Origin: Leptospirillum sp.
GTDB lineage: Bacteria > Nitrospirota > Leptospirillia > Leptospirillales > Leptospirillaceae
Direction: 5' to 3'
Length of the DNA: 50,036 bases
Assembly (NCBI GenBank): GCA_027315205.1
Contig: DAHUYM010000011.1
Span: forward strand, 1 to 50,036
The position numbers and the translations under genes were made by a program. Every line of letters starts with the position of its first letter. The first letter of the stretch is position 1. The notes under the pieces are model-generated. The model saw nothing but the letters and a program-made list of their open reading frames with translations, did not search any database and had not been told where the DNA came from. This document shows, piece after piece, positions 1 through 50,036 of the stretch.

Positions 1-137
1 CCTCCGAAAGAGGGGCTGTCCAGAGGGAAGATCGGCGGAAGGAGACCAAGGGAGAAGGCGAGGTTCGTTCCCGCCCGGTCGATATGGGAAAGGCGAAGAA
101 GGAACTCTTGTTCATAGTGCGTTTTTGGTCTTTTCAC
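1..137 (-). CDS. Probable partner protein of the MNT nucleotidyltransferase (partial, cut by window edge)
   Basis: A GTG start at 137 overlaps the TGA stop of the upstream nucleotidyltransferase as GTGA, the usual sign of translational coupling. The frame stays open to the window edge, giving about 45 residues starting MKRPKTHYEQEFLLRLSHID and continuing with a leucine-rich helix and a PLFP-like segment. MNT-type nucleotidyltransferases are normally paired with a small helical HEPN-like or substrate-binding protein, as in HepT/MntA toxin-antitoxin modules, and the helical pattern fits such a partner. The identification rests mainly on the overlap and the pairing habit of the family. The C-terminus is outside the window, so the RX4-6H motif of HEPN RNases cannot be checked. 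Confidence 0.45.
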   Translation of the reverse strand, partial: MKRPKTHYEQEFLLRLSHIDRAGTNLAFSLGLLPPIFPLDSPSFG

Positions 138-424
138 AGGAGTCGGCCTTCTTCCCGGACCCTCTCCTCGAAGAGGGTGGAGCGCCGTTTCTTGAGAACG
201 AGATCCACCGGACGAAAGAGGAGGGCTTCGAGTTCCCGGCGGACCCGTCTCTCTTCGATCAAAAAACTGCCTTCAATGCGTGAGGGTTCAACGTAAAGGT
301 CGATATCCCCTCCCGTACGCGAATCGTCGAGCATGGAGCCAAAAAGATAGACCTTCGTGCCGGTTCCGAAGCGCCTGAGAAGGGTGTCCATAATGAGCGT
401 TTTTTGACGTTGGGAAAGTCTCAT
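134..424 (-). CDS. Minimal nucleotidyltransferase (MNT, Pol beta fold)
   Basis: A protein of about 96 residues carrying the Pol-beta nucleotidyltransferase signature GS-x(9)-DxD, visible as GSMLDDSRTGGDIDLYV, which supplies the metal-binding aspartates. Such small enzymes transfer nucleotides to a partner; in MntA/HepT systems they AMPylate and silence a HEPN RNase toxin. The ATG at 424 is preferred because AAAGGAAAAG lies just upstream; an in-frame TTG at 466 would add 14 residues without a comparable site. The next gene starts on the stop codon (GTGA overlap), so the two are made together. Toxin-antitoxin versus other modification role cannot be decided here. Confidence 0.8.
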   Translation of the reverse strand: MRLSQRQKTLIMDTLLRRFGTGTKVYLFGSMLDDSRTGGDIDLYVEPSRIEGSFLIEERRVRRELEALLFRPVDLVLKKRRSTLFEERVREEGRLL

Positions 425-692
425 CTTTTCCTTTCGGAACGGCTTGGAAAAAACCTCAAAAAACAACCAATTTCTATTGTAGCATAGTTATCTCTCCTCT
501 TCGGGAAAAACCATATTCCGAGCCGAAATCGACAGAACTCTGCAGCGATTTGTTTGGGGGAGAATTAAGAGGATCAGGAACGGAGGCAGGAAACGAAGTT
601 CTTCTGGAAGTTTTTTGGAGCATCACCGGGACCTGATGATTTTTTTGCACGTGCCGATTCTCGCGAGGCGTGTTGTGGAGGAAGTTTCGGAG

Positions 693-1148
693 TCAGTTTT
701 CCTGTTTCGATCGTGGAAGGTCGGATCCCTCAGACCATGGGTTGAGGGTCGACGCGACCGAACAGGCGAAGTCCGACACGTTCCGCGTGATGAGGGTCAG
801 CCCGTTGAACTCGGCCGTCGCGGCGATAAACGCATCCATGGCACTCATGGATCTCCCCGCTGTTTCGCATCGTGCCATCACCTTTCCCCACGATTCAGCG
901 ACTGCATCGTCAATGGGCAGGATTCGGTCTTCGAATCGGGAGACCAAATCTTCTCGTATCCATTCATTGAGTCGTTTCTGGCGCCGACCCGGGACCATGC
1001 GTTCGATCCCGTGTCGCAGCTCGGCTATTGTCACGACACTGATGTAGGTGCGATCTTCATCCACTTCAGCCAGCCAGGCCACGACCCCAGGATCGGGATT
1101 TGGTTTGATCCATTCGGATATAACGTTGGTATCGAGAAGAAAATTCAC
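693..1148 (-). CDS. vapC: VapC-like PIN-domain ribonuclease toxin
   Basis: A 151-residue PIN domain with the acidic metal-binding set: D6 in LLDTN, E43 in TIAELRHG, D105 in AMDAFIAA and D126 after ITRN. PIN toxins of the VapC/FitB group are Mg-dependent endoribonucleases, often cutting tRNA or rRNA. The start overlaps the stop of the Phd-type antitoxin gene as ATGA (1145-1148), the normal antitoxin-first order. The domain is complete and all catalytic acids are present, so it is probably functional. The RNA target cannot be predicted. Confidence 0.9.
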   Translation of the reverse strand: MNFLLDTNVISEWIKPNPDPGVVAWLAEVDEDRTYISVVTIAELRHGIERMVPGRRQKRLNEWIREDLVSRFEDRILPIDDAVAESWGKVMARCETAGRSMSAMDAFIAATAEFNGLTLITRNVSDFACSVASTLNPWSEGSDLPRSKQEN

Positions 1149-1399
1149 AAATCACTCTTACGTGAGCGATCCTTGATGCGCCTGATTTCCAGATCCGTTC
1201 CCCGAAGCGGAGACGCGGCGAAAAATTCTGAGAGATTCCCGGTGCGGTTGGTTTTCCGTTTCCATTCTTCGACCGCTACGATCACAACCGATTTGAGGCC
1301 GTTTTTGGTGATGGTCTGTGGACCCTCCGATTGCGCCTGGTTGATCACTTCGCTGAACTTTGCCTTTGCTTCGGCGACGGTCCATGTATCTGAGTGCAT
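1145..1399 (-). CDS. Phd/YefM-type antitoxin
   Basis: An 84-residue protein beginning with the Phd/YefM pattern WTVAEAKAKFSEVINQA, followed by a short beta hairpin (PQTITKNGLKSVVIV) and a C-terminal tail that would wrap the toxin. Proteins of this family neutralise the adjacent toxin and bind their own promoter. The ATG at 1399 follows GGAG at a 9-base spacing. A candidate promoter and an inverted repeat lie immediately upstream (1415-1478), consistent with autoregulation. Pairing of a Phd-like antitoxin with a PIN toxin is common. Confidence 0.87.
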   Translation of the reverse strand: MHSDTWTVAEAKAKFSEVINQAQSEGPQTITKNGLKSVVIVAVEEWKRKTNRTGNLSEFFAASPLRGTDLEIRRIKDRSRKSDL

Positions 1400-1414
1400 C
1401 TTTAAGATCTCCGA

Positions 1415-1478
1415 GAAAAATAGTTATGATAGTCATCATGGTCATTTTAAATATAACGCACTATTTTTTCGATATCAA
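1415..1478 (-). promoter_or_regulatory. Promoter and operator-like inverted repeat of the first toxin-antitoxin operon
   Basis: On the minus strand TTGATA (1473-1478) and TATATT (1450-1455) are separated by 17 bases, a good sigma70-type match. The arms GAAAAATAGTTAT (1415-1427) and ATAACGC-ACTATTTTTTC (1453-1470) form a gapped inverted repeat that overlaps the -10 element and spacer. A smaller ATGA-N3-TCAT dyad lies between them. This is the position expected for antitoxin binding. Binding is inferred, not shown. Confidence 0.5.
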
Positions 1479-1498
1479 TCCATTCACATGGCGAAGAC

Positions 1499-2338
1499 CT
1501 ATCGCCGGGCGCTTCCCGGTCGGCCCGGCGGGGTCGGGATGAAGGGGGTGTAGCTGACCGAAGGCACCGCCTGCTTTGCCTGGGGGAAGAGCCTCATGAA
1601 CAGGTAGACGTCGTCCGGAACGTCGGTCGAAACGGGAAGATCGAACGTTTTCAGCTGTTCGTAGGTGAGCGGATAGTCGTGGGTAAAGTGGCCGCTCGCC
1701 AGAAGGTTGGCCAGGGTTTTAGCTTTCTCGGGATCCATCCGCTTCTGGAGGAGCCCGTCGATCGACTGAGTGAGCTGGAAGATCGCCTTTTGGGCGATAT
1801 CCGCCAGGATAAGGGTCTTGTCGTCGATCTCATCCTTGGACTTCTGCTCCACGACCTTCAGGATCGAGGCCGCGGGAAATTCCCCGATCTGCGGGTCGAC
1901 GGGGCCCAGGACCGCGTTCTCGTCCATGACGATCTTCGTGGCGGCCAGGGCGATCAGGGTTCCGCCCGACATCGCGAAATGCGGAACGAAGACCGTGACG
2001 GGAGCCTTCCGGTTCGACAGGGCGTGGGCGATCTGGGTGGCGGCCAGGACCAGTCCCCCGGGTGTATGGATGATGAGGTCGATCGGGGTTTCCGGGTCGG
2101 TCATCTTGATGGCCCGGAGGATTTCCTCGGAGTCTTCGATGTTGATGTACCGAAGGACCGGAAAACCGAGAAAGGTCATCGTCTCCTGACGGTGCACCAG
2201 GGCGATGACCTTGGTTCCCCGGAGGGACTCGAGGTTCCGGAGCGCCCTTCCCCGGGCCATTTCAAGGAACTTTCGGGCCAGGATCGGCTGCATCATGGTG
2301 AAGATGAAAAAAAGCCAGAACAGATTCCCGATGCTCAT
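1499..2338 (-). CDS. Membrane-anchored ClpP-fold serine protease (SDH/SppA-like)
   Basis: A 279-residue protein with one N-terminal membrane segment (about residues 5-20) followed by a ClpP/crotonase-fold domain. It matches the SDH_sah group of SppA-like proteases: oxyanion stretch HTPGG (91-95), nucleophile S124 in the AMSGG motif and the conserved LGPVDPQ block (144-150). These proteins are cytoplasm-facing proteases anchored in the inner membrane and probably act on membrane or signal-peptide remnants. AAAGGAG sits four bases before the ATG. The gene is monocistronic, with a Pro/Arg-rich tail of no known role. The family is clear, the substrate unknown. Confidence 0.85.
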   Translation of the reverse strand: MSIGNLFWLFFIFTMMQPILARKFLEMARGRALRNLESLRGTKVIALVHRQETMTFLGFPVLRYINIEDSEEILRAIKMTDPETPIDLIIHTPGGLVLAATQIAHALSNRKAPVTVFVPHFAMSGGTLIALAATKIVMDENAVLGPVDPQIGEFPAASILKVVEQKSKDEIDDKTLILADIAQKAIFQLTQSIDGLLQKRMDPEKAKTLANLLASGHFTHDYPLTYEQLKTFDLPVSTDVPDDVYLFMRLFPQAKQAVPSVSYTPFIPTPPGRPGSARR

Positions 2339-2463
2339 GGGGCTCCTTTGGTTTCCTGCCCGTAATCCGGGACCTTCCCTTTACCCCCGCGACCCTGTTC
2401 GGGTACGATCAAGGTCGCTTTGCCGTCTTGATCTTCCATGACCACCTAATTCCGGAGTCCAAA

Positions 2464-3192
2464 ATGAGAGAGAGAACAAGCGCCCGTCCAATCGAGGGAG
2501 CGTGGAGTGTCCGTCGCGCGCGGAAGAGGTTCCTCGTTCTTGCCGTAACGCTCGCATTTCTCCTCGCAGGCCCGCTGACGGCGGTCCAGGCATCCCCTTT
2601 TGCCTGGCAAAGCGTTTCGTTCGACGGCGGTCCGGATTTCCCCCTGGCGGGTTCCGTCGGGGGTACGTTCAACAATACTCCGGTTCCAAGCCCGAATTTC
2701 ACCGACCTTGAAAACATCGGCATGGACTTTCACGTCCGGTGGGGGTCCTATGTGCTTCCCCATCTGGGAGTCCGGTTTTCCATCGGTTACCAGACCTTTT
2801 CGGGAAGCCAGGGGTTCCCCGGCTTTTCCGCCATGCCGATCCTGGTCGGGGTGACAAGCCCGCTGATCGATCCGAGGACCACGGTCAAAACGATCATTCC
2901 CTACCTGGCTGCCGACCTGGGTCCCTCGTTCAACAACCTTTCCACCAGTCTGGGCAATGCGGGAACGGTTTCATTTGCCGTCGATGCCGGTGCCGGCGTC
3001 CTCTATGCCGTTACGGACCAGCTGGCTTTTTATGGAGAGATTGTCCTTGCCTATACGGCAAGTCCCATCTCCACGAAAGCCATCACGCCAAACAGCCAGT
3101 CCAACCTTTCGAGCGGTCCCCTCTGGACCTTGCCGGTTTCGTTCGGTGTGACCTACCACTTCACGATTCCTGGCTCCGGGCCGGAGTCCTGA
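2464..3192 (+). CDS. Putative outer-membrane beta-barrel protein
   Basis: A 242-residue exported protein. The leader is a basic stretch followed by a hydrophobic core (FLVLAVTLAFLLAG) and a likely cleavage site near AVQA-SP. The mature part alternates short hydrophobic strands with Gly/Ser/Asn turns and ends in a strand closing with YHF, typical of small OM barrels. It shares a G-x-PGFS-x-MP-x-LVG stretch with the minus-strand OM protein at 35.3-36.1 kb, suggesting one family. The ATG at 2464 is chosen over a TTG at 2428 because GGAG lies seven bases before it. Its 3' end overlaps the 3' end of ruvB by 32 bp. Function unknown. Confidence 0.65.
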   Translation: MRERTSARPIEGAWSVRRARKRFLVLAVTLAFLLAGPLTAVQASPFAWQSVSFDGGPDFPLAGSVGGTFNNTPVPSPNFTDLENIGMDFHVRWGSYVLPHLGVRFSIGYQTFSGSQGFPGFSAMPILVGVTSPLIDPRTTVKTIIPYLAADLGPSFNNLSTSLGNAGTVSFAVDAGAGVLYAVTDQLAFYGEIVLAYTASPISTKAITPNSQSNLSSGPLWTLPVSFGVTYHFTIPGSGPES

Positions 3193-4210
3193 CGTTTTTT
3201 CCCGGGTTCGCCAGGAAATCGACCTCCAGGTCCCATCCGGCGGAGGTCAGCTTTCGTCCCGAAGGGGTCCGTGCCAGGTAGCCTTCCTTCAAAAGGAACG
3301 GTTCCACCACGTCGATCAGGGTGTCGGGATCCATCTGAAGCGTGGCGGCCATGGCTTCGATCCCGACCGGACCGCCATTGTAGACGGTCCGGAGCGTCTC
3401 GATGAATTTCCGGTCGATCCTGTTCAGGCCCCTGTCGTCGATCCCCTCGAGTTTCAGCGCGTTCCGGGCGATTTCCACCGTGACCGGTCCACGGGCGTGC
3501 ACCTGAAGGAAATCGCGGACCCTTTTCAGGAGCCTGTTCGCGATCCGGGGCGTGCCCCTGGACCGCCGTCCGATTTCGAGCGCGGCGGAGTCCTCGATTT
3601 CGATCTCGAGAAGTCCCGCCGACCTCAGGAGAATGGACGCCAGGTCTTCCGGTGCGTAAAACTCGAGATCCCGCTGGATTCCGAACCGGTCTCTCAGGGG
3701 AGGAGAGAGGAGCCCCGCTCTCGTCGTCGCGCCGATGAGGGTGAACGGAGCGATACGATGTCGGAATGTCCGGGCCGAGGCGCCCCGGTCGAAAATGACA
3801 TCGATCGCGAAGTCTTCCATCGCCGAGTAGAGGATCTCCTCGACCGGACGGGGAAGGCGATGGATCTCGTCGATAAAAAGAAGCGTGCCGGGAGCGATGC
3901 GCGTCAGGATGCCGACGAGGTCTCCTCCCTTTTCCAGGGCCGGTCCCGAGGATGAAAGGAATGGGACCGCAAGCGCCCGGGCGATCAGGGACGCGAGAGT
4001 CGTCTTGCCGAGGCCCGGTGGGCCGTGGAGGAGAACGTGATCGAGAGGTTCCCCGCGCATGAGGGTCGCCTGGATGGCGACCTTGAGGCTTTCGATCACC
4101 TCGGTCTGGCCGACATACTGGTCGAACGTCTGGGGTCTCAGGCGATTGGTTTCGGGAAGGTCTTCGGGAAAGGCCTCTCCGGACAGGAGGTTCACGTCAT
4201 TCGGATTCAA
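3161..4210 (-). CDS. ruvB: Holliday junction branch migration helicase RuvB
   Basis: A 349-residue AAA+ ATPase that drives branch migration of Holliday junctions together with RuvA. Walker A is GPPGLGKTT (63-71), Walker B is LLFIDEIH with D114/E115, sensor 1 lies in TLIGATTRAG and the arginine finger region is RDRFGIQ. The C-terminal winged helix has the usual GLNRIDRKFI and GGPVGIEAMA blocks. The start is a TTG at 4210 preceded by GGGAGG and overlaps the end of ruvA by 14 bp; a GTG at 4195 is a possible alternative. It is last in the htrA-ruvC-ruvA-ruvB run. The last 32 bp overlap a convergent OM gene. Confidence 0.97.
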   Translation of the reverse strand: MNPNDVNLLSGEAFPEDLPETNRLRPQTFDQYVGQTEVIESLKVAIQATLMRGEPLDHVLLHGPPGLGKTTLASLIARALAVPFLSSSGPALEKGGDLVGILTRIAPGTLLFIDEIHRLPRPVEEILYSAMEDFAIDVIFDRGASARTFRHRIAPFTLIGATTRAGLLSPPLRDRFGIQRDLEFYAPEDLASILLRSAGLLEIEIEDSAALEIGRRSRGTPRIANRLLKRVRDFLQVHARGPVTVEIARNALKLEGIDDRGLNRIDRKFIETLRTVYNGGPVGIEAMAATLQMDPDTLIDVVEPFLLKEGYLARTPSGRKLTSAGWDLEVDFLANPGKNVRTPARSQES

Positions 4211-4829
4211 CCCTGTAAACCTCCCTGAACAGGTCTTCGGTGGTCTTGACAGACGGATTGCGGCGGAGAGCTTCGGTCACGAGACGGTAGGCCTCGGACG
4301 GGGTGTGGCCGAACTGGCGGATCAGGACCTCCCTGACCTTCTGGTCCATCCCGGAAGCATCCCCGGCACCACCTGGGGACGGAAGACCCTCGAAGAGGGT
4401 TCCGCCCAGGTGATCGAAGGCCCCCATACCGGACCGGAGTTCGGACAGGATTTTTCTGGCGGTTTTTTCGCCGACCCCCTTCAAGGTTTTCAGTCGTGCC
4501 GTGTCTTCTTCCCGGATGATCCGGATGAATTCGGCAACCGGCAGGGCCAGGATGCGGAGTGCGGAGTGCGGTCCGAGCCCGGGCACCTTTCGAAGCGCGT
4601 TGAAGAGCGCCTGTTCGTCAGGGTCCGGGAAACCCGCGAGAAACGGGGCTTCCTGGTGCTCGTTCCAGAAGTACTGGGTCCATAGGACCACCTCGCCGGA
4701 ATCGGGCCGGCTTCTCAGAACCTGGTGGGCGTGGGGGGAAAGATGAACCCTGTACCCGATATCCTGGACCCGAAGGACGACCGATTCCTCCTCCCAGGCC
4801 AGAATGCGTCCCCAAAGCCGCGCGATCAC
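4197..4829 (-). CDS. ruvA: Holliday junction DNA-binding protein RuvA
   Basis: A 210-residue protein with the three RuvA parts: N-terminal OB fold (MIARLWGRILAWEEESVVL), tandem helix-hairpin-helix motifs (VPGLGPHSALRIL and LKGVGEKTARKIL) and a C-terminal UBA-like domain (LIRQFGHTPSEAYRLV) after a Gly/Pro-rich linker. It forms the tetramer that holds the four-way junction and loads RuvB. The GTG start overlaps the ruvC stop as GTGA. Length is normal for the family. Confidence 0.96.
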   Translation of the reverse strand: MIARLWGRILAWEEESVVLRVQDIGYRVHLSPHAHQVLRSRPDSGEVVLWTQYFWNEHQEAPFLAGFPDPDEQALFNALRKVPGLGPHSALRILALPVAEFIRIIREEDTARLKTLKGVGEKTARKILSELRSGMGAFDHLGGTLFEGLPSPGGAGDASGMDQKVREVLIRQFGHTPSEAYRLVTEALRRNPSVKTTEDLFREVYRVESE

Positions 4830-5365
4830 GTCCGGTCCAGTCGATTGAAACCCAAAAACGCAAGACCCAGAGCGTCTCCTTCATGGGTGGAAGAAATCCT
4901 GAGCCCTTGTCCCAGCCAGACGGAAAGGGAGCGCTGGACGGTTTCTTTCGATGCGCCGCCCGAGCCGGTGATCCTGTGTTTCAGTTCCCTGGGAGGAATC
5001 GCGAGGAGGGGAAGCCTTGAGCGGTCGGCGAGCAGGGCCACGACGCCCACGACGGGTCCGAGCATGAGTCCGGCTCCCGGGGAGGCGCGACGGCTGAAGT
5101 GATCTTCGACGGCGATTCCCGAGAGGGGGAAGGCGCCCGCGATACCCTCGAGAAGCTCGAAGATCGTTCCGATCCGGCGGGAAAGCGACTCCGTGGAAGG
5201 TGTCCGGATCGTCCCCTGCTTCCGGACGGTCAGGCGGTCCAGTGAAGGTCCGCCCAGGACGGCAAATCCGGTCGCGGCGAGGCCGGGGTCGATCCCCAGG
5301 ACGAACCTGTGGGGCCGACCGGCATCGGAGAAAGCGGAAGCGATCTCAGGGGGAGAGGGAGACAT
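4826..5365 (-). CDS. ruvC: Crossover junction endodeoxyribonuclease RuvC
   Basis: A resolvase of about 179 residues. The RNase H-like active site is visible: D26 in LGIDPG, E87 in IAVEDHF, and the C-terminal pair in THEGDALGLAF, where His replaces the first Asp as in Thermus RuvC. The basic block LKHRITGSGGASKETV is also typical. The start is uncertain: ATG 5365 or ATG 5380 (five residues longer), neither with a strong ribosome site. Both lie inside the end of htrA, so the gene is probably read by coupling with it. It precedes ruvA and ruvB. Confidence 0.93.
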   Translation of the reverse strand: MSPSPPEIASAFSDAGRPHRFVLGIDPGLAATGFAVLGGPSLDRLTVRKQGTIRTPSTESLSRRIGTIFELLEGIAGAFPLSGIAVEDHFSRRASPGAGLMLGPVVGVVALLADRSRLPLLAIPPRELKHRITGSGGASKETVQRSLSVWLGQGLRISSTHEGDALGLAFLGFNRLDRT

Positions 5366-6860
5366 AGCTATGCCGCCCATCCCTGAGGATGGTCAGAAGA
5401 ACGTTGTCTTTCTTCCCGATATGGCGGGCAAGCCCGTAATACGCCCTGAGGTTGCGGACGGGGTGTCGGTCGATCTCTTGGATGATGTCCCCGCGGCGGA
5501 TGCCTGTGGCTTCGGCCGGGCTTCCCGGCGCCACGCCCTGTATGACGACGCCTTCGACCGACCCTGGCAGGTTCAGTTGGCCCCGGATGTCCCCGTTAAG
5601 GTCCAATACCTCGATTCCGTTCAGGACATTGTCGAGGTGCGAGGTGTCGGGCGCAGACCGGGGGCCTCCCATCATCGACAGCTTCTCCGGAAGTTCCCCG
5701 ACTTTTACGGTCAGGTCCTTTTCGTGTCCGTTCCGGACGACGGTCACCGTGACGTCCGTCCCCGGGGTCGTCTGGGAGATACGGAGCCTCAGGTCATTGG
5801 TGTCCAGGACGTTCTGTCCGTTCAGCGCGGTGATCACGTCGCCCCGTTTCATCTTCGCCTGGCTCGCCGGGCTGCCCGGAAGCACGTCGCTGACGAGGAC
5901 CCCGTTGCGTTTCGCCAGGTGGAACTGTTTCGCGATGACCGGCGTCACATCCTGAATCGACACGCCAAGCCAGCCCCGGACGACTTTCCCTTTGGTCATC
6001 AGGTCCTTCAGGACCTGCCGGACCATGTCGGCGGGTATGGCGAATCCGATTCCCTCGTAACCGCCGTTCGTCGTGTAGATGGCCGTGTTCATCCCGATGA
6101 CCTGACCCTCGAGATTGACCAGCGGTCCTCCCGAATTTCCCGGATTGATCGCGGCGTCGGTTTGAATGAAGTTTTCATACTGCTCGATTCCCATGTTGCT
6201 GCGTTTCAGGGCCGAAACGATCCCCATCGTGACGGACTGGGTCAGGCCGAAGGGGGAGCCCATCGCGAGGACGATCGTCCCCACCGAAACAGAGTGCGAT
6301 TCGCCCCACTGGATGACCGGGAGAGGGGATTTGGGGTGGATGCGGATCACCGCGACGTCCGTCATGGGGTCTTTCCCGACGACCGTGGCCCGGTAGCTCG
6401 TTTTGTCCGAAAGCATCACCGTCACTTTGGTCGCGTGCTTGACGACGTGATAGTTGGTGACGATATATCCGTCCCTGGAAATGATGAAACCCGAACCGAG
6501 GCTCCTTTCCACGTGTTTTTGCGGAGTTCCTCCGGGGCCGAACGGCGCTCCGAAGAACTGACGGAAAAAGGGGTCGTTGAAGAGGGGGTTCGGATGCGTG
6601 GTGATCAGGGAAGTTGTCGAGATGTTCACGACGGAGGGAATCACCGCATTGGATACCGTGGTGAAGGCCTTTTGGAGGGCAAGGCCGGGTTCGATGGCTT
6701 CCCTTGGAATCGAAGGAGGATCGGCCGTCAGGTTGGCTCCGTTCGATTCGGCGATCGTCCTGCCCATCCAGTTGAAATGAGAGGCGAGGACGATTCCGGC
6801 TGCGACGCCGATCAGGCCGATTCCTCCGAGGGAAAGCAGCTTTAGAAACGATCTTTTCAT
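5346..6860 (-). CDS. Periplasmic serine protease HtrA/DegP-like (Do family)
   Basis: A protein of 504 residues that degrades or refolds damaged envelope proteins. An N-terminal signal/anchor segment (about 8-27) is followed by a trypsin-like domain with the triad H138 (TNYHVV), D168 (MTDVAV) and S243 (GNSGGPL), then two PDZ domains (about 280-370 and 400-500), the architecture of DegP/DegQ. The ATG at 6860 has AAGGAG upstream; the upstream ATG at 6896 has GAAGG directly adjoining it and is less likely. A kinase/regulator pair ends 70 bp upstream on the same strand, so co-transcription with a stress-sensing system is possible. ruvC starts inside its 3' end. Confidence 0.95.
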   Translation of the reverse strand: MKRSFLKLLSLGGIGLIGVAAGIVLASHFNWMGRTIAESNGANLTADPPSIPREAIEPGLALQKAFTTVSNAVIPSVVNISTTSLITTHPNPLFNDPFFRQFFGAPFGPGGTPQKHVERSLGSGFIISRDGYIVTNYHVVKHATKVTVMLSDKTSYRATVVGKDPMTDVAVIRIHPKSPLPVIQWGESHSVSVGTIVLAMGSPFGLTQSVTMGIVSALKRSNMGIEQYENFIQTDAAINPGNSGGPLVNLEGQVIGMNTAIYTTNGGYEGIGFAIPADMVRQVLKDLMTKGKVVRGWLGVSIQDVTPVIAKQFHLAKRNGVLVSDVLPGSPASQAKMKRGDVITALNGQNVLDTNDLRLRISQTTPGTDVTVTVVRNGHEKDLTVKVGELPEKLSMMGGPRSAPDTSHLDNVLNGIEVLDLNGDIRGQLNLPGSVEGVVIQGVAPGSPAEATGIRRGDIIQEIDRHPVRNLRAYYGLARHIGKKDNVLLTILRDGRHSYVSLSP

Positions 6861-6929
6861 GGAACCCGATCTCCTTCGTTCAGGGACATCCTTCAATTTG
6901 TGTTTGGGTGGGATCGAACCCGGTCCAGT

Positions 6930-7361
6930 TCAGTGCTGGGACCGAAACAGGATTCGTTGGACGACTTCCAGTATTTCCTGTTTTTTGAAAGGCTTCGGGA
7001 TAAGCTCCGCCGCACCGGAGGACAGGGCTTCGACCCAAAGATGCTCGTCCCCGAAGGCCGTGAGGATGATGACAGGCAGATCCGGATAGTGGTCCTTGAC
7101 CGTCTTCAGCAAATCCATTCCCGTATGTCCAGGCATCTTGAGGTCGGTCAATATAAGGGAAATGCCGTCGGAAGCGAGGCGGTCGAGAGCTTCGTCGTAA
7201 GACTGGGCGACCGAAACGGAAAACCCGCCCCTTTTCAGGATTTCTTCCAGAAGATCCAGGGCGACCCCGTCGTCTTCGACGACAAGGATCCGCTTTTTTT
7301 CACCCCGCACGACGGAGAGAGGAGGGTCTTTTTGAGCGACGACCATAGGGAAACCTACCAT
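6930..7361 (-). CDS. Single-domain response regulator (CheY-like receiver)
   Basis: A stand-alone receiver of about 143 residues: acidic pair E29-D30-D31 in VVEDD, phospho-acceptor D73 in LTDLKMPG, the Thr of ILTAFGDE and the Lys of PKPFKK. No output domain is present, so it probably acts by protein contact or passes phosphate on. It follows the sensor kinase ending at 7364, with starts at ATG 7361 or ATG 7346 (GTAGG upstream of the latter), and is presumably its partner. htrA follows after about 70 bp. Confidence 0.87.
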   Translation of the reverse strand: MVGFPMVVAQKDPPLSVVRGEKKRILVVEDDGVALDLLEEILKRGGFSVSVAQSYDEALDRLASDGISLILTDLKMPGHTGMDLLKTVKDHYPDLPVIILTAFGDEHLWVEALSSGAAELIPKPFKKQEILEVVQRILFRSQH

Positions 7362-7363
7362 AA

Positions 7364-9007
7364 TCAAGGGTTGTGTTCAAGGGAAAGGGATTGGGAAACA
7401 AGTCTGGACGATCGGACCAGAGGAATTTTTATAAGGAAATGGCCTCCGGGTCCGTCCCCCAGCCGGACCTCCCCGCCCAGATCATCGATGATTTTTCGGC
7501 ATATCGCAAGCCCGAGCCCTGTGCCATGCGGCTTTGTCGTGTAGAAGGGCTCGAAGATGCGTCCCCGGCTCTCCACGGGAATTCCCGGCCCGTTGTCCTG
7601 GATGTGGAGCGTCAGGAACTCGACATCCGCGTCTCCCCGGATGTCGATGGTTCCCCCCGGTCCCGTTGCGTCGAAGGCGTTTTCGAGAAAATTGATCAGG
7701 ACGCTCTGCAATCCGTCCTTGTCCGATTCGATCAGGGGACAGGTTTCCGGAAAACGGATGCGGACCCGGATCCCTGTCTTCTCGAGCCGGGGAGCCAGAA
7801 GCTGGAGCATATCGGAGACCAGGGACGGGATGGAGATCGACTCGTTCCGGTTGGGCTCCCGGCGGCTGATCATGAGAAACTTCCGGATCACGTTGATCAT
7901 GCGGTCAAGCTGTCCCTGGACGATCTTCAGGTGGTTGACGACGCCTTGGGACAGTCCGGGTTCCTCGAGCGAGAGTTCGACATGGCCGGAAATGGAATGG
8001 AGCGGGTTTCCAAGCTCATGGGCCACGATCGCGAGCCCTTCGCCGATCGCGGCAACCCGCTCCATTTCCGAAAGTTTTCGCTGAAGGAAAAACATCTCCC
8101 GGCCCGCATCTTCCAGGGAGGCGTTCTTCTGGACGAGTTCGCGGGTCGCGGACTCCACCCTCTGGGTGAGGGAGTCGTTCAGATCCCGAACGGTTTTCAG
8201 GAGGTGCGCGATTTCCGTGGTCCGGTCCTTCAGCATGCGCACCATGGCATTGAAGGATTCGGCCAGATGATGGACTTCAAGCGACCCTTTCAGCTGAAGT
8301 TTCGTGTCGAGGTTTCCTTCCCCCACGCGGTTCATGGCTTCCGACATCTGGTAGACGGGGTTCAGGATGAGCCTGCGTATGATGAGCGACAAGGCTCCCG
8401 CCAGCAGGGTGAACTCGATCAGGAGGAGGATCATCCGACGCTCGAGTTCGAGCCGGACCAGGGTGTTGGCCTCGTAGAGGGAAACCCGGACTCCGACCGT
8501 TCCGAGGCGCCTGTTCCGGTGGTAGAACGGGACCACGACATAGAGGTAGTCTTTTCTGTTTCGGACTTCCGGGATGCTCGTCCACTCCAGGGTCCCGGAA
8601 AAGACACGCCGGTGGGCTTCGGTTTCCTGGAGGGTCAGCCGGGCATCGGAACTCGAAAGAAGGCGGGGAAGATCCTCGTGTCGGGTCAGAAGGTCCAGCC
8701 GGGTGACATTGTGTCTCAGGGTGATGACCGCGTGCATTTCTCTCTTGAGGGCTGCGATTTCGTGATTGAAGTCCGTGGGACGGATCTTTGCCGAGCCGTT
8801 ATTGGAAATCAGTCGGTCGGCTTCGTGCCGCATGTCGACTCCGAAGGCGAATTCCTGCCCGACGAGGCGGGCTTCGTTCAGGAGGGCCGAGATCACCCCT
8901 TTCCGGACAAGCAGGTTGTCCCAGAGAGCGAAGGCCCCCATGAAACAGACGATGAGGAGACCGACGATCAGGATCATCAGGGGCTGTATGCGGAACTGAA
9001 GCTTCAT
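7364..9007 (-). CDS. Membrane sensor histidine kinase with periplasmic sensor and HAMP
   Basis: A 547-residue kinase with a first membrane helix (about 10-28), a periplasmic sensor of about 160 residues, a second membrane helix (about 192-212), HAMP (about 213-265), a coiled coil, and the HisKA/HATPase core. The H-box is AIVAHELGNPLHS with H330; the N-box is NFLENAFDATG; the G boxes are DNGPGIP and GTGLGL. The H-box resembles the NtrB/metal-responsive HPK4 group. The periplasmic domain resembles a simple stress sensor but no ligand can be named. The receiver gene beginning at 7361 is the likely partner. Confidence 0.93.
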   Translation of the reverse strand: MKLQFRIQPLMILIVGLLIVCFMGAFALWDNLLVRKGVISALLNEARLVGQEFAFGVDMRHEADRLISNNGSAKIRPTDFNHEIAALKREMHAVITLRHNVTRLDLLTRHEDLPRLLSSSDARLTLQETEAHRRVFSGTLEWTSIPEVRNRKDYLYVVVPFYHRNRRLGTVGVRVSLYEANTLVRLELERRMILLLIEFTLLAGALSLIIRRLILNPVYQMSEAMNRVGEGNLDTKLQLKGSLEVHHLAESFNAMVRMLKDRTTEIAHLLKTVRDLNDSLTQRVESATRELVQKNASLEDAGREMFFLQRKLSEMERVAAIGEGLAIVAHELGNPLHSISGHVELSLEEPGLSQGVVNHLKIVQGQLDRMINVIRKFLMISRREPNRNESISIPSLVSDMLQLLAPRLEKTGIRVRIRFPETCPLIESDKDGLQSVLINFLENAFDATGPGGTIDIRGDADVEFLTLHIQDNGPGIPVESRGRIFEPFYTTKPHGTGLGLAICRKIIDDLGGEVRLGDGPGGHFLIKIPLVRSSRLVSQSLSLEHNP

Positions 9008-9094
9008 CTCGTGATCTTCTCCGGGGTGGCTGACCAGGCCCAGGATGAAACGAGCGCCGGCACGGATTGGCAGACGTGTCCGGACCCTGGTCTC

Positions 9095-9622
9095 TCAGGG
9101 ATGAACAGGCGCTTCCGAGGGGAGATAGTCCAGCCGATAGGAAACATAGTTCGATGCCGAGCGCCGGAGCCAGGCTCTTTCGTCTTCGGTCAGCGACCTT
9201 TTCGGTTTGGCGGGGCTTCCCATCGCCAGGGTTCCCGGTTCGATGCGGGTTCCTTCCGTGACGAGGGAGCCGGCGCCGATGATGGAATCGTCCCCGATCT
9301 GGGCTCCGTCCATGATGATGGACCCCATCCCGATCAATACCCGATTTCCGATGGTGCACCCGTGAAGGATCACGCGATGTCCGACGGTTACTTCGTCTCC
9401 GATGACGAGAGGATGCGTGCCCCGGGTGACATGGCAGACGGAGAGGTCCTGGATGTTGGTCCGCCGTCCGATCCGGATCCAGTGGACGTCTCCCCGGATG
9501 ACCGTCTGAAACCAGACGCTGGACTCCGGTCCGATCGCGACATCGCCGATGACCTCGGCCGACGGGGCGACCCAGACGGTCGGGTCCAGCTTCGGCCAGA
9601 TTTGTCGATAGGGTAGAATCAA
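9095..9622 (-). CDS. Gamma-carbonic anhydrase-like hexapeptide-repeat protein
   Basis: A 175-residue left-handed beta-helix protein made of hexapeptide repeats (for example VIGDVAIG, VLIGMG, SIIGAG). Zinc-ligand histidines of the gamma-CA family are in place: H64 in SVCHV, H82 in VGHRV and H87 in ILHGC, with the 82/87 spacing matching Cam-type enzymes. YrdA/PaaY/CaiE relatives share this frame, and many of them lack proven anhydrase activity. The start is TTG at 9622, supported by GAAGGAG seven bases upstream; no ATG fits. It is transcribed alone. Zinc binding is likely, activity uncertain. Confidence 0.9.
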   Translation of the reverse strand: MILPYRQIWPKLDPTVWVAPSAEVIGDVAIGPESSVWFQTVIRGDVHWIRIGRRTNIQDLSVCHVTRGTHPLVIGDEVTVGHRVILHGCTIGNRVLIGMGSIIMDGAQIGDDSIIGAGSLVTEGTRIEPGTLAMGSPAKPKRSLTEDERAWLRRSASNYVSYRLDYLPSEAPVHP

Positions 9623-9731
9623 AATAAATCTCCTTCACGTGTGCGTTGTCGCTAAAGACTAGCATAAAGTGTATGGAATCCATATGGAGAATTCGACAGG
9701 GGAAGAGCTATGTCTGAATCAAGAGGCGTGC

Positions 9732-9778
9732 TTGGACCTTGTGCGGAATCTCATAATGTAGTAACATGGCTACATTAT
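9732..9778 (+). promoter_or_regulatory. Promoter with perfect inverted-repeat operator of the second toxin-antitoxin operon
   Basis: A perfect 9-bp inverted repeat, ATAATGTAG (9753-9761) and CTACATTAT (9770-9778), separated by 8 bases. It overlaps a candidate -10 TAATGT (9754-9759) placed 16 bases after TTGGAC (9732-9737). The repeat is followed directly by the AGGAGGAGG ribosome site and the antitoxin ATG at 9792. This is the classic layout for autorepression by a FitA/Phd-type antitoxin-toxin complex. Confidence 0.68.
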
Positions 9779-9791
9779 AAAGGAGGAGGTC

Positions 9792-10049
9792 ATGAACATT
9801 ACGACATTGTCCAGCCGAGAGTTCAATCAGGACACCAGCGGAGCCAAGAAGGCCGCAAAAGAGGGTCCGGTATTCATCACGGATCGTGGTCGGCCTGCGC
9901 ACGTTCTTTTGAGCATAGAGGACTACCAGAAGCTGACGGGTGGTCTCATCAGCATCGTCGACATGCTGGCGATGCCCGGGGTCGAAGATATCGAGTTCGA
10001 GCCTCCGCGTCTGCGCGATAAATCCCACCGGCCGGCAGACATGTCCTGA
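9792..10049 (+). CDS. Phd/YefM-type antitoxin
   Basis: An 85-residue antitoxin with the family pattern SSREFNQDTSGAKKAA, then VFITDRGRPAHVLLSIEDYQKL, and an acidic/aromatic C-terminal tail (VEDIEFEPPRL) typical of toxin-binding segments. It should neutralise the PIN toxin encoded next and repress the shared promoter. AGGAGGAGG lies immediately upstream of the ATG. The stop TGA shares one base with the toxin ATG (TGATG). It is a different subtype from the antitoxin at 1.1-1.4 kb, so the two modules are not simple duplicates. Confidence 0.9.
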   Translation: MNITTLSSREFNQDTSGAKKAAKEGPVFITDRGRPAHVLLSIEDYQKLTGGLISIVDMLAMPGVEDIEFEPPRLRDKSHRPADMS

Positions 10050-10468
10050 TGTACGTGCTCGATACCAATGTCGTTTCCGAGTTACGGAAGGCGAAAGTCG
10101 GCAAGGCCGACAAGAATGTGACGGCATGGGCGGCCAGCGTTATTCCGTCCGGGTTGTTCCTGTCTGCCGTCACTATTCTGGAGCTTGAAATCGGGATTCT
10201 CCTGATCGAACGACGAGACCCCAAGAACGGTCTAATTCTTCGGACCTGGTTGGACGGACATGTTCTTAAGGCGTTTCGAGGGCGCATTTTGCCGTTCGAT
10301 ACTGCGGTTGCCCAGCAATGCGCGAAGCTGCATGTTCCGGACCCGCGATCCGATAGGGATGCCTTGATTGCCGCAACGGCATTGGTACATGGCATGATCG
10401 TCGTTACGAGAAACGTGGCCGACTTCGAGCCGACGGGTGTTCAAACATTCAACCCCTGGAAAGATTGA
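10049..10468 (+). CDS. vapC: VapC/FitB-like PIN-domain ribonuclease toxin
   Basis: A 139-residue PIN domain with D5 in VLDTNVVSE, E45 in ILELEIG, D104 in SDRDALIAA and the TRNVADF block near the end, so the metal site is intact. The VLDTNVVSELRK start and the FNPW ending are typical of the FitB/VapC subgroup. It starts on the antitoxin stop codon. As a toxin it would cleave structured RNA, often tRNA. The following HAD gene starts about at its stop codon and may be read on the same transcript. Confidence 0.92.
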   Translation: MYVLDTNVVSELRKAKVGKADKNVTAWAASVIPSGLFLSAVTILELEIGILLIERRDPKNGLILRTWLDGHVLKAFRGRILPFDTAVAQQCAKLHVPDPRSDRDALIAATALVHGMIVVTRNVADFEPTGVQTFNPWKD

Positions 10469-10470
10469 CG

Positions 10471-11154
10471 GTGTCCGATTCCAACATTCGTGCCGTACTG
10501 TTCGATTTCAACGGGGTCATCATCGATGACGAACGGGTGCATATGGAGTTGTTCCAGGAGATCCTCGAACCTGAAGGGATACAATTCACCGAGGAGGAGT
10601 ATTGGGCGGAGTTCCTCGGGATGGATGACCGCGGATGTTTTTCCGGCGCCTGGCGAAGATCGATGGGTTCGGAAATCTCCGAAGCCCTGCTCGAGCGTTT
10701 CGTGTCAGAAAAAGCCTTTGAATACCGGAAACGGCTCGAAGCCGGATTGCCGCTCTATCCCGGCGCACCCGAGCTGATCCGCGCTCTCCGCGGACGGTAT
10801 CCCCTCGGGATCGTCTCCGGAGCTCTCCGGCATGAAATCGAAGGAACCCTGGAACGGGCGGGACTTCTCCCGGATTTTCCCCTGATCGTGAGTGCCGAAG
10901 ACACGGAAAAGGGCAAGCCCGACCCCGAGGGGTATGTCCGGGCTTTCGATCGTATGAAGGAAAGGGGATTTAACGGACAACCGGGGCATGTTCTGGTGAT
11001 CGAGGATTCCTTTCAGGGGGTCGAGGCCGCAAGGAAAGCGGGAATGCGGACGTTCGCCGTCTGCCATACGTATCCCGCGGAAATGCTGCAGGAGGCCGAC
11101 AGGGTTTTTCCCCGGATTGCCGAGATCCGGTTGACGGATGTCCAGAATGCCTGA
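10471..11154 (+). CDS. HAD superfamily hydrolase, beta-phosphoglucomutase/phosphatase-like
   Basis: A protein of about 227 residues of HAD subfamily IA. Motif I is FDFNGVIIDDE with nucleophile D12; the second acidic residue of the usual DxD is N14. Motif II is the Ser of IVSGA, motif III the Lys in KGKPDPEGY, and motif IV the VIEDSFQGVEAA block. The helical cap lies between motifs I and II. Substrates are probably small phosphosugars or similar. GTG 10471 is preferred (GGAAAG upstream); TTG 10465 is possible. It directly follows the toxin gene. Confidence 0.85.
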   Translation: MSDSNIRAVLFDFNGVIIDDERVHMELFQEILEPEGIQFTEEEYWAEFLGMDDRGCFSGAWRRSMGSEISEALLERFVSEKAFEYRKRLEAGLPLYPGAPELIRALRGRYPLGIVSGALRHEIEGTLERAGLLPDFPLIVSAEDTEKGKPDPEGYVRAFDRMKERGFNGQPGHVLVIEDSFQGVEAARKAGMRTFAVCHTYPAEMLQEADRVFPRIAEIRLTDVQNA

Positions 11155-11177
11155 ATGATATACGGGCGTCCCTGTGA

Positions 11178-11213
11178 CCGTGATCACGGAGAGAATCCTT
11201 CCCCGTCACGGGG
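11178..11213. repeat. Two short dyads downstream of the HAD gene
   Basis: A perfect 12-bp palindrome CCGTGATCACGG (11178-11189) is followed by CCCCG-TCA-CGGGG (11201-11213). They lie in the gap between the HAD hydrolase and the next OM gene. The second could stall transcription but has no T run, and the first could be a protein site; neither role is established. Confidence 0.3.
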
Positions 11214-11338
11214 ATGCCCGGCCCAAACAAGGCACAATTTCGCTGATTTTGTGTTCAAAAAAGATCGGGTCCTTTCGATGGAACGGGTTGGGTGACGGAT
11301 CCTGAAGGACTCAACGGCTAACGGTAGAGGGAGGAATC

Positions 11339-11983
11339 ATGAAGTTCAACATGCGTCGCAGGTCCTGTTTGTGGAGCGCTACCGCACTCTTGTCCCTGGC
11401 ATTGCTTATGAGTATCCGGACCATGGATGTCCGGGCCGCCGACAACCAGGATCTCCCGTTGGCCTCGTCCAGCACGGACGGACAGGGGCACGGCACATAC
11501 GAGAACGTCGGCCGTTTCGGAGCCGGTTTGTCCTGGGCTCCGATCCAGATCGCTCCGGGCGCGACGACCGAAACGTCGGTCGGGTACATCGGTGCCCGTT
11601 ATTGGTTCAACCGGACGTTCGGCGTCGACGGGGGCTTCGGTTTGGGATGGCCCGAAGTGTCGCCCAACGGCCTCTTCCTGTTGACCTTGCATGCCGAACC
11701 CATGATCGCCATCCTCGAGACCCAGCGGACGGTGGTCTATGGAAACATCGACCTGATGCCGGCGATCGAGGCCGGAACAGGGTCCTCCTGGGCGCTCCAG
11801 CTTTCCGCCGGTGTCGGCATCGAACACGCCCTTGAGGATCTCCCGAGGCTGGCTCTTTACGGCCAATGGAATCCGTTGAGTCTTGATTTTTATGGTCCCG
11901 GAGACGGGCAGTCGACGTCGACCGGTCTGGGGCTCCTGGGAAGCGTCGTCAACTTCGACTTGGGCTTCCGGTATTACTTCTGA
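11339..11983 (+). CDS. Putative outer-membrane beta-barrel protein
   Basis: A 214-residue exported protein. A basic N-terminus (MKFNMRRRS) leads into a hydrophobic core (ALLSLALLMS) with a likely cleavage after VRA. The mature part has alternating strand patterns such as VGYIGARYWFNRTFGVDGGFGLG and ends with FDLGFRYYF, the aromatic C-terminus recognised by the BAM machinery. GAGGGAGG precedes the ATG. It probably forms a small eight-strand barrel; ligand and role are unknown. It stands alone between two hairpin-bearing gaps. Confidence 0.68.
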   Translation: MKFNMRRRSCLWSATALLSLALLMSIRTMDVRAADNQDLPLASSSTDGQGHGTYENVGRFGAGLSWAPIQIAPGATTETSVGYIGARYWFNRTFGVDGGFGLGWPEVSPNGLFLLTLHAEPMIAILETQRTVVYGNIDLMPAIEAGTGSSWALQLSAGVGIEHALEDLPRLALYGQWNPLSLDFYGPGDGQSTSTGLGLLGSVVNFDLGFRYYF

Positions 11984-11995
11984 GAGTCCGGTTCG

Positions 11996-12020
11996 CGGGG
12001 GAAGGGCAAGCCTTCCCCCG
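11996..12020 (+). terminator. Hairpin after the OM protein gene, possible terminator
   Basis: A perfect 10-bp stem, CGGGGGAAGG (11996-12005) and CCTTCCCCCG (12011-12020), with a five-base loop starts 13 bases after the stop codon at 11983. Only TT follows, so it is a weak intrinsic terminator or a 3'-end stabilising stem. The rest of the 314-bp gap up to the YCF48-like gene at 12298 contains no gene that I can support. Confidence 0.45.
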
Positions 12021-12297
12021 TTGCCCGGAACTCCCTGGTCTTTTTGACGGAGCCCTTCCTCCCTGCGTTCGTTGACTTTGCTCCCTCCAGTTCTTATAAT
12101 CCCACTCATTTACTCAAAATTTCATTTTCTGGCCAACTTGTGTTCTCCCGCGGGGAAGCCCGACGAAGTGCCGCAGTTGTCCGGGCATGTTCGGAGGACG
12201 TAGGACTGCCGCTCTCATACCGGGTCTTAATTTCACGATCGACAGATAGCAAGTGCCCGCGCTTTCTACCAGACAAGCCGGGAAAACGGGAGGTTGC

Positions 12298-13374
12298 ATG
12301 AAATCAGTGTCTTTGAAGTCCAAGCACGGCGCTCAGGGTGCCAACGTCCGCCCATTCCTCCGGTCGTTTCTTTTGAGCCTGGGACTGGTTCTTGCCGTTA
12401 CGGGATTCACGGGTGCAGGGGACTTTCTTTCGATCGCCAGGGCAAGTGCCTCCCCGACGATCGAAGGCTGGAAGTTCAGGGATACCCTGGGAATCAGCAT
12501 CCCCTTGAATGGCCTCGCTTTCATCAGCCCCACGGAGGGCTGGGTCACGGGGGCTTCGGGGGTGATCCTTCACACCACGGATGCCGGGAAGCAATGGATG
12601 GCCCAAAACTCTGGAACCACTCACTGGCTCCAGTCCGTTTCGTTTGCGGACGCTTCCAATGGCTGGGTCGTCGGAAACGACGGCACGATCCTGGCGACGA
12701 AGGATGGCGGGGACACCTGGACCGCACAGGACTCCGGGAGCAAGTTCGATCTCTTTGTCGTGACGTTCCTGAACGCCAGTGAAGGATGGGCGGGAGGCTT
12801 TGCGGGAACGCTCCTTCATACGACGAACGGCGGCCGGACCTGGTCGAAGGTGTCGACGGATACCGCCCAGTGGATCATGAACATCTTTTTCCTGAAGTCC
12901 AATCCCAAGTTCGGCTGGGCCGTCGGCCAGGACGGTCTCGTCCTGGTGACGAAGGACGGCGGGGACACCTGGCAGAAGAAAAACAACTCCGTCGGGAAAG
13001 ATCTCTATGGTGTCTACTTCACCGATCAGAACCAGGGCTGGGCGGTAGGAACCCATGGTGTTATCCAGTACACCGCCAACGGGGGCGATTCCTGGATTAT
13101 CCAGAATGGTCTCGGACGCGGTCCGATGGGACGGGCGATCGAGGGTGACGAGCGCGAGCTGAACGATCTTCATGCGATCGTGTTCCTGGACAAGAAGACG
13201 GGCTATGCCGTCGGTGTGATGGGTGCCGTTCTCAAAACGGTCGATGCCGGAAACACATGGTCGATCGTCAAGGCCGGGACCGGTCTCGACCTGTATAACA
13301 TTGCTTTCCCCGGGCCCGACAGCGGCTGGATCGTGGGCGTCGGCGGAATGATCCTGTACAAGGGCAAGAGCTAA
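12298..13374 (+). CDS. YCF48/Hcf136-like seven-bladed beta-propeller protein, exported
   Basis: A 358-residue protein with a signal peptide (hydrophobic core FLLSLGLVLAVTGF, about residues 23-36) and seven repeats of the form GW-x-VG-x-x-G-x-IL-x-T-x-DGG-x-TW spaced about 40-45 residues apart, the BNR/YCF48 propeller pattern. In phototrophs YCF48 helps assemble photosystem II; homologs in non-phototrophs are periplasmic propellers of unknown role, perhaps assembly factors for envelope complexes. The ATG at 12298 is chosen because GGGAGG lies just before it. The gene stands alone and ends at a strong terminator. Confidence 0.88.
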   Translation: MKSVSLKSKHGAQGANVRPFLRSFLLSLGLVLAVTGFTGAGDFLSIARASASPTIEGWKFRDTLGISIPLNGLAFISPTEGWVTGASGVILHTTDAGKQWMAQNSGTTHWLQSVSFADASNGWVVGNDGTILATKDGGDTWTAQDSGSKFDLFVVTFLNASEGWAGGFAGTLLHTTNGGRTWSKVSTDTAQWIMNIFFLKSNPKFGWAVGQDGLVLVTKDGGDTWQKKNNSVGKDLYGVYFTDQNQGWAVGTHGVIQYTANGGDSWIIQNGLGRGPMGRAIEGDERELNDLHAIVFLDKKTGYAVGVMGAVLKTVDAGNTWSIVKAGTGLDLYNIAFPGPDSGWIVGVGGMILYKGKS

Positions 13375-13399
13375 AGGGCCCATAGGTCCTTAGTCCCTG

Positions 13400-13435
13400 G
13401 GGCCGGCCTGCCCGATGTGGAGGCCGGCCCTTTTT
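13400..13435 (+). terminator. Rho-independent terminator
   Basis: A perfect 10-bp GC-rich stem, GGGCCGGCCT (13400-13409) and AGGCCGGCCC (13421-13430), with an 11-base loop is followed by TTTTT (13431-13435). It lies 25 bp after the YCF48-like gene and separates it from the next unit. Confidence 0.92.
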
Positions 13436-13480
13436 GTCTATGCTTTTCAGACCCCCAAGCCGAGTATGCTAGGATAACGC

Positions 13481-14107
13481 ATGATCAACTTTATTCCATT
13501 GACCTTTTTCGGCCTGATCGCGATTGTCGGGATCTCCTTTTTTCTGCATGGTTTCGCGAACCGCCAGAAAATTTTCGCCTTCTTCCGGGAGTTGGCCGGA
13601 ACTCTGGACGGAGAAGCGGGTAGGGACAATGTGGCCTCTTACCCTTGGCTCAAAGGGCACATTGACGGCCGCGATGTCCGGATCTTCTTCCATACCTCCG
13701 AAAACCACACGGTGAGCGTCTTGAATCTGGTGACCCAGATGAAAACAACGACGCCACTGCGTTTCGTGTTGCTCCAGAAGGACGGATTCCGGAAGCCCAA
13801 GCCCGACCAGCTCCAGAAGCTCGAAGATGAAGTGGGGCCGATCGTGCCTTTCGAGGGTTTGCCCTTCGACGTGCGTTCGCCGGAAGGCGCGGGGATCCAG
13901 CCGGTTCTTTCGGACCCGGATTTCCGCCAGGCGCTGAAGGAGCTCGAAGGGTACAACCAGGTTCTCTTCTGGGATGGCCAGGTCATCGTTTCCCGGCAGT
14001 TTGCCGGCGTCCCGGAGACGGAGCCCAAGCGGGTTCTCGCACTCCTGGACACCCTCTCCCGGTTGATCCGTCCCGCGGAGGCGGAGGCGACGGTTGGAGC
14101 CCGATAG
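13481..14107 (+). CDS. Unknown protein with one N-terminal membrane anchor
   Basis: A 208-residue protein with one membrane helix at residues 2-22 (INFIPLTFFGLIAIVGISFF), then a mixed alpha/beta soluble part. No catalytic motif was recognised. AGGA lies six bases before the ATG. Its last 14 bases overlap the start of the DsrE-like gene, whose ribosome site is inside it, so it probably heads the operon with the three DsrE/F/H-like genes and possibly the ABC permeases. Function unknown. Confidence 0.75.
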   Translation: MINFIPLTFFGLIAIVGISFFLHGFANRQKIFAFFRELAGTLDGEAGRDNVASYPWLKGHIDGRDVRIFFHTSENHTVSVLNLVTQMKTTTPLRFVLLQKDGFRKPKPDQLQKLEDEVGPIVPFEGLPFDVRSPEGAGIQPVLSDPDFRQALKELEGYNQVLFWDGQVIVSRQFAGVPETEPKRVLALLDTLSRLIRPAEAEATVGAR

Positions 14108-14444
14108 GAAACACGTCCTCGTCCTTCTCCTGAAGAGCCCCGAATGGACCCTCTTCCATTCGGTCGTCCAGCTTTCGGTCGCGATGATCGACGAAGGAGC
14201 CCGTCTTACGCTCTTCATCATGGACGATGCCGTTCTCGGACTCTATCCCCGTTCCCTTCGCGAACCGGACAGTTTTCCCCTCCATCCGATCCTCAAGAAA
14301 GGCGGGACGATTCTCGTCTGCCAGTCGACCTCGGAAATGCGGGGAGTCACCGCGGACCGGCTACCGACCGGAGCCCGATTCGAAACGCAGGTTCAACTGG
14401 GCCGCCAGGCAGCCGAAGCGGACCTTTTTCTCCCTTTCGTCTAG
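14094..14444 (+). CDS. DsrE/TusD-like sulfur relay protein
   Basis: A 116-residue alpha/beta protein of the DsrE fold: strand HVLVLLLKS, helix, strand RLTLFIMDDAV, and the segment ILVCQSTSEMRGV with C76 at the position of the sulfur-carrying cysteine of DsrE/TusD (usually 78). DsrE-type proteins pass persulfide sulfur between partners. The start is TTG 14094, backed by GGAGGC five bases upstream within the preceding gene. Two further DsrE-superfamily genes follow, giving an E-F-H-like order. Confidence 0.75.
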   Translation: MEPDRKHVLVLLLKSPEWTLFHSVVQLSVAMIDEGARLTLFIMDDAVLGLYPRSLREPDSFPLHPILKKGGTILVCQSTSEMRGVTADRLPTGARFETQVQLGRQAAEADLFLPFV

Positions 14445-14455
14445 AGGGAACGTCG

Positions 14456-14839
14456 ATGGGTCTCCCGAAACGCATCCTTTTTCTTTTGGAGGACTCCCCG
14501 TCCTCCCACATCCGTTTCTTCGAGGGGATGCGGATGGCATTAGGGTTCTCCGTGTCTCACCCGGGCATGGAAATGGTCCTGATGGGACCCTCCGTGCGTG
14601 TGTTCGGTCCTGTCCGGCCGGGAGAAATCGGCCTTCCGCCGGAACTCCTGGAGTTTTTCCCCTTGTTCGACGATCTCGATATCCGGATTTTCGCGGACAG
14701 GGAATCCCTTTCGCGATATTCGCCGTCCCATGCGCCCCCGCCTTCCATCCACTCCATTGAACGAAGCGAGATACTCGAAAAGATCCGGTCCGCCGACATC
14801 CTGATCCCGTTCGGGCCGGGAGGCAGGTCCACATGGTGA
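14456..14839 (+). CDS. DsrF/TusC-like protein
   Basis: A 127-residue protein beginning MGLPKRILFLLEDSPSSHI, with a first strand, a long helix (FFEGMRMALGFSV), then strand EMVLMGPSVRVF, the DsrE/DsrF core pattern, and a final strand ADILIPFG. GAGGGA precedes the ATG at 14456. No cysteine occurs in the usual position, so any role would be structural within a heterohexamer. It follows the DsrE-like gene by 11 bp and overlaps the next gene. Similarity to DsrF is by pattern and position only. Confidence 0.62.
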   Translation: MGLPKRILFLLEDSPSSHIRFFEGMRMALGFSVSHPGMEMVLMGPSVRVFGPVRPGEIGLPPELLEFFPLFDDLDIRIFADRESLSRYSPSHAPPPSIHSIERSEILEKIRSADILIPFGPGGRSTW

Positions 14840-15108
14840 CCGATACGCTCTTCCTCATCGCTACCTGCCCCCCCCCGGACTGGATGAGTCAGGCGATCGA
14901 AGAAGCCCGGAGCACTCCCGGAGGCGGATCTGTCGCTGTCCTGCTCATGGGGGAAGGCGTCTGCAACGCGAAAGACCAGTTTCCCGATGCCCTCGTGCTG
15001 GCCCGCGATGCCGTCGGCAGGGGAGTTTCTCCCGGGGACAGGGCCTTGACCGATCATGAAGCGGCCCGGTGGATACTGAATTCGCGCCGGGTCATCACCT
15101 CTACCTGA
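14833..15108 (+). CDS. DsrH/TusB-like protein
   Basis: A 91-residue protein overlapping the preceding gene by 7 bp (ATGGTGA). It shows the TusB/DsrH layout: N-terminal strand DTLFLIATC, helix, strand VAVLLMGEGV, then LVLARDAVGRGVSP matching the usual ALNEDLIARGL, and a final helix-strand pair. C12 sits near the N-terminus rather than at the Cys20 position of A. vinosum DsrH. Together with the two genes before it, this makes a DsrEFH/TusDCB-like set for sulfur transfer. Confidence 0.62.
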   Translation: MVTDTLFLIATCPPPDWMSQAIEEARSTPGGGSVAVLLMGEGVCNAKDQFPDALVLARDAVGRGVSPGDRALTDHEAARWILNSRRVITST

Positions 15109-15118
15109 CCGGACCCGG

Positions 15119-15943
15119 ATGACCGCGGACCCGTCCTCTCGAAACCTCCGGCGGTCTTTGGGAATCGTCGCCGTCGGTTTGCTGGGAATCCTCATCATCC
15201 TGTCCGTCCTGCCGGAAAGCGTGACGGGGCTGGATCCTGTCCGTCAGGATACACGTCTCGTCCTGGCACCTCCGGGAACGGAAAACCACCTTCTGGGATG
15301 CGATTTCCTGGGTCGCGACAATCTGGCCCGCCTCATCAAGGGCTCGGGCGTCTCTCTTGCGATCGGCCTGTCCGTCGGCATTCTTTCGACCCTCTTCGGA
15401 ATGCTCTGGGGTCTTTTTTCCGGGTATGCAGGGGGCTTCTCTGACCTGTTCCTCATGCGGGTGCTCGAGGTCTGGTATGCGTTGCCGGAACTCCTGATCG
15501 CGACGATCCTGATGCTCGTCCTCGGCCATGGGATCGTGGCTGTGATCGTGGCCTTGAGCATCGGCGGTTGGATGGGGGTGGCGCGCGTCGTCCGGGCGGA
15601 AACCCTCAAGATACGCGAACAGGCTTACCTCGAAGCCGCCAGGTCCATCGGTGTTCCCCCGGCCCGCCTTCTGTCCCGGCATTTTCTTCCGAACCTGGTC
15701 CCGGTTCTCCTGGTCCTTCTTCTTTTCCGCATACCGGGAGGTATCCTTGGCGAATCGACGCTCAGTTTCCTCGGCCTTGGACTCTCGCCTCCCGCATCCA
15801 GCTGGGGAACGCTGGTCAACGAAGGATGGAAAGCCCTTCCCCTGGCCCCATGGGTTCTCGCGTTCCCGGCCCTGATGATCGTCCTGGCCCTTCTGGCGTT
15901 CCAGTGGACAGCGGAGCGCGCCGGCGAAAGGTGGTCCCGGTGA
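15119..15943 (+). CDS. ABC transporter permease, dipeptide/nickel type (DppC-like)
   Basis: A 274-residue inner-membrane permease with about six helices. An N-terminal helix is followed by the characteristic HLLGCDFLGRDNLARLIKG block of DppC/OppC. The EAA loop EAARSIGVPPARLLSRHFLPN contacts the ATPase, and the ending ESTLSFLGLGLSPPASSWG is diagnostic for this subfamily. The next gene encodes the DppB-like partner and overlaps it by GTGA. No substrate-binding protein or ATPase gene is nearby, so the transported compound (peptide, nickel or other) is unknown. Confidence 0.92.
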   Translation: MTADPSSRNLRRSLGIVAVGLLGILIILSVLPESVTGLDPVRQDTRLVLAPPGTENHLLGCDFLGRDNLARLIKGSGVSLAIGLSVGILSTLFGMLWGLFSGYAGGFSDLFLMRVLEVWYALPELLIATILMLVLGHGIVAVIVALSIGGWMGVARVVRAETLKIREQAYLEAARSIGVPPARLLSRHFLPNLVPVLLVLLLFRIPGGILGESTLSFLGLGLSPPASSWGTLVNEGWKALPLAPWVLAFPALMIVLALLAFQWTAERAGERWSR

Positions 15944-16851
15944 AGCGTCTCGCGTACCGGTTGGTCGGTTCGGTCATCCTCGTCTGGTCGGTCTTCACCC
16001 TGACCTTCTTCCTCTCCCGTCTCGCCCCTGGGAACCCATTCCAGGGGGATCGGAAACTGCCCCCCGAAATCATGCGTACGCTCCTGTCCTATTATCACCT
16101 CGACCGGCCATTGCCCGTGCAGTATTGGGAAGCGCTGAAAAAGACGGCCGAAGGGGACTGGGGGAGTTCATTCAAGAATCCGGGGGTCTCCGTTTCGGAT
16201 GTGATCGGGAAAGCGCTCCCCGTGTCGATAACCCTGGGGAGTGTCGCCTTTTTCGCGTCGTTAGTGATTGCCCTTTCGCTCGGGCTGTGGATCGCCCGTT
16301 CGAAAGAGCCGATGACATCGGTTCTCAGGAGCCTGACCTCTGTCTGGGTCGCGCTTCCCTCGTTCCTCCTGGCGTCCGTTCTCATCGAGTTCCTTGCGGT
16401 GAAGCTCCCCTTATTTCCTCCGGCCCTGTGGGAAGGATGGCGTTCGATCGTTCTTCCGGCGCTCGCGATGTCGATCGCCCCGGCCGGGTATCTGGCCAGG
16501 ATATTCGCGACATCCCTGAAAGACACCTTCCAGAGCCCGTTCTACCAGGCGGCGAGGGGACGGGGCATCTCGTCCTTCCGGCTCGTCGTCGCCCATGGTG
16601 TGGCTCCGTCGCTGAATGCCGTGGTCGCCATCCTCGGACCGCTCTCGGCTTCGTTTCTGACCGGTTCGTTCGTCGTGGAATCGATCTTCGCTATCCCGGG
16701 GATCGGACGGGTGTTCGTCCTGTCCGTCATGAACCGGGATTATCCCCTGATCATGGGGACGACGCTCGTCTATACGTTTCTTCTGGTGGGGATGACCCTG
16801 GTGGGAGATGTCTTGGGAGAGTGGCTCGACCCGAGGGTCCGTGCGATTTAG
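15940..16851 (+). CDS. ABC transporter permease, dipeptide/nickel type (DppB-like)
   Basis: A 303-residue permease with the DppB signature at its N-terminus (first helix, then LSRLAPGNPF), a periplasmic loop with YHLDRPLPVQYW, the EAA loop QAARGRGISSFRLVVAHGV, and the ending VESIFAIPGIGRVFVLSVMNRDYPLI-like block. The GTG start overlaps the DppC stop as GTGA and has AAAGGTGG upstream. The C-before-B order is the reverse of the usual dppBC order. It presumably pairs with the DppC-like protein; ATPases must be encoded elsewhere. Confidence 0.92.
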   Translation: MKRLAYRLVGSVILVWSVFTLTFFLSRLAPGNPFQGDRKLPPEIMRTLLSYYHLDRPLPVQYWEALKKTAEGDWGSSFKNPGVSVSDVIGKALPVSITLGSVAFFASLVIALSLGLWIARSKEPMTSVLRSLTSVWVALPSFLLASVLIEFLAVKLPLFPPALWEGWRSIVLPALAMSIAPAGYLARIFATSLKDTFQSPFYQAARGRGISSFRLVVAHGVAPSLNAVVAILGPLSASFLTGSFVVESIFAIPGIGRVFVLSVMNRDYPLIMGTTLVYTFLLVGMTLVGDVLGEWLDPRVRAI

Positions 16852-16863
16852 GTTTTTCGAACT

Positions 16864-17907
16864 CTATCTCAGGTCTTTCCGGAACGGTGCCCAATCGGAA
16901 GGCACGGTGCGGACAAGAAGATTTTTTACGGGTGTCGGGACTTCCTGCGGTGGAAATTCCTCGATGAACGCCTGGAAGGTCGGTACGGAAAAGTCCTTTT
17001 CTTCTCCGAAAAATCGTCGGATCCGGACGGCGGCCCGGAATACGGCCGGGGCCAGGTTCGAATTCCATCGGGTCTTGCTCTGGCGGCCTTCGGTTTTCGA
17101 GACAGGACGGAAGAGCTCGATCCCTTTCTGGTACAGGAGTTTCCGGCGCCGGCTCGTGAAGACCGGGCTCTCGGCCGCTGCGGAGCCTCCGGAACGTGCA
17201 AAACGCGGAATGTCCATGGCATAGATCCAGAACGAAAGGGCTTCGCGGTCGTCCGGGTCCAAAGACAACCGGTCGGCGATCTGTTCGGTCTGATGGGCCA
17301 GCTTGCTCATGAACCCGAACGGCTCCTTCAGGACCCGTTCGAAGACCCGGGCCATGATCAGGATCTCGTTCTCCGTCAGGGTGGCGTAGAGGGCGATCCA
17401 GTCCTGGAGGGTGATCGTCTGGTTCAGGAGGGACTCGAGGGTGAGGATCGGTTGTCCGGTGATCTGGCCGGCCCTTCCCGTGATCCTGGAGGTTCCCATC
17501 AAGTCCTGGTCCGTATGCCCGCCGACCCCGATCGAGCTGATACCGGCAAAGACATCCGGGTTTGGGCCCTTCGTGGCCGCCGGGCCTTTCGAATACTGGT
17601 CGAGCAGTCTCCGGGCCAGGATCGCTCCGCCTTCTTCGGTGGTTTCCGGAAGCAGGAGGAGAAGCCTGCCGGGATCGGACTCGAGGATGAAGTCGGTATT
17701 CCTGAGGTGCGAGATAAAGAATTCGATGACGGTGTCGCCCCCCTTGGAGGACGCTGGAGCCGCCCCCCTGGGGTAGACGGCATCGAGCGTCATAAGGGAG
17801 AGGGCCCTCCCATAGCGGAAAGCTCTCAGTATTTCACGCGCCAGATCGGGAAAACGGCTTGAACCGGCGGCGGGGCTTGTCGCCCCCGAACGACTTTGAC
17901 GCGCCAT
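16864..17907 (-). CDS. Unknown protein with a divergent GGDEF-like N-terminal region
   Basis: A 347-residue soluble protein. Residues 20-150 have the spacing of a diguanylate cyclase core (AFRYGRALSLMTLDAV, then FFISHLRNTDFILESDPGRLLLLLPET and a helix-strand ending AGISSIG), but the GGDEF tetrad itself is absent and replaced by DPGRLLLLLPE. The rest is helical and unrecognised. GAGGAG precedes the ATG. If the fold is right, it is a catalytically dead GGDEF relative that could bind nucleotide or protein. It is monocistronic, convergent with the permease genes and divergent from the PLP enzyme. Confidence 0.6.
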   Translation of the reverse strand: MARQSRSGATSPAAGSSRFPDLAREILRAFRYGRALSLMTLDAVYPRGAAPASSKGGDTVIEFFISHLRNTDFILESDPGRLLLLLPETTEEGGAILARRLLDQYSKGPAATKGPNPDVFAGISSIGVGGHTDQDLMGTSRITGRAGQITGQPILTLESLLNQTITLQDWIALYATLTENEILIMARVFERVLKEPFGFMSKLAHQTEQIADRLSLDPDDREALSFWIYAMDIPRFARSGGSAAAESPVFTSRRRKLLYQKGIELFRPVSKTEGRQSKTRWNSNLAPAVFRAAVRIRRFFGEEKDFSVPTFQAFIEEFPPQEVPTPVKNLLVRTVPSDWAPFRKDLR

Positions 17908-18094
17908 AACATCAACTCCTCATGCTGGAAAACCGGGATGCAGCCCCGCACTCGTGATAATTTAGGGCAATCTGAATGAGTGTGGTTTTTTGATTATGGA
18001 ACAGTTTCACCGAGTTGAAAAGAGTTACAACCCGAGTTGGAATCCGTTTTTTTATATCGATCAAAATTAATGATATTTATTGAAGGGAGAATCG

Positions 18095-19294
18095 GTGCTG
18101 TATAAAGAGGAAGGTCCAGGGGATGTTTCCCCGGAAACGAAGGCGATCCACGTCCGACATGTATCCGACCCCGCCCGCGCGTTGACTCCGCCCCTCTACC
18201 AGACATCGACATTCACATTCCCTGATATGGAAACGGCGGATCGTGTCCTCAAGGGAGAGGAAAAGGGGTTCGTCTATTCCCGTGGCGGAAACCCGACCGT
18301 GGCGCAGTTCGAATCGGCCCTCTCGGAGCTGGAAGGCGGGGAGGCGTCACGGGCGTTCGCTTCGGGGATGGGAGCGATATCGGCGCTCCTGATCCACCTG
18401 GCGAAAGGAGGGCGTTCGGTCATCGTGCCGAAGTACCTCTACATCGGGACCCGGGCCTTCGTCCAGAAGTTCCTGATCCCCTGGGACATCCCGGTCCATT
18501 GGTTCGACCCGAGAGACCCGTCCTGGACGGACTCCATGCAGGGTCTCCTGGCCGGGAACGCCGGAGCGGTCTTCGTCGAAACCCCTTCCAACCCGACGTT
18601 GGACATCATCGACCTGTCCCTTCTGGCGCGGCTGTGCCGGGAAGCGAACGTTCCCCTCGTGGTCGACAACACCTTCGCAAGTCCCGTTCTCCAGAGACCC
18701 ATCGCCTTCGGGGCGTCCGTCGTGGTCCACAGCGCAACGAAATACCTGGGGGGTCATGGGGACCTCCTCGGAGGGGTCCTGACCGGCCCGGCGGAGATCG
18801 TGTCCAAGGTGGCTTCGGACGAAGGCAGCTTTCTCGGGGCGACGCTGTCGCCCTTCAATGCCTGGCTGATCCTCCGGGGAATCAAGACACTCCATATCCG
18901 TATGCAGGCGCATTGCGACAGGGCCGAGGAAATCGCCTCCTTTCTTGCCGGCCATCCGAAGGTCTGTTCGGTCCGTTACCCGGGCCTCGCCGGTCACCCG
19001 GGCCACGATACGGCCCGCAGGCAAATGCGGCGTTTCGGGGGTATGCTCTCTTTCGAGCTCGCGTCTTCCGTCGAGGCCCGGCGCGTGGCAAACCGGCTCG
19101 AGATCTTCCAGATCGGCGTCAGTCTGGGGGATCCGGGAAGCCTGATCGAGCATCCGTGGTCGATGAGCCACCGCCTTTTGTCGGAAGCGGACCGGCTGTC
19201 ATCCGGGGTTACGCCGGGTCTCCTCCGGATGTCCGTGGGGCTGGAAGGCCTGACGGACCTCGTCAGGGATCTCGACAGGGCCCTTTCCTCCTGA
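18095..19294 (+). CDS. Trans-sulfuration PLP enzyme (cystathionine gamma-synthase / gamma-lyase / methionine gamma-lyase family)
   Basis: A 399-residue Cys/Met-metabolism PLP enzyme. PLP-phosphate contacts YSR (about 61-63) and the SGMGA loop, D191 in VVDNTFASP and the Schiff-base lysine K216 in HSATKYLGGHGD are all present, as is the C-terminal SLGDPGSLIEHP block. The position of the MGL active cysteine reads LYIGTRAF, without Cys, so methionine gamma-lyase activity is less likely than synthase or gamma-lyase activity. GTG 18095 is selected because AAGGGAG precedes it; an in-frame TTG at 18080 has no such site. The exact reaction cannot be settled from sequence alone. Confidence 0.9.
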   Translation: MLYKEEGPGDVSPETKAIHVRHVSDPARALTPPLYQTSTFTFPDMETADRVLKGEEKGFVYSRGGNPTVAQFESALSELEGGEASRAFASGMGAISALLIHLAKGGRSVIVPKYLYIGTRAFVQKFLIPWDIPVHWFDPRDPSWTDSMQGLLAGNAGAVFVETPSNPTLDIIDLSLLARLCREANVPLVVDNTFASPVLQRPIAFGASVVVHSATKYLGGHGDLLGGVLTGPAEIVSKVASDEGSFLGATLSPFNAWLILRGIKTLHIRMQAHCDRAEEIASFLAGHPKVCSVRYPGLAGHPGHDTARRQMRRFGGMLSFELASSVEARRVANRLEIFQIGVSLGDPGSLIEHPWSMSHRLLSEADRLSSGVTPGLLRMSVGLEGLTDLVRDLDRALSS

Positions 19295-19312
19295 CGGCCG
19301 CCGGGCCGTTCC

Positions 19313-19747
19313 TCAGGAAGGCCCAGAAGCGGGGTGGACTGTCCCGGCTCCCCAGTGGAAAACCAGGTTCTCGCCCGTCATCGCCGTGCCCAGGAGGAGG
19401 ATCAGCAGGCATCCGTCATAGAGCCAGCGATGCCGCCAAGTCCCGTCGGAGGCCCTTCGGAAACGGAACCACAGCCCGCCCGCGAACACGAGGGCCAGAG
19501 TTTCGTGAACCCATCCGGATATGAAGCGGGTCCCGGGGAATTGATGGGCCTTGTCCCAGGCCAGGGCCAGCCACCCGGTTGAAATCGCCACGATCGCGGC
19601 GACCAGGAGAAGTTCGAGCAGGGCGTCGCGCGTTACCCTTTCTCCGGCCCTGCCGGCCTTCGAATAAAATTGCCGGAATGTCCAGAGAACCCCCAGGGCC
19701 ACGGTGAAATGGACGACGATCGGATGGAGGTGGGCGATCGAAATCAT
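19313..19747 (-). CDS. DUF2231-like four-helix membrane protein
   Basis: A 144-residue inner-membrane protein with four hydrophobic helices and the DUF2231 start HLHPIVVHFTVALGVLW, whose histidines could bind heme or metal. Later helices carry GWVHETLALVFAGG and LYDGCLLILLLGTAMTGENLVFHWG. Related proteins occur beside cytochromes and heme proteins. The ATG at 19747 has AGGAAGGG upstream; an upstream extension of the frame has no membrane or domain content. A perfect dyad (19795-19820) lies in its promoter region, suggesting specific regulation. Confidence 0.78.
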   Translation of the reverse strand: MISIAHLHPIVVHFTVALGVLWTFRQFYSKAGRAGERVTRDALLELLLVAAIVAISTGWLALAWDKAHQFPGTRFISGWVHETLALVFAGGLWFRFRRASDGTWRHRWLYDGCLLILLLGTAMTGENLVFHWGAGTVHPASGPS

Positions 19748-19794
19748 AGAGGGCCCTTCCTTAAAAAATACATAATTGTCTGTCACGCGACAAA

Positions 19795-19820
19795 CAGGAA
19801 TGACATTTTTGTCATTCCTG
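19795..19820. promoter_or_regulatory. Perfect gapped palindrome upstream of the DUF2231 gene
   Basis: CAGGAATGAC (19795-19804) and GTCATTCCTG (19811-19820) are perfectly complementary arms with a 6-base T-rich spacer, 48-73 bp before the DUF2231 start. A second short dyad (TTGTC...GACAA) lies between it and the gene. The arm length and spacing fit a dimeric repressor or activator site. It could instead form an RNA hairpin. No regulator is identified. Confidence 0.5.
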
Positions 19821-19921
19821 AGGCTTCGACGGGTTTCCGACGGGAAGGTTCCCGGACCGCTTTCGGCTCCCCGACCGGCGATTCCGTCCCTGGCATCGAA
19901 ATTGATATAAGAACGCGACTG

Positions 19922-20174
19922 ATCATTCAATGATTGGTTTGTACGTACCAGGCTTCCCTTCCGGAACGACGCTGTTCCGAACTCTCTCCGCCGAGAAAGC
20001 CCCTTTTAATACTCATTGATGAGATCCGGGATCGCTCCCGGTGAAATTTCTCGCTGCATTTCTCAGTCATCTGGCGAAACGCGCTGGTTTTCCGTCGGCC
20101 AACCGGCCAATGGATCTTGACTCGGACTGCATTCACGATTTGAGTGCGCTGGGCACTCCCAGAAACTGAGTTTC
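19922..20174 (+). other. Hairpin-rich upstream/leader region of the porin-ammonium transport cluster
   Basis: The 459-bp gap between the DUF2231 start and the porin holds no gene I can support. It has a series of short perfect inverted repeats: ATCATT-1-AATGAT (19922-19934), CGGAAC-6-GTTCCG (19962-19979), CTCAT-2-ATGAG (20012-20023), CCGGGA-4-TCCCGG (20026-20041), GGCC-4-GGCC (20097-20108), CTGGG-4-CCCAG (20149-20162) and GAAAC-3-GTTTC (20162-20174). The last two abut about 35 bp before the start codon. They may form a structured 5' leader or binding sites. No known riboswitch class or clear sigma54 promoter was recognised. Confidence 0.4.
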
Positions 20175-20206
20175 ATCTTCTTTAACATTATTTTTAAGGA
20201 GAAGAC

Positions 20207-21592
20207 ATGGAAGCAAAGCAAAATCGCTTTCTCCGGCGACTGATGGGGCTGACTCTAGCCACGGTCCTGTCCGGGGGACCCCTTTTAATGACATCTCCGA
20301 ACAACGCGCTGGCCGACCAGAACCCACCGGCGACGACGACGGCCCCGGCTCCCGCGGCGGCCACCCCGGCGCCTGCCCCTGCCGCGCCCGCTCCATCCGA
20401 TCTTATTCTTCCGACGATGAATATTCATATGAAGGGCTTCATCGATACCTACGCCCAATATAACCCGACCGACGCCAGCTATACGAACTACCGAGCCTAC
20501 GACTACGGGGCGAATTCGTTCAACGTCAACATGGCCCAGCTGAAAATCTGGCGGCCGGACGACGACGGCATCGGATTCGTGCTCCGGACCGACTTCGGAC
20601 CCGGCGCCATGGCGTCCGGTCAGAACTTCACACCCGGTTATTTTGGAATCAAGGGAACGACGAGCGGAAATACGGGTTCCATGCCCTGGTCGCTCTTCTG
20701 GCTGGAAGAAGCCTATATCAACTTGTTCGTTCCGGATACGAACAAGGAACTCGAGATGTTCGCCGGACAGTACCAGACCCTGGCGAACTTCGAAGTGATC
20801 CAGCCTTACGGGAACTGGATGGCCTCCCTGGGATACACCTTCTTTCTCGGAGCCTATACCCATACCGGCGTCCGGTTCCATTACGCGCCGAACGGAACGA
20901 CGAACCTCTACTTTGGCCTGAACAACGGCTGGAACACGAGTTTCCAGAACGACCAGGGGAGTTACTTCCAGGATCTCGAACTTTCGTATGTCGGGAATCC
21001 CGTCTCCTGGCTCAACCTGAATTTCACCGCTCTTCTGGGTCCCCAGTTCCGGAACAACTATCCCATCTTCGGGGGAGGTCTGTTTGGAGGAGGCTCAGCA
21101 GGTTATGGGACAGACACGGTTGAAAACGTCCCCACCTGGAGGAACTACGGGGCGTTTGTCGTGGAGGTGGGTCCGATCGATCACTGGTGGCTGGTTACGG
21201 ACGACTCCTACGGCTGGCAGGCGCAGGGTGCTGCCAACAACGGCGCGACGTCCCCCAATGCCCCGGCGACCTGGTACTCCAGTGAAAACTTCGTCCGGTA
21301 CGACATCTCGGACACGATGGACGTCGTGGCCCGGTACGAAGTCTATTTCGATCCGGACGGGTTCATGACCGCCACGAACGTACCGACGGCGATCAATGAC
21401 GAGTCGATCGATTTCCAGTGGAACTTCATGCCGAACGTCATGAGCCGGATCGAATACCGTCATGACAACGCGAGCCAGGCCATATTCAATACCAATGGCG
21501 GAAACGTGACGGGTTCGACGGACGTCGGAAATCACGGAGCCGGACAATACAACATGAACACCTTCGAACTCGAACTGACGTATATGTTCTAG
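20207..21592 (+). CDS. BBP2-type outer-membrane porin (OmpL-like)
   Basis: A 461-residue exported barrel. The signal peptide has its core in LMGLTLATVLSGGPLL and ends near NALA-DQ; a Pro/Ala-rich spacer (about 39-65) follows. The barrel starts with MKGFIDTYAQYNP and FNVNMAQLKIW, typical of the BBP2 porin family, and ends with ELELTYMF, an aromatic BAM signal. AAGGAG precedes the ATG. It heads a same-strand run of amtB, glnK and amt, so it may be the outer-membrane entry for ammonium or another small nitrogen compound. Confidence 0.83.
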   Translation: MEAKQNRFLRRLMGLTLATVLSGGPLLMTSPNNALADQNPPATTTAPAPAAATPAPAPAAPAPSDLILPTMNIHMKGFIDTYAQYNPTDASYTNYRAYDYGANSFNVNMAQLKIWRPDDDGIGFVLRTDFGPGAMASGQNFTPGYFGIKGTTSGNTGSMPWSLFWLEEAYINLFVPDTNKELEMFAGQYQTLANFEVIQPYGNWMASLGYTFFLGAYTHTGVRFHYAPNGTTNLYFGLNNGWNTSFQNDQGSYFQDLELSYVGNPVSWLNLNFTALLGPQFRNNYPIFGGGLFGGGSAGYGTDTVENVPTWRNYGAFVVEVGPIDHWWLVTDDSYGWQAQGAANNGATSPNAPATWYSSENFVRYDISDTMDVVARYEVYFDPDGFMTATNVPTAINDESIDFQWNFMPNVMSRIEYRHDNASQAIFNTNGGNVTGSTDVGNHGAGQYNMNTFELELTYMF

Positions 21593-21698
21593 GACGGTCA
21601 TACCTTCGGCGCGGGGGAGGAGGGCCTCTCCCGCCCGTCAAGTGCCACGCGATTGAGGGTGGCGATCCGAACGGCTCTTCCCTTGAGGAGATAGTCCA

Positions 21699-23159
21699 AT
21701 GAAACGAATGATGTCACTCCGGCCATTGAAATGGGGCGTTTTTCTGGTCCTCGCTTCGCCAGGTCTGGCGTTGGCGGCGGCCGGACCCACACCGGCGGCG
21801 ATCGCCTCCGATACGGTCTGGACCGTGGTCGCCGGAGTGCTGGTGATGTTCATGCAGGCGGGATTCGCGTTTTTGGAGGCGGGACTGACCCGGGCCAAGA
21901 ATGCCGGGCATATCGCCGTCAAGAACCTTGTCATCTACTCCATCGCCTCCCTGGTGTTCTGGGCCGTCGGGTTCGCCATCTGCTTCGGCACCGGGAATGC
22001 CCTTGTCGGCACATCGGGATGGGGGCTTAACGTTGCGGATGCGGACGTCAATGCCGTGTTCAGCTCGTTATCCTTCAGCGACGTTCCCCTGCCTGCCAAA
22101 TACCTGTTCGAGGTCGTCTTCTGCGCGGTGTCTCTGGCGATCGTCTGGGGAGGCATGGCGGAACGGACCAAGTTTTCGATCTATATCATCTTCGGAGTGA
22201 TCTTCTCCGCAGTGATCTACCCTGTCGTGGGGCACTGGATCTGGGGCGGCGGCTGGCTTTCGACCCTGGGCATGCAGGACTTCGCGGGTTCGACGGTCGT
22301 CCACCTTCAGGGGGCGGCCGCGGCCTTGGCCGGTGCGATCCTTCTCGGGCCCCGGATCGGAAAATACGGAAAGGACGGAAAGTCCAACGCCATCGTGGGC
22401 CACAATATCCCTTTCGTGGTCCTGGGGACGCTGATCCTCTGGCTGGGATGGTTCGGATTCAACCCCGGGTCGACGCTGATGGCGACATCCCCGTCGGTCG
22501 GGTATTTCTCGTATATCGCGATGACGACCAACCTTGCCGCCGCATCGGGAGCCTTGGCCGCGATGTTCATGGCGTGGAAGGTCCTCGGCGCTCCGGATAT
22601 GAGCATGGTGGCGAACGGTGCGATCGCGGCCCTGGTCGCGATTACGGCCACGTGCGCCTTTGTCGACCCCTGGGCGTCCGTGGTGATCGGAGCCGTGGCC
22701 GGAGTGATCGCGGTTTTCGGTGTTCTCATGATCGACAAGATACGTATCGATGATCCGGTGGGGGCGGTTTCCGTCCACGGGATGGCCGGCATTTGGGGAA
22801 CGCTCGCCAACGGCCTCTTCGCGACCCCGGACCGGGTCAAGCTCCTGGCTGTCGGATCCCCCGGCCTGTTCTACGGAGGGGGCTACCACCAGCTGGTTGT
22901 CCAGATCGAAGGCGTGAGTTCGGCTTTCGCGTATGTTTTCCTGACGTCCCTGGCGGTTTTCTTCGTTCTGAAGGTGACGATCGGGATCCGCGTCAGCGAA
23001 CGCGAAGAGATGGAAGGTCTGGATATCAGCGAACACAAAATGTGGGGGTATCCGGAAGTTTTTGCTCCGGCCTTCGGAAGCGGTGGAGGCAGCCCCATCA
23101 GCGAAGGCGGAAGGAATGTCGGGGTAGGTTCGGCCAAGACGGCGAAATCCGTAACCTAA
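21699..23159 (+). CDS. amtB: Ammonium transporter AmtB with cleaved signal peptide
   Basis: A 486-residue Amt/Rh-family channel. An N-terminal signal sequence ends near ALAAA-GP, followed by 11 membrane helices. The pore histidines are H202 (STVVHLQGAAAA) and H360 (SVHGMAGIWG), matching E. coli H168 and H318. The FMQAGFAFLEAGLTRAKN and FGFNPGSTL blocks are typical. The C-terminal tail (SEREEMEGLDISEHKMWGYPE) is the conserved segment through which PII blocks the channel. GAGGAG precedes the ATG. glnK follows 48 bp downstream, the standard amtB-glnK pairing. Confidence 0.96.
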   Translation: MKRMMSLRPLKWGVFLVLASPGLALAAAGPTPAAIASDTVWTVVAGVLVMFMQAGFAFLEAGLTRAKNAGHIAVKNLVIYSIASLVFWAVGFAICFGTGNALVGTSGWGLNVADADVNAVFSSLSFSDVPLPAKYLFEVVFCAVSLAIVWGGMAERTKFSIYIIFGVIFSAVIYPVVGHWIWGGGWLSTLGMQDFAGSTVVHLQGAAAALAGAILLGPRIGKYGKDGKSNAIVGHNIPFVVLGTLILWLGWFGFNPGSTLMATSPSVGYFSYIAMTTNLAAASGALAAMFMAWKVLGAPDMSMVANGAIAALVAITATCAFVDPWASVVIGAVAGVIAVFGVLMIDKIRIDDPVGAVSVHGMAGIWGTLANGLFATPDRVKLLAVGSPGLFYGGGYHQLVVQIEGVSSAFAYVFLTSLAVFFVLKVTIGIRVSEREEMEGLDISEHKMWGYPEVFAPAFGSGGGSPISEGGRNVGVGSAKTAKSVT

Positions 23160-23546
<387 letters not shown>

Positions 23547-23617
23547 ATCCATCATAGTGCGCATAAACGGCTTCGGATCGCTGAAGACGATAATCAAGCC
23601 TTGATAAGGAGAGGAAA

Positions 23618-24925
23618 ATGGCAGGAAACTGGTTGAATTCCGGGGACAACGCCTGGCAGCTGACAGCGGCGACGATTGTCGGTATCCAGAGCGTACCCGG
23701 TCTTGTGGCTCTTTACGGAGGCATCGTCAAGAAAAAATGGGCGGTGAACTCGGCGTTTATGGCCCTTTACGCGTTTGCCGCCGTTCTCGTGGTATGGGTG
23801 CTCTGGGGGTACAACATGGGGTTCGGTCCCCAGATGTATTCGTTTGTGGGGACGCCCAAGCCGGTGTTTTCGGGAGCCTATGAACTGTCCCAGGCGACCA
23901 TTCCCGCGGCTCAGGCCACGGCGAACTTTCCGATGGCCACCATGGTGTTTTTCCAGTTCGTGTTCGCCGCCATCACGCTCATCATCCTGGCCGGCTCCGT
24001 CCTGGGCCGGATGAGTTTCAAGGCGTGGATGCTGTTCGTTCCGCTCTGGCTGACCGGTTCGTACGTGATCGGCGCTTTCAGCCTGTGGGGCGGAGGTTGG
24101 CTGGCCCAGATGGGCGTCATCGACTATTCCGGCGGATACGTGATCCATCTTTCCGCCGGGTTCGCAGGCCTCATCGCGGCATGGGTGGTGGGACCGAGAC
24201 TGCAGCGTGACCGGGAGAGCTTTCTTCCCAACAACATTCTCGTCACCCTGATCGGCGCGGGTCTTCTGTGGCTCGGCTGGGACGGGTTCAACGGGGGCGA
24301 TCCCTATGCCGCCAACGCGGATGCGGGCGTCGCCGTCCTGAATACGAATATCGCGACGGCCGTGAGCCTGATCGTCTGGACTGTCCTGGACGTCATGTAT
24401 TTCAAGAAACCCTCGGTGATCGGGGCCGTCCAGGGGATGATCACGGGACTGGTGGCCATCACCCCGGCTGCGGGCGTGGTGAACGGACTGGGCGCCATCA
24501 TCATCGGCGTGTGCTCGGGAAGCATTCCGTGGATTTCGATGAACATCGTCGGAAAGAGATTCATTCTCTTCAAAAAGGTCGACGACACCCTGGGCGTGTT
24601 CCACACCCACGGCGTGGCGGGCCTTCTGGGCGGGATCCTGACCGGTATCCTGGCCACCCCGACCCTCTGCAAGGCGTACGGCCTGTCCAATCCCGGAGGC
24701 TGGTTCTACGGAAACCCGCACCAGGAGGTTCTCCAGCTCATCGGCGCCGGGTTCATCATCGGCCTGAACATCATTGTGACCTACGTGATCCTGAAGCTCA
24801 TCTCTTTCATCACGCCGCTCCGCATGGACGAGCAGACCCTGGAAATCGGGGACGACGCCGTTCACGGGGAGGAAGCCTACGCTTTCTACGGCGAAGGGAA
24901 CAGAAAACCCGTATTGGGCGACTGA
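23618..24925 (+). CDS. amt: Second ammonium transporter (Amt family, no signal peptide)
   Basis: A 435-residue Amt channel differing clearly from the first: the mature protein starts directly with the periplasmic segment [18 protein letters not shown]. The pore histidines are H177 ([13 protein letters not shown]) and H331 ([10 protein letters not shown]). The usual F/W lining appears altered ([10 protein letters not shown] instead of DFAGGTVVH), as in the Amt group found in methanogens and Nitrospirota. AAGGAGAGG precedes the ATG. It ends the porin-amtB-glnK-amt run, with a terminator 25 bp later. It may have a different affinity or a sensing role. Confidence 0.94.
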
Positions 24926-24949
24926 AGCCGATATGCGGAATTTCGAGGG

Positions 24950-24976
24950 GGGGGGCCGAGAGCCCCCCTTTTTTTT
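24950..24976 (+). terminator. Rho-independent terminator of the ammonium transport cluster
   Basis: GGGGGGC (24950-24956), a five-base loop and GCCCCCC (24962-24968) are followed by eight T (24969-24976). The T run overlaps the last stop codon region of the convergent copper ATPase gene. There is no T run on the other strand, so it acts on the plus strand only. Confidence 0.9.
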
Positions 24977-27446
24977 ACACGGAACCGTTCGCCCGCGTTT
25001 GTGGGATCCCGGGTGCCGGGAACGACAGGAGCATCGAGTTGGTGACCACGAGGACCGAAGACAGGGCCATGGCCAGTCCGGACACATAAGGAGGGATGAA
25101 GATGTGCCAGAAAGGATAGAGGACGCCCCCGGCCATCGGGATGCCGACGATGTTGTACAGGAAGGCCCAGCCGAGGTTCTGCCGTATTTTGTCCATGGTT
25201 GCGAGGGAGGCTTCGTGGGCGGTGACCAGCAGTTCGAGGGTGTTTCCGAGAAGAAGAATGTTCCCTTTGTCCTGCGCCAGACCGGCCGCATTGGTCATGG
25301 AAATGCCGATGTCCGCCTGTGCGAGGGACGCGGCGTCGTTGATGCCGTCCCCCACCATGGAGACGATCTGACCTTCCCTTTGCCAGTTCTGGATCCGGGT
25401 CCGTTTTTCGGCCGGGGACATCGGGGCGAAGACATCCTCTTCGGCGATACCGGATATCCGGGCGATGCGAAGCGCTTCTTCGCGCCGGTCCCCCGAAAGA
25501 AGGGCGACCCGGATTCCCCGGTCCCGGAAGTACCGGGTCACGGCCGGGGCTTCGGACCGTTCCCTGTCGACCAACCGGAACAGGCCCCGGAACGTTTTGT
25601 TTTCCCCGACGCCGACGACCATGCCGGTCTCCGGTCCCGGGTCCGGGACCGGGATTCCTTCCCCGGCCAGATAGGCAAGGCTCCCGATCCTGATCGAGGC
25701 CGGCCTGTTCCCCCGAAACTCGGCCGAGATCCCTTTCCCGGGGATCTCTTCGAGCCGGGCGCTTTCTTCGGGTGCGCCGTCGCCGGACACGTTTTCGGCC
25801 AGCGCACGGCTCGCGGGATGCCGGGAATGCCGTGCCATGTAGGAGATCCTGCCGTTCAGGAGGGGGTCGGCCGGCTCCTCCGGACGGGCCGGTATCCAGG
25901 TCGTCTCCGAAAGGGTCCCCAGGGTCAGGGTCCCCGTCTTGTCGAATGCGACGACGGTGGTTTTCGAAAACGTTTCGAGGACCTCGCCCCGTTTGAAGAG
26001 AACGCCCCGTTTCAGGGCTCTGGCCGTACCGACCAGGACGGCCGTGGGTGTGGCGAGGCCCAGGGCGCAGGGACAGGCGACGACCAGGACCCCGACCAGG
26101 GCCATGACCGAAAGGCGGTGGTCTCCGGTGAAGAGCTCGAAGAGGCCGAAGGCCGCCATCGACGCTCCGATCACTCCGGGGACGAAGAGGGACGCCACCC
26201 GGTCCGCGAGGCGCTGGATGGGGGGCTTGTCCCCCTGGGCTTCCTGGATCATGGAAACGAGCCTGGAGAGAAAGGTCTCCCGTCCCGACGCCGTCACGGT
26301 CATCTCGATCGGGGATCCGGCGTTGACGGTCCCTCCGATCAGCTCTCCGCCCCGTTCGACCCGGACGGGGACCGATTCGCCGGTGACGAGGGAGAGGTCG
26401 ATCCAGGTCCCGTCCCCTTCCAGGGTTCCGTCCGCCGGGATCCTTTCTCCGTTGGAAACGAGGACCCGGGTGCCGGGGGACACCTCCGAAAGGGGAACCG
26501 CCCGGGTCCCGACCTTCCCCGGGGATATGACCGTCACGGTCTCGGGGAGCAGCGACAGGGATTCCCCGAGGAGCGCCCGCGCCCTCTGCCTGACCCAGGC
26601 TTCCAGGAGTTTCCCGAACCGGATGAAAAGGAGGAGAAGCGCCTGCGTCATGAACATCGATTCGGGGGTGTATCCCAGGATATGGAAGAGGCTGTACGCG
26701 AATGCGGCGGTCGTGCCGAGGGCGACCAGGGTGTCCATGTCGGCGGACGCGTTCCGGAGCGCGTTCCAGGCCCCCCTGTAGAAGGTTCCGCCCCCGACGA
26801 CCTGAAGTGCGAGGGACACGACGAGGAAAACGCCGGACGGAGCCGATGCCGGGAGCAGGAGAAGAGGGATCCCGAGGACTCCGGTCGCCAGAAATCCCCG
26901 GAGTTCCTTCCGGAACTCCCTGCGGGACTCTTCCGACGAGGAGGGTTTCGGGGTGTAGCCGGCCTCCCGGACGACGGAAAAAATCCGGTCGAGGGAAACC
27001 TGGCGCGGATCGAAGGTCAGGTCGCAGGTCTGTGTGGCCAGGTTGACATTGACCCGACCGACGCCGTCTTCCTTTTTGAGGGCCCGTTCGATCGTGAAGA
27101 CGCAGGTCGCGCAGTGCATGCCCTCGACACCGAAGGCCGCCCGGCGGAGTCCGGTGTCGGGGACGACGGGGGATCCGGAGGAAGGCTCCTCCGCCGGCGG
27201 GGTTTTTTCATGGAAGACCGGACTCGCAGGCTCTTCCCCGCTTTCGGCCCCGTAGCCCTCGCCTGCGAGGGCCGCCCGGACGGTTTCGAGGGCGACCGGT
27301 GCGTCGGATTGGATCGTGGCGGTTCCCGTTTCCAGGGAGACATCCACCCGGGACACGCCCGGAAGAGCGGAAAGAGCGTTCGTGACGTGCCGTACGCAAT
27401 TCTGGCAGGTCATTTTGGTCACCCGGAACCGGGCTTGGTGGGACAT
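24975..27446 (-). CDS. copA: Copper-exporting P1B-type ATPase CopA
   Basis: An 823-residue heavy-metal ATPase. Two N-terminal HMA domains carry CxxC sites (C14-x-x-C17 and C112-x-x-C115), followed by eight membrane helices. Present in order are TGES (actuator, about 355), CPC (458-460) in the sixth helix, DKTGT with D502, the HP motif in ARHSRHPA, GDGIND, then YN in FLYNIVGIP and MALSS in the last helix, the Cu(I) set of P1B-1 pumps. It exports Cu(I) from the cytoplasm. AAAGGA precedes the ATG. No copper regulator is adjacent; the EAL gene is divergent across 96 bp. Confidence 0.96.
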   Translation of the reverse strand: MSHQARFRVTKMTCQNCVRHVTNALSALPGVSRVDVSLETGTATIQSDAPVALETVRAALAGEGYGAESGEEPASPVFHEKTPPAEEPSSGSPVVPDTGLRRAAFGVEGMHCATCVFTIERALKKEDGVGRVNVNLATQTCDLTFDPRQVSLDRIFSVVREAGYTPKPSSSEESRREFRKELRGFLATGVLGIPLLLLPASAPSGVFLVVSLALQVVGGGTFYRGAWNALRNASADMDTLVALGTTAAFAYSLFHILGYTPESMFMTQALLLLFIRFGKLLEAWVRQRARALLGESLSLLPETVTVISPGKVGTRAVPLSEVSPGTRVLVSNGERIPADGTLEGDGTWIDLSLVTGESVPVRVERGGELIGGTVNAGSPIEMTVTASGRETFLSRLVSMIQEAQGDKPPIQRLADRVASLFVPGVIGASMAAFGLFELFTGDHRLSVMALVGVLVVACPCALGLATPTAVLVGTARALKRGVLFKRGEVLETFSKTTVVAFDKTGTLTLGTLSETTWIPARPEEPADPLLNGRISYMARHSRHPASRALAENVSGDGAPEESARLEEIPGKGISAEFRGNRPASIRIGSLAYLAGEGIPVPDPGPETGMVVGVGENKTFRGLFRLVDRERSEAPAVTRYFRDRGIRVALLSGDRREEALRIARISGIAEEDVFAPMSPAEKRTRIQNWQREGQIVSMVGDGINDAASLAQADIGISMTNAAGLAQDKGNILLLGNTLELLVTAHEASLATMDKIRQNLGWAFLYNIVGIPMAGGVLYPFWHIFIPPYVSGLAMALSSVLVVTNSMLLSFPAPGIPQTRANGSV

Positions 27447-27542
27447 GATCGGGTCCTTTCTCTTGATCCGGGATTTCCGGAGTCTTTATTGCATCATACT
27501 TTTTCCTTGTAAGGAAGAGGATTCCAGGAAAGGATCGCCGCA

Positions 27543-28781
27543 TTGACTTCCATCGGGCTTGATGAGGTTCTCTCCCATATATCCCTTCGCGAAGGCCGCC
27601 CTTTTGTCCAGTGGAAAGGAATCCGGATCGAAAGCGTTTTCCAGCCGATCTACGGATTGCCCCAGAAAAGGGCCGTCGGCTTCGAGGCCCTGGTGAGGGG
27701 CCGGTCTCCGGACGGGAACATCGTCTTTCCCGGAGAACTCTTCAAGATGGCGCGTTCAGAGGAGGAGGCCGTGTTCCTCGACCGCCTCGTGCGGGCGGTC
27801 CATCTCCTGAATTTCCAGCCTTACAAGACCCTGCCCGTATGGCTTTTCCTGAACATCTCTCCCGACGTCGCGTCCCGGGGACGAAAATACGGCACCTACT
27901 TCGGGGGGCTCCTGAAGGTAACGGGAGTTCCCGGGCACCAGGTCGTCGTCGAGATCGTGGAGAGCGGAATCCCGGACACGGCCCGGCTCGAGGAAGCCGT
28001 CGGTTATTACCGGGGAATCGGGTGTCTGATCGCGGTGGACGATTTCGGGGCGGGGCTCTCGAACTTCGACCGGATATGGACACTGAAACCGGAGTTCGTG
28101 AAACTCGACCGGCTGATGGTCGTCAACTCCGTGCTGAGGAAAGACATCCGGAGGGTACTTCCCGAAATCGTGTCGTTGACGCGCACGTCCGGGTCCCTGG
28201 TTTTGATGGAGGGAATCGAAACCGAGGAAGAGGCGATGCTCGTCCTCGAAACGGACATCGACTTCGTCCAGGGTTTTTATTTCGGGAGGCCCGAGGAGAC
28301 CGCCCATATCGAGACACCGCCGACGCTCCTTAACATCCTGGATGCCCACCGTCTGGTGGAGAAGAAGGACCGGGAGCCCATCGAGATCTCGAGGCTCATG
28401 GGACAGTTCCGGGACATCATCTTCACCGTCCGGGAAGACGAAATCGAGGAGAAGCTCCTTCCGGTGTTCTTCGAATTCCCGTCCGTCGTCCGGTACTTCG
28501 TCCTCGACGGATCCGGATGCCAGGTGGGGGCAAACCAGAGCAAGCCCGGGCACGGGCTGGTCCAGGACCTCCGGTTTTTGCCGCTCGCCCAGACGGAGAA
28601 AGCTGACTGGTCGAGGAGGACCTACTTCCGGGAAGCCCTCCGAAAACCCGGGCGCGTCTATCTTTCCTCGCCGTATCTTTCGGCCACGGGAGCGCACATG
28701 TGCCGGACGCTCTCGCTGGCGGACGAACGGGACGCCGGACTTCGCGTGTTCTGCCTCGATATCGACTGGACCAATCGCTAG
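27543..28781 (+). CDS. EAL-domain c-di-GMP phosphodiesterase with C-terminal sensor-like region
   Basis: A 412-residue cytoplasmic protein. The EAL domain (about 25-265) keeps all catalytic residues: E48 (FEALVRG), N104, E137, D166/D167 (AVDDFGAG), K187, E223 (MEGIETE) and Q243. It should hydrolyse c-di-GMP to pGpG. Residues about 280-412 form a cache-like alpha/beta region (PVFFEFPSVVRYFVLDGSG) that may bind a ligand, as in YkuI-type proteins. The start is TTG 27543 with AGGA eight bases before; no ATG fits. It converges on the GGDEF-EAL gene at 28.8 kb. Confidence 0.92.
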   Translation: MTSIGLDEVLSHISLREGRPFVQWKGIRIESVFQPIYGLPQKRAVGFEALVRGRSPDGNIVFPGELFKMARSEEEAVFLDRLVRAVHLLNFQPYKTLPVWLFLNISPDVASRGRKYGTYFGGLLKVTGVPGHQVVVEIVESGIPDTARLEEAVGYYRGIGCLIAVDDFGAGLSNFDRIWTLKPEFVKLDRLMVVNSVLRKDIRRVLPEIVSLTRTSGSLVLMEGIETEEEAMLVLETDIDFVQGFYFGRPEETAHIETPPTLLNILDAHRLVEKKDREPIEISRLMGQFRDIIFTVREDEIEEKLLPVFFEFPSVVRYFVLDGSGCQVGANQSKPGHGLVQDLRFLPLAQTEKADWSRRTYFREALRKPGRVYLSSPYLSATGAHMCRTLSLADERDAGLRVFCLDIDWTNR

Positions 28782-28803
28782 GACGCCAGGGTCAAAGACA
28801 GGG

Positions 28804-30927
28804 TCAGGAAGGGGGACGGGCGACGAGTGCAGTCAGGATCCGCTCTTTCTGAAGCTCGGCGTATTTCTGGAGGAGGTGGTCCTTGAGGCCCAGGATTTTC
28901 CGGTAATGCGTCTCGGTTTCCGCAGGATCGTTCTTGAGGTGGCCTTCCAGGAGGCGATTCCCGGTCGACCGGATCTCGTGGTAGAGGTTTTTCAGCTCGA
29001 CGAACGCCGGCAGATGGCCATATTCTATCTTCCCCCGTTTCTCGAACCACGCGAGTACGGGACATTCCTGGGGATCGTTGTCCCCTTTCCGGCCCTGCGA
29101 ACCTGATGCCGGTCCCCCGATCCGGGCTACGAGATCCTGGATCCAGTTCAGGTGGGCGACCTGTGTCGCCAAGAGTGTCTCGTCGGGGAACTCCCATTGC
29201 CGGTTCGTCGTGCCCAGCCAGTCGGATTCGTGTTTCCAGCGACGGATCCACCCGGGGATTTCGTCGGCCGGCATGGGTTGCGCGATCGCGAAACCCTGGG
29301 CCTGCTCGCAGCCCAGGCGCACGAGCATGATCCCGCACTCCCGGCGTTCGAGCCCTTCGGCGATGACCTCGATGTTGAAGATCTTCCCAAGGCTCGATAT
29401 GGATTCGATGATGGCCATGTCCTCGCGCCGCTCCATCATGCTGATGACGAAACTCTGGTCGATCTTGAGCGTGTCCACCGGAAGGTTTTTCAGATGCGAG
29501 AGGGAGGAATACCCGGTCCCGAAGTCGTCGAGCGCGAGGCGCACGCCTTGGGCGTGGACGGCTTCGAGGATCTCCCGCATCACGTGGAACTCCTCCATGG
29601 CGGTTGTTTCGAGGATCTCGAGCTCGAGGTTCGAGGGGAGCACGGACGGGTGGGCTACCAGTAGGTTCTCGAGCTTCCCGATGAAGTCGGGTTTCTTGAG
29701 CTGGAGGACGTCGACGTTGACGCTCACCGGAAGATCGAGTCCCTTCGCGACCCAGCGTTCCATCTGGGCGATCGCTTCGCCCAGGACCCAGTCCCCCAGT
29801 TCGACGACCGTTTCTGTGCCCTGGATGTCCGGAAGGAACTGGTTCGGGAGCCTGAGCCCCAGTTCCGGATCCTGCCATCGCACCAGCGCCTCGAACCCCA
29901 GGACCTTCCCGGTCCGGAGATTGACCTTCGGCTGGTAGCAAAGATAAAGTTCCCCTTTTTCCATGGCCCCGGACAGGGCGTTGCGGATTCTCCGGCGGGA
30001 TTTTTCCTCCTGTTCCATCGCGGAGTTGTAGAACCGGAACTGGTTGGGGCCGTTCTCCTTCGCCTGATGCATGGCCCGGTCTGCCTTCCGGATCAGTTCT
30101 TCCTCCCTCGATCCGTCAAGGGGATACAGGCTGATTCCCACGCTGAACGATATGGTGACCGGGTCGGGGGGAAGCGAATACCCGACGGTGAGATCGTTGA
30201 TGAATTTCCGGACGATTTCGGAGAGGTCGTGGGGATTCGTGACGTTTTCGAAGATCACGACGAACTCGTCGCTCCCCATGCGCGCCACAGTATCGGTTTT
30301 ACGGACCGCCTGGCGCATCCGATGGGCCACCTGCCGCAAAAGGGAGTCCCCCGCCACGTGTCCGAAGGATTCGTTGACGGCCTTGAAGTTGTCCAGGTCG
30401 ATGGAGACAAGGGCCATCTGTTTCCGGAACCTGTCGGCCCACTCGATCGAACGGTGCATCTGTTCGTAGAAGAGCTTGCGGTTGGGCAAACCCGTCAGGG
30501 CGTCGTGGAACGCCATGTGCTGCAACTGGGACTCCATCTCCTTGCGGGTGATGGCATAGAAGATCGAACGGGTCAGGAGGTGTCCGGTGATGGTCCCCTT
30601 GACCAGGAAGTCCTGCGCCCCGTTCTGGAGGGCCGAGAACGCCGTCTGTTCGTCTTCGTGTCCCGACAGGACCACGATCGGGACCGTTTCGTTGCCGTTT
30701 CTGAGCTTTTTCAGGGTTTCGAGTCCGTGTTCGTCCGGAAGGGAGAGATCCAGGAGAACGGCGTCCACCCGGGTTTCCGCGAGGATCTCGAGGGCAACCC
30801 TGACGCGGTTGGCAGTCAGGAGCTCGATCCGTTCCTCGCCGATGCTTCTCAGCATTTCGCGGGCGAGGGTGACGTCCCCGGGGTTGTCCTCCACCATCAG
30901 GACCCGGACCGGTGTCTGGGGGTTCAT
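28804..30927 (-). CDS. Response regulator with REC, GGDEF, EAL and C-terminal zinc-binding-like domains
   Basis: A 707-residue protein: receiver (7-125, phospho-acceptor D60), GGDEF (about 150-305), EAL (about 325-575) and a helical C-terminus. The cyclase signature reads GSDEF (218-222), with an intact RKTD I-site (209-212) before it, so synthesis may be weak or lost. The EAL part looks active (E346, DDFGTG at 467-472, EGLE, Q in AQGF). The tail ([22 protein letters not shown]592, C622, H650) resembles a CZB zinc-binding domain, but the usual H-x3-H pair is incomplete. ATG overlaps the preceding regulator stop (ATGA). It is the output of the globin kinase operon. Confidence 0.92.
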
Positions 30928-31385
30928 TGGTCGACCCCGTCCTCCGAGGGCAGCCGGACGATCGTCAGCCAGAAGTCCTCGATCGACCGGACCACTTTGA
31001 TGAACTGGTCCAGGTCCACGGGCTTGGTGACATAGCAGTTCACGTGAAGGTCGTACGTCTGGAGGATGTCCTGCTCGGCCTCCGAAGAGGTGATCACGAC
31101 GACAGGGATCCTCCTGAGGGCGGGGTCGGACTTGATCTCCGACAGGACTTCCCGGCCGTCCTTCTTGGGCAGGTTCAGGTCCAGGAGGATGATGTCGGGC
31201 CGGGGGGCGTTCCCGTACGGGGATTCCCTGCGGAGGAACTTGAGGGCCTCCTCCCCGTCCTCCGCGACTGAGAGGTTGTTGCGGACCTTGCTTTCCAGAA
31301 GGGCCTCCCGGGTCAGCCGGACGTCCCCCGGATTGTCTTCGACCAGAAGAAACTCCGCAGATCTCCCTGTATCCTTGAGTTTCAT
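30924..31385 (-). CDS. Rcp1-like single-domain response regulator
   Basis: A 153-residue receiver of the Rcp1 group found with phytochrome-like and similar kinases: [10 protein letters not shown] start, phospho-acceptor D69 in [11 protein letters not shown], the TSS of VVITSSEAE and the Lys of [17 protein letters not shown] precedes the ATG. It overlaps both neighbours as ATGA, so kinase, receiver and REC-GGDEF-EAL protein form one coupled unit. It may relay phosphate from the kinase or compete for it. Confidence 0.92.
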
Positions 31386-33037
31386 GTCGATCCCTCCTTG
31401 GGTGCCGGCCCGCCCAGGCCCGCGGACCCGGCATGCAACGTGAAAATGAACCGGGAACCGTTCCCGGGCTCGGATTCGACCCGGATCCGTCCTCCGTGGC
31501 GCTCGACGATTTTCTTGCACATCGCGAGGCCGATGCCCGTCCCGGGAAATTCTTCCCGGCTGTGGAGACGCTGGAAGATGACGAAGATCCGTTCCCAGAA
31601 GCGGGGATCGATCCCGATGCCGTTGTCGGAGACGGTGAATTCCCAGGACTCTCCCAGGCGCTCGGCCGTAACCGCGATCCGGGGAGGGTGGCCCGCGTTG
31701 CGGAATTTGAGCGCGTTCCCGATGAGGTTCTGGAAAAGCTGCATGAGCTGCACGGGGTCTCCGGTGACTGTCGGAAGCGGTCCCGCGATTACTTCGGCGC
31801 CGGCTTCCTCGATGGCCATCCTGAGGTTGGCGCAGGCCTGTTCGAACGCGGTCCGGCTTTCGAGGACGACGTGCTCCTTCCCGCGGGTCCCGACCCTCGA
31901 ATAGGCCAGGAGCGCGTTGATCAGGGACTGCATCCGGATCGCCCCGTCGACGGCGAACCCGATGAACTCGTCGGCTTCGGCGGACAGTTGTCCCTTGTAC
32001 CGGCGGGCCAGGAGCTGGGTATAGCTCGTGACCATCCGGAGAGGCTCCTGGAGATCGTGGGACGCGACATAGGCGAACTGCTCGAGGTCCCGGTTGGACC
32101 GGAGGAGATCCTCGGTGCGGCGGTCGAGTTCGTCCTGTATCGCTTTCTCCCGGGTCCGGTCGCGGAACTCGACGATGAACTGGGTAACCGTCCCTCTCGC
32201 GTCCTGGACCGTGTTCAGCGTTCCCCATGCCGGGAACTCGGTCCCGTCCTTCCGGACGAACGAGAGTTCGCCTTCCCAGGATCCCGACCGGCGGGCATGG
32301 TCTCCGATGGCCGCGAAGACATCCTCCGCCATTTCCGGACCCGGAGCCAGGTACTCCCCCATGCTGTGTCCCCGGAGGGCTTCAGGGTCCCATCCGATAA
32401 TCCGTTCGCCGGTCCGGTTCGCATGCAGGATCCGTCCTTCGGTATCCATGATCCAGACCACCTCGACGTCGGTTTCGAAGACACGGGACAGGAGGTCCAG
32501 CATCGCCTTGTCCGCCTGGAAGTAGGCGTCGAGGGCGAGCCCCGCGTCCAAAAGCGAAATCTTGACGACGGCCAGGATCGTCGGAACGGCTTTTTCCAGG
32601 TTTCCGTTCTCCTTCTCCAGGATCCGGGGGATGATCCATTCCAGGAACAGGGAGAAGGAGCCGAGATACCATTTCGGCTTAAGGCCGATCTTCTGGTGTG
32701 CCAGGCCCACCGCGAGCCGGTTCTGGACGTATTCCATGCCGTAGTCGCCTTCGGTCATCTCGGCGAAATATTCGGCATGCCGTTGCCTGAGCCATCCGAT
32801 CGAGGAGGATTTCCCCAGGACGGAGCGGGTTTCCGGGAACCGGTCGATCCGGTCGTGAAGGATATTGACGAAATCCTTCGCGTCGTTCCTGAGCGAGAGC
32901 GAAAGTTCCGACAGGAGACGCACGTCGTTTTCGGAAAAGTTCAGGAATTCTTTTCGGGATTCGAAATCGCGGGCGTCGAGCGACAGGCTCTCCGCGATCC
33001 GGAGGGTTTCCTCCCGGTAGGCGTGCAACGGTTTCAC
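31382..33037 (-). CDS. Globin-coupled sensor histidine kinase (globin-PAS-HisKA-HATPase)
   Basis: A 551-residue soluble kinase. Residues 28-175 match a sensor globin: helical start [16 protein letters not shown], then the proximal heme ligand H114 in [19 protein letters not shown], the diagnostic segment of globin-coupled sensors. A PAS domain (about 187-296, [21 protein letters not shown]), HisKA with H327 ([12 protein letters not shown]) and HATPase with DNGIGI and GTGIGLAM follow. It should sense O2, NO or CO. The start is uncertain: GTG 33037, overlapping the stop of a small ORF, gives the usual globin N-terminus; a TTG at 33208 lacks a ribosome site. First kinase gene of the operon. Confidence 0.92.
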
Positions 33038-33135
33038 GGAAACGGGGTCCCCTGACGCGGTCCGGGTCCGGGAAATCGGGCGGGCGGGAGGACAGGGAAG
33101 GGACGGACGATGGTCGTTGGAACTCTTCGCCGCAT
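33034..33135 (-). CDS. Possible small leader ORF before the globin kinase
   Basis: A 33-codon frame, Arg/Pro-rich (MRRRVPTTIVRPFPV...), whose ATG at 33135 follows GGAGG by five bases, the best ribosome site in this gap. Its TGA overlaps the proposed GTG start of the globin kinase as GTGA, the same coupling used by the next two genes. The candidate kinase start itself lacks a good ribosome site, so the small frame may supply ribosomes. It resembles no known peptide and could equally be accidental. Confidence 0.35.
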   Translation of the reverse strand: MRRRVPTTIVRPFPVLPPARFPGPGPRQGTPFP

Positions 33136-33250
33136 GGAGTCCTCCAACACAGGGGACGACGGTCCCGGGGAATGTCTTCCGGAGATCCCTTACATCTAAA
33201 AAGTTCAAAAAAGAACATGATAGGGAATTTTAGCTAGTTTCCGGCAAATA

Positions 33251-34036
33251 TCACATTGTGTCAAGCCCGGGCCCCGGAGAGGAGGAGCCTTTGGAAGCCG
33301 GTCCGTCTTTTCCCTTTCGTTCCCGATAGGTGTCGATCTCGGCGGGCCCGAGCGTTTTGGTGCCGTGGATCATGGCGGAAAGGATGCCCGAGCGGTGACG
33401 GATTTCGTCGGTCACGACCCCCCCGATGTGCAGCACGAAGAAGCCCGCGATGACGTACATCCCCGTGGCGTGGATGTCGGAAAGAATCTCCTTCAGGTTG
33501 TGCCCCGTCGGGTTCGGAAGGGCGTGGAGAAACGGAAGCGGCCAATACCCCCACTTGAGGGAGGACCACAGGATGCCGGTCACGATCTGGAGCGGAAAGA
33601 CGACGGCGAAAAGGGCCAGGTAGAGAAGCCGGGCCACCGGATCGTGGCCGGGTTCGCGGACAGGTTCGGGGGACTGGGACTGTCCGGCCATGGACAAGAG
33701 GTGGTTTTTGGCGTCCTGGCGGATTGCGGTCCAGAGCGGTCGGCCCTGGGTCTTGGGAAGAAGATCGGGCAGGCGGCTGAACGTGTCCCCCCTGAACAGG
33801 AGGCGGACCCGCGAGAGAAAGAGGGCGACGAAGACCCAGCCCAGGACGATGTGGGCTTTCTGGAAAAGGGTCGTCGTATCTTTCGAGAACCCGAGCTCCT
33901 TGTGCCAGTCGAAGAGCAGGTACGTTTCGAAAAGAAGGAGGACGACCAGTGCGTTCGACCAGTGCCAGATCCGAAGTCCCGGCTCCCAGACGGGAACGGG
34001 CCTGGCGTGGGGTTTCGGGGTAAGGATGTCCGTCAT
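33251..34036 (-). CDS. Cytochrome b561-domain membrane protein
   Basis: A 261-residue protein with four main membrane helices of the cytochrome b561/Ni-Fe hydrogenase b-subunit type. Histidines placed to hold two hemes are H25 (RIWHWSN), H62 (QKAHIVLG), H189 (DIHATG) and H203 (VLHIGG). Such proteins pass electrons between quinone and periplasmic or membrane partners. GGAG lies nine bases before the ATG. No partner oxidoreductase is next to it; the globin kinase operon follows on the same strand. The C-terminal tail is charged and disordered. Confidence 0.88.
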   Translation of the reverse strand: MTDILTPKPHARPVPVWEPGLRIWHWSNALVVLLLFETYLLFDWHKELGFSKDTTTLFQKAHIVLGWVFVALFLSRVRLLFRGDTFSRLPDLLPKTQGRPLWTAIRQDAKNHLLSMAGQSQSPEPVREPGHDPVARLLYLALFAVVFPLQIVTGILWSSLKWGYWPLPFLHALPNPTGHNLKEILSDIHATGMYVIAGFFVLHIGGVVTDEIRHRSGILSAMIHGTKTLGPAEIDTYRERKGKDGPASKGSSSPGPGLDTM

Positions 34037-34308
34037 CGGGGGTGGCTCCGGGTTTCAGGTCGGGTGGGTCCTGTGCGTCTGTCCCGTTCATGGTACAACG
34101 GAGGGCCGGGGCCGGGGAAGTGTGACGGACATCCTTACCGCCCCCGGGTCTTTCTTCCCAGAATGGATATGGGGGAGTCCCCGATGTCCCGGAAGGGGTC
34201 CCGGTTGACAATCCGGCGGGTCCGAGAGGATGTTAGTAGCTCATCGGGACAGAACGATTTCGGGGAAGCCCGTCCGGTGCGATCGAAAAAGCCGGAAGGA
34301 GAGGGCGG

Positions 34309-35343
34309 ATGTGCCCGGGCATGTCACGGGAAGAAGGTGAACTGTTGGAGTTTCGTAGGGCCGTTTCCGGTGCCCTTGCCATCGGGACAGTCATCGTCAT
34401 CTGGGGGTTCCATTATATCGTCCTTTTCCACCCCCTGAGACTGATTTCCCCGGGCCGGTACCTGACGCTGCGCTTCTTCTGGGCCTCCCTGTTCCTCCTG
34501 GTCCTTCCCCCGTTCTACCGCCTGTTCCGGAACATCCCCCTCCGCCAGTGGGTCGAACTCTTCGCCCTGGGCCTTCTTTCGATCGTCTGGTACCAGTGGT
34601 CTTTCCTGAAAGCCGTCGCGCTCATGGACCCGCTTCCTCTCGTCATGATCCTCTCCCTGGGCCCGATACTGGTCGGGGTCGTCCGGCGGCTCCGCAAGGA
34701 AGAGGTCTTTCTTCCGGTCCAGTGGTTCGGAATGATCTTCGTCGTCCTGGGGACGGGGTTCCTTCTGTCGCGTCCGTGGGGTCCCGCGTCGCACCTCGGC
34801 GGCAACGGATTCGCCTGGGCGTTCCTGTGCCTCTTCCTGTTCGTCTGCCAGACTCTCCTGGTCCGGAGGCTGGTCTCGAACCTTACCATCGGCCAGGTGA
34901 CCTTCCTGCCGATCGTGATCGGGGGGGCGGGACTGTCGCTCATGAATCCGGGCGAGATCCTCCTGCCGCCTGCCGATCGTACCGAAACCGTTATCGTCGC
35001 GCTTCTCTATTCGATCTTCCTGGCCCTTTTCCTCGCCTATTTCCTCTGGAATGCGGCGATCCGCGTACTGGGGCCCACCCAGGCCAGTCTCTGGTCGAAT
35101 GCGCAGCCCCTCGTGACGGCCCTGGGGGCGTACTTCATCCTGGGGGAGCCCCTGTCGTTCCGGCAGGTCGGGGGCGGGATCCTGATGGCCATCGGTTTTG
35201 GGCTCTTTTTCGTCCCCATCCTTTCGAACGACCCGTACCGGATGGTTCTCGAGCCTCCGGTCCCCGACGGGTCACCCCCCCTTCCCCTAGAGATGGATCC
35301 CGATCGAAAGGGGGAGAAAGAAGAAGGGGTTGGTGTGAGATAG
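34309..35343 (+). CDS. EamA/DMT-superfamily transporter
   Basis: A 344-residue membrane protein with ten helices in two EamA repeats. The first begins AIGTVIVIWGFHYIVL and contains KAVALMDPLPLVMILSLGPILVGVV; the second ends with ATQASLWSNAQPLVTALGAYFILGEPLSF-like sequence, the typical repeat ending. DMT members export amino acids, metabolites or drugs; the substrate cannot be read. AAGGAGAGGG precedes the ATG, with a second ATG at 34321. Its last 57 bp overlap the convergent OM gene. Confidence 0.9.
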   Translation: MCPGMSREEGELLEFRRAVSGALAIGTVIVIWGFHYIVLFHPLRLISPGRYLTLRFFWASLFLLVLPPFYRLFRNIPLRQWVELFALGLLSIVWYQWSFLKAVALMDPLPLVMILSLGPILVGVVRRLRKEEVFLPVQWFGMIFVVLGTGFLLSRPWGPASHLGGNGFAWAFLCLFLFVCQTLLVRRLVSNLTIGQVTFLPIVIGGAGLSLMNPGEILLPPADRTETVIVALLYSIFLALFLAYFLWNAAIRVLGPTQASLWSNAQPLVTALGAYFILGEPLSFRQVGGGILMAIGFGLFFVPILSNDPYRMVLEPPVPDGSPPLPLEMDPDRKGEKEEGVGVR

Positions 35344-36054
35344 CCCCCCAAGGGGAGAGGCCACGGCCGCGTAATCGGCCTCGAGCTCGAGGAAATAGAC
35401 GTTCAGTCCGATCCCCGCCTGCACATAGGGGGAGCCCGCCGTTCCGGTAAAGATGTTGGCGGTGTTCTGCCCGTTGATCGCGATGCCTCCGTCCCCCGCC
35501 ACGTAAAGAAACACGCTCCGGGTTCCCAGGAGACGGACTTCGGCGCCCAGAGTCACCGGCATCACCTGGAAGGTCGAAAAACCCGGCTGACCGGGGAAGT
35601 TGAGGAGTCCGAACTGGAACCGGAGCGCCAGGTTCGGGGAGAGCCATCCCGTGATTTCAAGCCCTCCGCCGTACCCGTTTGCGACTTGGTTGTTCAGGAT
35701 GGGGTTGTACTGGGAGACCGGGAAACCCAGGGGGTTCGAAAGCGTCGGAACCCCCCAGATCCCCTTGAAGGTCACTCCCACCCCCGGCAGGACGACGGGG
35801 GTGTTTTCATCCGGTTCGGGAGGACACGGGTGCGAGAAAAAGTCCCAGGCGGTGTGGTTTCCGGCCCGGGAGGAATAGAGGGAATCGCATCCCGCGTTGA
35901 TGTCGTCGTCACCCCGGGCGGGCACCGGAAGGGCGAGGACCCCCGCCGCCAGGATCAGCAAGAGTCCCGGAAGGAACCCCCGGATGCCGGTCCGGCCCCG
36001 GGCCGGCGTCCCGCGGACTGCGACCCGGTCAGTACATGGAGCGGTGGTGTTCAT
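35287..36054 (-). CDS. Putative outer-membrane beta-barrel protein
   Basis: A 255-residue exported protein. The leader has its hydrophobic core in GFLPGLLLILAAGVLALPV and a likely site after PARG. The barrel-like part contains LSPNLALRFQFGLLNF and PGFSTFQVMPVTLG, matching the corresponding block of the OM protein at 2.5-3.2 kb, and ends PLSIGIHL. A cysteine pair lies in the N-terminal plug-like segment (GCDSLYSS, SHPCPPE). GGAGG precedes the ATG, which lies inside the end of the PLD gene (26-bp overlap), so the two are co-expressed. Role unknown. Confidence 0.68.
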   Translation of the reverse strand: MNTTAPCTDRVAVRGTPARGRTGIRGFLPGLLLILAAGVLALPVPARGDDDINAGCDSLYSSRAGNHTAWDFFSHPCPPEPDENTPVVLPGVGVTFKGIWGVPTLSNPLGFPVSQYNPILNNQVANGYGGGLEITGWLSPNLALRFQFGLLNFPGQPGFSTFQVMPVTLGAEVRLLGTRSVFLYVAGDGGIAINGQNTANIFTGTAGSPYVQAGIGLNVYFLELEADYAAVASPLGGLSHTNPFFFLPLSIGIHL

Positions 36055-36808
36055 GACGCCTCCGCCGTGAATGTCGTTGCGACTGGTCCCGGACGAAAGA
36101 CTCGGGGTCCTTGACGTTCGACCCCCGGTTCCAGAGCCGTTCGAAGGTTTTTTCGAACCGCCTCGCCTGTCCCGGGTCCTCCGTCAGGAACAGGTTGTTG
36201 TCCTGCTGGAGACGCCCGGTTCGGCAGGAGACGGGATGGCGGTTGCAGTGGAACGCCCCTTCGCCCACGGGGGACCAGTTTGCGGATCCGGTCCGGAGGA
36301 TCGTCCCGTCGACCACGTACGCCTTCAGGTGCATGATGTTCCGGGGGCCGTTTCCCTTGATTCGGAATGCGATGTTCTTCTGTCCCAGGAACGCGTGCAT
36401 CCGGTCCCCCCGGTCGTGGATCTGGGTCTTGTCCCGGTAGATGCGGATCCTGACCCCTTTCCCGGCCTCTTTCAGGAGCACGTCGCCCAGGGCGCGATCG
36501 GTGAAGGCGTACATCGCGATATCGATCGTGCGCCGGGCGCTTTCCAGGATCCGGATGTCGATCGACTCGAGGTTTTCCCGGGGGGAATAGTGGTCTCCCA
36601 TGGGAGGCAGGGCAGAGGCCGTTCCCGGGAAGAGGCCCGGGACGAGCGAGAGGGCGACAATGGCGACCGCCCGTCCGGCCGCGTTCCACCGGGACCTCGA
36701 CTCCGGGCAGACTTGTCGGTCTCCCGCGTTCCGATTAAGATGTAGGGAGTGACGACCGGGGAACGAGTTTTTCCGCGGAGTTGACGCATTCGAAAGGGTC
36801 TCTTGCAT
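36029..36808 (-). CDS. Exported phospholipase D-like nuclease (single HKD motif)
   Basis: A 259-residue Nuc/Zuc-type PLD protein. The hydrophobic segment AVAIVALSLVPGLFPG (about 48-63) follows an unusually long polar N-terminus and ends near ASA. The HKD motif is H160-x-K162-x4-D167 in IMHLKAYVVDG, followed by TGSANWS. Family members with one HKD motif dimerise and cut DNA, often extracellular. The ATG at 36808 has a perfect AGGAGG upstream; its start codon overlaps the divergent thioredoxin ATG at 36807. It is coupled to the downstream OM gene. Confidence 0.85.
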   Translation of the reverse strand: MQETLSNASTPRKNSFPGRHSLHLNRNAGDRQVCPESRSRWNAAGRAVAIVALSLVPGLFPGTASALPPMGDHYSPRENLESIDIRILESARRTIDIAMYAFTDRALGDVLLKEAGKGVRIRIYRDKTQIHDRGDRMHAFLGQKNIAFRIKGNGPRNIMHLKAYVVDGTILRTGSANWSPVGEGAFHCNRHPVSCRTGRLQQDNNLFLTEDPGQARRFEKTFERLWNRGSNVKDPESFVRDQSQRHSRRRRHEHHRSMY

Positions 36809-37235
36809 GAAGCCTCCTGTTCTGTGCCTCGTTTGCCAAACGCCCAACCGGCTGGTCGAGGGCCGGGACAACCGCGGGGCGAAATGCGGAAAGTGCGGGG
36901 CGCCCCTGTTTCCGGAACCCCCCGTACCGGTGACCGATGCGACGTTCGAAAGGGTCGTGATGGAATCGCCGCTTCCGGTCCTTCTGGACCTGTGGGCGCC
37001 CTGGTGCGGCCCCTGCCGGACGATCGCCCCGGTCCTCGAGGATTTGTCCCGAAAGTACCATGGCCTTCTTCGGGTTGCCAAGCTGAATGTCGACGAAAAC
37101 CCCCGTACCGCCGCCCGGATGGAAGCGAAGAGCATTCCGCTCCTCCTGTTCGTGAAGGACGGATCGGTGGCCGGTCGCCTGATCGGCGCGCATCCGGCAT
37201 CGGAAATCGAAAAAGGCCTCCGGTCGATCCTCTAG
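36807..37235 (+). CDS. trxC: Thioredoxin 2 (TrxC-type, zinc-binding N-terminus)
   Basis: A 142-residue cytosolic thioredoxin with two N-terminal CxxC pairs (C7/C10 and C27/C30) that bind zinc, followed by the thioredoxin domain with the redox centre WCGPC (C67, C70). This layout defines Trx2, which is linked to oxidative and heat stress. AAAGGG lies eight bases before the ATG. The proximity of C7 to the N-terminus confirms the start, so the overlap with the divergent PLD start is real. The M1 peptidase gene follows by 50 bp. Confidence 0.93.
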   Translation: MKPPVLCLVCQTPNRLVEGRDNRGAKCGKCGAPLFPEPPVPVTDATFERVVMESPLPVLLDLWAPWCGPCRTIAPVLEDLSRKYHGLLRVAKLNVDENPRTAARMEAKSIPLLLFVKDGSVAGRLIGAHPASEIEKGLRSIL

Positions 37236-37285
37236 CCCATGACCCCTTCCCTCCGGCCACCCAGACGAAAGGACCGAACCCCCCG

Positions 37286-39889
37286 ATGAGTCCCGATCTC
37301 TCTCTCTACCAGCTTCCCCGCGATATCCGCCCCGAACATTACGAACTCCTTCTGGCCCCCGACCCTGAAACGTCGCGGTTCGAGGGAGAGGTCCGGATTA
37401 CGGTCGACATCTACCGGGACACCCTCGAGTTCGTCCTGAACTCCGTGGATCTGAAGATCCTCGAAGCGGCGGCCGAGATCGACGGGTTCGACTTCCCCCT
37501 CCGAGCCGAAATGGATTCCGAACACGAACGGGTGATCCTCCGGGGATCGCGCCTGTTCGAGGCCGAATCGAAAGCGGTGCTCCGCATCCGGTTCGCGGGG
37601 ACGCTGAACGACCTGTTGGCCGGGTTCTACCGGAGCACCTTCACGGGGCCCGACGGGTCGACGGAGGTCATCGCCACCACCCAGTTCGAGGCGACCGATG
37701 CCCGCAGGGCGTTCCCGTGCTGGGACGAGCCTTCGGTCAAGGCGACCTTCCGGCTGACGGCCCGGATACCCGCCCCCCTCGTCGCGCTGTCGAACATGCC
37801 CATCGAATCGGAGGAGGTTCTCCGGGACGGACGCAAAGACGTGGCGTTCCGGGTCACGCCCCGGATGTCGACCTACCTCCTCCACCTCACCGTCGGGCGG
37901 TTCGAGTGCGTCGCGGGACGGACCCCCGAGGGGGTCGACGTGGCCGTCTGGACGACTCCGGGCCGCCGGGAAGAGGGAATTTTCGCCCGGGATATCGCGA
38001 TCAGGCTCCTTCCCTGGTACAACAGCTATTTCGGCATTTCGTACCCGTTACCCAAGATGGATCTCGTGGCGATCCCGGATTTCGCCGCGGGGGCCATGGA
38101 GAACTGGGGGGTCCTGACCTACCGGGAAACCGCTCTCCTCGTGCCGGCGGGGGAGTCTTCGGCACGGACGCTCCAGAGGGTGGCGATCGTCGTGGCCCAC
38201 GAGATGGCGCACCAATGGTTCGGGGACCTGGTCACGATGGCCTGGTGGGACGATCTCTGGCTCAACGAAGGGTTCGCCTCCTGGATGGAAGTGAAGGCGG
38301 TTGACCACCTGTTTCCCGAATGGGGCATGTGGGAGCTCTTCGAAGCCGAGGACATGGTCGAGGCGATGGATCTCGACGCCCTTCGGAGTTCCCACCCGAT
38401 CGAAGTCGAGGTCCGGAACCCCCACGAGATCAACGAGATCTTCGACGCGATCTCCTACATGAAGGGAGGGAGCCTGATCCGCATGCTGGAGAGGTTCCTG
38501 GGTCCGGAAACGTTCCGGAAGGGGATTTCGGAGTACCTCTCGAAATACGCCTACCAGAACGCGTCGACGGCGGATCTCTGGAACGCCCTGGGCCGGTCTT
38601 CGGGCCAAGACGTGCGCACGATCATGGAAAGCTGGACCCGGCAGACCGGATATCCGGTCCTCCTGGCCGGCGACGGTCCGTCCCCGGTCCTTCGGCAGGT
38701 GCCGTTCTTCGTCCATCCGGCGCTCATGGGCGAGGCTCTGTCCAAAAAAGACGCGCCGGCCTGGAACGTGATGATGAACCTCTCCGACGACAAGGGGGAA
38801 GCGCAGTCCTTCCTCATGAACGGGAGGACGGCGGACCTCCCCCGCCCTGCCGGAGGGGGGCGCTGGCGCAACTTGAACGTCGGCCATGTCGGGTTCTACC
38901 GGGTCCTCTATCCCGACCCGATGCGGGACGAGCTCCTTGGCGACGTCCGTGCGGGCGTCCTGTCCGCATCCGACCGTCTGGGGATCGAGAACGACCTGTT
39001 CGCGCTGGGCCGCTCGGGGCTCGCACCCTTGAAGGACTACCTCGAGGCCCTCAGGGCCTTCCGGTCGGAACGCCGCTACACGGTCTGGGCCGACATTGTC
39101 GGTAATCTCGACTGGATCGACGGGCTGATGGCGTTCGGGGCCGGGTGGGACCTCCTGGCGGCGTTCGTCGCACGGCTGTGCCGGCCCGCGTTCGACCGGG
39201 CCGGGTGGGAGATTCCCGAAGGGGAGGGCCATCAGGAGAGGCTCCTTCGATCGCTCCTTCTCGTGACCCTGGGGATTTCCGGGGATCGGGGCATCCTCGA
39301 CGAAGCGTGCCGCCGTTTCGACCGGTTCCTGTCCGACCGGAAATCCCTGCCTCCCGATCTCAGGCTCGCGGTGTTCCGGACGGTCGCCCGACGCGGGGAC
39401 GCGGGACTCCACCGGACCTTTGTCGGCCTCGCCGGGAAAGCGGGGAGCCAGGAGGAAAAGAACCGGTACCTGTCGGCCCTCGCCAGTTTCGGCGATGCGG
39501 CGCTGCTTCGCGAAACCCTCGAGCTGTCCCTGTCCGATCTCGTGCGGATCCAGGACACGGTCGGCGTGGTCTCGCAGGTCGCGGCAAATCCACACGGCCG
39601 GGAACTCGCGTGGACGTTTTTCACGGAACGGTTCGACACCTTCCGGCACCGTTACGAGGCGGGAGGGTTCGCCCTCCAGCGGCTGGTCCGGAGCGTTTCG
39701 GCAGAATTCCGGTCGGAGGCGGACCGGGAGCGGGTCCGGGCGTTCTTCGGCGAGCATCCGCTGGAAGGGGCGAAGAGGACGATCGACCAGGCCCTCGAGA
39801 CGATCGAACTCAGGACCCTGGTGTGGGAGCGGGAGAAGGAGGGGCTTTCGTCGTTTCTCGGGAATCCCGGGGAACCCGGACGGGGCTAG
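37286..39889 (+). CDS. M1 family zinc aminopeptidase
   Basis: An 867-residue aminopeptidase of the puromycin-sensitive/ERAP-like type. Order: N-terminal beta saddle, catalytic domain with exopeptidase motif GAMEN (269-273) and zinc site H305-E306-x-x-H309 plus E328 (LNEGFASW), then an ERAP1-C-like helical domain. It removes N-terminal residues from peptides in the cytoplasm (no signal peptide seen). The ribosome site AAAGGA is rather far (12 bases) from the ATG. Its TAG stop shares CTAG with the stop of the convergent YHS-SLOG gene. Confidence 0.94.
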   Translation: MSPDLSLYQLPRDIRPEHYELLLAPDPETSRFEGEVRITVDIYRDTLEFVLNSVDLKILEAAAEIDGFDFPLRAEMDSEHERVILRGSRLFEAESKAVLRIRFAGTLNDLLAGFYRSTFTGPDGSTEVIATTQFEATDARRAFPCWDEPSVKATFRLTARIPAPLVALSNMPIESEEVLRDGRKDVAFRVTPRMSTYLLHLTVGRFECVAGRTPEGVDVAVWTTPGRREEGIFARDIAIRLLPWYNSYFGISYPLPKMDLVAIPDFAAGAMENWGVLTYRETALLVPAGESSARTLQRVAIVVAHEMAHQWFGDLVTMAWWDDLWLNEGFASWMEVKAVDHLFPEWGMWELFEAEDMVEAMDLDALRSSHPIEVEVRNPHEINEIFDAISYMKGGSLIRMLERFLGPETFRKGISEYLSKYAYQNASTADLWNALGRSSGQDVRTIMESWTRQTGYPVLLAGDGPSPVLRQVPFFVHPALMGEALSKKDAPAWNVMMNLSDDKGEAQSFLMNGRTADLPRPAGGGRWRNLNVGHVGFYRVLYPDPMRDELLGDVRAGVLSASDRLGIENDLFALGRSGLAPLKDYLEALRAFRSERRYTVWADIVGNLDWIDGLMAFGAGWDLLAAFVARLCRPAFDRAGWEIPEGEGHQERLLRSLLLVTLGISGDRGILDEACRRFDRFLSDRKSLPPDLRLAVFRTVARRGDAGLHRTFVGLAGKAGSQEEKNRYLSALASFGDAALLRETLELSLSDLVRIQDTVGVVSQVAANPHGRELAWTFFTERFDTFRHRYEAGGFALQRLVRSVSAEFRSEADRERVRAFFGEHPLEGAKRTIDQALETIELRTLVWEREKEGLSSFLGNPGEPGRG

Positions 39890-40605
39890 CCCGCGAACAC
39901 CGAAGGCTTCTGGAAATGGACGCGGGTGTAGTAGTCGAGGAGCCGGTCCAGGAGGGTTCCGGGGTCCTTGTCGTAGACCAGGGCGCTTCCCGTCGCCTTC
40001 TGGATTTTTTCGACGATGGAGGGCAGGATTTCCGTGATGCCTCCCGTGCCTTCCAGGACCCCGATCAGCTTTCCCTCGTCGTAGGCGATGGAAAACTCGC
40101 CCAGCGTCCCGGAATGGCCTCCCAGGATGACGACGACGTCGCTCGACCGGATGTTGATCACCTCCCGGCCCATCAGTCCGGAACCGGTGAAGATGATCAT
40201 GTCGTAGAGATCGTTCGGGGATTGGTACCGGTCCATGTGTTCCTGTTCCGAAAGGGCGGGGGAGATCCCGACGGCCAGTCCCCCGATCGCCTTGAACCCC
40301 CGCACCGCTTCGTGGGGAAGTCCCGGACAGGCTCCGGTGATGAGCCCCAGCTTCCTCTTGGCCAGTTCCTGGCCGAGCCGGTAGGCCAGGGATCTCTGGG
40401 AATCGGAAAGGTCCCCCGAAGCGGAACCCATGACTCCCGCGGTGAACTTCCTTCCCGTGTCCAGGGAGTAGGAGGAGGGCGACCGGTCGAACGCCTCGGC
40501 GCATTCCGGGGTGTCGAAGTACTGGATCCGGCCTTCGAGGATGCGGACCGCCCGGGCGTTTTTCAGTTTCGTGATCGGGCGGGAGCAGACCGGGTCGTGA
40601 AACAT
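39886..40605 (-). CDS. YHS domain fused to a LOG/SLOG (TIGR00725-like) domain
   Basis: A 239-residue cytosolic protein. Residues 3-46 form a YHS domain (DPVCSRPIT, then [14 protein letters not shown]...PSSY) with C7 and C35 as possible metal ligands. Residues about 55-225 form a Rossmann-like SLOG domain with [18 protein letters not shown] and the phosphate loop [11 protein letters not shown], related to LOG cytokinin-riboside hydrolases and TIGR00725 proteins. TTGGAG precedes the ATG. The combination is unusual. Function is unknown; a nucleotide-handling enzyme controlled by a metal is one possibility. Confidence 0.82.
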
Positions 40606-40688
40606 GGACGCGTCTCCAATCGGTTCGAACGGTCCGGGCCCCGTGGCTCCGGAGAGGAACAGGCAACAATGCCAGAAGGAGACTCATC

Positions 40689-41054
40689 TTGAAGGAATTG
40701 CTTTCGGTTTTCAAGGCGGCGGGACCCGATCTGGGCCGCGCGTTCGCGGTCTTTCTCGTGGCGGGGGTTCTCGAGGTCGGAGGCGGGTTCCTTGTCTGGC
40801 GGTGGCTCAGGGAGCACCAGCCTTGGTGGTACGGGATCGCGGGCGCCGTCATGCTGGCCGGCTACGGAGCGGCCGCGACCCTGTCCCCGTACCCGTTCGG
40901 GCGCGCCTATGCCGCGTACGGGGGGGTCTTCGTCCTCCTCTCGATTTTTTGGGGCATGTCCTTCGACCACTTTCGCCCCGACCGGCAGGACTGGTTCGGA
41001 GCCGCGATCATCCTGGCCGGGATTCTCGTGATGTCTTGGGGCACCGGCCGGTAG
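40689..41054 (+). CDS. YnfA/UPF0060 family membrane protein
   Basis: A 121-residue protein with four hydrophobic helices and the family hallmarks [44 protein letters not shown] and [15 protein letters not shown] (short parts of longer conserved blocks). YnfA-type proteins resemble half-size drug exporters of the SMR fold. The start is TTG 40689 with AAGGAG seven bases before, and no ATG is available. uvrB follows after 14 bp, so the two may be co-transcribed. Confidence 0.9.
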
Positions 41055-41068
41055 GGGGGCGATATCCG

Positions 41069-43156
41069 ATGAGTCCAGAAGACCGGTTGAGCCTGTCGGC
41101 GCGGTCGTCCCCCAGGGAAGGCACATTCCGGATGTCCACGGAGTTCCGTCCGTCCGGCGACCAGGCCCGCGCGATCGACGTCCTCTCCGACGGAGTGATG
41201 GCCGGTAGGTCGCACCAGACGCTCCTTGGGGTCACCGGGTCGGGTAAGACCTTCACGATGGCGAGCGTCATCGGGAGGGTCCAGAAACCCTCCCTCGTCC
41301 TTGCCCCGAACAAGACCCTGGCGGCCCAGCTCTACCGGGAGTTCAAGACGTTCTTCCCCGAGAACCGGGTCGAGTACTTCGTGAGCTATTACGACTACTA
41401 CCAGCCCGAAGCCTACATCCCGTCGACCGACACCTACATCGAGAAGGACTCGGCGATCAACGATCTGATCGACCGGATGCGCCATTCCGCGACGTCGGCG
41501 CTCCTCGATAGGCGGGACACCGTCGTGGTGGCCTCGGTGTCCTGTATCTACGGCCTGGGATCTCCCGACTCCTACCAGAAAATGCACCTGTACCTCGAGC
41601 GCGGACAGGTCGTCCGGCGGGAAAAGCTCATCGAACGGCTCGTGACCATCCAGTACCAGAGAAACGACATCGAGCTGAAGCGCGGGACGTTCCGGGTCCG
41701 GGGCGACGTGATCGACATCATCCCGGCCTCCTACGAGGACCGTGCCATCCGGATCGAGCTGTTCGGAGACGAGGTGGAGCGGATCCGGGAGATGGACCCC
41801 CTGACCGGCCACGAACTCTCCGTCGTCCCGTCCATCATCATCTACCCCGGAACCCACTACATCCTTCCGCCCGACCAGCTGGAAACGGCCCTGAACGGCA
41901 TCGAGGAGGAACTCCTCGACCGGATCCGCCAGTTCCGGAGCGCCGGAAAACTCATCGAAGCCCAGCGCATCGAGCAGAGGACCCTGTTCGACCTCGAGAT
42001 GATCCGTGAGATCGGTTACTGCCACGGGATCGAAAACTACTCGCGCCATCTGTCCGGCCGGGCTCCCGGGGATCCTCCGCCCACCCTGTTCGATTATTTC
42101 CCTGAGGAGTTTCTGGTTCTGGTCGACGAAAGCCACGTGGCCGTTCCTCAGGTGGGGGGGATGTACCACGGGGACCATTCCCGGAAGGTGAGCCTCGTGG
42201 AGTATGGTTTTCGGCTTCCGTCCGCCTTCGACAACCGCCCCCTCAAGTTTCCGGAATTCGAGGAGGTCGTGCGCCAGGCGATCTACGTTTCGGCAACGCC
42301 CGGACCTTACGAACTCAGGATGTCGGACGGCGTGACGGTGGAGCAGGTGATCCGGCCGACGGGTCTGTGCGACCCGGAGATCGCGATCCATCCGGCGACC
42401 CACCAGGTGGACCACCTCCTGGAGGAGATCCGGGGCGTCGTCGCCCTCGGGGACCGGGTCCTCGTCACCACGCTGACGAAGAAAATGGCGGAAAACCTGA
42501 CCGACTACATGGAGGAGCGGGGCATCCGGGTCCGTTATCTCCACTCGGAAATCGACACGCTCGAGCGGATGGAGATCCTGAGGGACCTCAGGCTCGGGGA
42601 GTTCGACGTCCTGGTGGGCATCAACCTTCTGAGGGAAGGGCTGGACCTTCCGGAAGTGGGGCTGGTCGCGATACTGGATGCCGACAAAGAAGGGTTCCTC
42701 CGTTCCCGGAGGTCGTTGATCCAGACATCGGGCCGCGCGGCCAGGAACATCCGGGGCCGGGTCATCTTCTATGCCGACACCATGACCGGATCGATGCGGG
42801 AGGCGATCGACGAGACCAACCGGCGCCGGTTGATCCAGCTCGAGTACAACCGGGTCCACGGCATCGTCCCGGTCGGGATCACGAAGGACATTCCCGAAAG
42901 CCTCTATGCCGTCTCCGAAGGGGACTACGTCGAAGGGCCCGAGATCCCGGTCCCGGACACCGCCCGGCCGGGTGAGGATGAGGCCCTGTCGGATGCGGAG
43001 ATCCGGGGGCTCATGGAGAAGGCCGCGTCTTCCCTGGAGTTCGAGAAGGCCGCCTATTACAGGGACATTCTCCGGAACCGCGGCAGGGATCCGGACGGGA
43101 AAAAGATCCGGATCGCCTCTCCCCGCAGGAACAGGAAAAGGAAGTCCGCTCCCTGA
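41069..43156 (+). CDS. uvrB: Excinuclease ABC subunit UvrB
   Basis: A protein of 695 residues central to nucleotide excision repair. Walker A is [10 protein letters not shown], the damage-probing hairpin is [21 protein letters not shown], Walker B is VLVDESH, and helicase motifs V/VI include [14 protein letters not shown] and QTSGRAARN. The UvrC-binding UVR motif ([21 protein letters not shown]) is at the C-terminus. ATG 41069 has GGGGGG upstream; ATG 41132 would give a start ([11 protein letters not shown]) nearer the family norm, so the first 21 residues are doubtful. Confidence 0.97.
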
Positions 43157-43180
43157 AGGGGGATCCCCCCTCCGTGGCGC

Positions 43181-43450
43181 TCAGGAGTTCTGGTAGATGT
43201 AGAACCCCAGGACCATGCCCAGGATGTTCAGGAGATTGATATGCAGACGTAGTCCGAAGGAGAGGTCGAGGAGGATCAGTTTCAGTGTTACCGGGTCGGC
43301 GGAGCCGATGGTCACGTGCGCCAGGAAAAGGTGCGCCAGGGGTCCCGAAGGAACGAACAGGTTGAAGATGAGGGTCAGCACCGATCCGAGGGCGGCCCCC
43401 ATGAAGAGGAACAGGATGAGGAGAGTGGTGCCCTTCTTGGTCTGAGCCAC
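43181..43450 (-). CDS. DUF4321 small membrane protein
   Basis: An 89-residue protein with an N-terminal helix (TLLILFLFMGAALGSVLTLIF), a short loop, a beta-like LKLILLDLSFGLRLHINL segment and a final helix (ILGMVLGFYIYQ), the pattern of DUF4321 proteins. GTG 43450 is chosen because AAAGG lies seven bases upstream; the longer frame to 43540 is polar and has no such site. Function unknown. A GGGGGATCCCCC palindrome (43158-43170) lies between it and the convergent uvrB. Confidence 0.72.
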   Translation of the reverse strand: MAQTKKGTTLLILFLFMGAALGSVLTLIFNLFVPSGPLAHLFLAHVTIGSADPVTLKLILLDLSFGLRLHINLLNILGMVLGFYIYQNS

Positions 43451-43585
43451 ACGGAAGCCTTTCTGAAATGGGTCGTCGGGTGAACGTTGGAGTGGAACGT
43501 GCGGACGCCCTAATCTACTCTCTGAAACCGGCAAAAGCAAACGGACCGGCGTGGGACGGCGTGGGACGCGGCTCGTATAGGGGGA

Positions 43586-43620
43586 TTGACAGGGTTTAAA
43601 TATTATATAATTATAATATT
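43586..43620 (+). promoter_or_regulatory. Promoter with AT-rich palindromic operator of the efflux operon
   Basis: TTGACA (43586-43591) is followed by the inverted repeat AATATTATA (43599-43607) and TATAATATT (43612-43620) with a 4-base spacer. TATAAT occurs at 43606 (14-base spacing) and 43612 (20-base spacing), and AATTAT at 43609 (17-base spacing). The repeat ends directly before the arsR ATG. ArsR/SmtB repressors bind such AT-rich 9-4-9-type dyads. The region is clearly more AT-rich than its surroundings. Confidence 0.68.
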
Positions 43621-43953
43621 ATGAAAATAGAATTTAAGAAAACCGCCCAGGGGAAAGACTTTGATTCGGGGGCCCGGTGCCTCAGGATCCTCGGCCATGC
43701 GATACGGCTCAAGCTCATACTGGCCTTGTCCAGGGGGGAACAAAGCGTCAACGGCCTGGCGAAGGAGCTCGGCATCAGCCAGTCCAACCTCTCCCAGCAC
43801 CTGGCGCTCCTCAAGGACCGGGACATCATCGTATCCCGTCGGGCGGGACACCAGGTGTTCTACGGGATCGACGACCGGCGGATCCTGGACTTCCTCGCTC
43901 TGATGGAGGAACTCTTCTGCCGGGACCGTCCGACCCGGACCTCGAAGCCTTAG
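43621..43953 (+). CDS. ArsR/SmtB family transcriptional regulator
   Basis: A 110-residue winged-helix protein: LRILGHAIRLKLILAL, the recognition helix in SVNGLAKELGISQSNLSQHLALLKD and the wing IIVSRRAGHQVFYGID. It presumably represses itself and the efflux genes behind it until an inducer binds. The only cysteines (C20, C88) are not in the classic alpha3 CxC metal site, so the inducer is unclear. No Shine-Dalgarno site precedes the ATG; the operator abuts it, so a leaderless mRNA is possible. The TolC gene follows by 15 bp. Confidence 0.9.
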   Translation: MKIEFKKTAQGKDFDSGARCLRILGHAIRLKLILALSRGEQSVNGLAKELGISQSNLSQHLALLKDRDIIVSRRAGHQVFYGIDDRRILDFLALMEELFCRDRPTRTSKP

Positions 43954-43968
43954 GAAAAGGAACTTCCG

Positions 43969-45384
43969 ATGACGCGCGGGACGTGGAAAAGAGGGGGCAG
44001 CCGGCCAAGAGAATGGTGCCGGGCGGCGGCCTTGGGAATCCTTGGTGTTTTCACCCTGCTCCCCGCCCCGTCCTGGGGACTGACCCTTCCCCAGGCTCTC
44101 GACTGGGCCCTCGAATCCAGCCCGGAATGGAACCGGGCCCGTCTCGAAACCGGAATCCGGAAAAGCGAGCGGATCCAGGCACTGGGCTCCTACCTGCCGT
44201 CGCTCGCCGTCAGCGAAACGTACATCAATACCAACAATCCCCTCACGGCGTTCGGAATTCTCCTGAACGAAGGGATCGTCAAGGGCGCGACCCTTTCGAA
44301 CGTCAACAGTCTGAACAATCCGACCTATACCCAGACGTTCGGTTTCGCCGCATCGCTTTCCGAGACGATTTTCGACGGAGGGAACCGGTTTTTCGGACTG
44401 AAGGCTGCCAAACGGCGTGAAACAGGGGCCCGAAACGAGAAGGACTGGAAACGCCAGACCCTGATTTCCCGGGTCACCAGGGCTTATCTCGGCGTGATCT
44501 TCGCCGAACGCGAGATCCGGGTCGTGCGCCGCGAACTGGTCGCTGCCCAGTCCGACCGGGATATCGCCCGGCACCGCTGGGAGGCCGGCTCGCTTTTGAA
44601 GTCCGAGTACCTCAGGGCCCGGGTCCACGAATCGCACATGGCCATCTTGGTTCTGGAGGCCGAAAAACGGGCCACGCTTTCCCGCCTGGAACTCTCCCGC
44701 CTGGTCGGAAGACCCCTCGGAAAGGGCATTCTACTGGCCCCTCCCGCCCTTTTCGAGGGAGGGGTCCCCGCCGTACTGTCGGGGCTCTCCGCGAAGGGCG
44801 AGCGGACGCTTCTGGACGAGGCTCTGGCCCGGAGGCCGGATTACCTGGCCGTCAAGGAAGAGGTCCGGGCACGGGACCAGCAGGTGAGCCAGGCGCTCTC
44901 GGGATTCCTTCCGCACGTCGCGGTCCAGGGGATCTACAACGAATACAACCAGGGGCTCAGCGCCTGGGGTCAGCAGTCGTTCACCGCAATCGGACAGGTC
45001 TCCTGGGACCTCTTCAGCGGTTTTGGGGACTCTGAGCGGAGAAGCCGTGCCCGCCTGCGTCTCAGGATGGCCGAATACCGCCGGGAAGATCTCCTCCGGA
45101 CCCTTCACTACGAGGTCTCGAAGAGTCTGGCGACGGCCGCGATCGCCGCGCGGTCCCTTTCGGCGGATACCGAACGGGTGAGCCAGGCGGAGGAAGCACT
45201 CCGCATCATACGGTCCCGCTATCAGGTCGGTCTCGAAACCGTGTCCCGGCTCCTCCGGTCCGAAGCGCGCTATCGGGAAGCGAAACTCAAGACGCTCCGG
45301 GACCGATACCGGATGGACGAGTCGGCAGTCGATCTTCTTTGGGCGACGGGGACCCTGTCCCGCGGCGCCCCGTTGTTCCGTTAG
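43969..45384 (+). CDS. TolC family outer-membrane efflux protein
   Basis: A 471-residue OEP with signal peptide (AAALGILGVFTLLPAPSWG) and two repeated helical-barrel units, starting LTLPQALDWALESSPEWNRARL and AQALSGFLPHVAVQG-like in the second half. It would form the outer-membrane and periplasmic exit duct for the pump encoded next. AAGGA lies before the ATG. It sits between arsR and the MFP gene, all on the plus strand. Full length for the family. Confidence 0.93.
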   Translation: MTRGTWKRGGSRPREWCRAAALGILGVFTLLPAPSWGLTLPQALDWALESSPEWNRARLETGIRKSERIQALGSYLPSLAVSETYINTNNPLTAFGILLNEGIVKGATLSNVNSLNNPTYTQTFGFAASLSETIFDGGNRFFGLKAAKRRETGARNEKDWKRQTLISRVTRAYLGVIFAEREIRVVRRELVAAQSDRDIARHRWEAGSLLKSEYLRARVHESHMAILVLEAEKRATLSRLELSRLVGRPLGKGILLAPPALFEGGVPAVLSGLSAKGERTLLDEALARRPDYLAVKEEVRARDQQVSQALSGFLPHVAVQGIYNEYNQGLSAWGQQSFTAIGQVSWDLFSGFGDSERRSRARLRLRMAEYRREDLLRTLHYEVSKSLATAAIAARSLSADTERVSQAEEALRIIRSRYQVGLETVSRLLRSEARYREAKLKTLRDRYRMDESAVDLLWATGTLSRGAPLFR

Positions 45385-45401
45385 GAAAGGCGAGGTTTCC
45401 G

Positions 45402-46463
45402 ATGAAGCGAACTTTTGGGGTCGGTCCGTTCTTTCTGGTTCTGTGCGGTGTCGCCTTGGCCATCGGTGTTACGGCCTGCCACGGAAAGGACCCGTCGAAA
45501 AAAGCCGGGACAGGGACGTCTTCCGAAACGGTCCGGGTAGCCCCCGTGCGTTCGGAGAACGCCGACAGGACGTCGTACGTGACCGGCGTGGTCCAGGGCC
45601 GGCACGAGGCGACGGTCAAAAGCCTGGTCATGGGGCGGGTCTTCCGGATGACGGCGCGCCTGGGGCAGAACGTCCCGGCAGGGACGGTCCTGGCCGAGAT
45701 CTCCGGGGGCACCGAGGCGGCCTCGGCCGAAGCCGCAGACGCCGTGGCCTCCGAATCGGAGAAGGTGTTTCTCAGGATCGATACGCTGTACAAGAGCCAG
45801 AGCGCCACGAAGGCGGAATGGGACGCCGCACGAAGGGCCCTCGACGTGGCCCAAGCCGATGCCAAGCGCGCCCATGCGGTGCTCGGCCATACGCGCGTTT
45901 CTGCCCCGTTCGCCGGGAGCATCACCCGGAAATTCGTCCGCCAGGGGGATACGGTGGTTGTGGGAACTCCGATCTTCCGGATCGTGCAAATGGGAGGGTT
46001 CCAGGTCGTCGCCCACGTTCCGGACCGGTGGGCTTCCTCGGTCAAGCCGGGACAGAAACTCGTCTTCGCCGTCCGGAAGGACGGGGCGGTCCGGGGCTAC
46101 AAGACCGTGGTCCGGGAACGCTCGAGCCAGTCCGATCCCGAGTCCCACACCGTGACGGTCAAGGCCGACCTGGCCGATGCCGTCCCGCACGTGTGGTCCG
46201 GTCTGTTCGGAACCCTCGAGGTTCCCATCGGGCGCGAGACCGCCCTCTTCGTTCCTTCGGCGTCGGTCGTCGACAGCGACGGCCTCAGGGAAGTGTATGT
46301 GGTCACGGGCGGCAAGGCCTACCTTCGGTACGTGCGGACCGGCCGGACACTCGACGGACGGACGGAAATCCTCTCCGGGCTTTCGGCCGGCGAGGACGTG
46401 GTGGTCGGGCCCTCCGGGACACTCGCGAACGGGGTTTCCGTCCGGATCGAAGAGCGGCAATGA
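45402..46463 (+). CDS. RND efflux periplasmic adaptor (membrane fusion) lipoprotein
   Basis: A 353-residue MFP. The N-terminal leader ends in a lipobox VTAC with C26, so it is probably lipid-anchored. It has a lipoyl/barrel-sandwich pair (VTGVVQGRHEATVKSLVMGRV and VSAPFAGSITRKFVRQGDTV), a helical hairpin between, a beta-barrel and a membrane-proximal domain. AGGCGAGG precedes the ATG. It links the RND pump to the TolC-like duct. Its stop overlaps the RND start (ATGA). Confidence 0.93.
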   Translation: MKRTFGVGPFFLVLCGVALAIGVTACHGKDPSKKAGTGTSSETVRVAPVRSENADRTSYVTGVVQGRHEATVKSLVMGRVFRMTARLGQNVPAGTVLAEISGGTEAASAEAADAVASESEKVFLRIDTLYKSQSATKAEWDAARRALDVAQADAKRAHAVLGHTRVSAPFAGSITRKFVRQGDTVVVGTPIFRIVQMGGFQVVAHVPDRWASSVKPGQKLVFAVRKDGAVRGYKTVVRERSSQSDPESHTVTVKADLADAVPHVWSGLFGTLEVPIGRETALFVPSASVVDSDGLREVYVVTGGKAYLRYVRTGRTLDGRTEILSGLSAGEDVVVGPSGTLANGVSVRIEERQ

Positions 46464-48658
46464 CGGACGGGGCGCAGGCCGGAGGCCCGGACGGGCCCGA
46501 CAGGACGGGAGGACAGGAGGTCCGCCTCGGACTGGCGGGAACCCTTTCGAAACGGTTCATCCGTTCCAAGCTGACGCCGATTTTCGTCATCGTGGCCCTT
46601 CTCCTGGGGTTTACGGCCGTCGTGGGCACCCCCCGCGAAGAAGATCCCCAGATACGGGTCCCGATGATGGATATCTTCCTGAACTATCCGGGCGCTTCAC
46701 CCCGGGAGATCGAACGGACCGCCGCGGCTCCGCTCGAACGGCACCTGAGCCGTCTGAAGGGGGTCAAGACCGTCTATTCCTCGTCTTGGCAGGGAACCTC
46801 GGTGGTCACCGTCCGGTTCCATGTCGGGGAGTCGATGGACACGAGCCTCGTCAAAGTCTACTCGGAAGTCATGAAAAGCCGGGCGTATCTTCCCGCCGGC
46901 GTCGGTCCCGTCCTGGTGAAGCCCAAGGACATCAACAGCGTGCCGGTCTTCTCGGTGACGCTCTATTCGGCCAAAGAATCCGACTACGTCCTCACCCGGC
47001 TCGCCCGGAGGATGGCCACACGCTACGAGCGCCTGCCGGGGACTTCCGACGTCACGGTCATCGGTGGCCGGAAGCGCTCTTTAAGGATCGTCCTGGATCC
47101 TTCGGCCCTGAAGGCGCACGGGCTCTCGATCCTCGACGTCACGCGGGTTCTCGAGGGTTCGAACCGAAGCCTCGACCTGGGCCGTTTCGACCGGGCGAAC
47201 GTCTCGTTCAGGGTTTCGCTGGAAGGATCCCTGACCCGGGCTTCCGAAGTCCGGAACCTTGTGATCGGCGTCTACGGAAACCGCCCGGTGCGCCTGGGCG
47301 ACGTGGCCCGGATACGGGACGGACCCGCGGCCATTTCCCATTATGTGTGGGTCGGGTTCGGCCCGTCGGTGAAACGTCCGGGAAGCTTCACCGCCGTCAC
47401 GGTGGCCGTCGCGAAGAAAAAGGGGACCAACGCGGTCGACGTGACGAACCGTCTTCTCGAGAAGACGAAGGACCTGTCCGGAAAGCTTCTCCCGTCCGAC
47501 GTGCACTGGTCCGTGACCCGAAACTACGGACATACGGCCGACGAGAAGGCCAACGATCTCCTGAAGCACCTCGTGATCGCGACGGTCGCCGTGATTGTCC
47601 TGATCGGTCTCGCACTCGGTATCCGGGAGACCGGCGTCGTGGCGGTCGCGATCCCGGTGACGCTCGCGCTGACGCTCTTTTTCTCGATGCTCATCGGATA
47701 CACGGTCAACCGGGTGACCCTGTTCGCGCTGATCTTCTCGATCGGGATCCTGGTCGACGACGCGATCGTCGTCGTGGAGAACATTTTCCGGCATTTCCAT
47801 CTGCTTCGAGGGCGGACCGGACCCGAGACCTTGGCCGACCGGGCGATCTTCGCCGTGAACGAGGTAGGGAATCCGACGATCCTGGCGACCTTCACGGTGA
47901 TCGGGGCCCTTCTCCCCATGGCGTTCGTGACCGGGCTCATGGGTCCCTACATGCGGCCGATCCCGGTCAACGCCTCGATGGCGATGATCGGATCCCTGTT
48001 CGTCGCATTGGTCGTCGCCCCCTATTTCGCCGTACGCCTGATCCCGCCGGGGGAGCACAAAAACCCGTTCACGGGAAGGGTCGACAGGTTCGTACGGCAC
48101 GCCTACCAGGCCCTCATGCGCCCTCTCCTCGATTCCCCCCTTCGCCAGAACCTCTTCCTGGGAACGGTCGTCGTGCTGACGGTCGGGGTCATGGGCTTTT
48201 TCTACTCCCGGTCGGTTCTTCTGAAGATGCTTCCGTTCGACAACAAGAGCGAAGTCGACGTGGTCATCGACATGCCGGCCGGGACCACGCTCGAGGGAAC
48301 CGCGCGGGTCGCGCGGGAGCTCGAGGCGGTGATCCTGTCGAACCCAAGCGTCGAAAGCGACCAGGTCTACGTCGGTACCGCCTCTCCGTTCGATTTCAAC
48401 GGCCTGGTGCGGCATTACTACCTGCGGGCCGGGAACCGCGCCGGGGATATCCATATCAACCTCCTTCCCAAGGACGAGCGGTCGCTCCAGAGCCACACGA
48501 TCGCAGAAAGCCTGGACCGCGCCCTGTTTCCCGTGGCCCGGAGGCTCGGAGCCCGCATCAAGGTGGTGGAGGTCCCGCCCGGGCCTCCGGTGTTCTCTCC
48601 GATCGTGGCCGAAGTCTACGGCAAGGACCGTACGGAGATCGACCGGGAGGCGAAATGA
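46460..48658 (+). CDS. RND efflux transporter, N-terminal part (ends at an in-frame TGA)
   Basis: The first 732 codons of an RND pump of about 1,080 residues. First helix, porter-domain start (PGASPREIERTAAAPLERHL), and the helix-4 proton-relay motif GILVDDAIVVVENI are intact. Reading stops at TGA 48656-48658 within the second porter domain, but the same frame continues with RND sequence (VENVFLKTPGVVDVD) to 49714 without any shift. Arg CGA to TGA by one C-to-T change is the simplest explanation. ATG overlaps the MFP stop. Without readthrough the pump lacks half its membrane domain and is probably dead; a sequencing error is also possible. Confidence 0.9.
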   Translation: MTDGAQAGGPDGPDRTGGQEVRLGLAGTLSKRFIRSKLTPIFVIVALLLGFTAVVGTPREEDPQIRVPMMDIFLNYPGASPREIERTAAAPLERHLSRLKGVKTVYSSSWQGTSVVTVRFHVGESMDTSLVKVYSEVMKSRAYLPAGVGPVLVKPKDINSVPVFSVTLYSAKESDYVLTRLARRMATRYERLPGTSDVTVIGGRKRSLRIVLDPSALKAHGLSILDVTRVLEGSNRSLDLGRFDRANVSFRVSLEGSLTRASEVRNLVIGVYGNRPVRLGDVARIRDGPAAISHYVWVGFGPSVKRPGSFTAVTVAVAKKKGTNAVDVTNRLLEKTKDLSGKLLPSDVHWSVTRNYGHTADEKANDLLKHLVIATVAVIVLIGLALGIRETGVVAVAIPVTLALTLFFSMLIGYTVNRVTLFALIFSIGILVDDAIVVVENIFRHFHLLRGRTGPETLADRAIFAVNEVGNPTILATFTVIGALLPMAFVTGLMGPYMRPIPVNASMAMIGSLFVALVVAPYFAVRLIPPGEHKNPFTGRVDRFVRHAYQALMRPLLDSPLRQNLFLGTVVVLTVGVMGFFYSRSVLLKMLPFDNKSEVDVVIDMPAGTTLEGTARVARELEAVILSNPSVESDQVYVGTASPFDFNGLVRHYYLRAGNRAGDIHINLLPKDERSLQSHTIAESLDRALFPVARRLGARIKVVEVPPGPPVFSPIVAEVYGKDRTEIDREAK

Positions 48659-48691
48659 GTCGAGAACGTATTCCTGAAGACGCCAGGCGTC

Positions 48692-49714
48692 GTGGACGTC
48701 GACAGTTCGATCGAGGCCCCGCAGACCCTCTACCGGATCGCAGTCGACCAGGAAAAGGCGGCCCTTTCGGGCGTTTCGACCTCCCAGATCGCCATGGCCC
48801 TCTCCTTCGGTCTCCACGGGGTGTCCGGCGTCCTGCACACGGACTCCGGCATGGGGTACGTTCCCCTGTCGATCGAATACCCCAGAACCGTGCGTTCGGA
48901 CATCCACAACCTGAACACGATCTCCGTGAGAGGCCGTGACGGACGTCTCGTTCCCGTCCGGACCCTGGTCCACGTGGAACGGACGACGGCGCCCGCGACG
49001 CTGTACCGGAAAAATCAGAGGCCCGTCGAGTATGTGGTCGGCAACACGATCGGGTCGAACCGGAGCCCTGTCTATGCGGCGGTCGACCTCTCCCGGGCCG
49101 TGGAGAAGGACGCCCGGTCGATCCATGTGCCGGTCCGGGCGTACTTCTGGGGGTATCCTTTCTCCGGGAGGGAGCTTTCCGTCCGGTGGGGAGGGGAATG
49201 GCACGTCACGTTCATCACCTTCCGGGACATGGGGATCGCGTTCGCCGCGGCCATCGTCCTGATCTATCTCCTGATCGTCGCCGAATTCGAGAGCTTCGTG
49301 ACGCCCCTGATCCTCATGAGTCCGATCCCCCTGGCATTGATCGGCGTCATACCGGGGCACCTCCTGTTCGGCTCCAATTTCACGGCGACGTCGATGATCG
49401 GATTCATCGCCCTCGGGGGGATCATGGTCCGGAACTCGATCCTTCTGGTCGATTTTCTCCACAAGAAGCGCGCGGAAGGTATCGGCATCGACCGGGCGAT
49501 CCTGGAAGCCGGCGCCGTCCGGACCCGTCCTATCCTTCTGACGGCACTGGCGCTTATCGCGGGTTCGTTCGTCATTCTGGACGACCCCATTTTCCGGGGG
49601 ATGGCGATATCGCTCCTGTCGGGGTCGGTCGTGTCGACGCTCTTGACGCTTTTCGTGGTGCCGCTCCTGATCAAGAGGGTGGAAGAGAGCGCGTGGTCCT
49701 CTCCCAAAACGTGA
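48692..49714 (+). pseudogene. RND efflux transporter, C-terminal part (continues the same frame after the TGA)
   Basis: This is the remaining part of the pump: rest of the second porter domain, TolC-docking segment (RPVEYVVGNTIGSNRSPVYAA region), and the last helices (FVTPLILMSPIPLALIGV, GIMVRNSILLVDFLHKK, RTRPILLTALALIAGSFVI). It is in the same frame as 46460-48658; the reading is open from 48659. GTG 48692 is the first usable start but has no good ribosome site, so independent translation is doubtful. With the N-terminal part it would total 1,084 residues, normal for RND pumps. Confidence 0.8.
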
Positions 49715-49782
49715 CGGGCGGAGCGAAACGGGTGTCCCGAAAGGGATAACATCGAGAACATAACTTGTTAAGGAGATTGAAC

Positions 49783-50004
49783 ATGAAGATCGAACGCGTG
49801 ATTCGCGGATTTGCCGGGACTGTGATCCTGGCGAGCCTTCTTCTGGCCCACTTCCAGTCGCCCTATTGGCTTTGGCTGACGGCGTTCGTGGGAGCGAACC
49901 TTTTGCAGTCCTCACTGACCCGGTGGTGTCTCCTGGAGTCCATCCTCCGGAGGGCGATGCCTTCTGACGCCGTACCCGGGGCGAAAAAGGAGAAGACGGC
50001 CTAG
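49783..50004 (+). CDS. DUF2892 (YgaP-like) small membrane protein
   Basis: A 73-residue protein with two hydrophobic helices and the DUF2892 pattern: KIERVIRGFAGTVILASLLLA, WLWLTAFVGANLLQSSLT, then RWCLLESILRR with the cysteine common in this family. AAGGAG lies seven bases before the ATG. DUF2892 domains often accompany rhodaneses; here it stands alone 68 bp after the RND gene and may belong to the same transcript. Role unknown. Confidence 0.82.
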   Translation: MKIERVIRGFAGTVILASLLLAHFQSPYWLWLTAFVGANLLQSSLTRWCLLESILRRAMPSDAVPGAKKEKTA

Positions 50005-50036
50005 AAGCCGTTCCAAAACGTCACGCACAATCGGGA

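What the first reader, a model, noticed from the sequence alone, without database searches (positions are those of the whole stretch)
14094..16851. DsrEFH/TusDCB-like trio directly followed by dipeptide-type ABC permeases
Three short DsrE-superfamily-like genes in E-F-H order (first with the carrier Cys76) run into DppC- and DppB-like permeases with 10 bp between the two groups and GTGA coupling between permeases. No binding protein or ATPase is present. Sulfur-relay proteins coupled to import of a sulfur compound or peptide is a testable idea.
Basis: partly seen in the sequence, partly recalled or inferred. Interest (0 to 1): 0.5.

Follow-up and report, generated by a model that had tools for sequence, protein, structure and literature searches.

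The report
Sulfur-carrier trio joined to peptide permease
In bacteria related to the iron-oxidiser Leptospirillum, three genes for a sulfur-carrying protein complex sit in one tight gene block with the two membrane halves of a peptide importer whose other parts lie elsewhere in the genome; the pieces are known kinds, the pairing appears new, and whether the two halves work together is untested.

Summary
Window 14094-15108 encodes a DsrE-DsrF-DsrH trio, shown by profiles and predicted folds, with the carrier Cys76 kept. It runs into OppC- and OppB-type permeases at 15119-16851. The block g13481-E-F-H-oppC-oppB is intact in all 18 family genomes where the DsrE gene was found (of 20 searched). 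D3 and PermC lie 17 bp or less apart in 17 of those 18.

The missing transporter parts exist elsewhere: an orphan OppA-type binding protein and a single OppDF ATPase pair. A single-contig relative genome is laid out likewise.

Outside this family, 17 of 17 loci with a related DsrE show no such permeases in the DNA held. Eight carry TusA- and DsrE2-like genes, two a YeeE/YedE-family transporter. Published DsrEFH type II genes sit with tusA and yeeE/yedE. YeeE/YedE was found in none of 21 family genomes, and DsrC/TusE not in the window's own.

So an ABC peptide-type permease stands where YeeE/YedE often stands. Shared function, substrate and acceptor are unproven; some flanking genes are syntenic too.

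The parts
12253..13374 (+). Ycf48-like beta-propeller gene with an N-terminal hydrophobic stretch; upstream neighbour, 106 bp before g13481
   Evidence: Pfam PSII_BNR E 4.5e-36; next upstream hit in all 18 family loci; spacing
13481..14107 (+). g13481, 208-aa protein of unknown family with an N-terminal hydrophobic stretch; first gene of the tight block, overlaps D1 by 14 bp
   Evidence: no significant Pfam or NCBIfam hit; 50-70% identity to the window protein over the 15 relatives aligned; present in all 18 family loci
14094..14444 (+). D1, DsrE/TusD-like subunit with Cys76
   Evidence: VCQST motif kept in all 18 relatives
14456..14839 (+). D2, DsrF/TusC-like subunit
   Evidence: AlphaFold2 model pLDDT 86.9; best PDB match DsrF 2hy5_B E 1.8e-7, then YchN, DsrE-type proteins and TusC; family profile against outside DsrF/TusC profile 99.7% probability, E 1.2e-26
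14833..15108 (+). D3, DsrH/TusB-like subunit
   Evidence: model pLDDT 92.5; VIA-align Z 10.3 to TusB 2d1p_C and 9.8 to DsrH 2hy5_C, with YchN at 9.4 counted as tied; family profile against outside DsrH/TusB profile 94.5%, E 8e-8; plain Foldseek gave nothing at E <= 0.001
15119..15943 (+). PermC, OppC-type ABC permease
   Evidence: BPD_transp_1 E 7e-31; best NCBIfam Opp4C below its cut-off; best solved relative OppC 8z21_B E 2e-44; coupling loop EAARSIG...P
15940..16851 (+). PermB, OppB-type ABC permease, 4-bp overlap with PermC
   Evidence: BPD_transp_1 E 4e-25; best NCBIfam Opp3B below its cut-off; coupling loop AARGRG...P

Best explanation
The locus is one operon of the Leptospirillum family. 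It encodes a DsrEFH/TusDCB-type sulfurtransferase complex together with the two membrane subunits of an oligopeptide-type ABC importer. The importer is completed in trans by an orphan OppA-type binding protein and by the genome's only OppDF ATPase pair. Most likely the importer brings in a sulfur-bearing ligand (for example a cysteine- or thiol-containing peptide). Sulfane sulfur released from it in the cytoplasm would be carried on Cys76 of D1 and passed on, probably through a TusA-type carrier encoded elsewhere. Shown: subunit identities, gene order, spacing, scattered but widely kept partner genes. Inferred: co-transcription, assembly of the complex, pairing of these permeases with that OppA and OppDF. 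Speculative: a sulfur ligand and direct hand-over. My split is about 0.95 for trio identity, 0.75 for the scattered transporter, 0.4 for functional coupling through sulfur.
For: Trio identity. Linkage: D1 found in 18 of 20 family genomes besides the window's own; the two misses, G014 and G016, are about 70% complete and also lack the PermC orthologue; the block is intact in all 18. Nearest-start spacing D3-PermC is -4 to +17 bp in 17 of 18, with -4 overlaps in 8. Transporter completed in trans: 2 SBP_bac_5 proteins in the own genome, one of them orphan, whose best solved matches are OppA-type proteins, with MppA also high; exactly 2 oligo_HPY ATPase matches in 18 of 21 family genomes, 1 in G020, 0 in G001 and G007; OppA orthologue in 16 of 21 including own (55-61% identity in the other 15), plus a fragment in G004. 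Single-contig genome G003: orphan OppA beside what looks like an rRNA operon, OppDF beside a QueD-like gene, no permease read next to either (neighbours judged by eye). Importer precedent: EFH followed by Sulf_transp in L126 (E 4e-69) and L127 (E 1e-46, partial reading frame); published synteny of dsrEFH type II with tusA and yeeE/yedE (PMC13293266). YeeE/YedE not found in 21 of 21 family genomes.
Against: Flanking synteny is partly conserved too (Ycf48 gene upstream in 18 of 18; g16864m downstream in 17 of 18, the other contig ending first), so the conserved linkage is weaker evidence of shared function than 18 of 18 suggests. One relative (L067) has 209 bp between D3 and PermC. The genome's four TusA matches lie on other contigs, and no DsrC/TusE acceptor was found in it. 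The orphan OppA resembles general oligopeptide and murein-peptide binders, not a sulfur-specific protein. OppA orthologues were not found in G001, G005, G013 and G014, though these are 64-87% complete. The own genome has another EFH-like trio plus further DsrE/TusA genes, so sulfur trafficking need not depend on this locus.
Confidence: 0.4

Rival explanations
1. Shared operon, separate jobs. The trio does its own sulfur relay (tRNA thiolation or cofactor sulfur), the permeases import ordinary peptides, and the two are merely co-expressed.
For: Nearest flanking genes are also syntenic; the OppA-type binding protein is a general peptide binder by homology; 19 of 21 family genomes have both PermC and a paralogue, the paralogue lying near the other binding protein in the own genome and in G003, so the permeases look like ordinary Opp parts.
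Against: The tight block stays intact in all 18 loci while the genes beyond Ycf48 upstream are no longer matched in the largest genus (some contigs end early), with near-zero D3-PermC spacing in 17 of 18; trios elsewhere neighbour another sulfur importer (PMC13293266).
Confidence: 0.42
2. The trio senses imported thiols or redox state and regulates the permease, rather than carrying sulfur onward.
For: No TusA on the window contig and no DsrC/TusE found; trio and permease genes closely spaced.
Against: Carrier Cys and surrounding motif kept in all 18 relatives, as expected of a sulfur carrier; no regulatory domain matched.
Confidence: 0.1
3. The trio is part of a DSR-type sulfur oxidation pathway, as in sulfur oxidisers and cable bacteria.
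For: Related trios outside the family sit with TusA- and DsrE2-like genes (by eye), and 73.9% of genomes with DsrEFH type II have reductive dsrAB (PMC13293266, section 14).
Against: No DsrC found in the own genome; Leptospirillum is described as an iron oxidiser (PMC11033732, passage). dsrAB itself was not searched here.
Confidence: 0.04

Closest known systems
DsrEFH type II cluster (YTD cluster) of cable bacteria and other Desulfobacterota and Nitrospirota (PMC13293266)
   Same: Syntenic E-F-H order, conserved carrier Cys in DsrE, gene cluster next to a membrane importer
   Different: There the importer is YeeE/YedE and tusA is in the cluster; here the importer is an Opp-type ABC permease pair, tusA is elsewhere and YeeE/YedE was not found in 21 family genomes
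DsrEFH type I of Allochromatium vinosum
   Same: Three subunits of the same folds; best solved match of D2 is its DsrF
   Different: Type I passes sulfur to DsrC and has DsrH-Cys20 (PMC3397948, passages); no DsrC found here and no invariant Cys in D3
TusBCD of Escherichia coli K-12
   Same: D3 superposes on TusB, D2 on TusC; the TusD Cys falls in the invariant carrier column of the outside DsrE alignment
   Different: 17% identity over the joined trio; no TusE found
OppABCDF oligopeptide importer
   Same: OppC/OppB-type permeases, OppA-type binding protein and OppD/OppF-type ATPases all in the genome
   Different: Genes scattered over three places, and permease genes placed in a sulfurtransferase gene block
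YeeE/TsuA thiosulfate importers
   Same: Membrane importer encoded beside sulfur carrier genes
   Different: Unrelated transporter fold and energy source (recalled)

Membership tests
DsrE superfamily trio (DsrEFH/TusDCB) | Three adjacent genes in E-F-H order, of DsrE, DsrF and DsrH type | tested here: met
   the fold searches show the superfamily, while the subunit class of D3 also rests on position (tied rows)
DsrE superfamily trio (DsrEFH/TusDCB) | Carrier cysteine in the DsrE/TusD subunit | tested here: met
   Cys76 invariant in 12 of 12 aligned, including outside DsrE proteins; VCQST in all 18 relatives
DsrE superfamily trio (DsrEFH/TusDCB) | Alpha2-beta2-gamma2 hexamer | not testable with these tools
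   no complex prediction offered
DsrEFH type II | Synteny with tusA and yeeE/yedE | tested here: not met
   own TusA matches are on C5, C11 and C22, not on the window contig C2; YeeE/YedE profile found in 0 of 21 family genomes
DsrEFH type II | Bit score above 80 to the authors' three models | not testable with these tools
   models not held; threshold read in PMC13293266 section 10
DsrEFH type I | Conserved cysteine in DsrH (Cys20) | tested here: inconclusive
   no invariant Cys in the 29-row D3 alignment; the window's D3 has two Cys of its own, and A. vinosum DsrH was not aligned
DsrEFH type I or TusBCD relay | DsrC/TusE acceptor in the genome | tested here: not met
   0 matches at E <= 1 in the own genome; E. 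coli among the 5 of 14 controls that ring
Opp/Dpp ABC importer | Two BPD_transp_1 permeases with ATPase-coupling loop | tested here: met
   in the largest genus the PermB loop departs from the AAR form but keeps the glycine
Opp/Dpp ABC importer | Family 5 binding protein and paired oligo_HPY ATPases | tested here: met
   present in the genome but not in the operon

The most novel reading that the evidence does not exclude
In the Leptospirillum family an ATP-driven peptide-type importer has taken the place of YeeE/YedE as the dedicated sulfur supplier of a DsrEFH complex. A sulfur-bearing peptide or thiol conjugate would be pumped in by OppA-OppBC-OppDF and its sulfur handed to D1 Cys76, giving a relay fed by an organic sulfur source in an iron oxidiser.
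Probability: 0.25. Interest if true: 0.7.

Novelty: new variant of a known kind. Interest (0 to 1): 0.42.

Why it matters
It gives a concrete, testable link between peptide import and cytoplasmic sulfur trafficking in relatives of an iron oxidiser, and suggests that DsrEFH-type complexes do not always belong to sulfur-oxidising or sulfate-reducing pathways. It also supplies likely partners, an orphan OppA and a shared OppDF pair, for permeases that would otherwise look incomplete.

Tried and rejected
A fused two-domain ABC ATPase at C7 (616-aa frame) was first taken as the partner; its reading looked like an ABC-2 exporter ATPase (by eye) and PF08352 did not ring there, whereas C22 did. Plain Foldseek of D3 gave no match at E <= 0.001; the VIA-align second look and profile comparison carry that subunit instead. 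There TusB, DsrH and YchN differ by less than 1 Z and so are tied, and D3 also aligns to the DsrF/TusC profile (90.9%), so its class as DsrH rests partly on position. D3 seemed missing in L076/L112 by tblastn, but the frame is there. A regular expression for the permease coupling loop failed in most relatives; an alignment shows the loop. The promoter and terminator scan was near shuffle level (2 against a mean of 1.2; 6 against 7.3). A plasmid search with the permeases gave only short pieces in 3 records.

Paper searches: (29, 1, 1, 1, 5, 18, 5 and 20 papers; only 20 of the 29 were listed). I saw no report of this pairing in those listings, but most papers were seen only as title and start of abstract. 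Opened: PMC13293266 (outline with abstract, passages, sections 10, 12 and 14), PMC3397948, PMC12998232 and PMC11033732 (passages). Supplements were not read. PMC4378227, which holds several of the terms, was not opened.

Most family genomes are incomplete; 4 of 21 are at least 90% complete and at most 5% contaminated. Rows dropped: L113, L114 (my coordinates ran past a stop) and L123 (run of N) from the D2 alignment; L112, L113, L114, L123, L125 and L128 from the D3 alignment; A7 and A9 leave out likewise, A9 also L119; A8 leaves out L123 and L125; A1, A10 and A11 use only 12, 8 and 10 sequences; the tree uses 27 rows. TusA- and DsrE2-like neighbours in the outside loci were recognised by eye; only the L126 TusA-rhodanese protein was scanned.
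Full report
What is there. The window is contig C2 of a 2.0-Mb, 42-contig genome listed as 99.93% complete. It holds a same-strand block: g13481 (13481-14107), D1 (14094-14444), D2 (14456-14839), D3 (14833-15108), PermC (15119-15943), PermB (15940-16851). Neighbouring ends overlap or lie within 11 bp.

Which organism. Of the 17 matching family contigs with titles, 2 are called Leptospirillum sp. and 15 Nitrospirae bacterium. 'Leptospirillum family' is therefore an inference from these titles and the kinship columns.

Identity of the trio. Single-sequence searches are nearly blind. Relatives solve it. D1 shares Cys76 with DsrE proteins outside the family (12 of 12 rows), and a family-only D1 profile aligns to an outside DsrE/TusD profile at 99.7%. 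For D2 the family-only profile aligns to an outside DsrF/TusC profile at 99.7%, E 1.2e-26, and the AlphaFold2 model (pLDDT 86.9) finds DsrF, YchN and TusC. For D3 the profile match is weaker (94.5%, E 8e-8) and plain Foldseek found nothing at E <= 0.001. The second look superposes the D3 model (pLDDT 92.5) on TusB (Z 10.3, 78 residues, 2.0 A) and DsrH (Z 9.8, 80 residues, 2.1 A), with YchN at Z 9.4. So the DsrE fold is clear, and DsrH rather than another DsrE-type class is the best but not exclusive reading; position after D2 fits. In a 27-row FastTree tree of joined E, F and H alignments the family's trios form one clade (support 0.996) on a long branch.

Conservation of the linkage. D1 was found in 18 of the 20 family genomes besides the window's own. 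In all 18 the order g13481-D1-D2-D3-PermC-PermB holds on one strand. Choosing the in-frame start nearest to the upstream stop, which favours small gaps, D3-PermC spacing is -4 to +17 bp in 17 of 18 and 209 bp in L067. The two genomes without D1 (G014, G016; 70 and 69% complete) also lack the PermC orthologue, so they do not break the linkage. A caution: Ycf48 upstream is kept in 18 of 18 and g16864m downstream in 17 of 18, while the two genes beyond Ycf48 are not matched in the largest genus (some contigs end early). Conserved order alone is therefore modest evidence for shared function.

Outside the family. Of 34 genome-contig loci, 17 are family loci with the permeases; the other 17 show neither permeases nor g13481 in the DNA held, and 14 of those hold at least 2.5 kb beyond the start of the D1 match. 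By title these 17 are 11 Nitrospirae or Nitrospirota, 3 Methylomirabilota, 1 Deltaproteobacteria, 1 archaeon and 1 called only 'bacterium'. By eye, 14 of the 17 carry E-F-H in order, and 8 (L120-L124, L131-L133) have TusA- and DsrE2-like genes downstream (in L123 the F gene is cut by a run of N). In two Methylomirabilota loci the next gene matches Sulf_transp (YeeE/YedE family; L126 E 4e-69, L127 E 1e-46 on part of the frame), and L126 then has a TusA-rhodanese protein. This agrees with the published DsrEFH type II: 985 genomes hold it, and the bacterial genes are described as in synteny with tusA and yeeE/yedE (PMC13293266, section 14). That paper's main text has 0 occurrences of Leptospirillum.

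The rest of the transporter. The own genome has two family 5 binding proteins. One (C37) sits with a second permease pair. The other (C41) lies at a contig end, with no permease or ATPase gene read beside it on the side held, and is most like OppA-type proteins. Oligopeptide-type ATPases with the oligo_HPY tail occur exactly twice, as neighbours at C22 next to a QueD-like gene. Across 21 family genomes the ATPase tail count is 2 in 18, 1 in one and 0 in two. The OppA orthologue is found in 16 including own, as a fragment in G004, and not in four. Both PermC and a paralogue are found in 19 of 21; G016 has only the paralogue, G014 neither. In the single-contig genome G003 the orphan OppA gene, OppDF and the second permease pair lie far apart, and by eye no permease lies beside OppA or OppDF. 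Pairing of the window permeases with the orphan OppA is by elimination and by Opp-type best matches; sharing of OppDF by both permease pairs is likewise inferred.

Mechanism. The best reading is an operon that couples an OppABCDF-type importer to a DsrEFH-type sulfurtransferase. The sulfur step would use D1 Cys76, the counterpart of DsrE Cys78, which binds sulfur in vitro (PMC3397948, passages), and of Cys67 in type II (PMC13293266 abstract). The usual acceptor DsrC/TusE was not found in the own genome, whereas four TusA matches were, on other contigs, so TusA is the more likely partner. YeeE/YedE was not found in any of 21 family genomes. The ligand is unknown; a sulfur-bearing peptide is a guess. 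The chief rival, one operon with two unrelated jobs, is about as likely.

Verdict. The pieces are known kinds; the pairing is a new variant of which I saw no report in the paper listings.

Noticed in passing
L098 15110-16164 (own genome C22:78109-79163, - strand): A second, very divergent E-F-H-like trio with a TusA gene beside it; 21% identity to the window trio over the joined proteins. Only its first protein matches DsrE, below the cut-off; F and H are by eye and position.
   Followed up: partly
L094 5184-7063 (own genome C5): Four DsrE matches in a row, three over the Pfam cut-off and one weak, with a short TusA-like gene among them; function not worked out.
   Followed up: no
L098 3474-4138 (own genome C22): A weakly DsrE-like gene (130 aa, E 0.026) directly followed by a TusA gene.
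   Followed up: no
window 9792-10468: A short gene pair that by eye resembles an antitoxin followed by a PIN-domain toxin; not scanned.
   Followed up: no
window 13481-14107: g13481, present in all 18 family loci as first gene of the block, matches no family in Pfam or NCBIfam.
   Followed up: partly
L096 7666-11407 (own genome C37): The second Opp-type binding protein and permease pair has no oligo_HPY ATPase nearby either and sits near genes that look like ATP synthase (by eye).
   Followed up: partly
window 18080-19294: A Cys/Met-metabolism PLP enzyme lies a little downstream, and a match is found in 13 of the 18 family loci; any link to the sulfur trio is open.
   Followed up: no
L109 2843-3100 and relatives: D3 of the largest genus carries a cysteine (FSQC or FSRC) that the window's D3 lacks at that place.
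   Followed up: no

Follow-up and report, generated by a model that had tools for sequence, protein, structure and literature searches.

Permeases of the AcrB/MdtB type (Pfam ACR_tran; PDB 9lyq for MdtB, 7cz9, and 1iwg for AcrB) are the closest described counterparts of the protein encoded at this locus, which has the same full domain architecture once its two parts are joined; unlike them, the gene here is interrupted, at a point matching approximately residue 700 of AcrB-type proteins. Searched alone, each part also scores below the curated cutoffs of the named NCBIfam RND subfamilies. As for the interruption itself, truncation mutations are described as a frequent cause of gene inactivation in bacteria, and pseudogenes with a single premature stop occur, for example, in Salmonella (PMC9241588). 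What such pseudogenes share with this locus is a lineage-private in-frame stop in a gene that is otherwise intact and has intact homologs, whereas for the species studied here the analysis covered one genome. The systems of UGA recoding, through selenocysteine (Sec) or stop codon readthrough, resemble the locus in that an open frame continues past a UGA.

Structure of the interrupted permease gene

The window, meaning the whole stretch of DNA that was analyzed, is an entire contig (C2; 50,036 bases) from a genome of 2.0 Mb in 42 contigs that is 99.93% complete. The forward-strand frame at positions 46460 to 49714 translates as one RND (AcrB-type) permease whose sole internal stop, the TGA at 48656 to 48658, is codon 733 of 1,085 and lies about 1.4 kb from the contig end. 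Past this TGA the frame resumes unshifted with VENVFLKTPGVVDVD and runs to the TGA at 49712 to 49714, and the translation contains no other lesion. The part before the stop matches positions 5 to 642 of the ACR_tran profile (PF00873; 1021 positions; E = 8.5e-105) and the part after it matches positions 696 to 1016 (E = 2e-53), the two together covering the profile lengthwise at consecutive stretches, and homolog alignments cross the junction without a frameshift. Translation, Pfam search, and homolog alignment therefore confirm the initial annotation in its description of a frame that opens at 46460, halts at this TGA, and continues in frame to 49714. By homology, the N-terminal fragment comprises TM1 to TM7 and most of the periplasmic domain.

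Gene neighborhood

The order ArsR, TolC, adaptor, RND, and DUF2892 (YgaP-like) is the same in all five family relatives examined at length and in L032 (Table 1). The regulator is 52 to 70% identical to the ArsR proteins in the relatives' operons. The stop of the adaptor (MFP) gene overlaps the RND start (ATGA), and its true start is probably the internal ATG at 45402. The ArsR, TolC, and MFP genes had earlier been called intact, which is borne out by their Pfam and NCBIfam matches and by the order kept in relatives.

Table 1. Features of the efflux operon and of the interruption in its permease gene
Feature	Position	Strand	Evidence
ArsR-family regulator, intact	43621..43953	+	Pfam HTH_5; NCBIfam HTH_metalloreg above cutoff; BigR model below cutoff
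TolC-type outer-membrane channel, intact	43969..45384	+	Pfam OEP, E 9.6e-45; order kept in relatives
Periplasmic adaptor (MFP), intact	45339..46463	+	NCBIfam RND_mfp, E 1.5e-56, above cutoff; kept in relatives
RND permease, N-terminal fragment, 732 aa	46460..48658	+	Pfam ACR_tran 5-642; open full-length homologs in family relatives
Private in-frame TGA, codon 733	48656..48658	+	No stop at this column in 109 homologous loci
RND permease, remaining C-terminal part, 351 aa, same frame	48659..49714	+	Pfam ACR_tran 696-1016; start scan
Small YgaP-like transmembrane (DUF2892) protein	49783..50004	+	Pfam PF11127, E 6.1e-14; kept downstream in relatives; near RND homologs

A DUF2892/YgaP-like gene sits near many RND homologs, across many phyla. 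The ArsR at the head of the operon in the family (L148 to L152 and L032) resembles BigR, below the cutoff of that model, and two cysteines of the regulator are kept in family relatives, one in GARCLR near the N end and one in ELFC near the C end. The Escherichia coli protein YgaV, a sulfide-responsive homolog of SqrR/BigR, has been studied alongside YgaP (PMC9774250). By analogy, the likeness of the regulator to BigR and the DUF2892 partner make it a testable idea that the role of the pump could be linked to sulfur.

Distribution of the stop among homologs

When the window's genome was searched together with 60 relatives, most same-family genomes proved to carry full-length, open RND homologs, and a wider scan of 84,980 species genomes brought in 80 further RND loci. 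The resulting set comprised 109 loci (111 minus two copies of the window itself); at least one relative is probably represented by duplicate sequences, one from each of two collections, as L010 and L032 have like scores. At the column of codon 733, a stop is found in 0 of the 109 loci; a sense codon occupies it in 108, and the remaining locus has an alignment gap. None of the 16 loci that belong to the same family (65 to 75% identical) has a stop there. Nor did the homologs contain internal stops anywhere else in the aligned RND gene, the few stops seen being confined to the extreme, ragged ends of alignments. Because the column is free of stops in all 109 loci, the TGA is, on this comparison, private to the window's genome among the genomes compared. 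The locus thus presents an in-frame stop that truncates a gene with full-length homologs, as a pseudogene made by nonsense mutation does.

The position is a variable one, with Q, K, E, H, D, R, S, G, and N across homologs. Comparison of the codon in close relatives, which the initial annotation had proposed, returned sense codons throughout: arginine in the two nearest sequences (L003 and L004; 74 to 75% identical) and H or K in the remaining family members. The arginine codons fit the earlier guess of a CGA-to-TGA change at an ancestral arginine.

Constraint before and after the stop

A simple Nei-Gojobori count against each of the two nearest relatives put pairwise pN/pS at 0.26 and 0.24 after the TGA and at 0.26 and 0.31 before the TGA; between these two relatives the values were 0.21 and 0.24. 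When columns invariant in more distant family members were taken as reference, the window gene broke 14 of 189 after the TGA (13 and 10 in the two intact nearest relatives) and 30 of 366 before it (18 and 26). GC content by codon position is nearly equal in both parts of the gene. Relaxed constraint or further lesions would be supporting signs of a pseudogene, though a recent break does not require them; the gene shows no further lesions, and a long-dead pseudogene is rejected because conservation after the stop is unreduced. Since conservation is as high after the TGA as before it, either the break is recent or one assembly base is wrong. The unreduced conservation is expected of a recent break, in keeping with the earlier suggestion of a recent inactivation if the stop is real, and it is expected equally of a base error. 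Judging from these counts, ordinary constraint acted on the gene up to the very recent past, and it continues to act if the base is an error.

A recent nonsense mutation or an assembly error

We consider it likely that the RND permease gene of this conserved five-gene efflux operon was inactivated by one recent, lineage-private nonsense substitution. The stop, its absence from relatives, the otherwise undamaged gene, and the lack of any detected recoding machinery are direct observations; that the TGA base is real, that the break is recent, and that pumping is lost are inferred from them. A single recent substitution in the lineage would have placed TGA at codon 733, the mRNA would be translated through codon 732 with normal release at the TGA, and the truncated product would be missing TM8 to TM12 with the rest of the transporter's second half, among it the C-terminal portion of the proton-relay region. 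No working pump would then be made, although the other four genes of the operon, for the regulator, the channel, the adaptor, and the membrane protein downstream, are intact.

When aligned to solved RND pumps, the TGA falls in the periplasmic domain, and the matching residue of AcrB lies inside the second C-terminal porter subdomain. The part before the TGA contains ILVDDAIVVVEN, the acidic pair of the proton relay, and the part after it contains GIMVRNSILLVDF, the basic partner region, with roles assigned from AcrB. By analogy with these pumps, neither fragment should pump, because the stop lies in the periplasmic domain and separates the two halves of the proton-relay region.

If the mutation is real, a transporter kept in a conserved operon by most of the family members sampled has been lost recently in this lineage or is now being lost, in a genome without a close paralog of it, and the loss matters for annotation and for predicting efflux capacity. 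The DNA of the RND gene occurs once in the genome, and there are 10 other RND matches, at most 29% identical to it among the matches listed. On these grounds a mix-up with a close paralog is rejected, and no close substitute for the pump is seen among the matches listed. A nonsense mutation here reveals no new mechanism; it is an ordinary lineage-private one.

The main competitor, which we regard as rather unlikely but well short of negligible, is that the TGA is one wrong assembly base (a sequencing, consensus, or strain-mixture error) and that the organism's pump gene is intact. In favor of such an error are the lack of a second lesion, the unreduced constraint after the TGA, the position of the stop near a contig end, and the intact gene in all relatives. 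However, the assembly does not look error-rich: among the neighboring same-frame or overlapping coding segments checked, no second split gene was found, each pair being separate genes (HtrA-like protease and response regulator; histidine kinase and hexapeptide transferase; Amt and P-II; RuvA and RuvC). There is also no near-identical paralog available for mixing. In bacterial genomes, real nonsense mutations outnumber consensus substitution errors that create a stop, and on these general grounds, given an assembly that shows no sign of being rich in errors, a genuine nonsense substitution is likelier than a base error. Of the three options that the initial annotation rightly set out (nonsense mutation, readthrough, and sequencing error), the comparison with relatives leaves mutation and error.

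Readthrough and separately made fragments

A third explanation is that the UGA is read through or recoded by program, giving a full-length and perhaps regulated pump. The frame is open and conserved on either side of the TGA, as this would require, but we judge it very improbable. TGA terminates 28 of the 46 coding segments predicted by codon statistics in the window, where it is the commonest stop, so the code is standard and general recoding is excluded, as had been claimed. In contrast to known UGA recoding systems, the stop here is shared with no homolog and no decoding machinery was found in the genome. The best SelB match reached 109.7 bits, far below the cutoff of 242, and low matches to the SelB model are expected from other translation GTPases. 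The best tRNA-Sec score was 43.2 (cutoff, 47), at loci that ARAGORN calls ordinary tRNAs; among the 43 tRNAs found in the nearly complete genome, all of them read with this program, none has a UCA anticodon, and the tRNA-Trp anticodon is CCA. Selenocysteine would in any case make no sense at codon 733, where no homolog has Cys. A stop codon RNA element is likewise rejected: the window has no match to Rfam families, and the RNA around and after the TGA yields no stimulating structure, folding worse than shuffled sequence (z = +1.4). With no shared stop, no Sec or suppressor tRNA found, and no unusual fold, programmed readthrough is without support and is disfavored among the options first raised. 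We give equally little credence to the UGA being read through at a useful level such that the premature stop sets the dose of the RND pump; were this true, a single premature stop would act as a dose setting while the full-length protein was kept.

A split permease, with each fragment translated on its own and the two polypeptides then assembling, is a reading that we can hardly credit and that finds no support: both parts are open and conserved, but the first in-frame start past the TGA in a start scan, GTG at 48692, has no evident ribosome-binding site, the break interrupts a folded periplasmic subdomain and not a boundary between domains (from the alignment and the structure of AcrB), and no relative has the arrangement.

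Other observations

Among the tRNAs found in the genome, tRNA-Cys (GCA) is absent; an assembly gap or a missed gene is possible. Elsewhere in the window, a histidine kinase at 31385 to 33022 on the reverse strand carries a protoglobin domain at its N terminus together with a PAS domain and adjoins two response regulators, one of them of the GGDEF-EAL type; it probably provides a gas-sensing input to c-di-GMP signaling.
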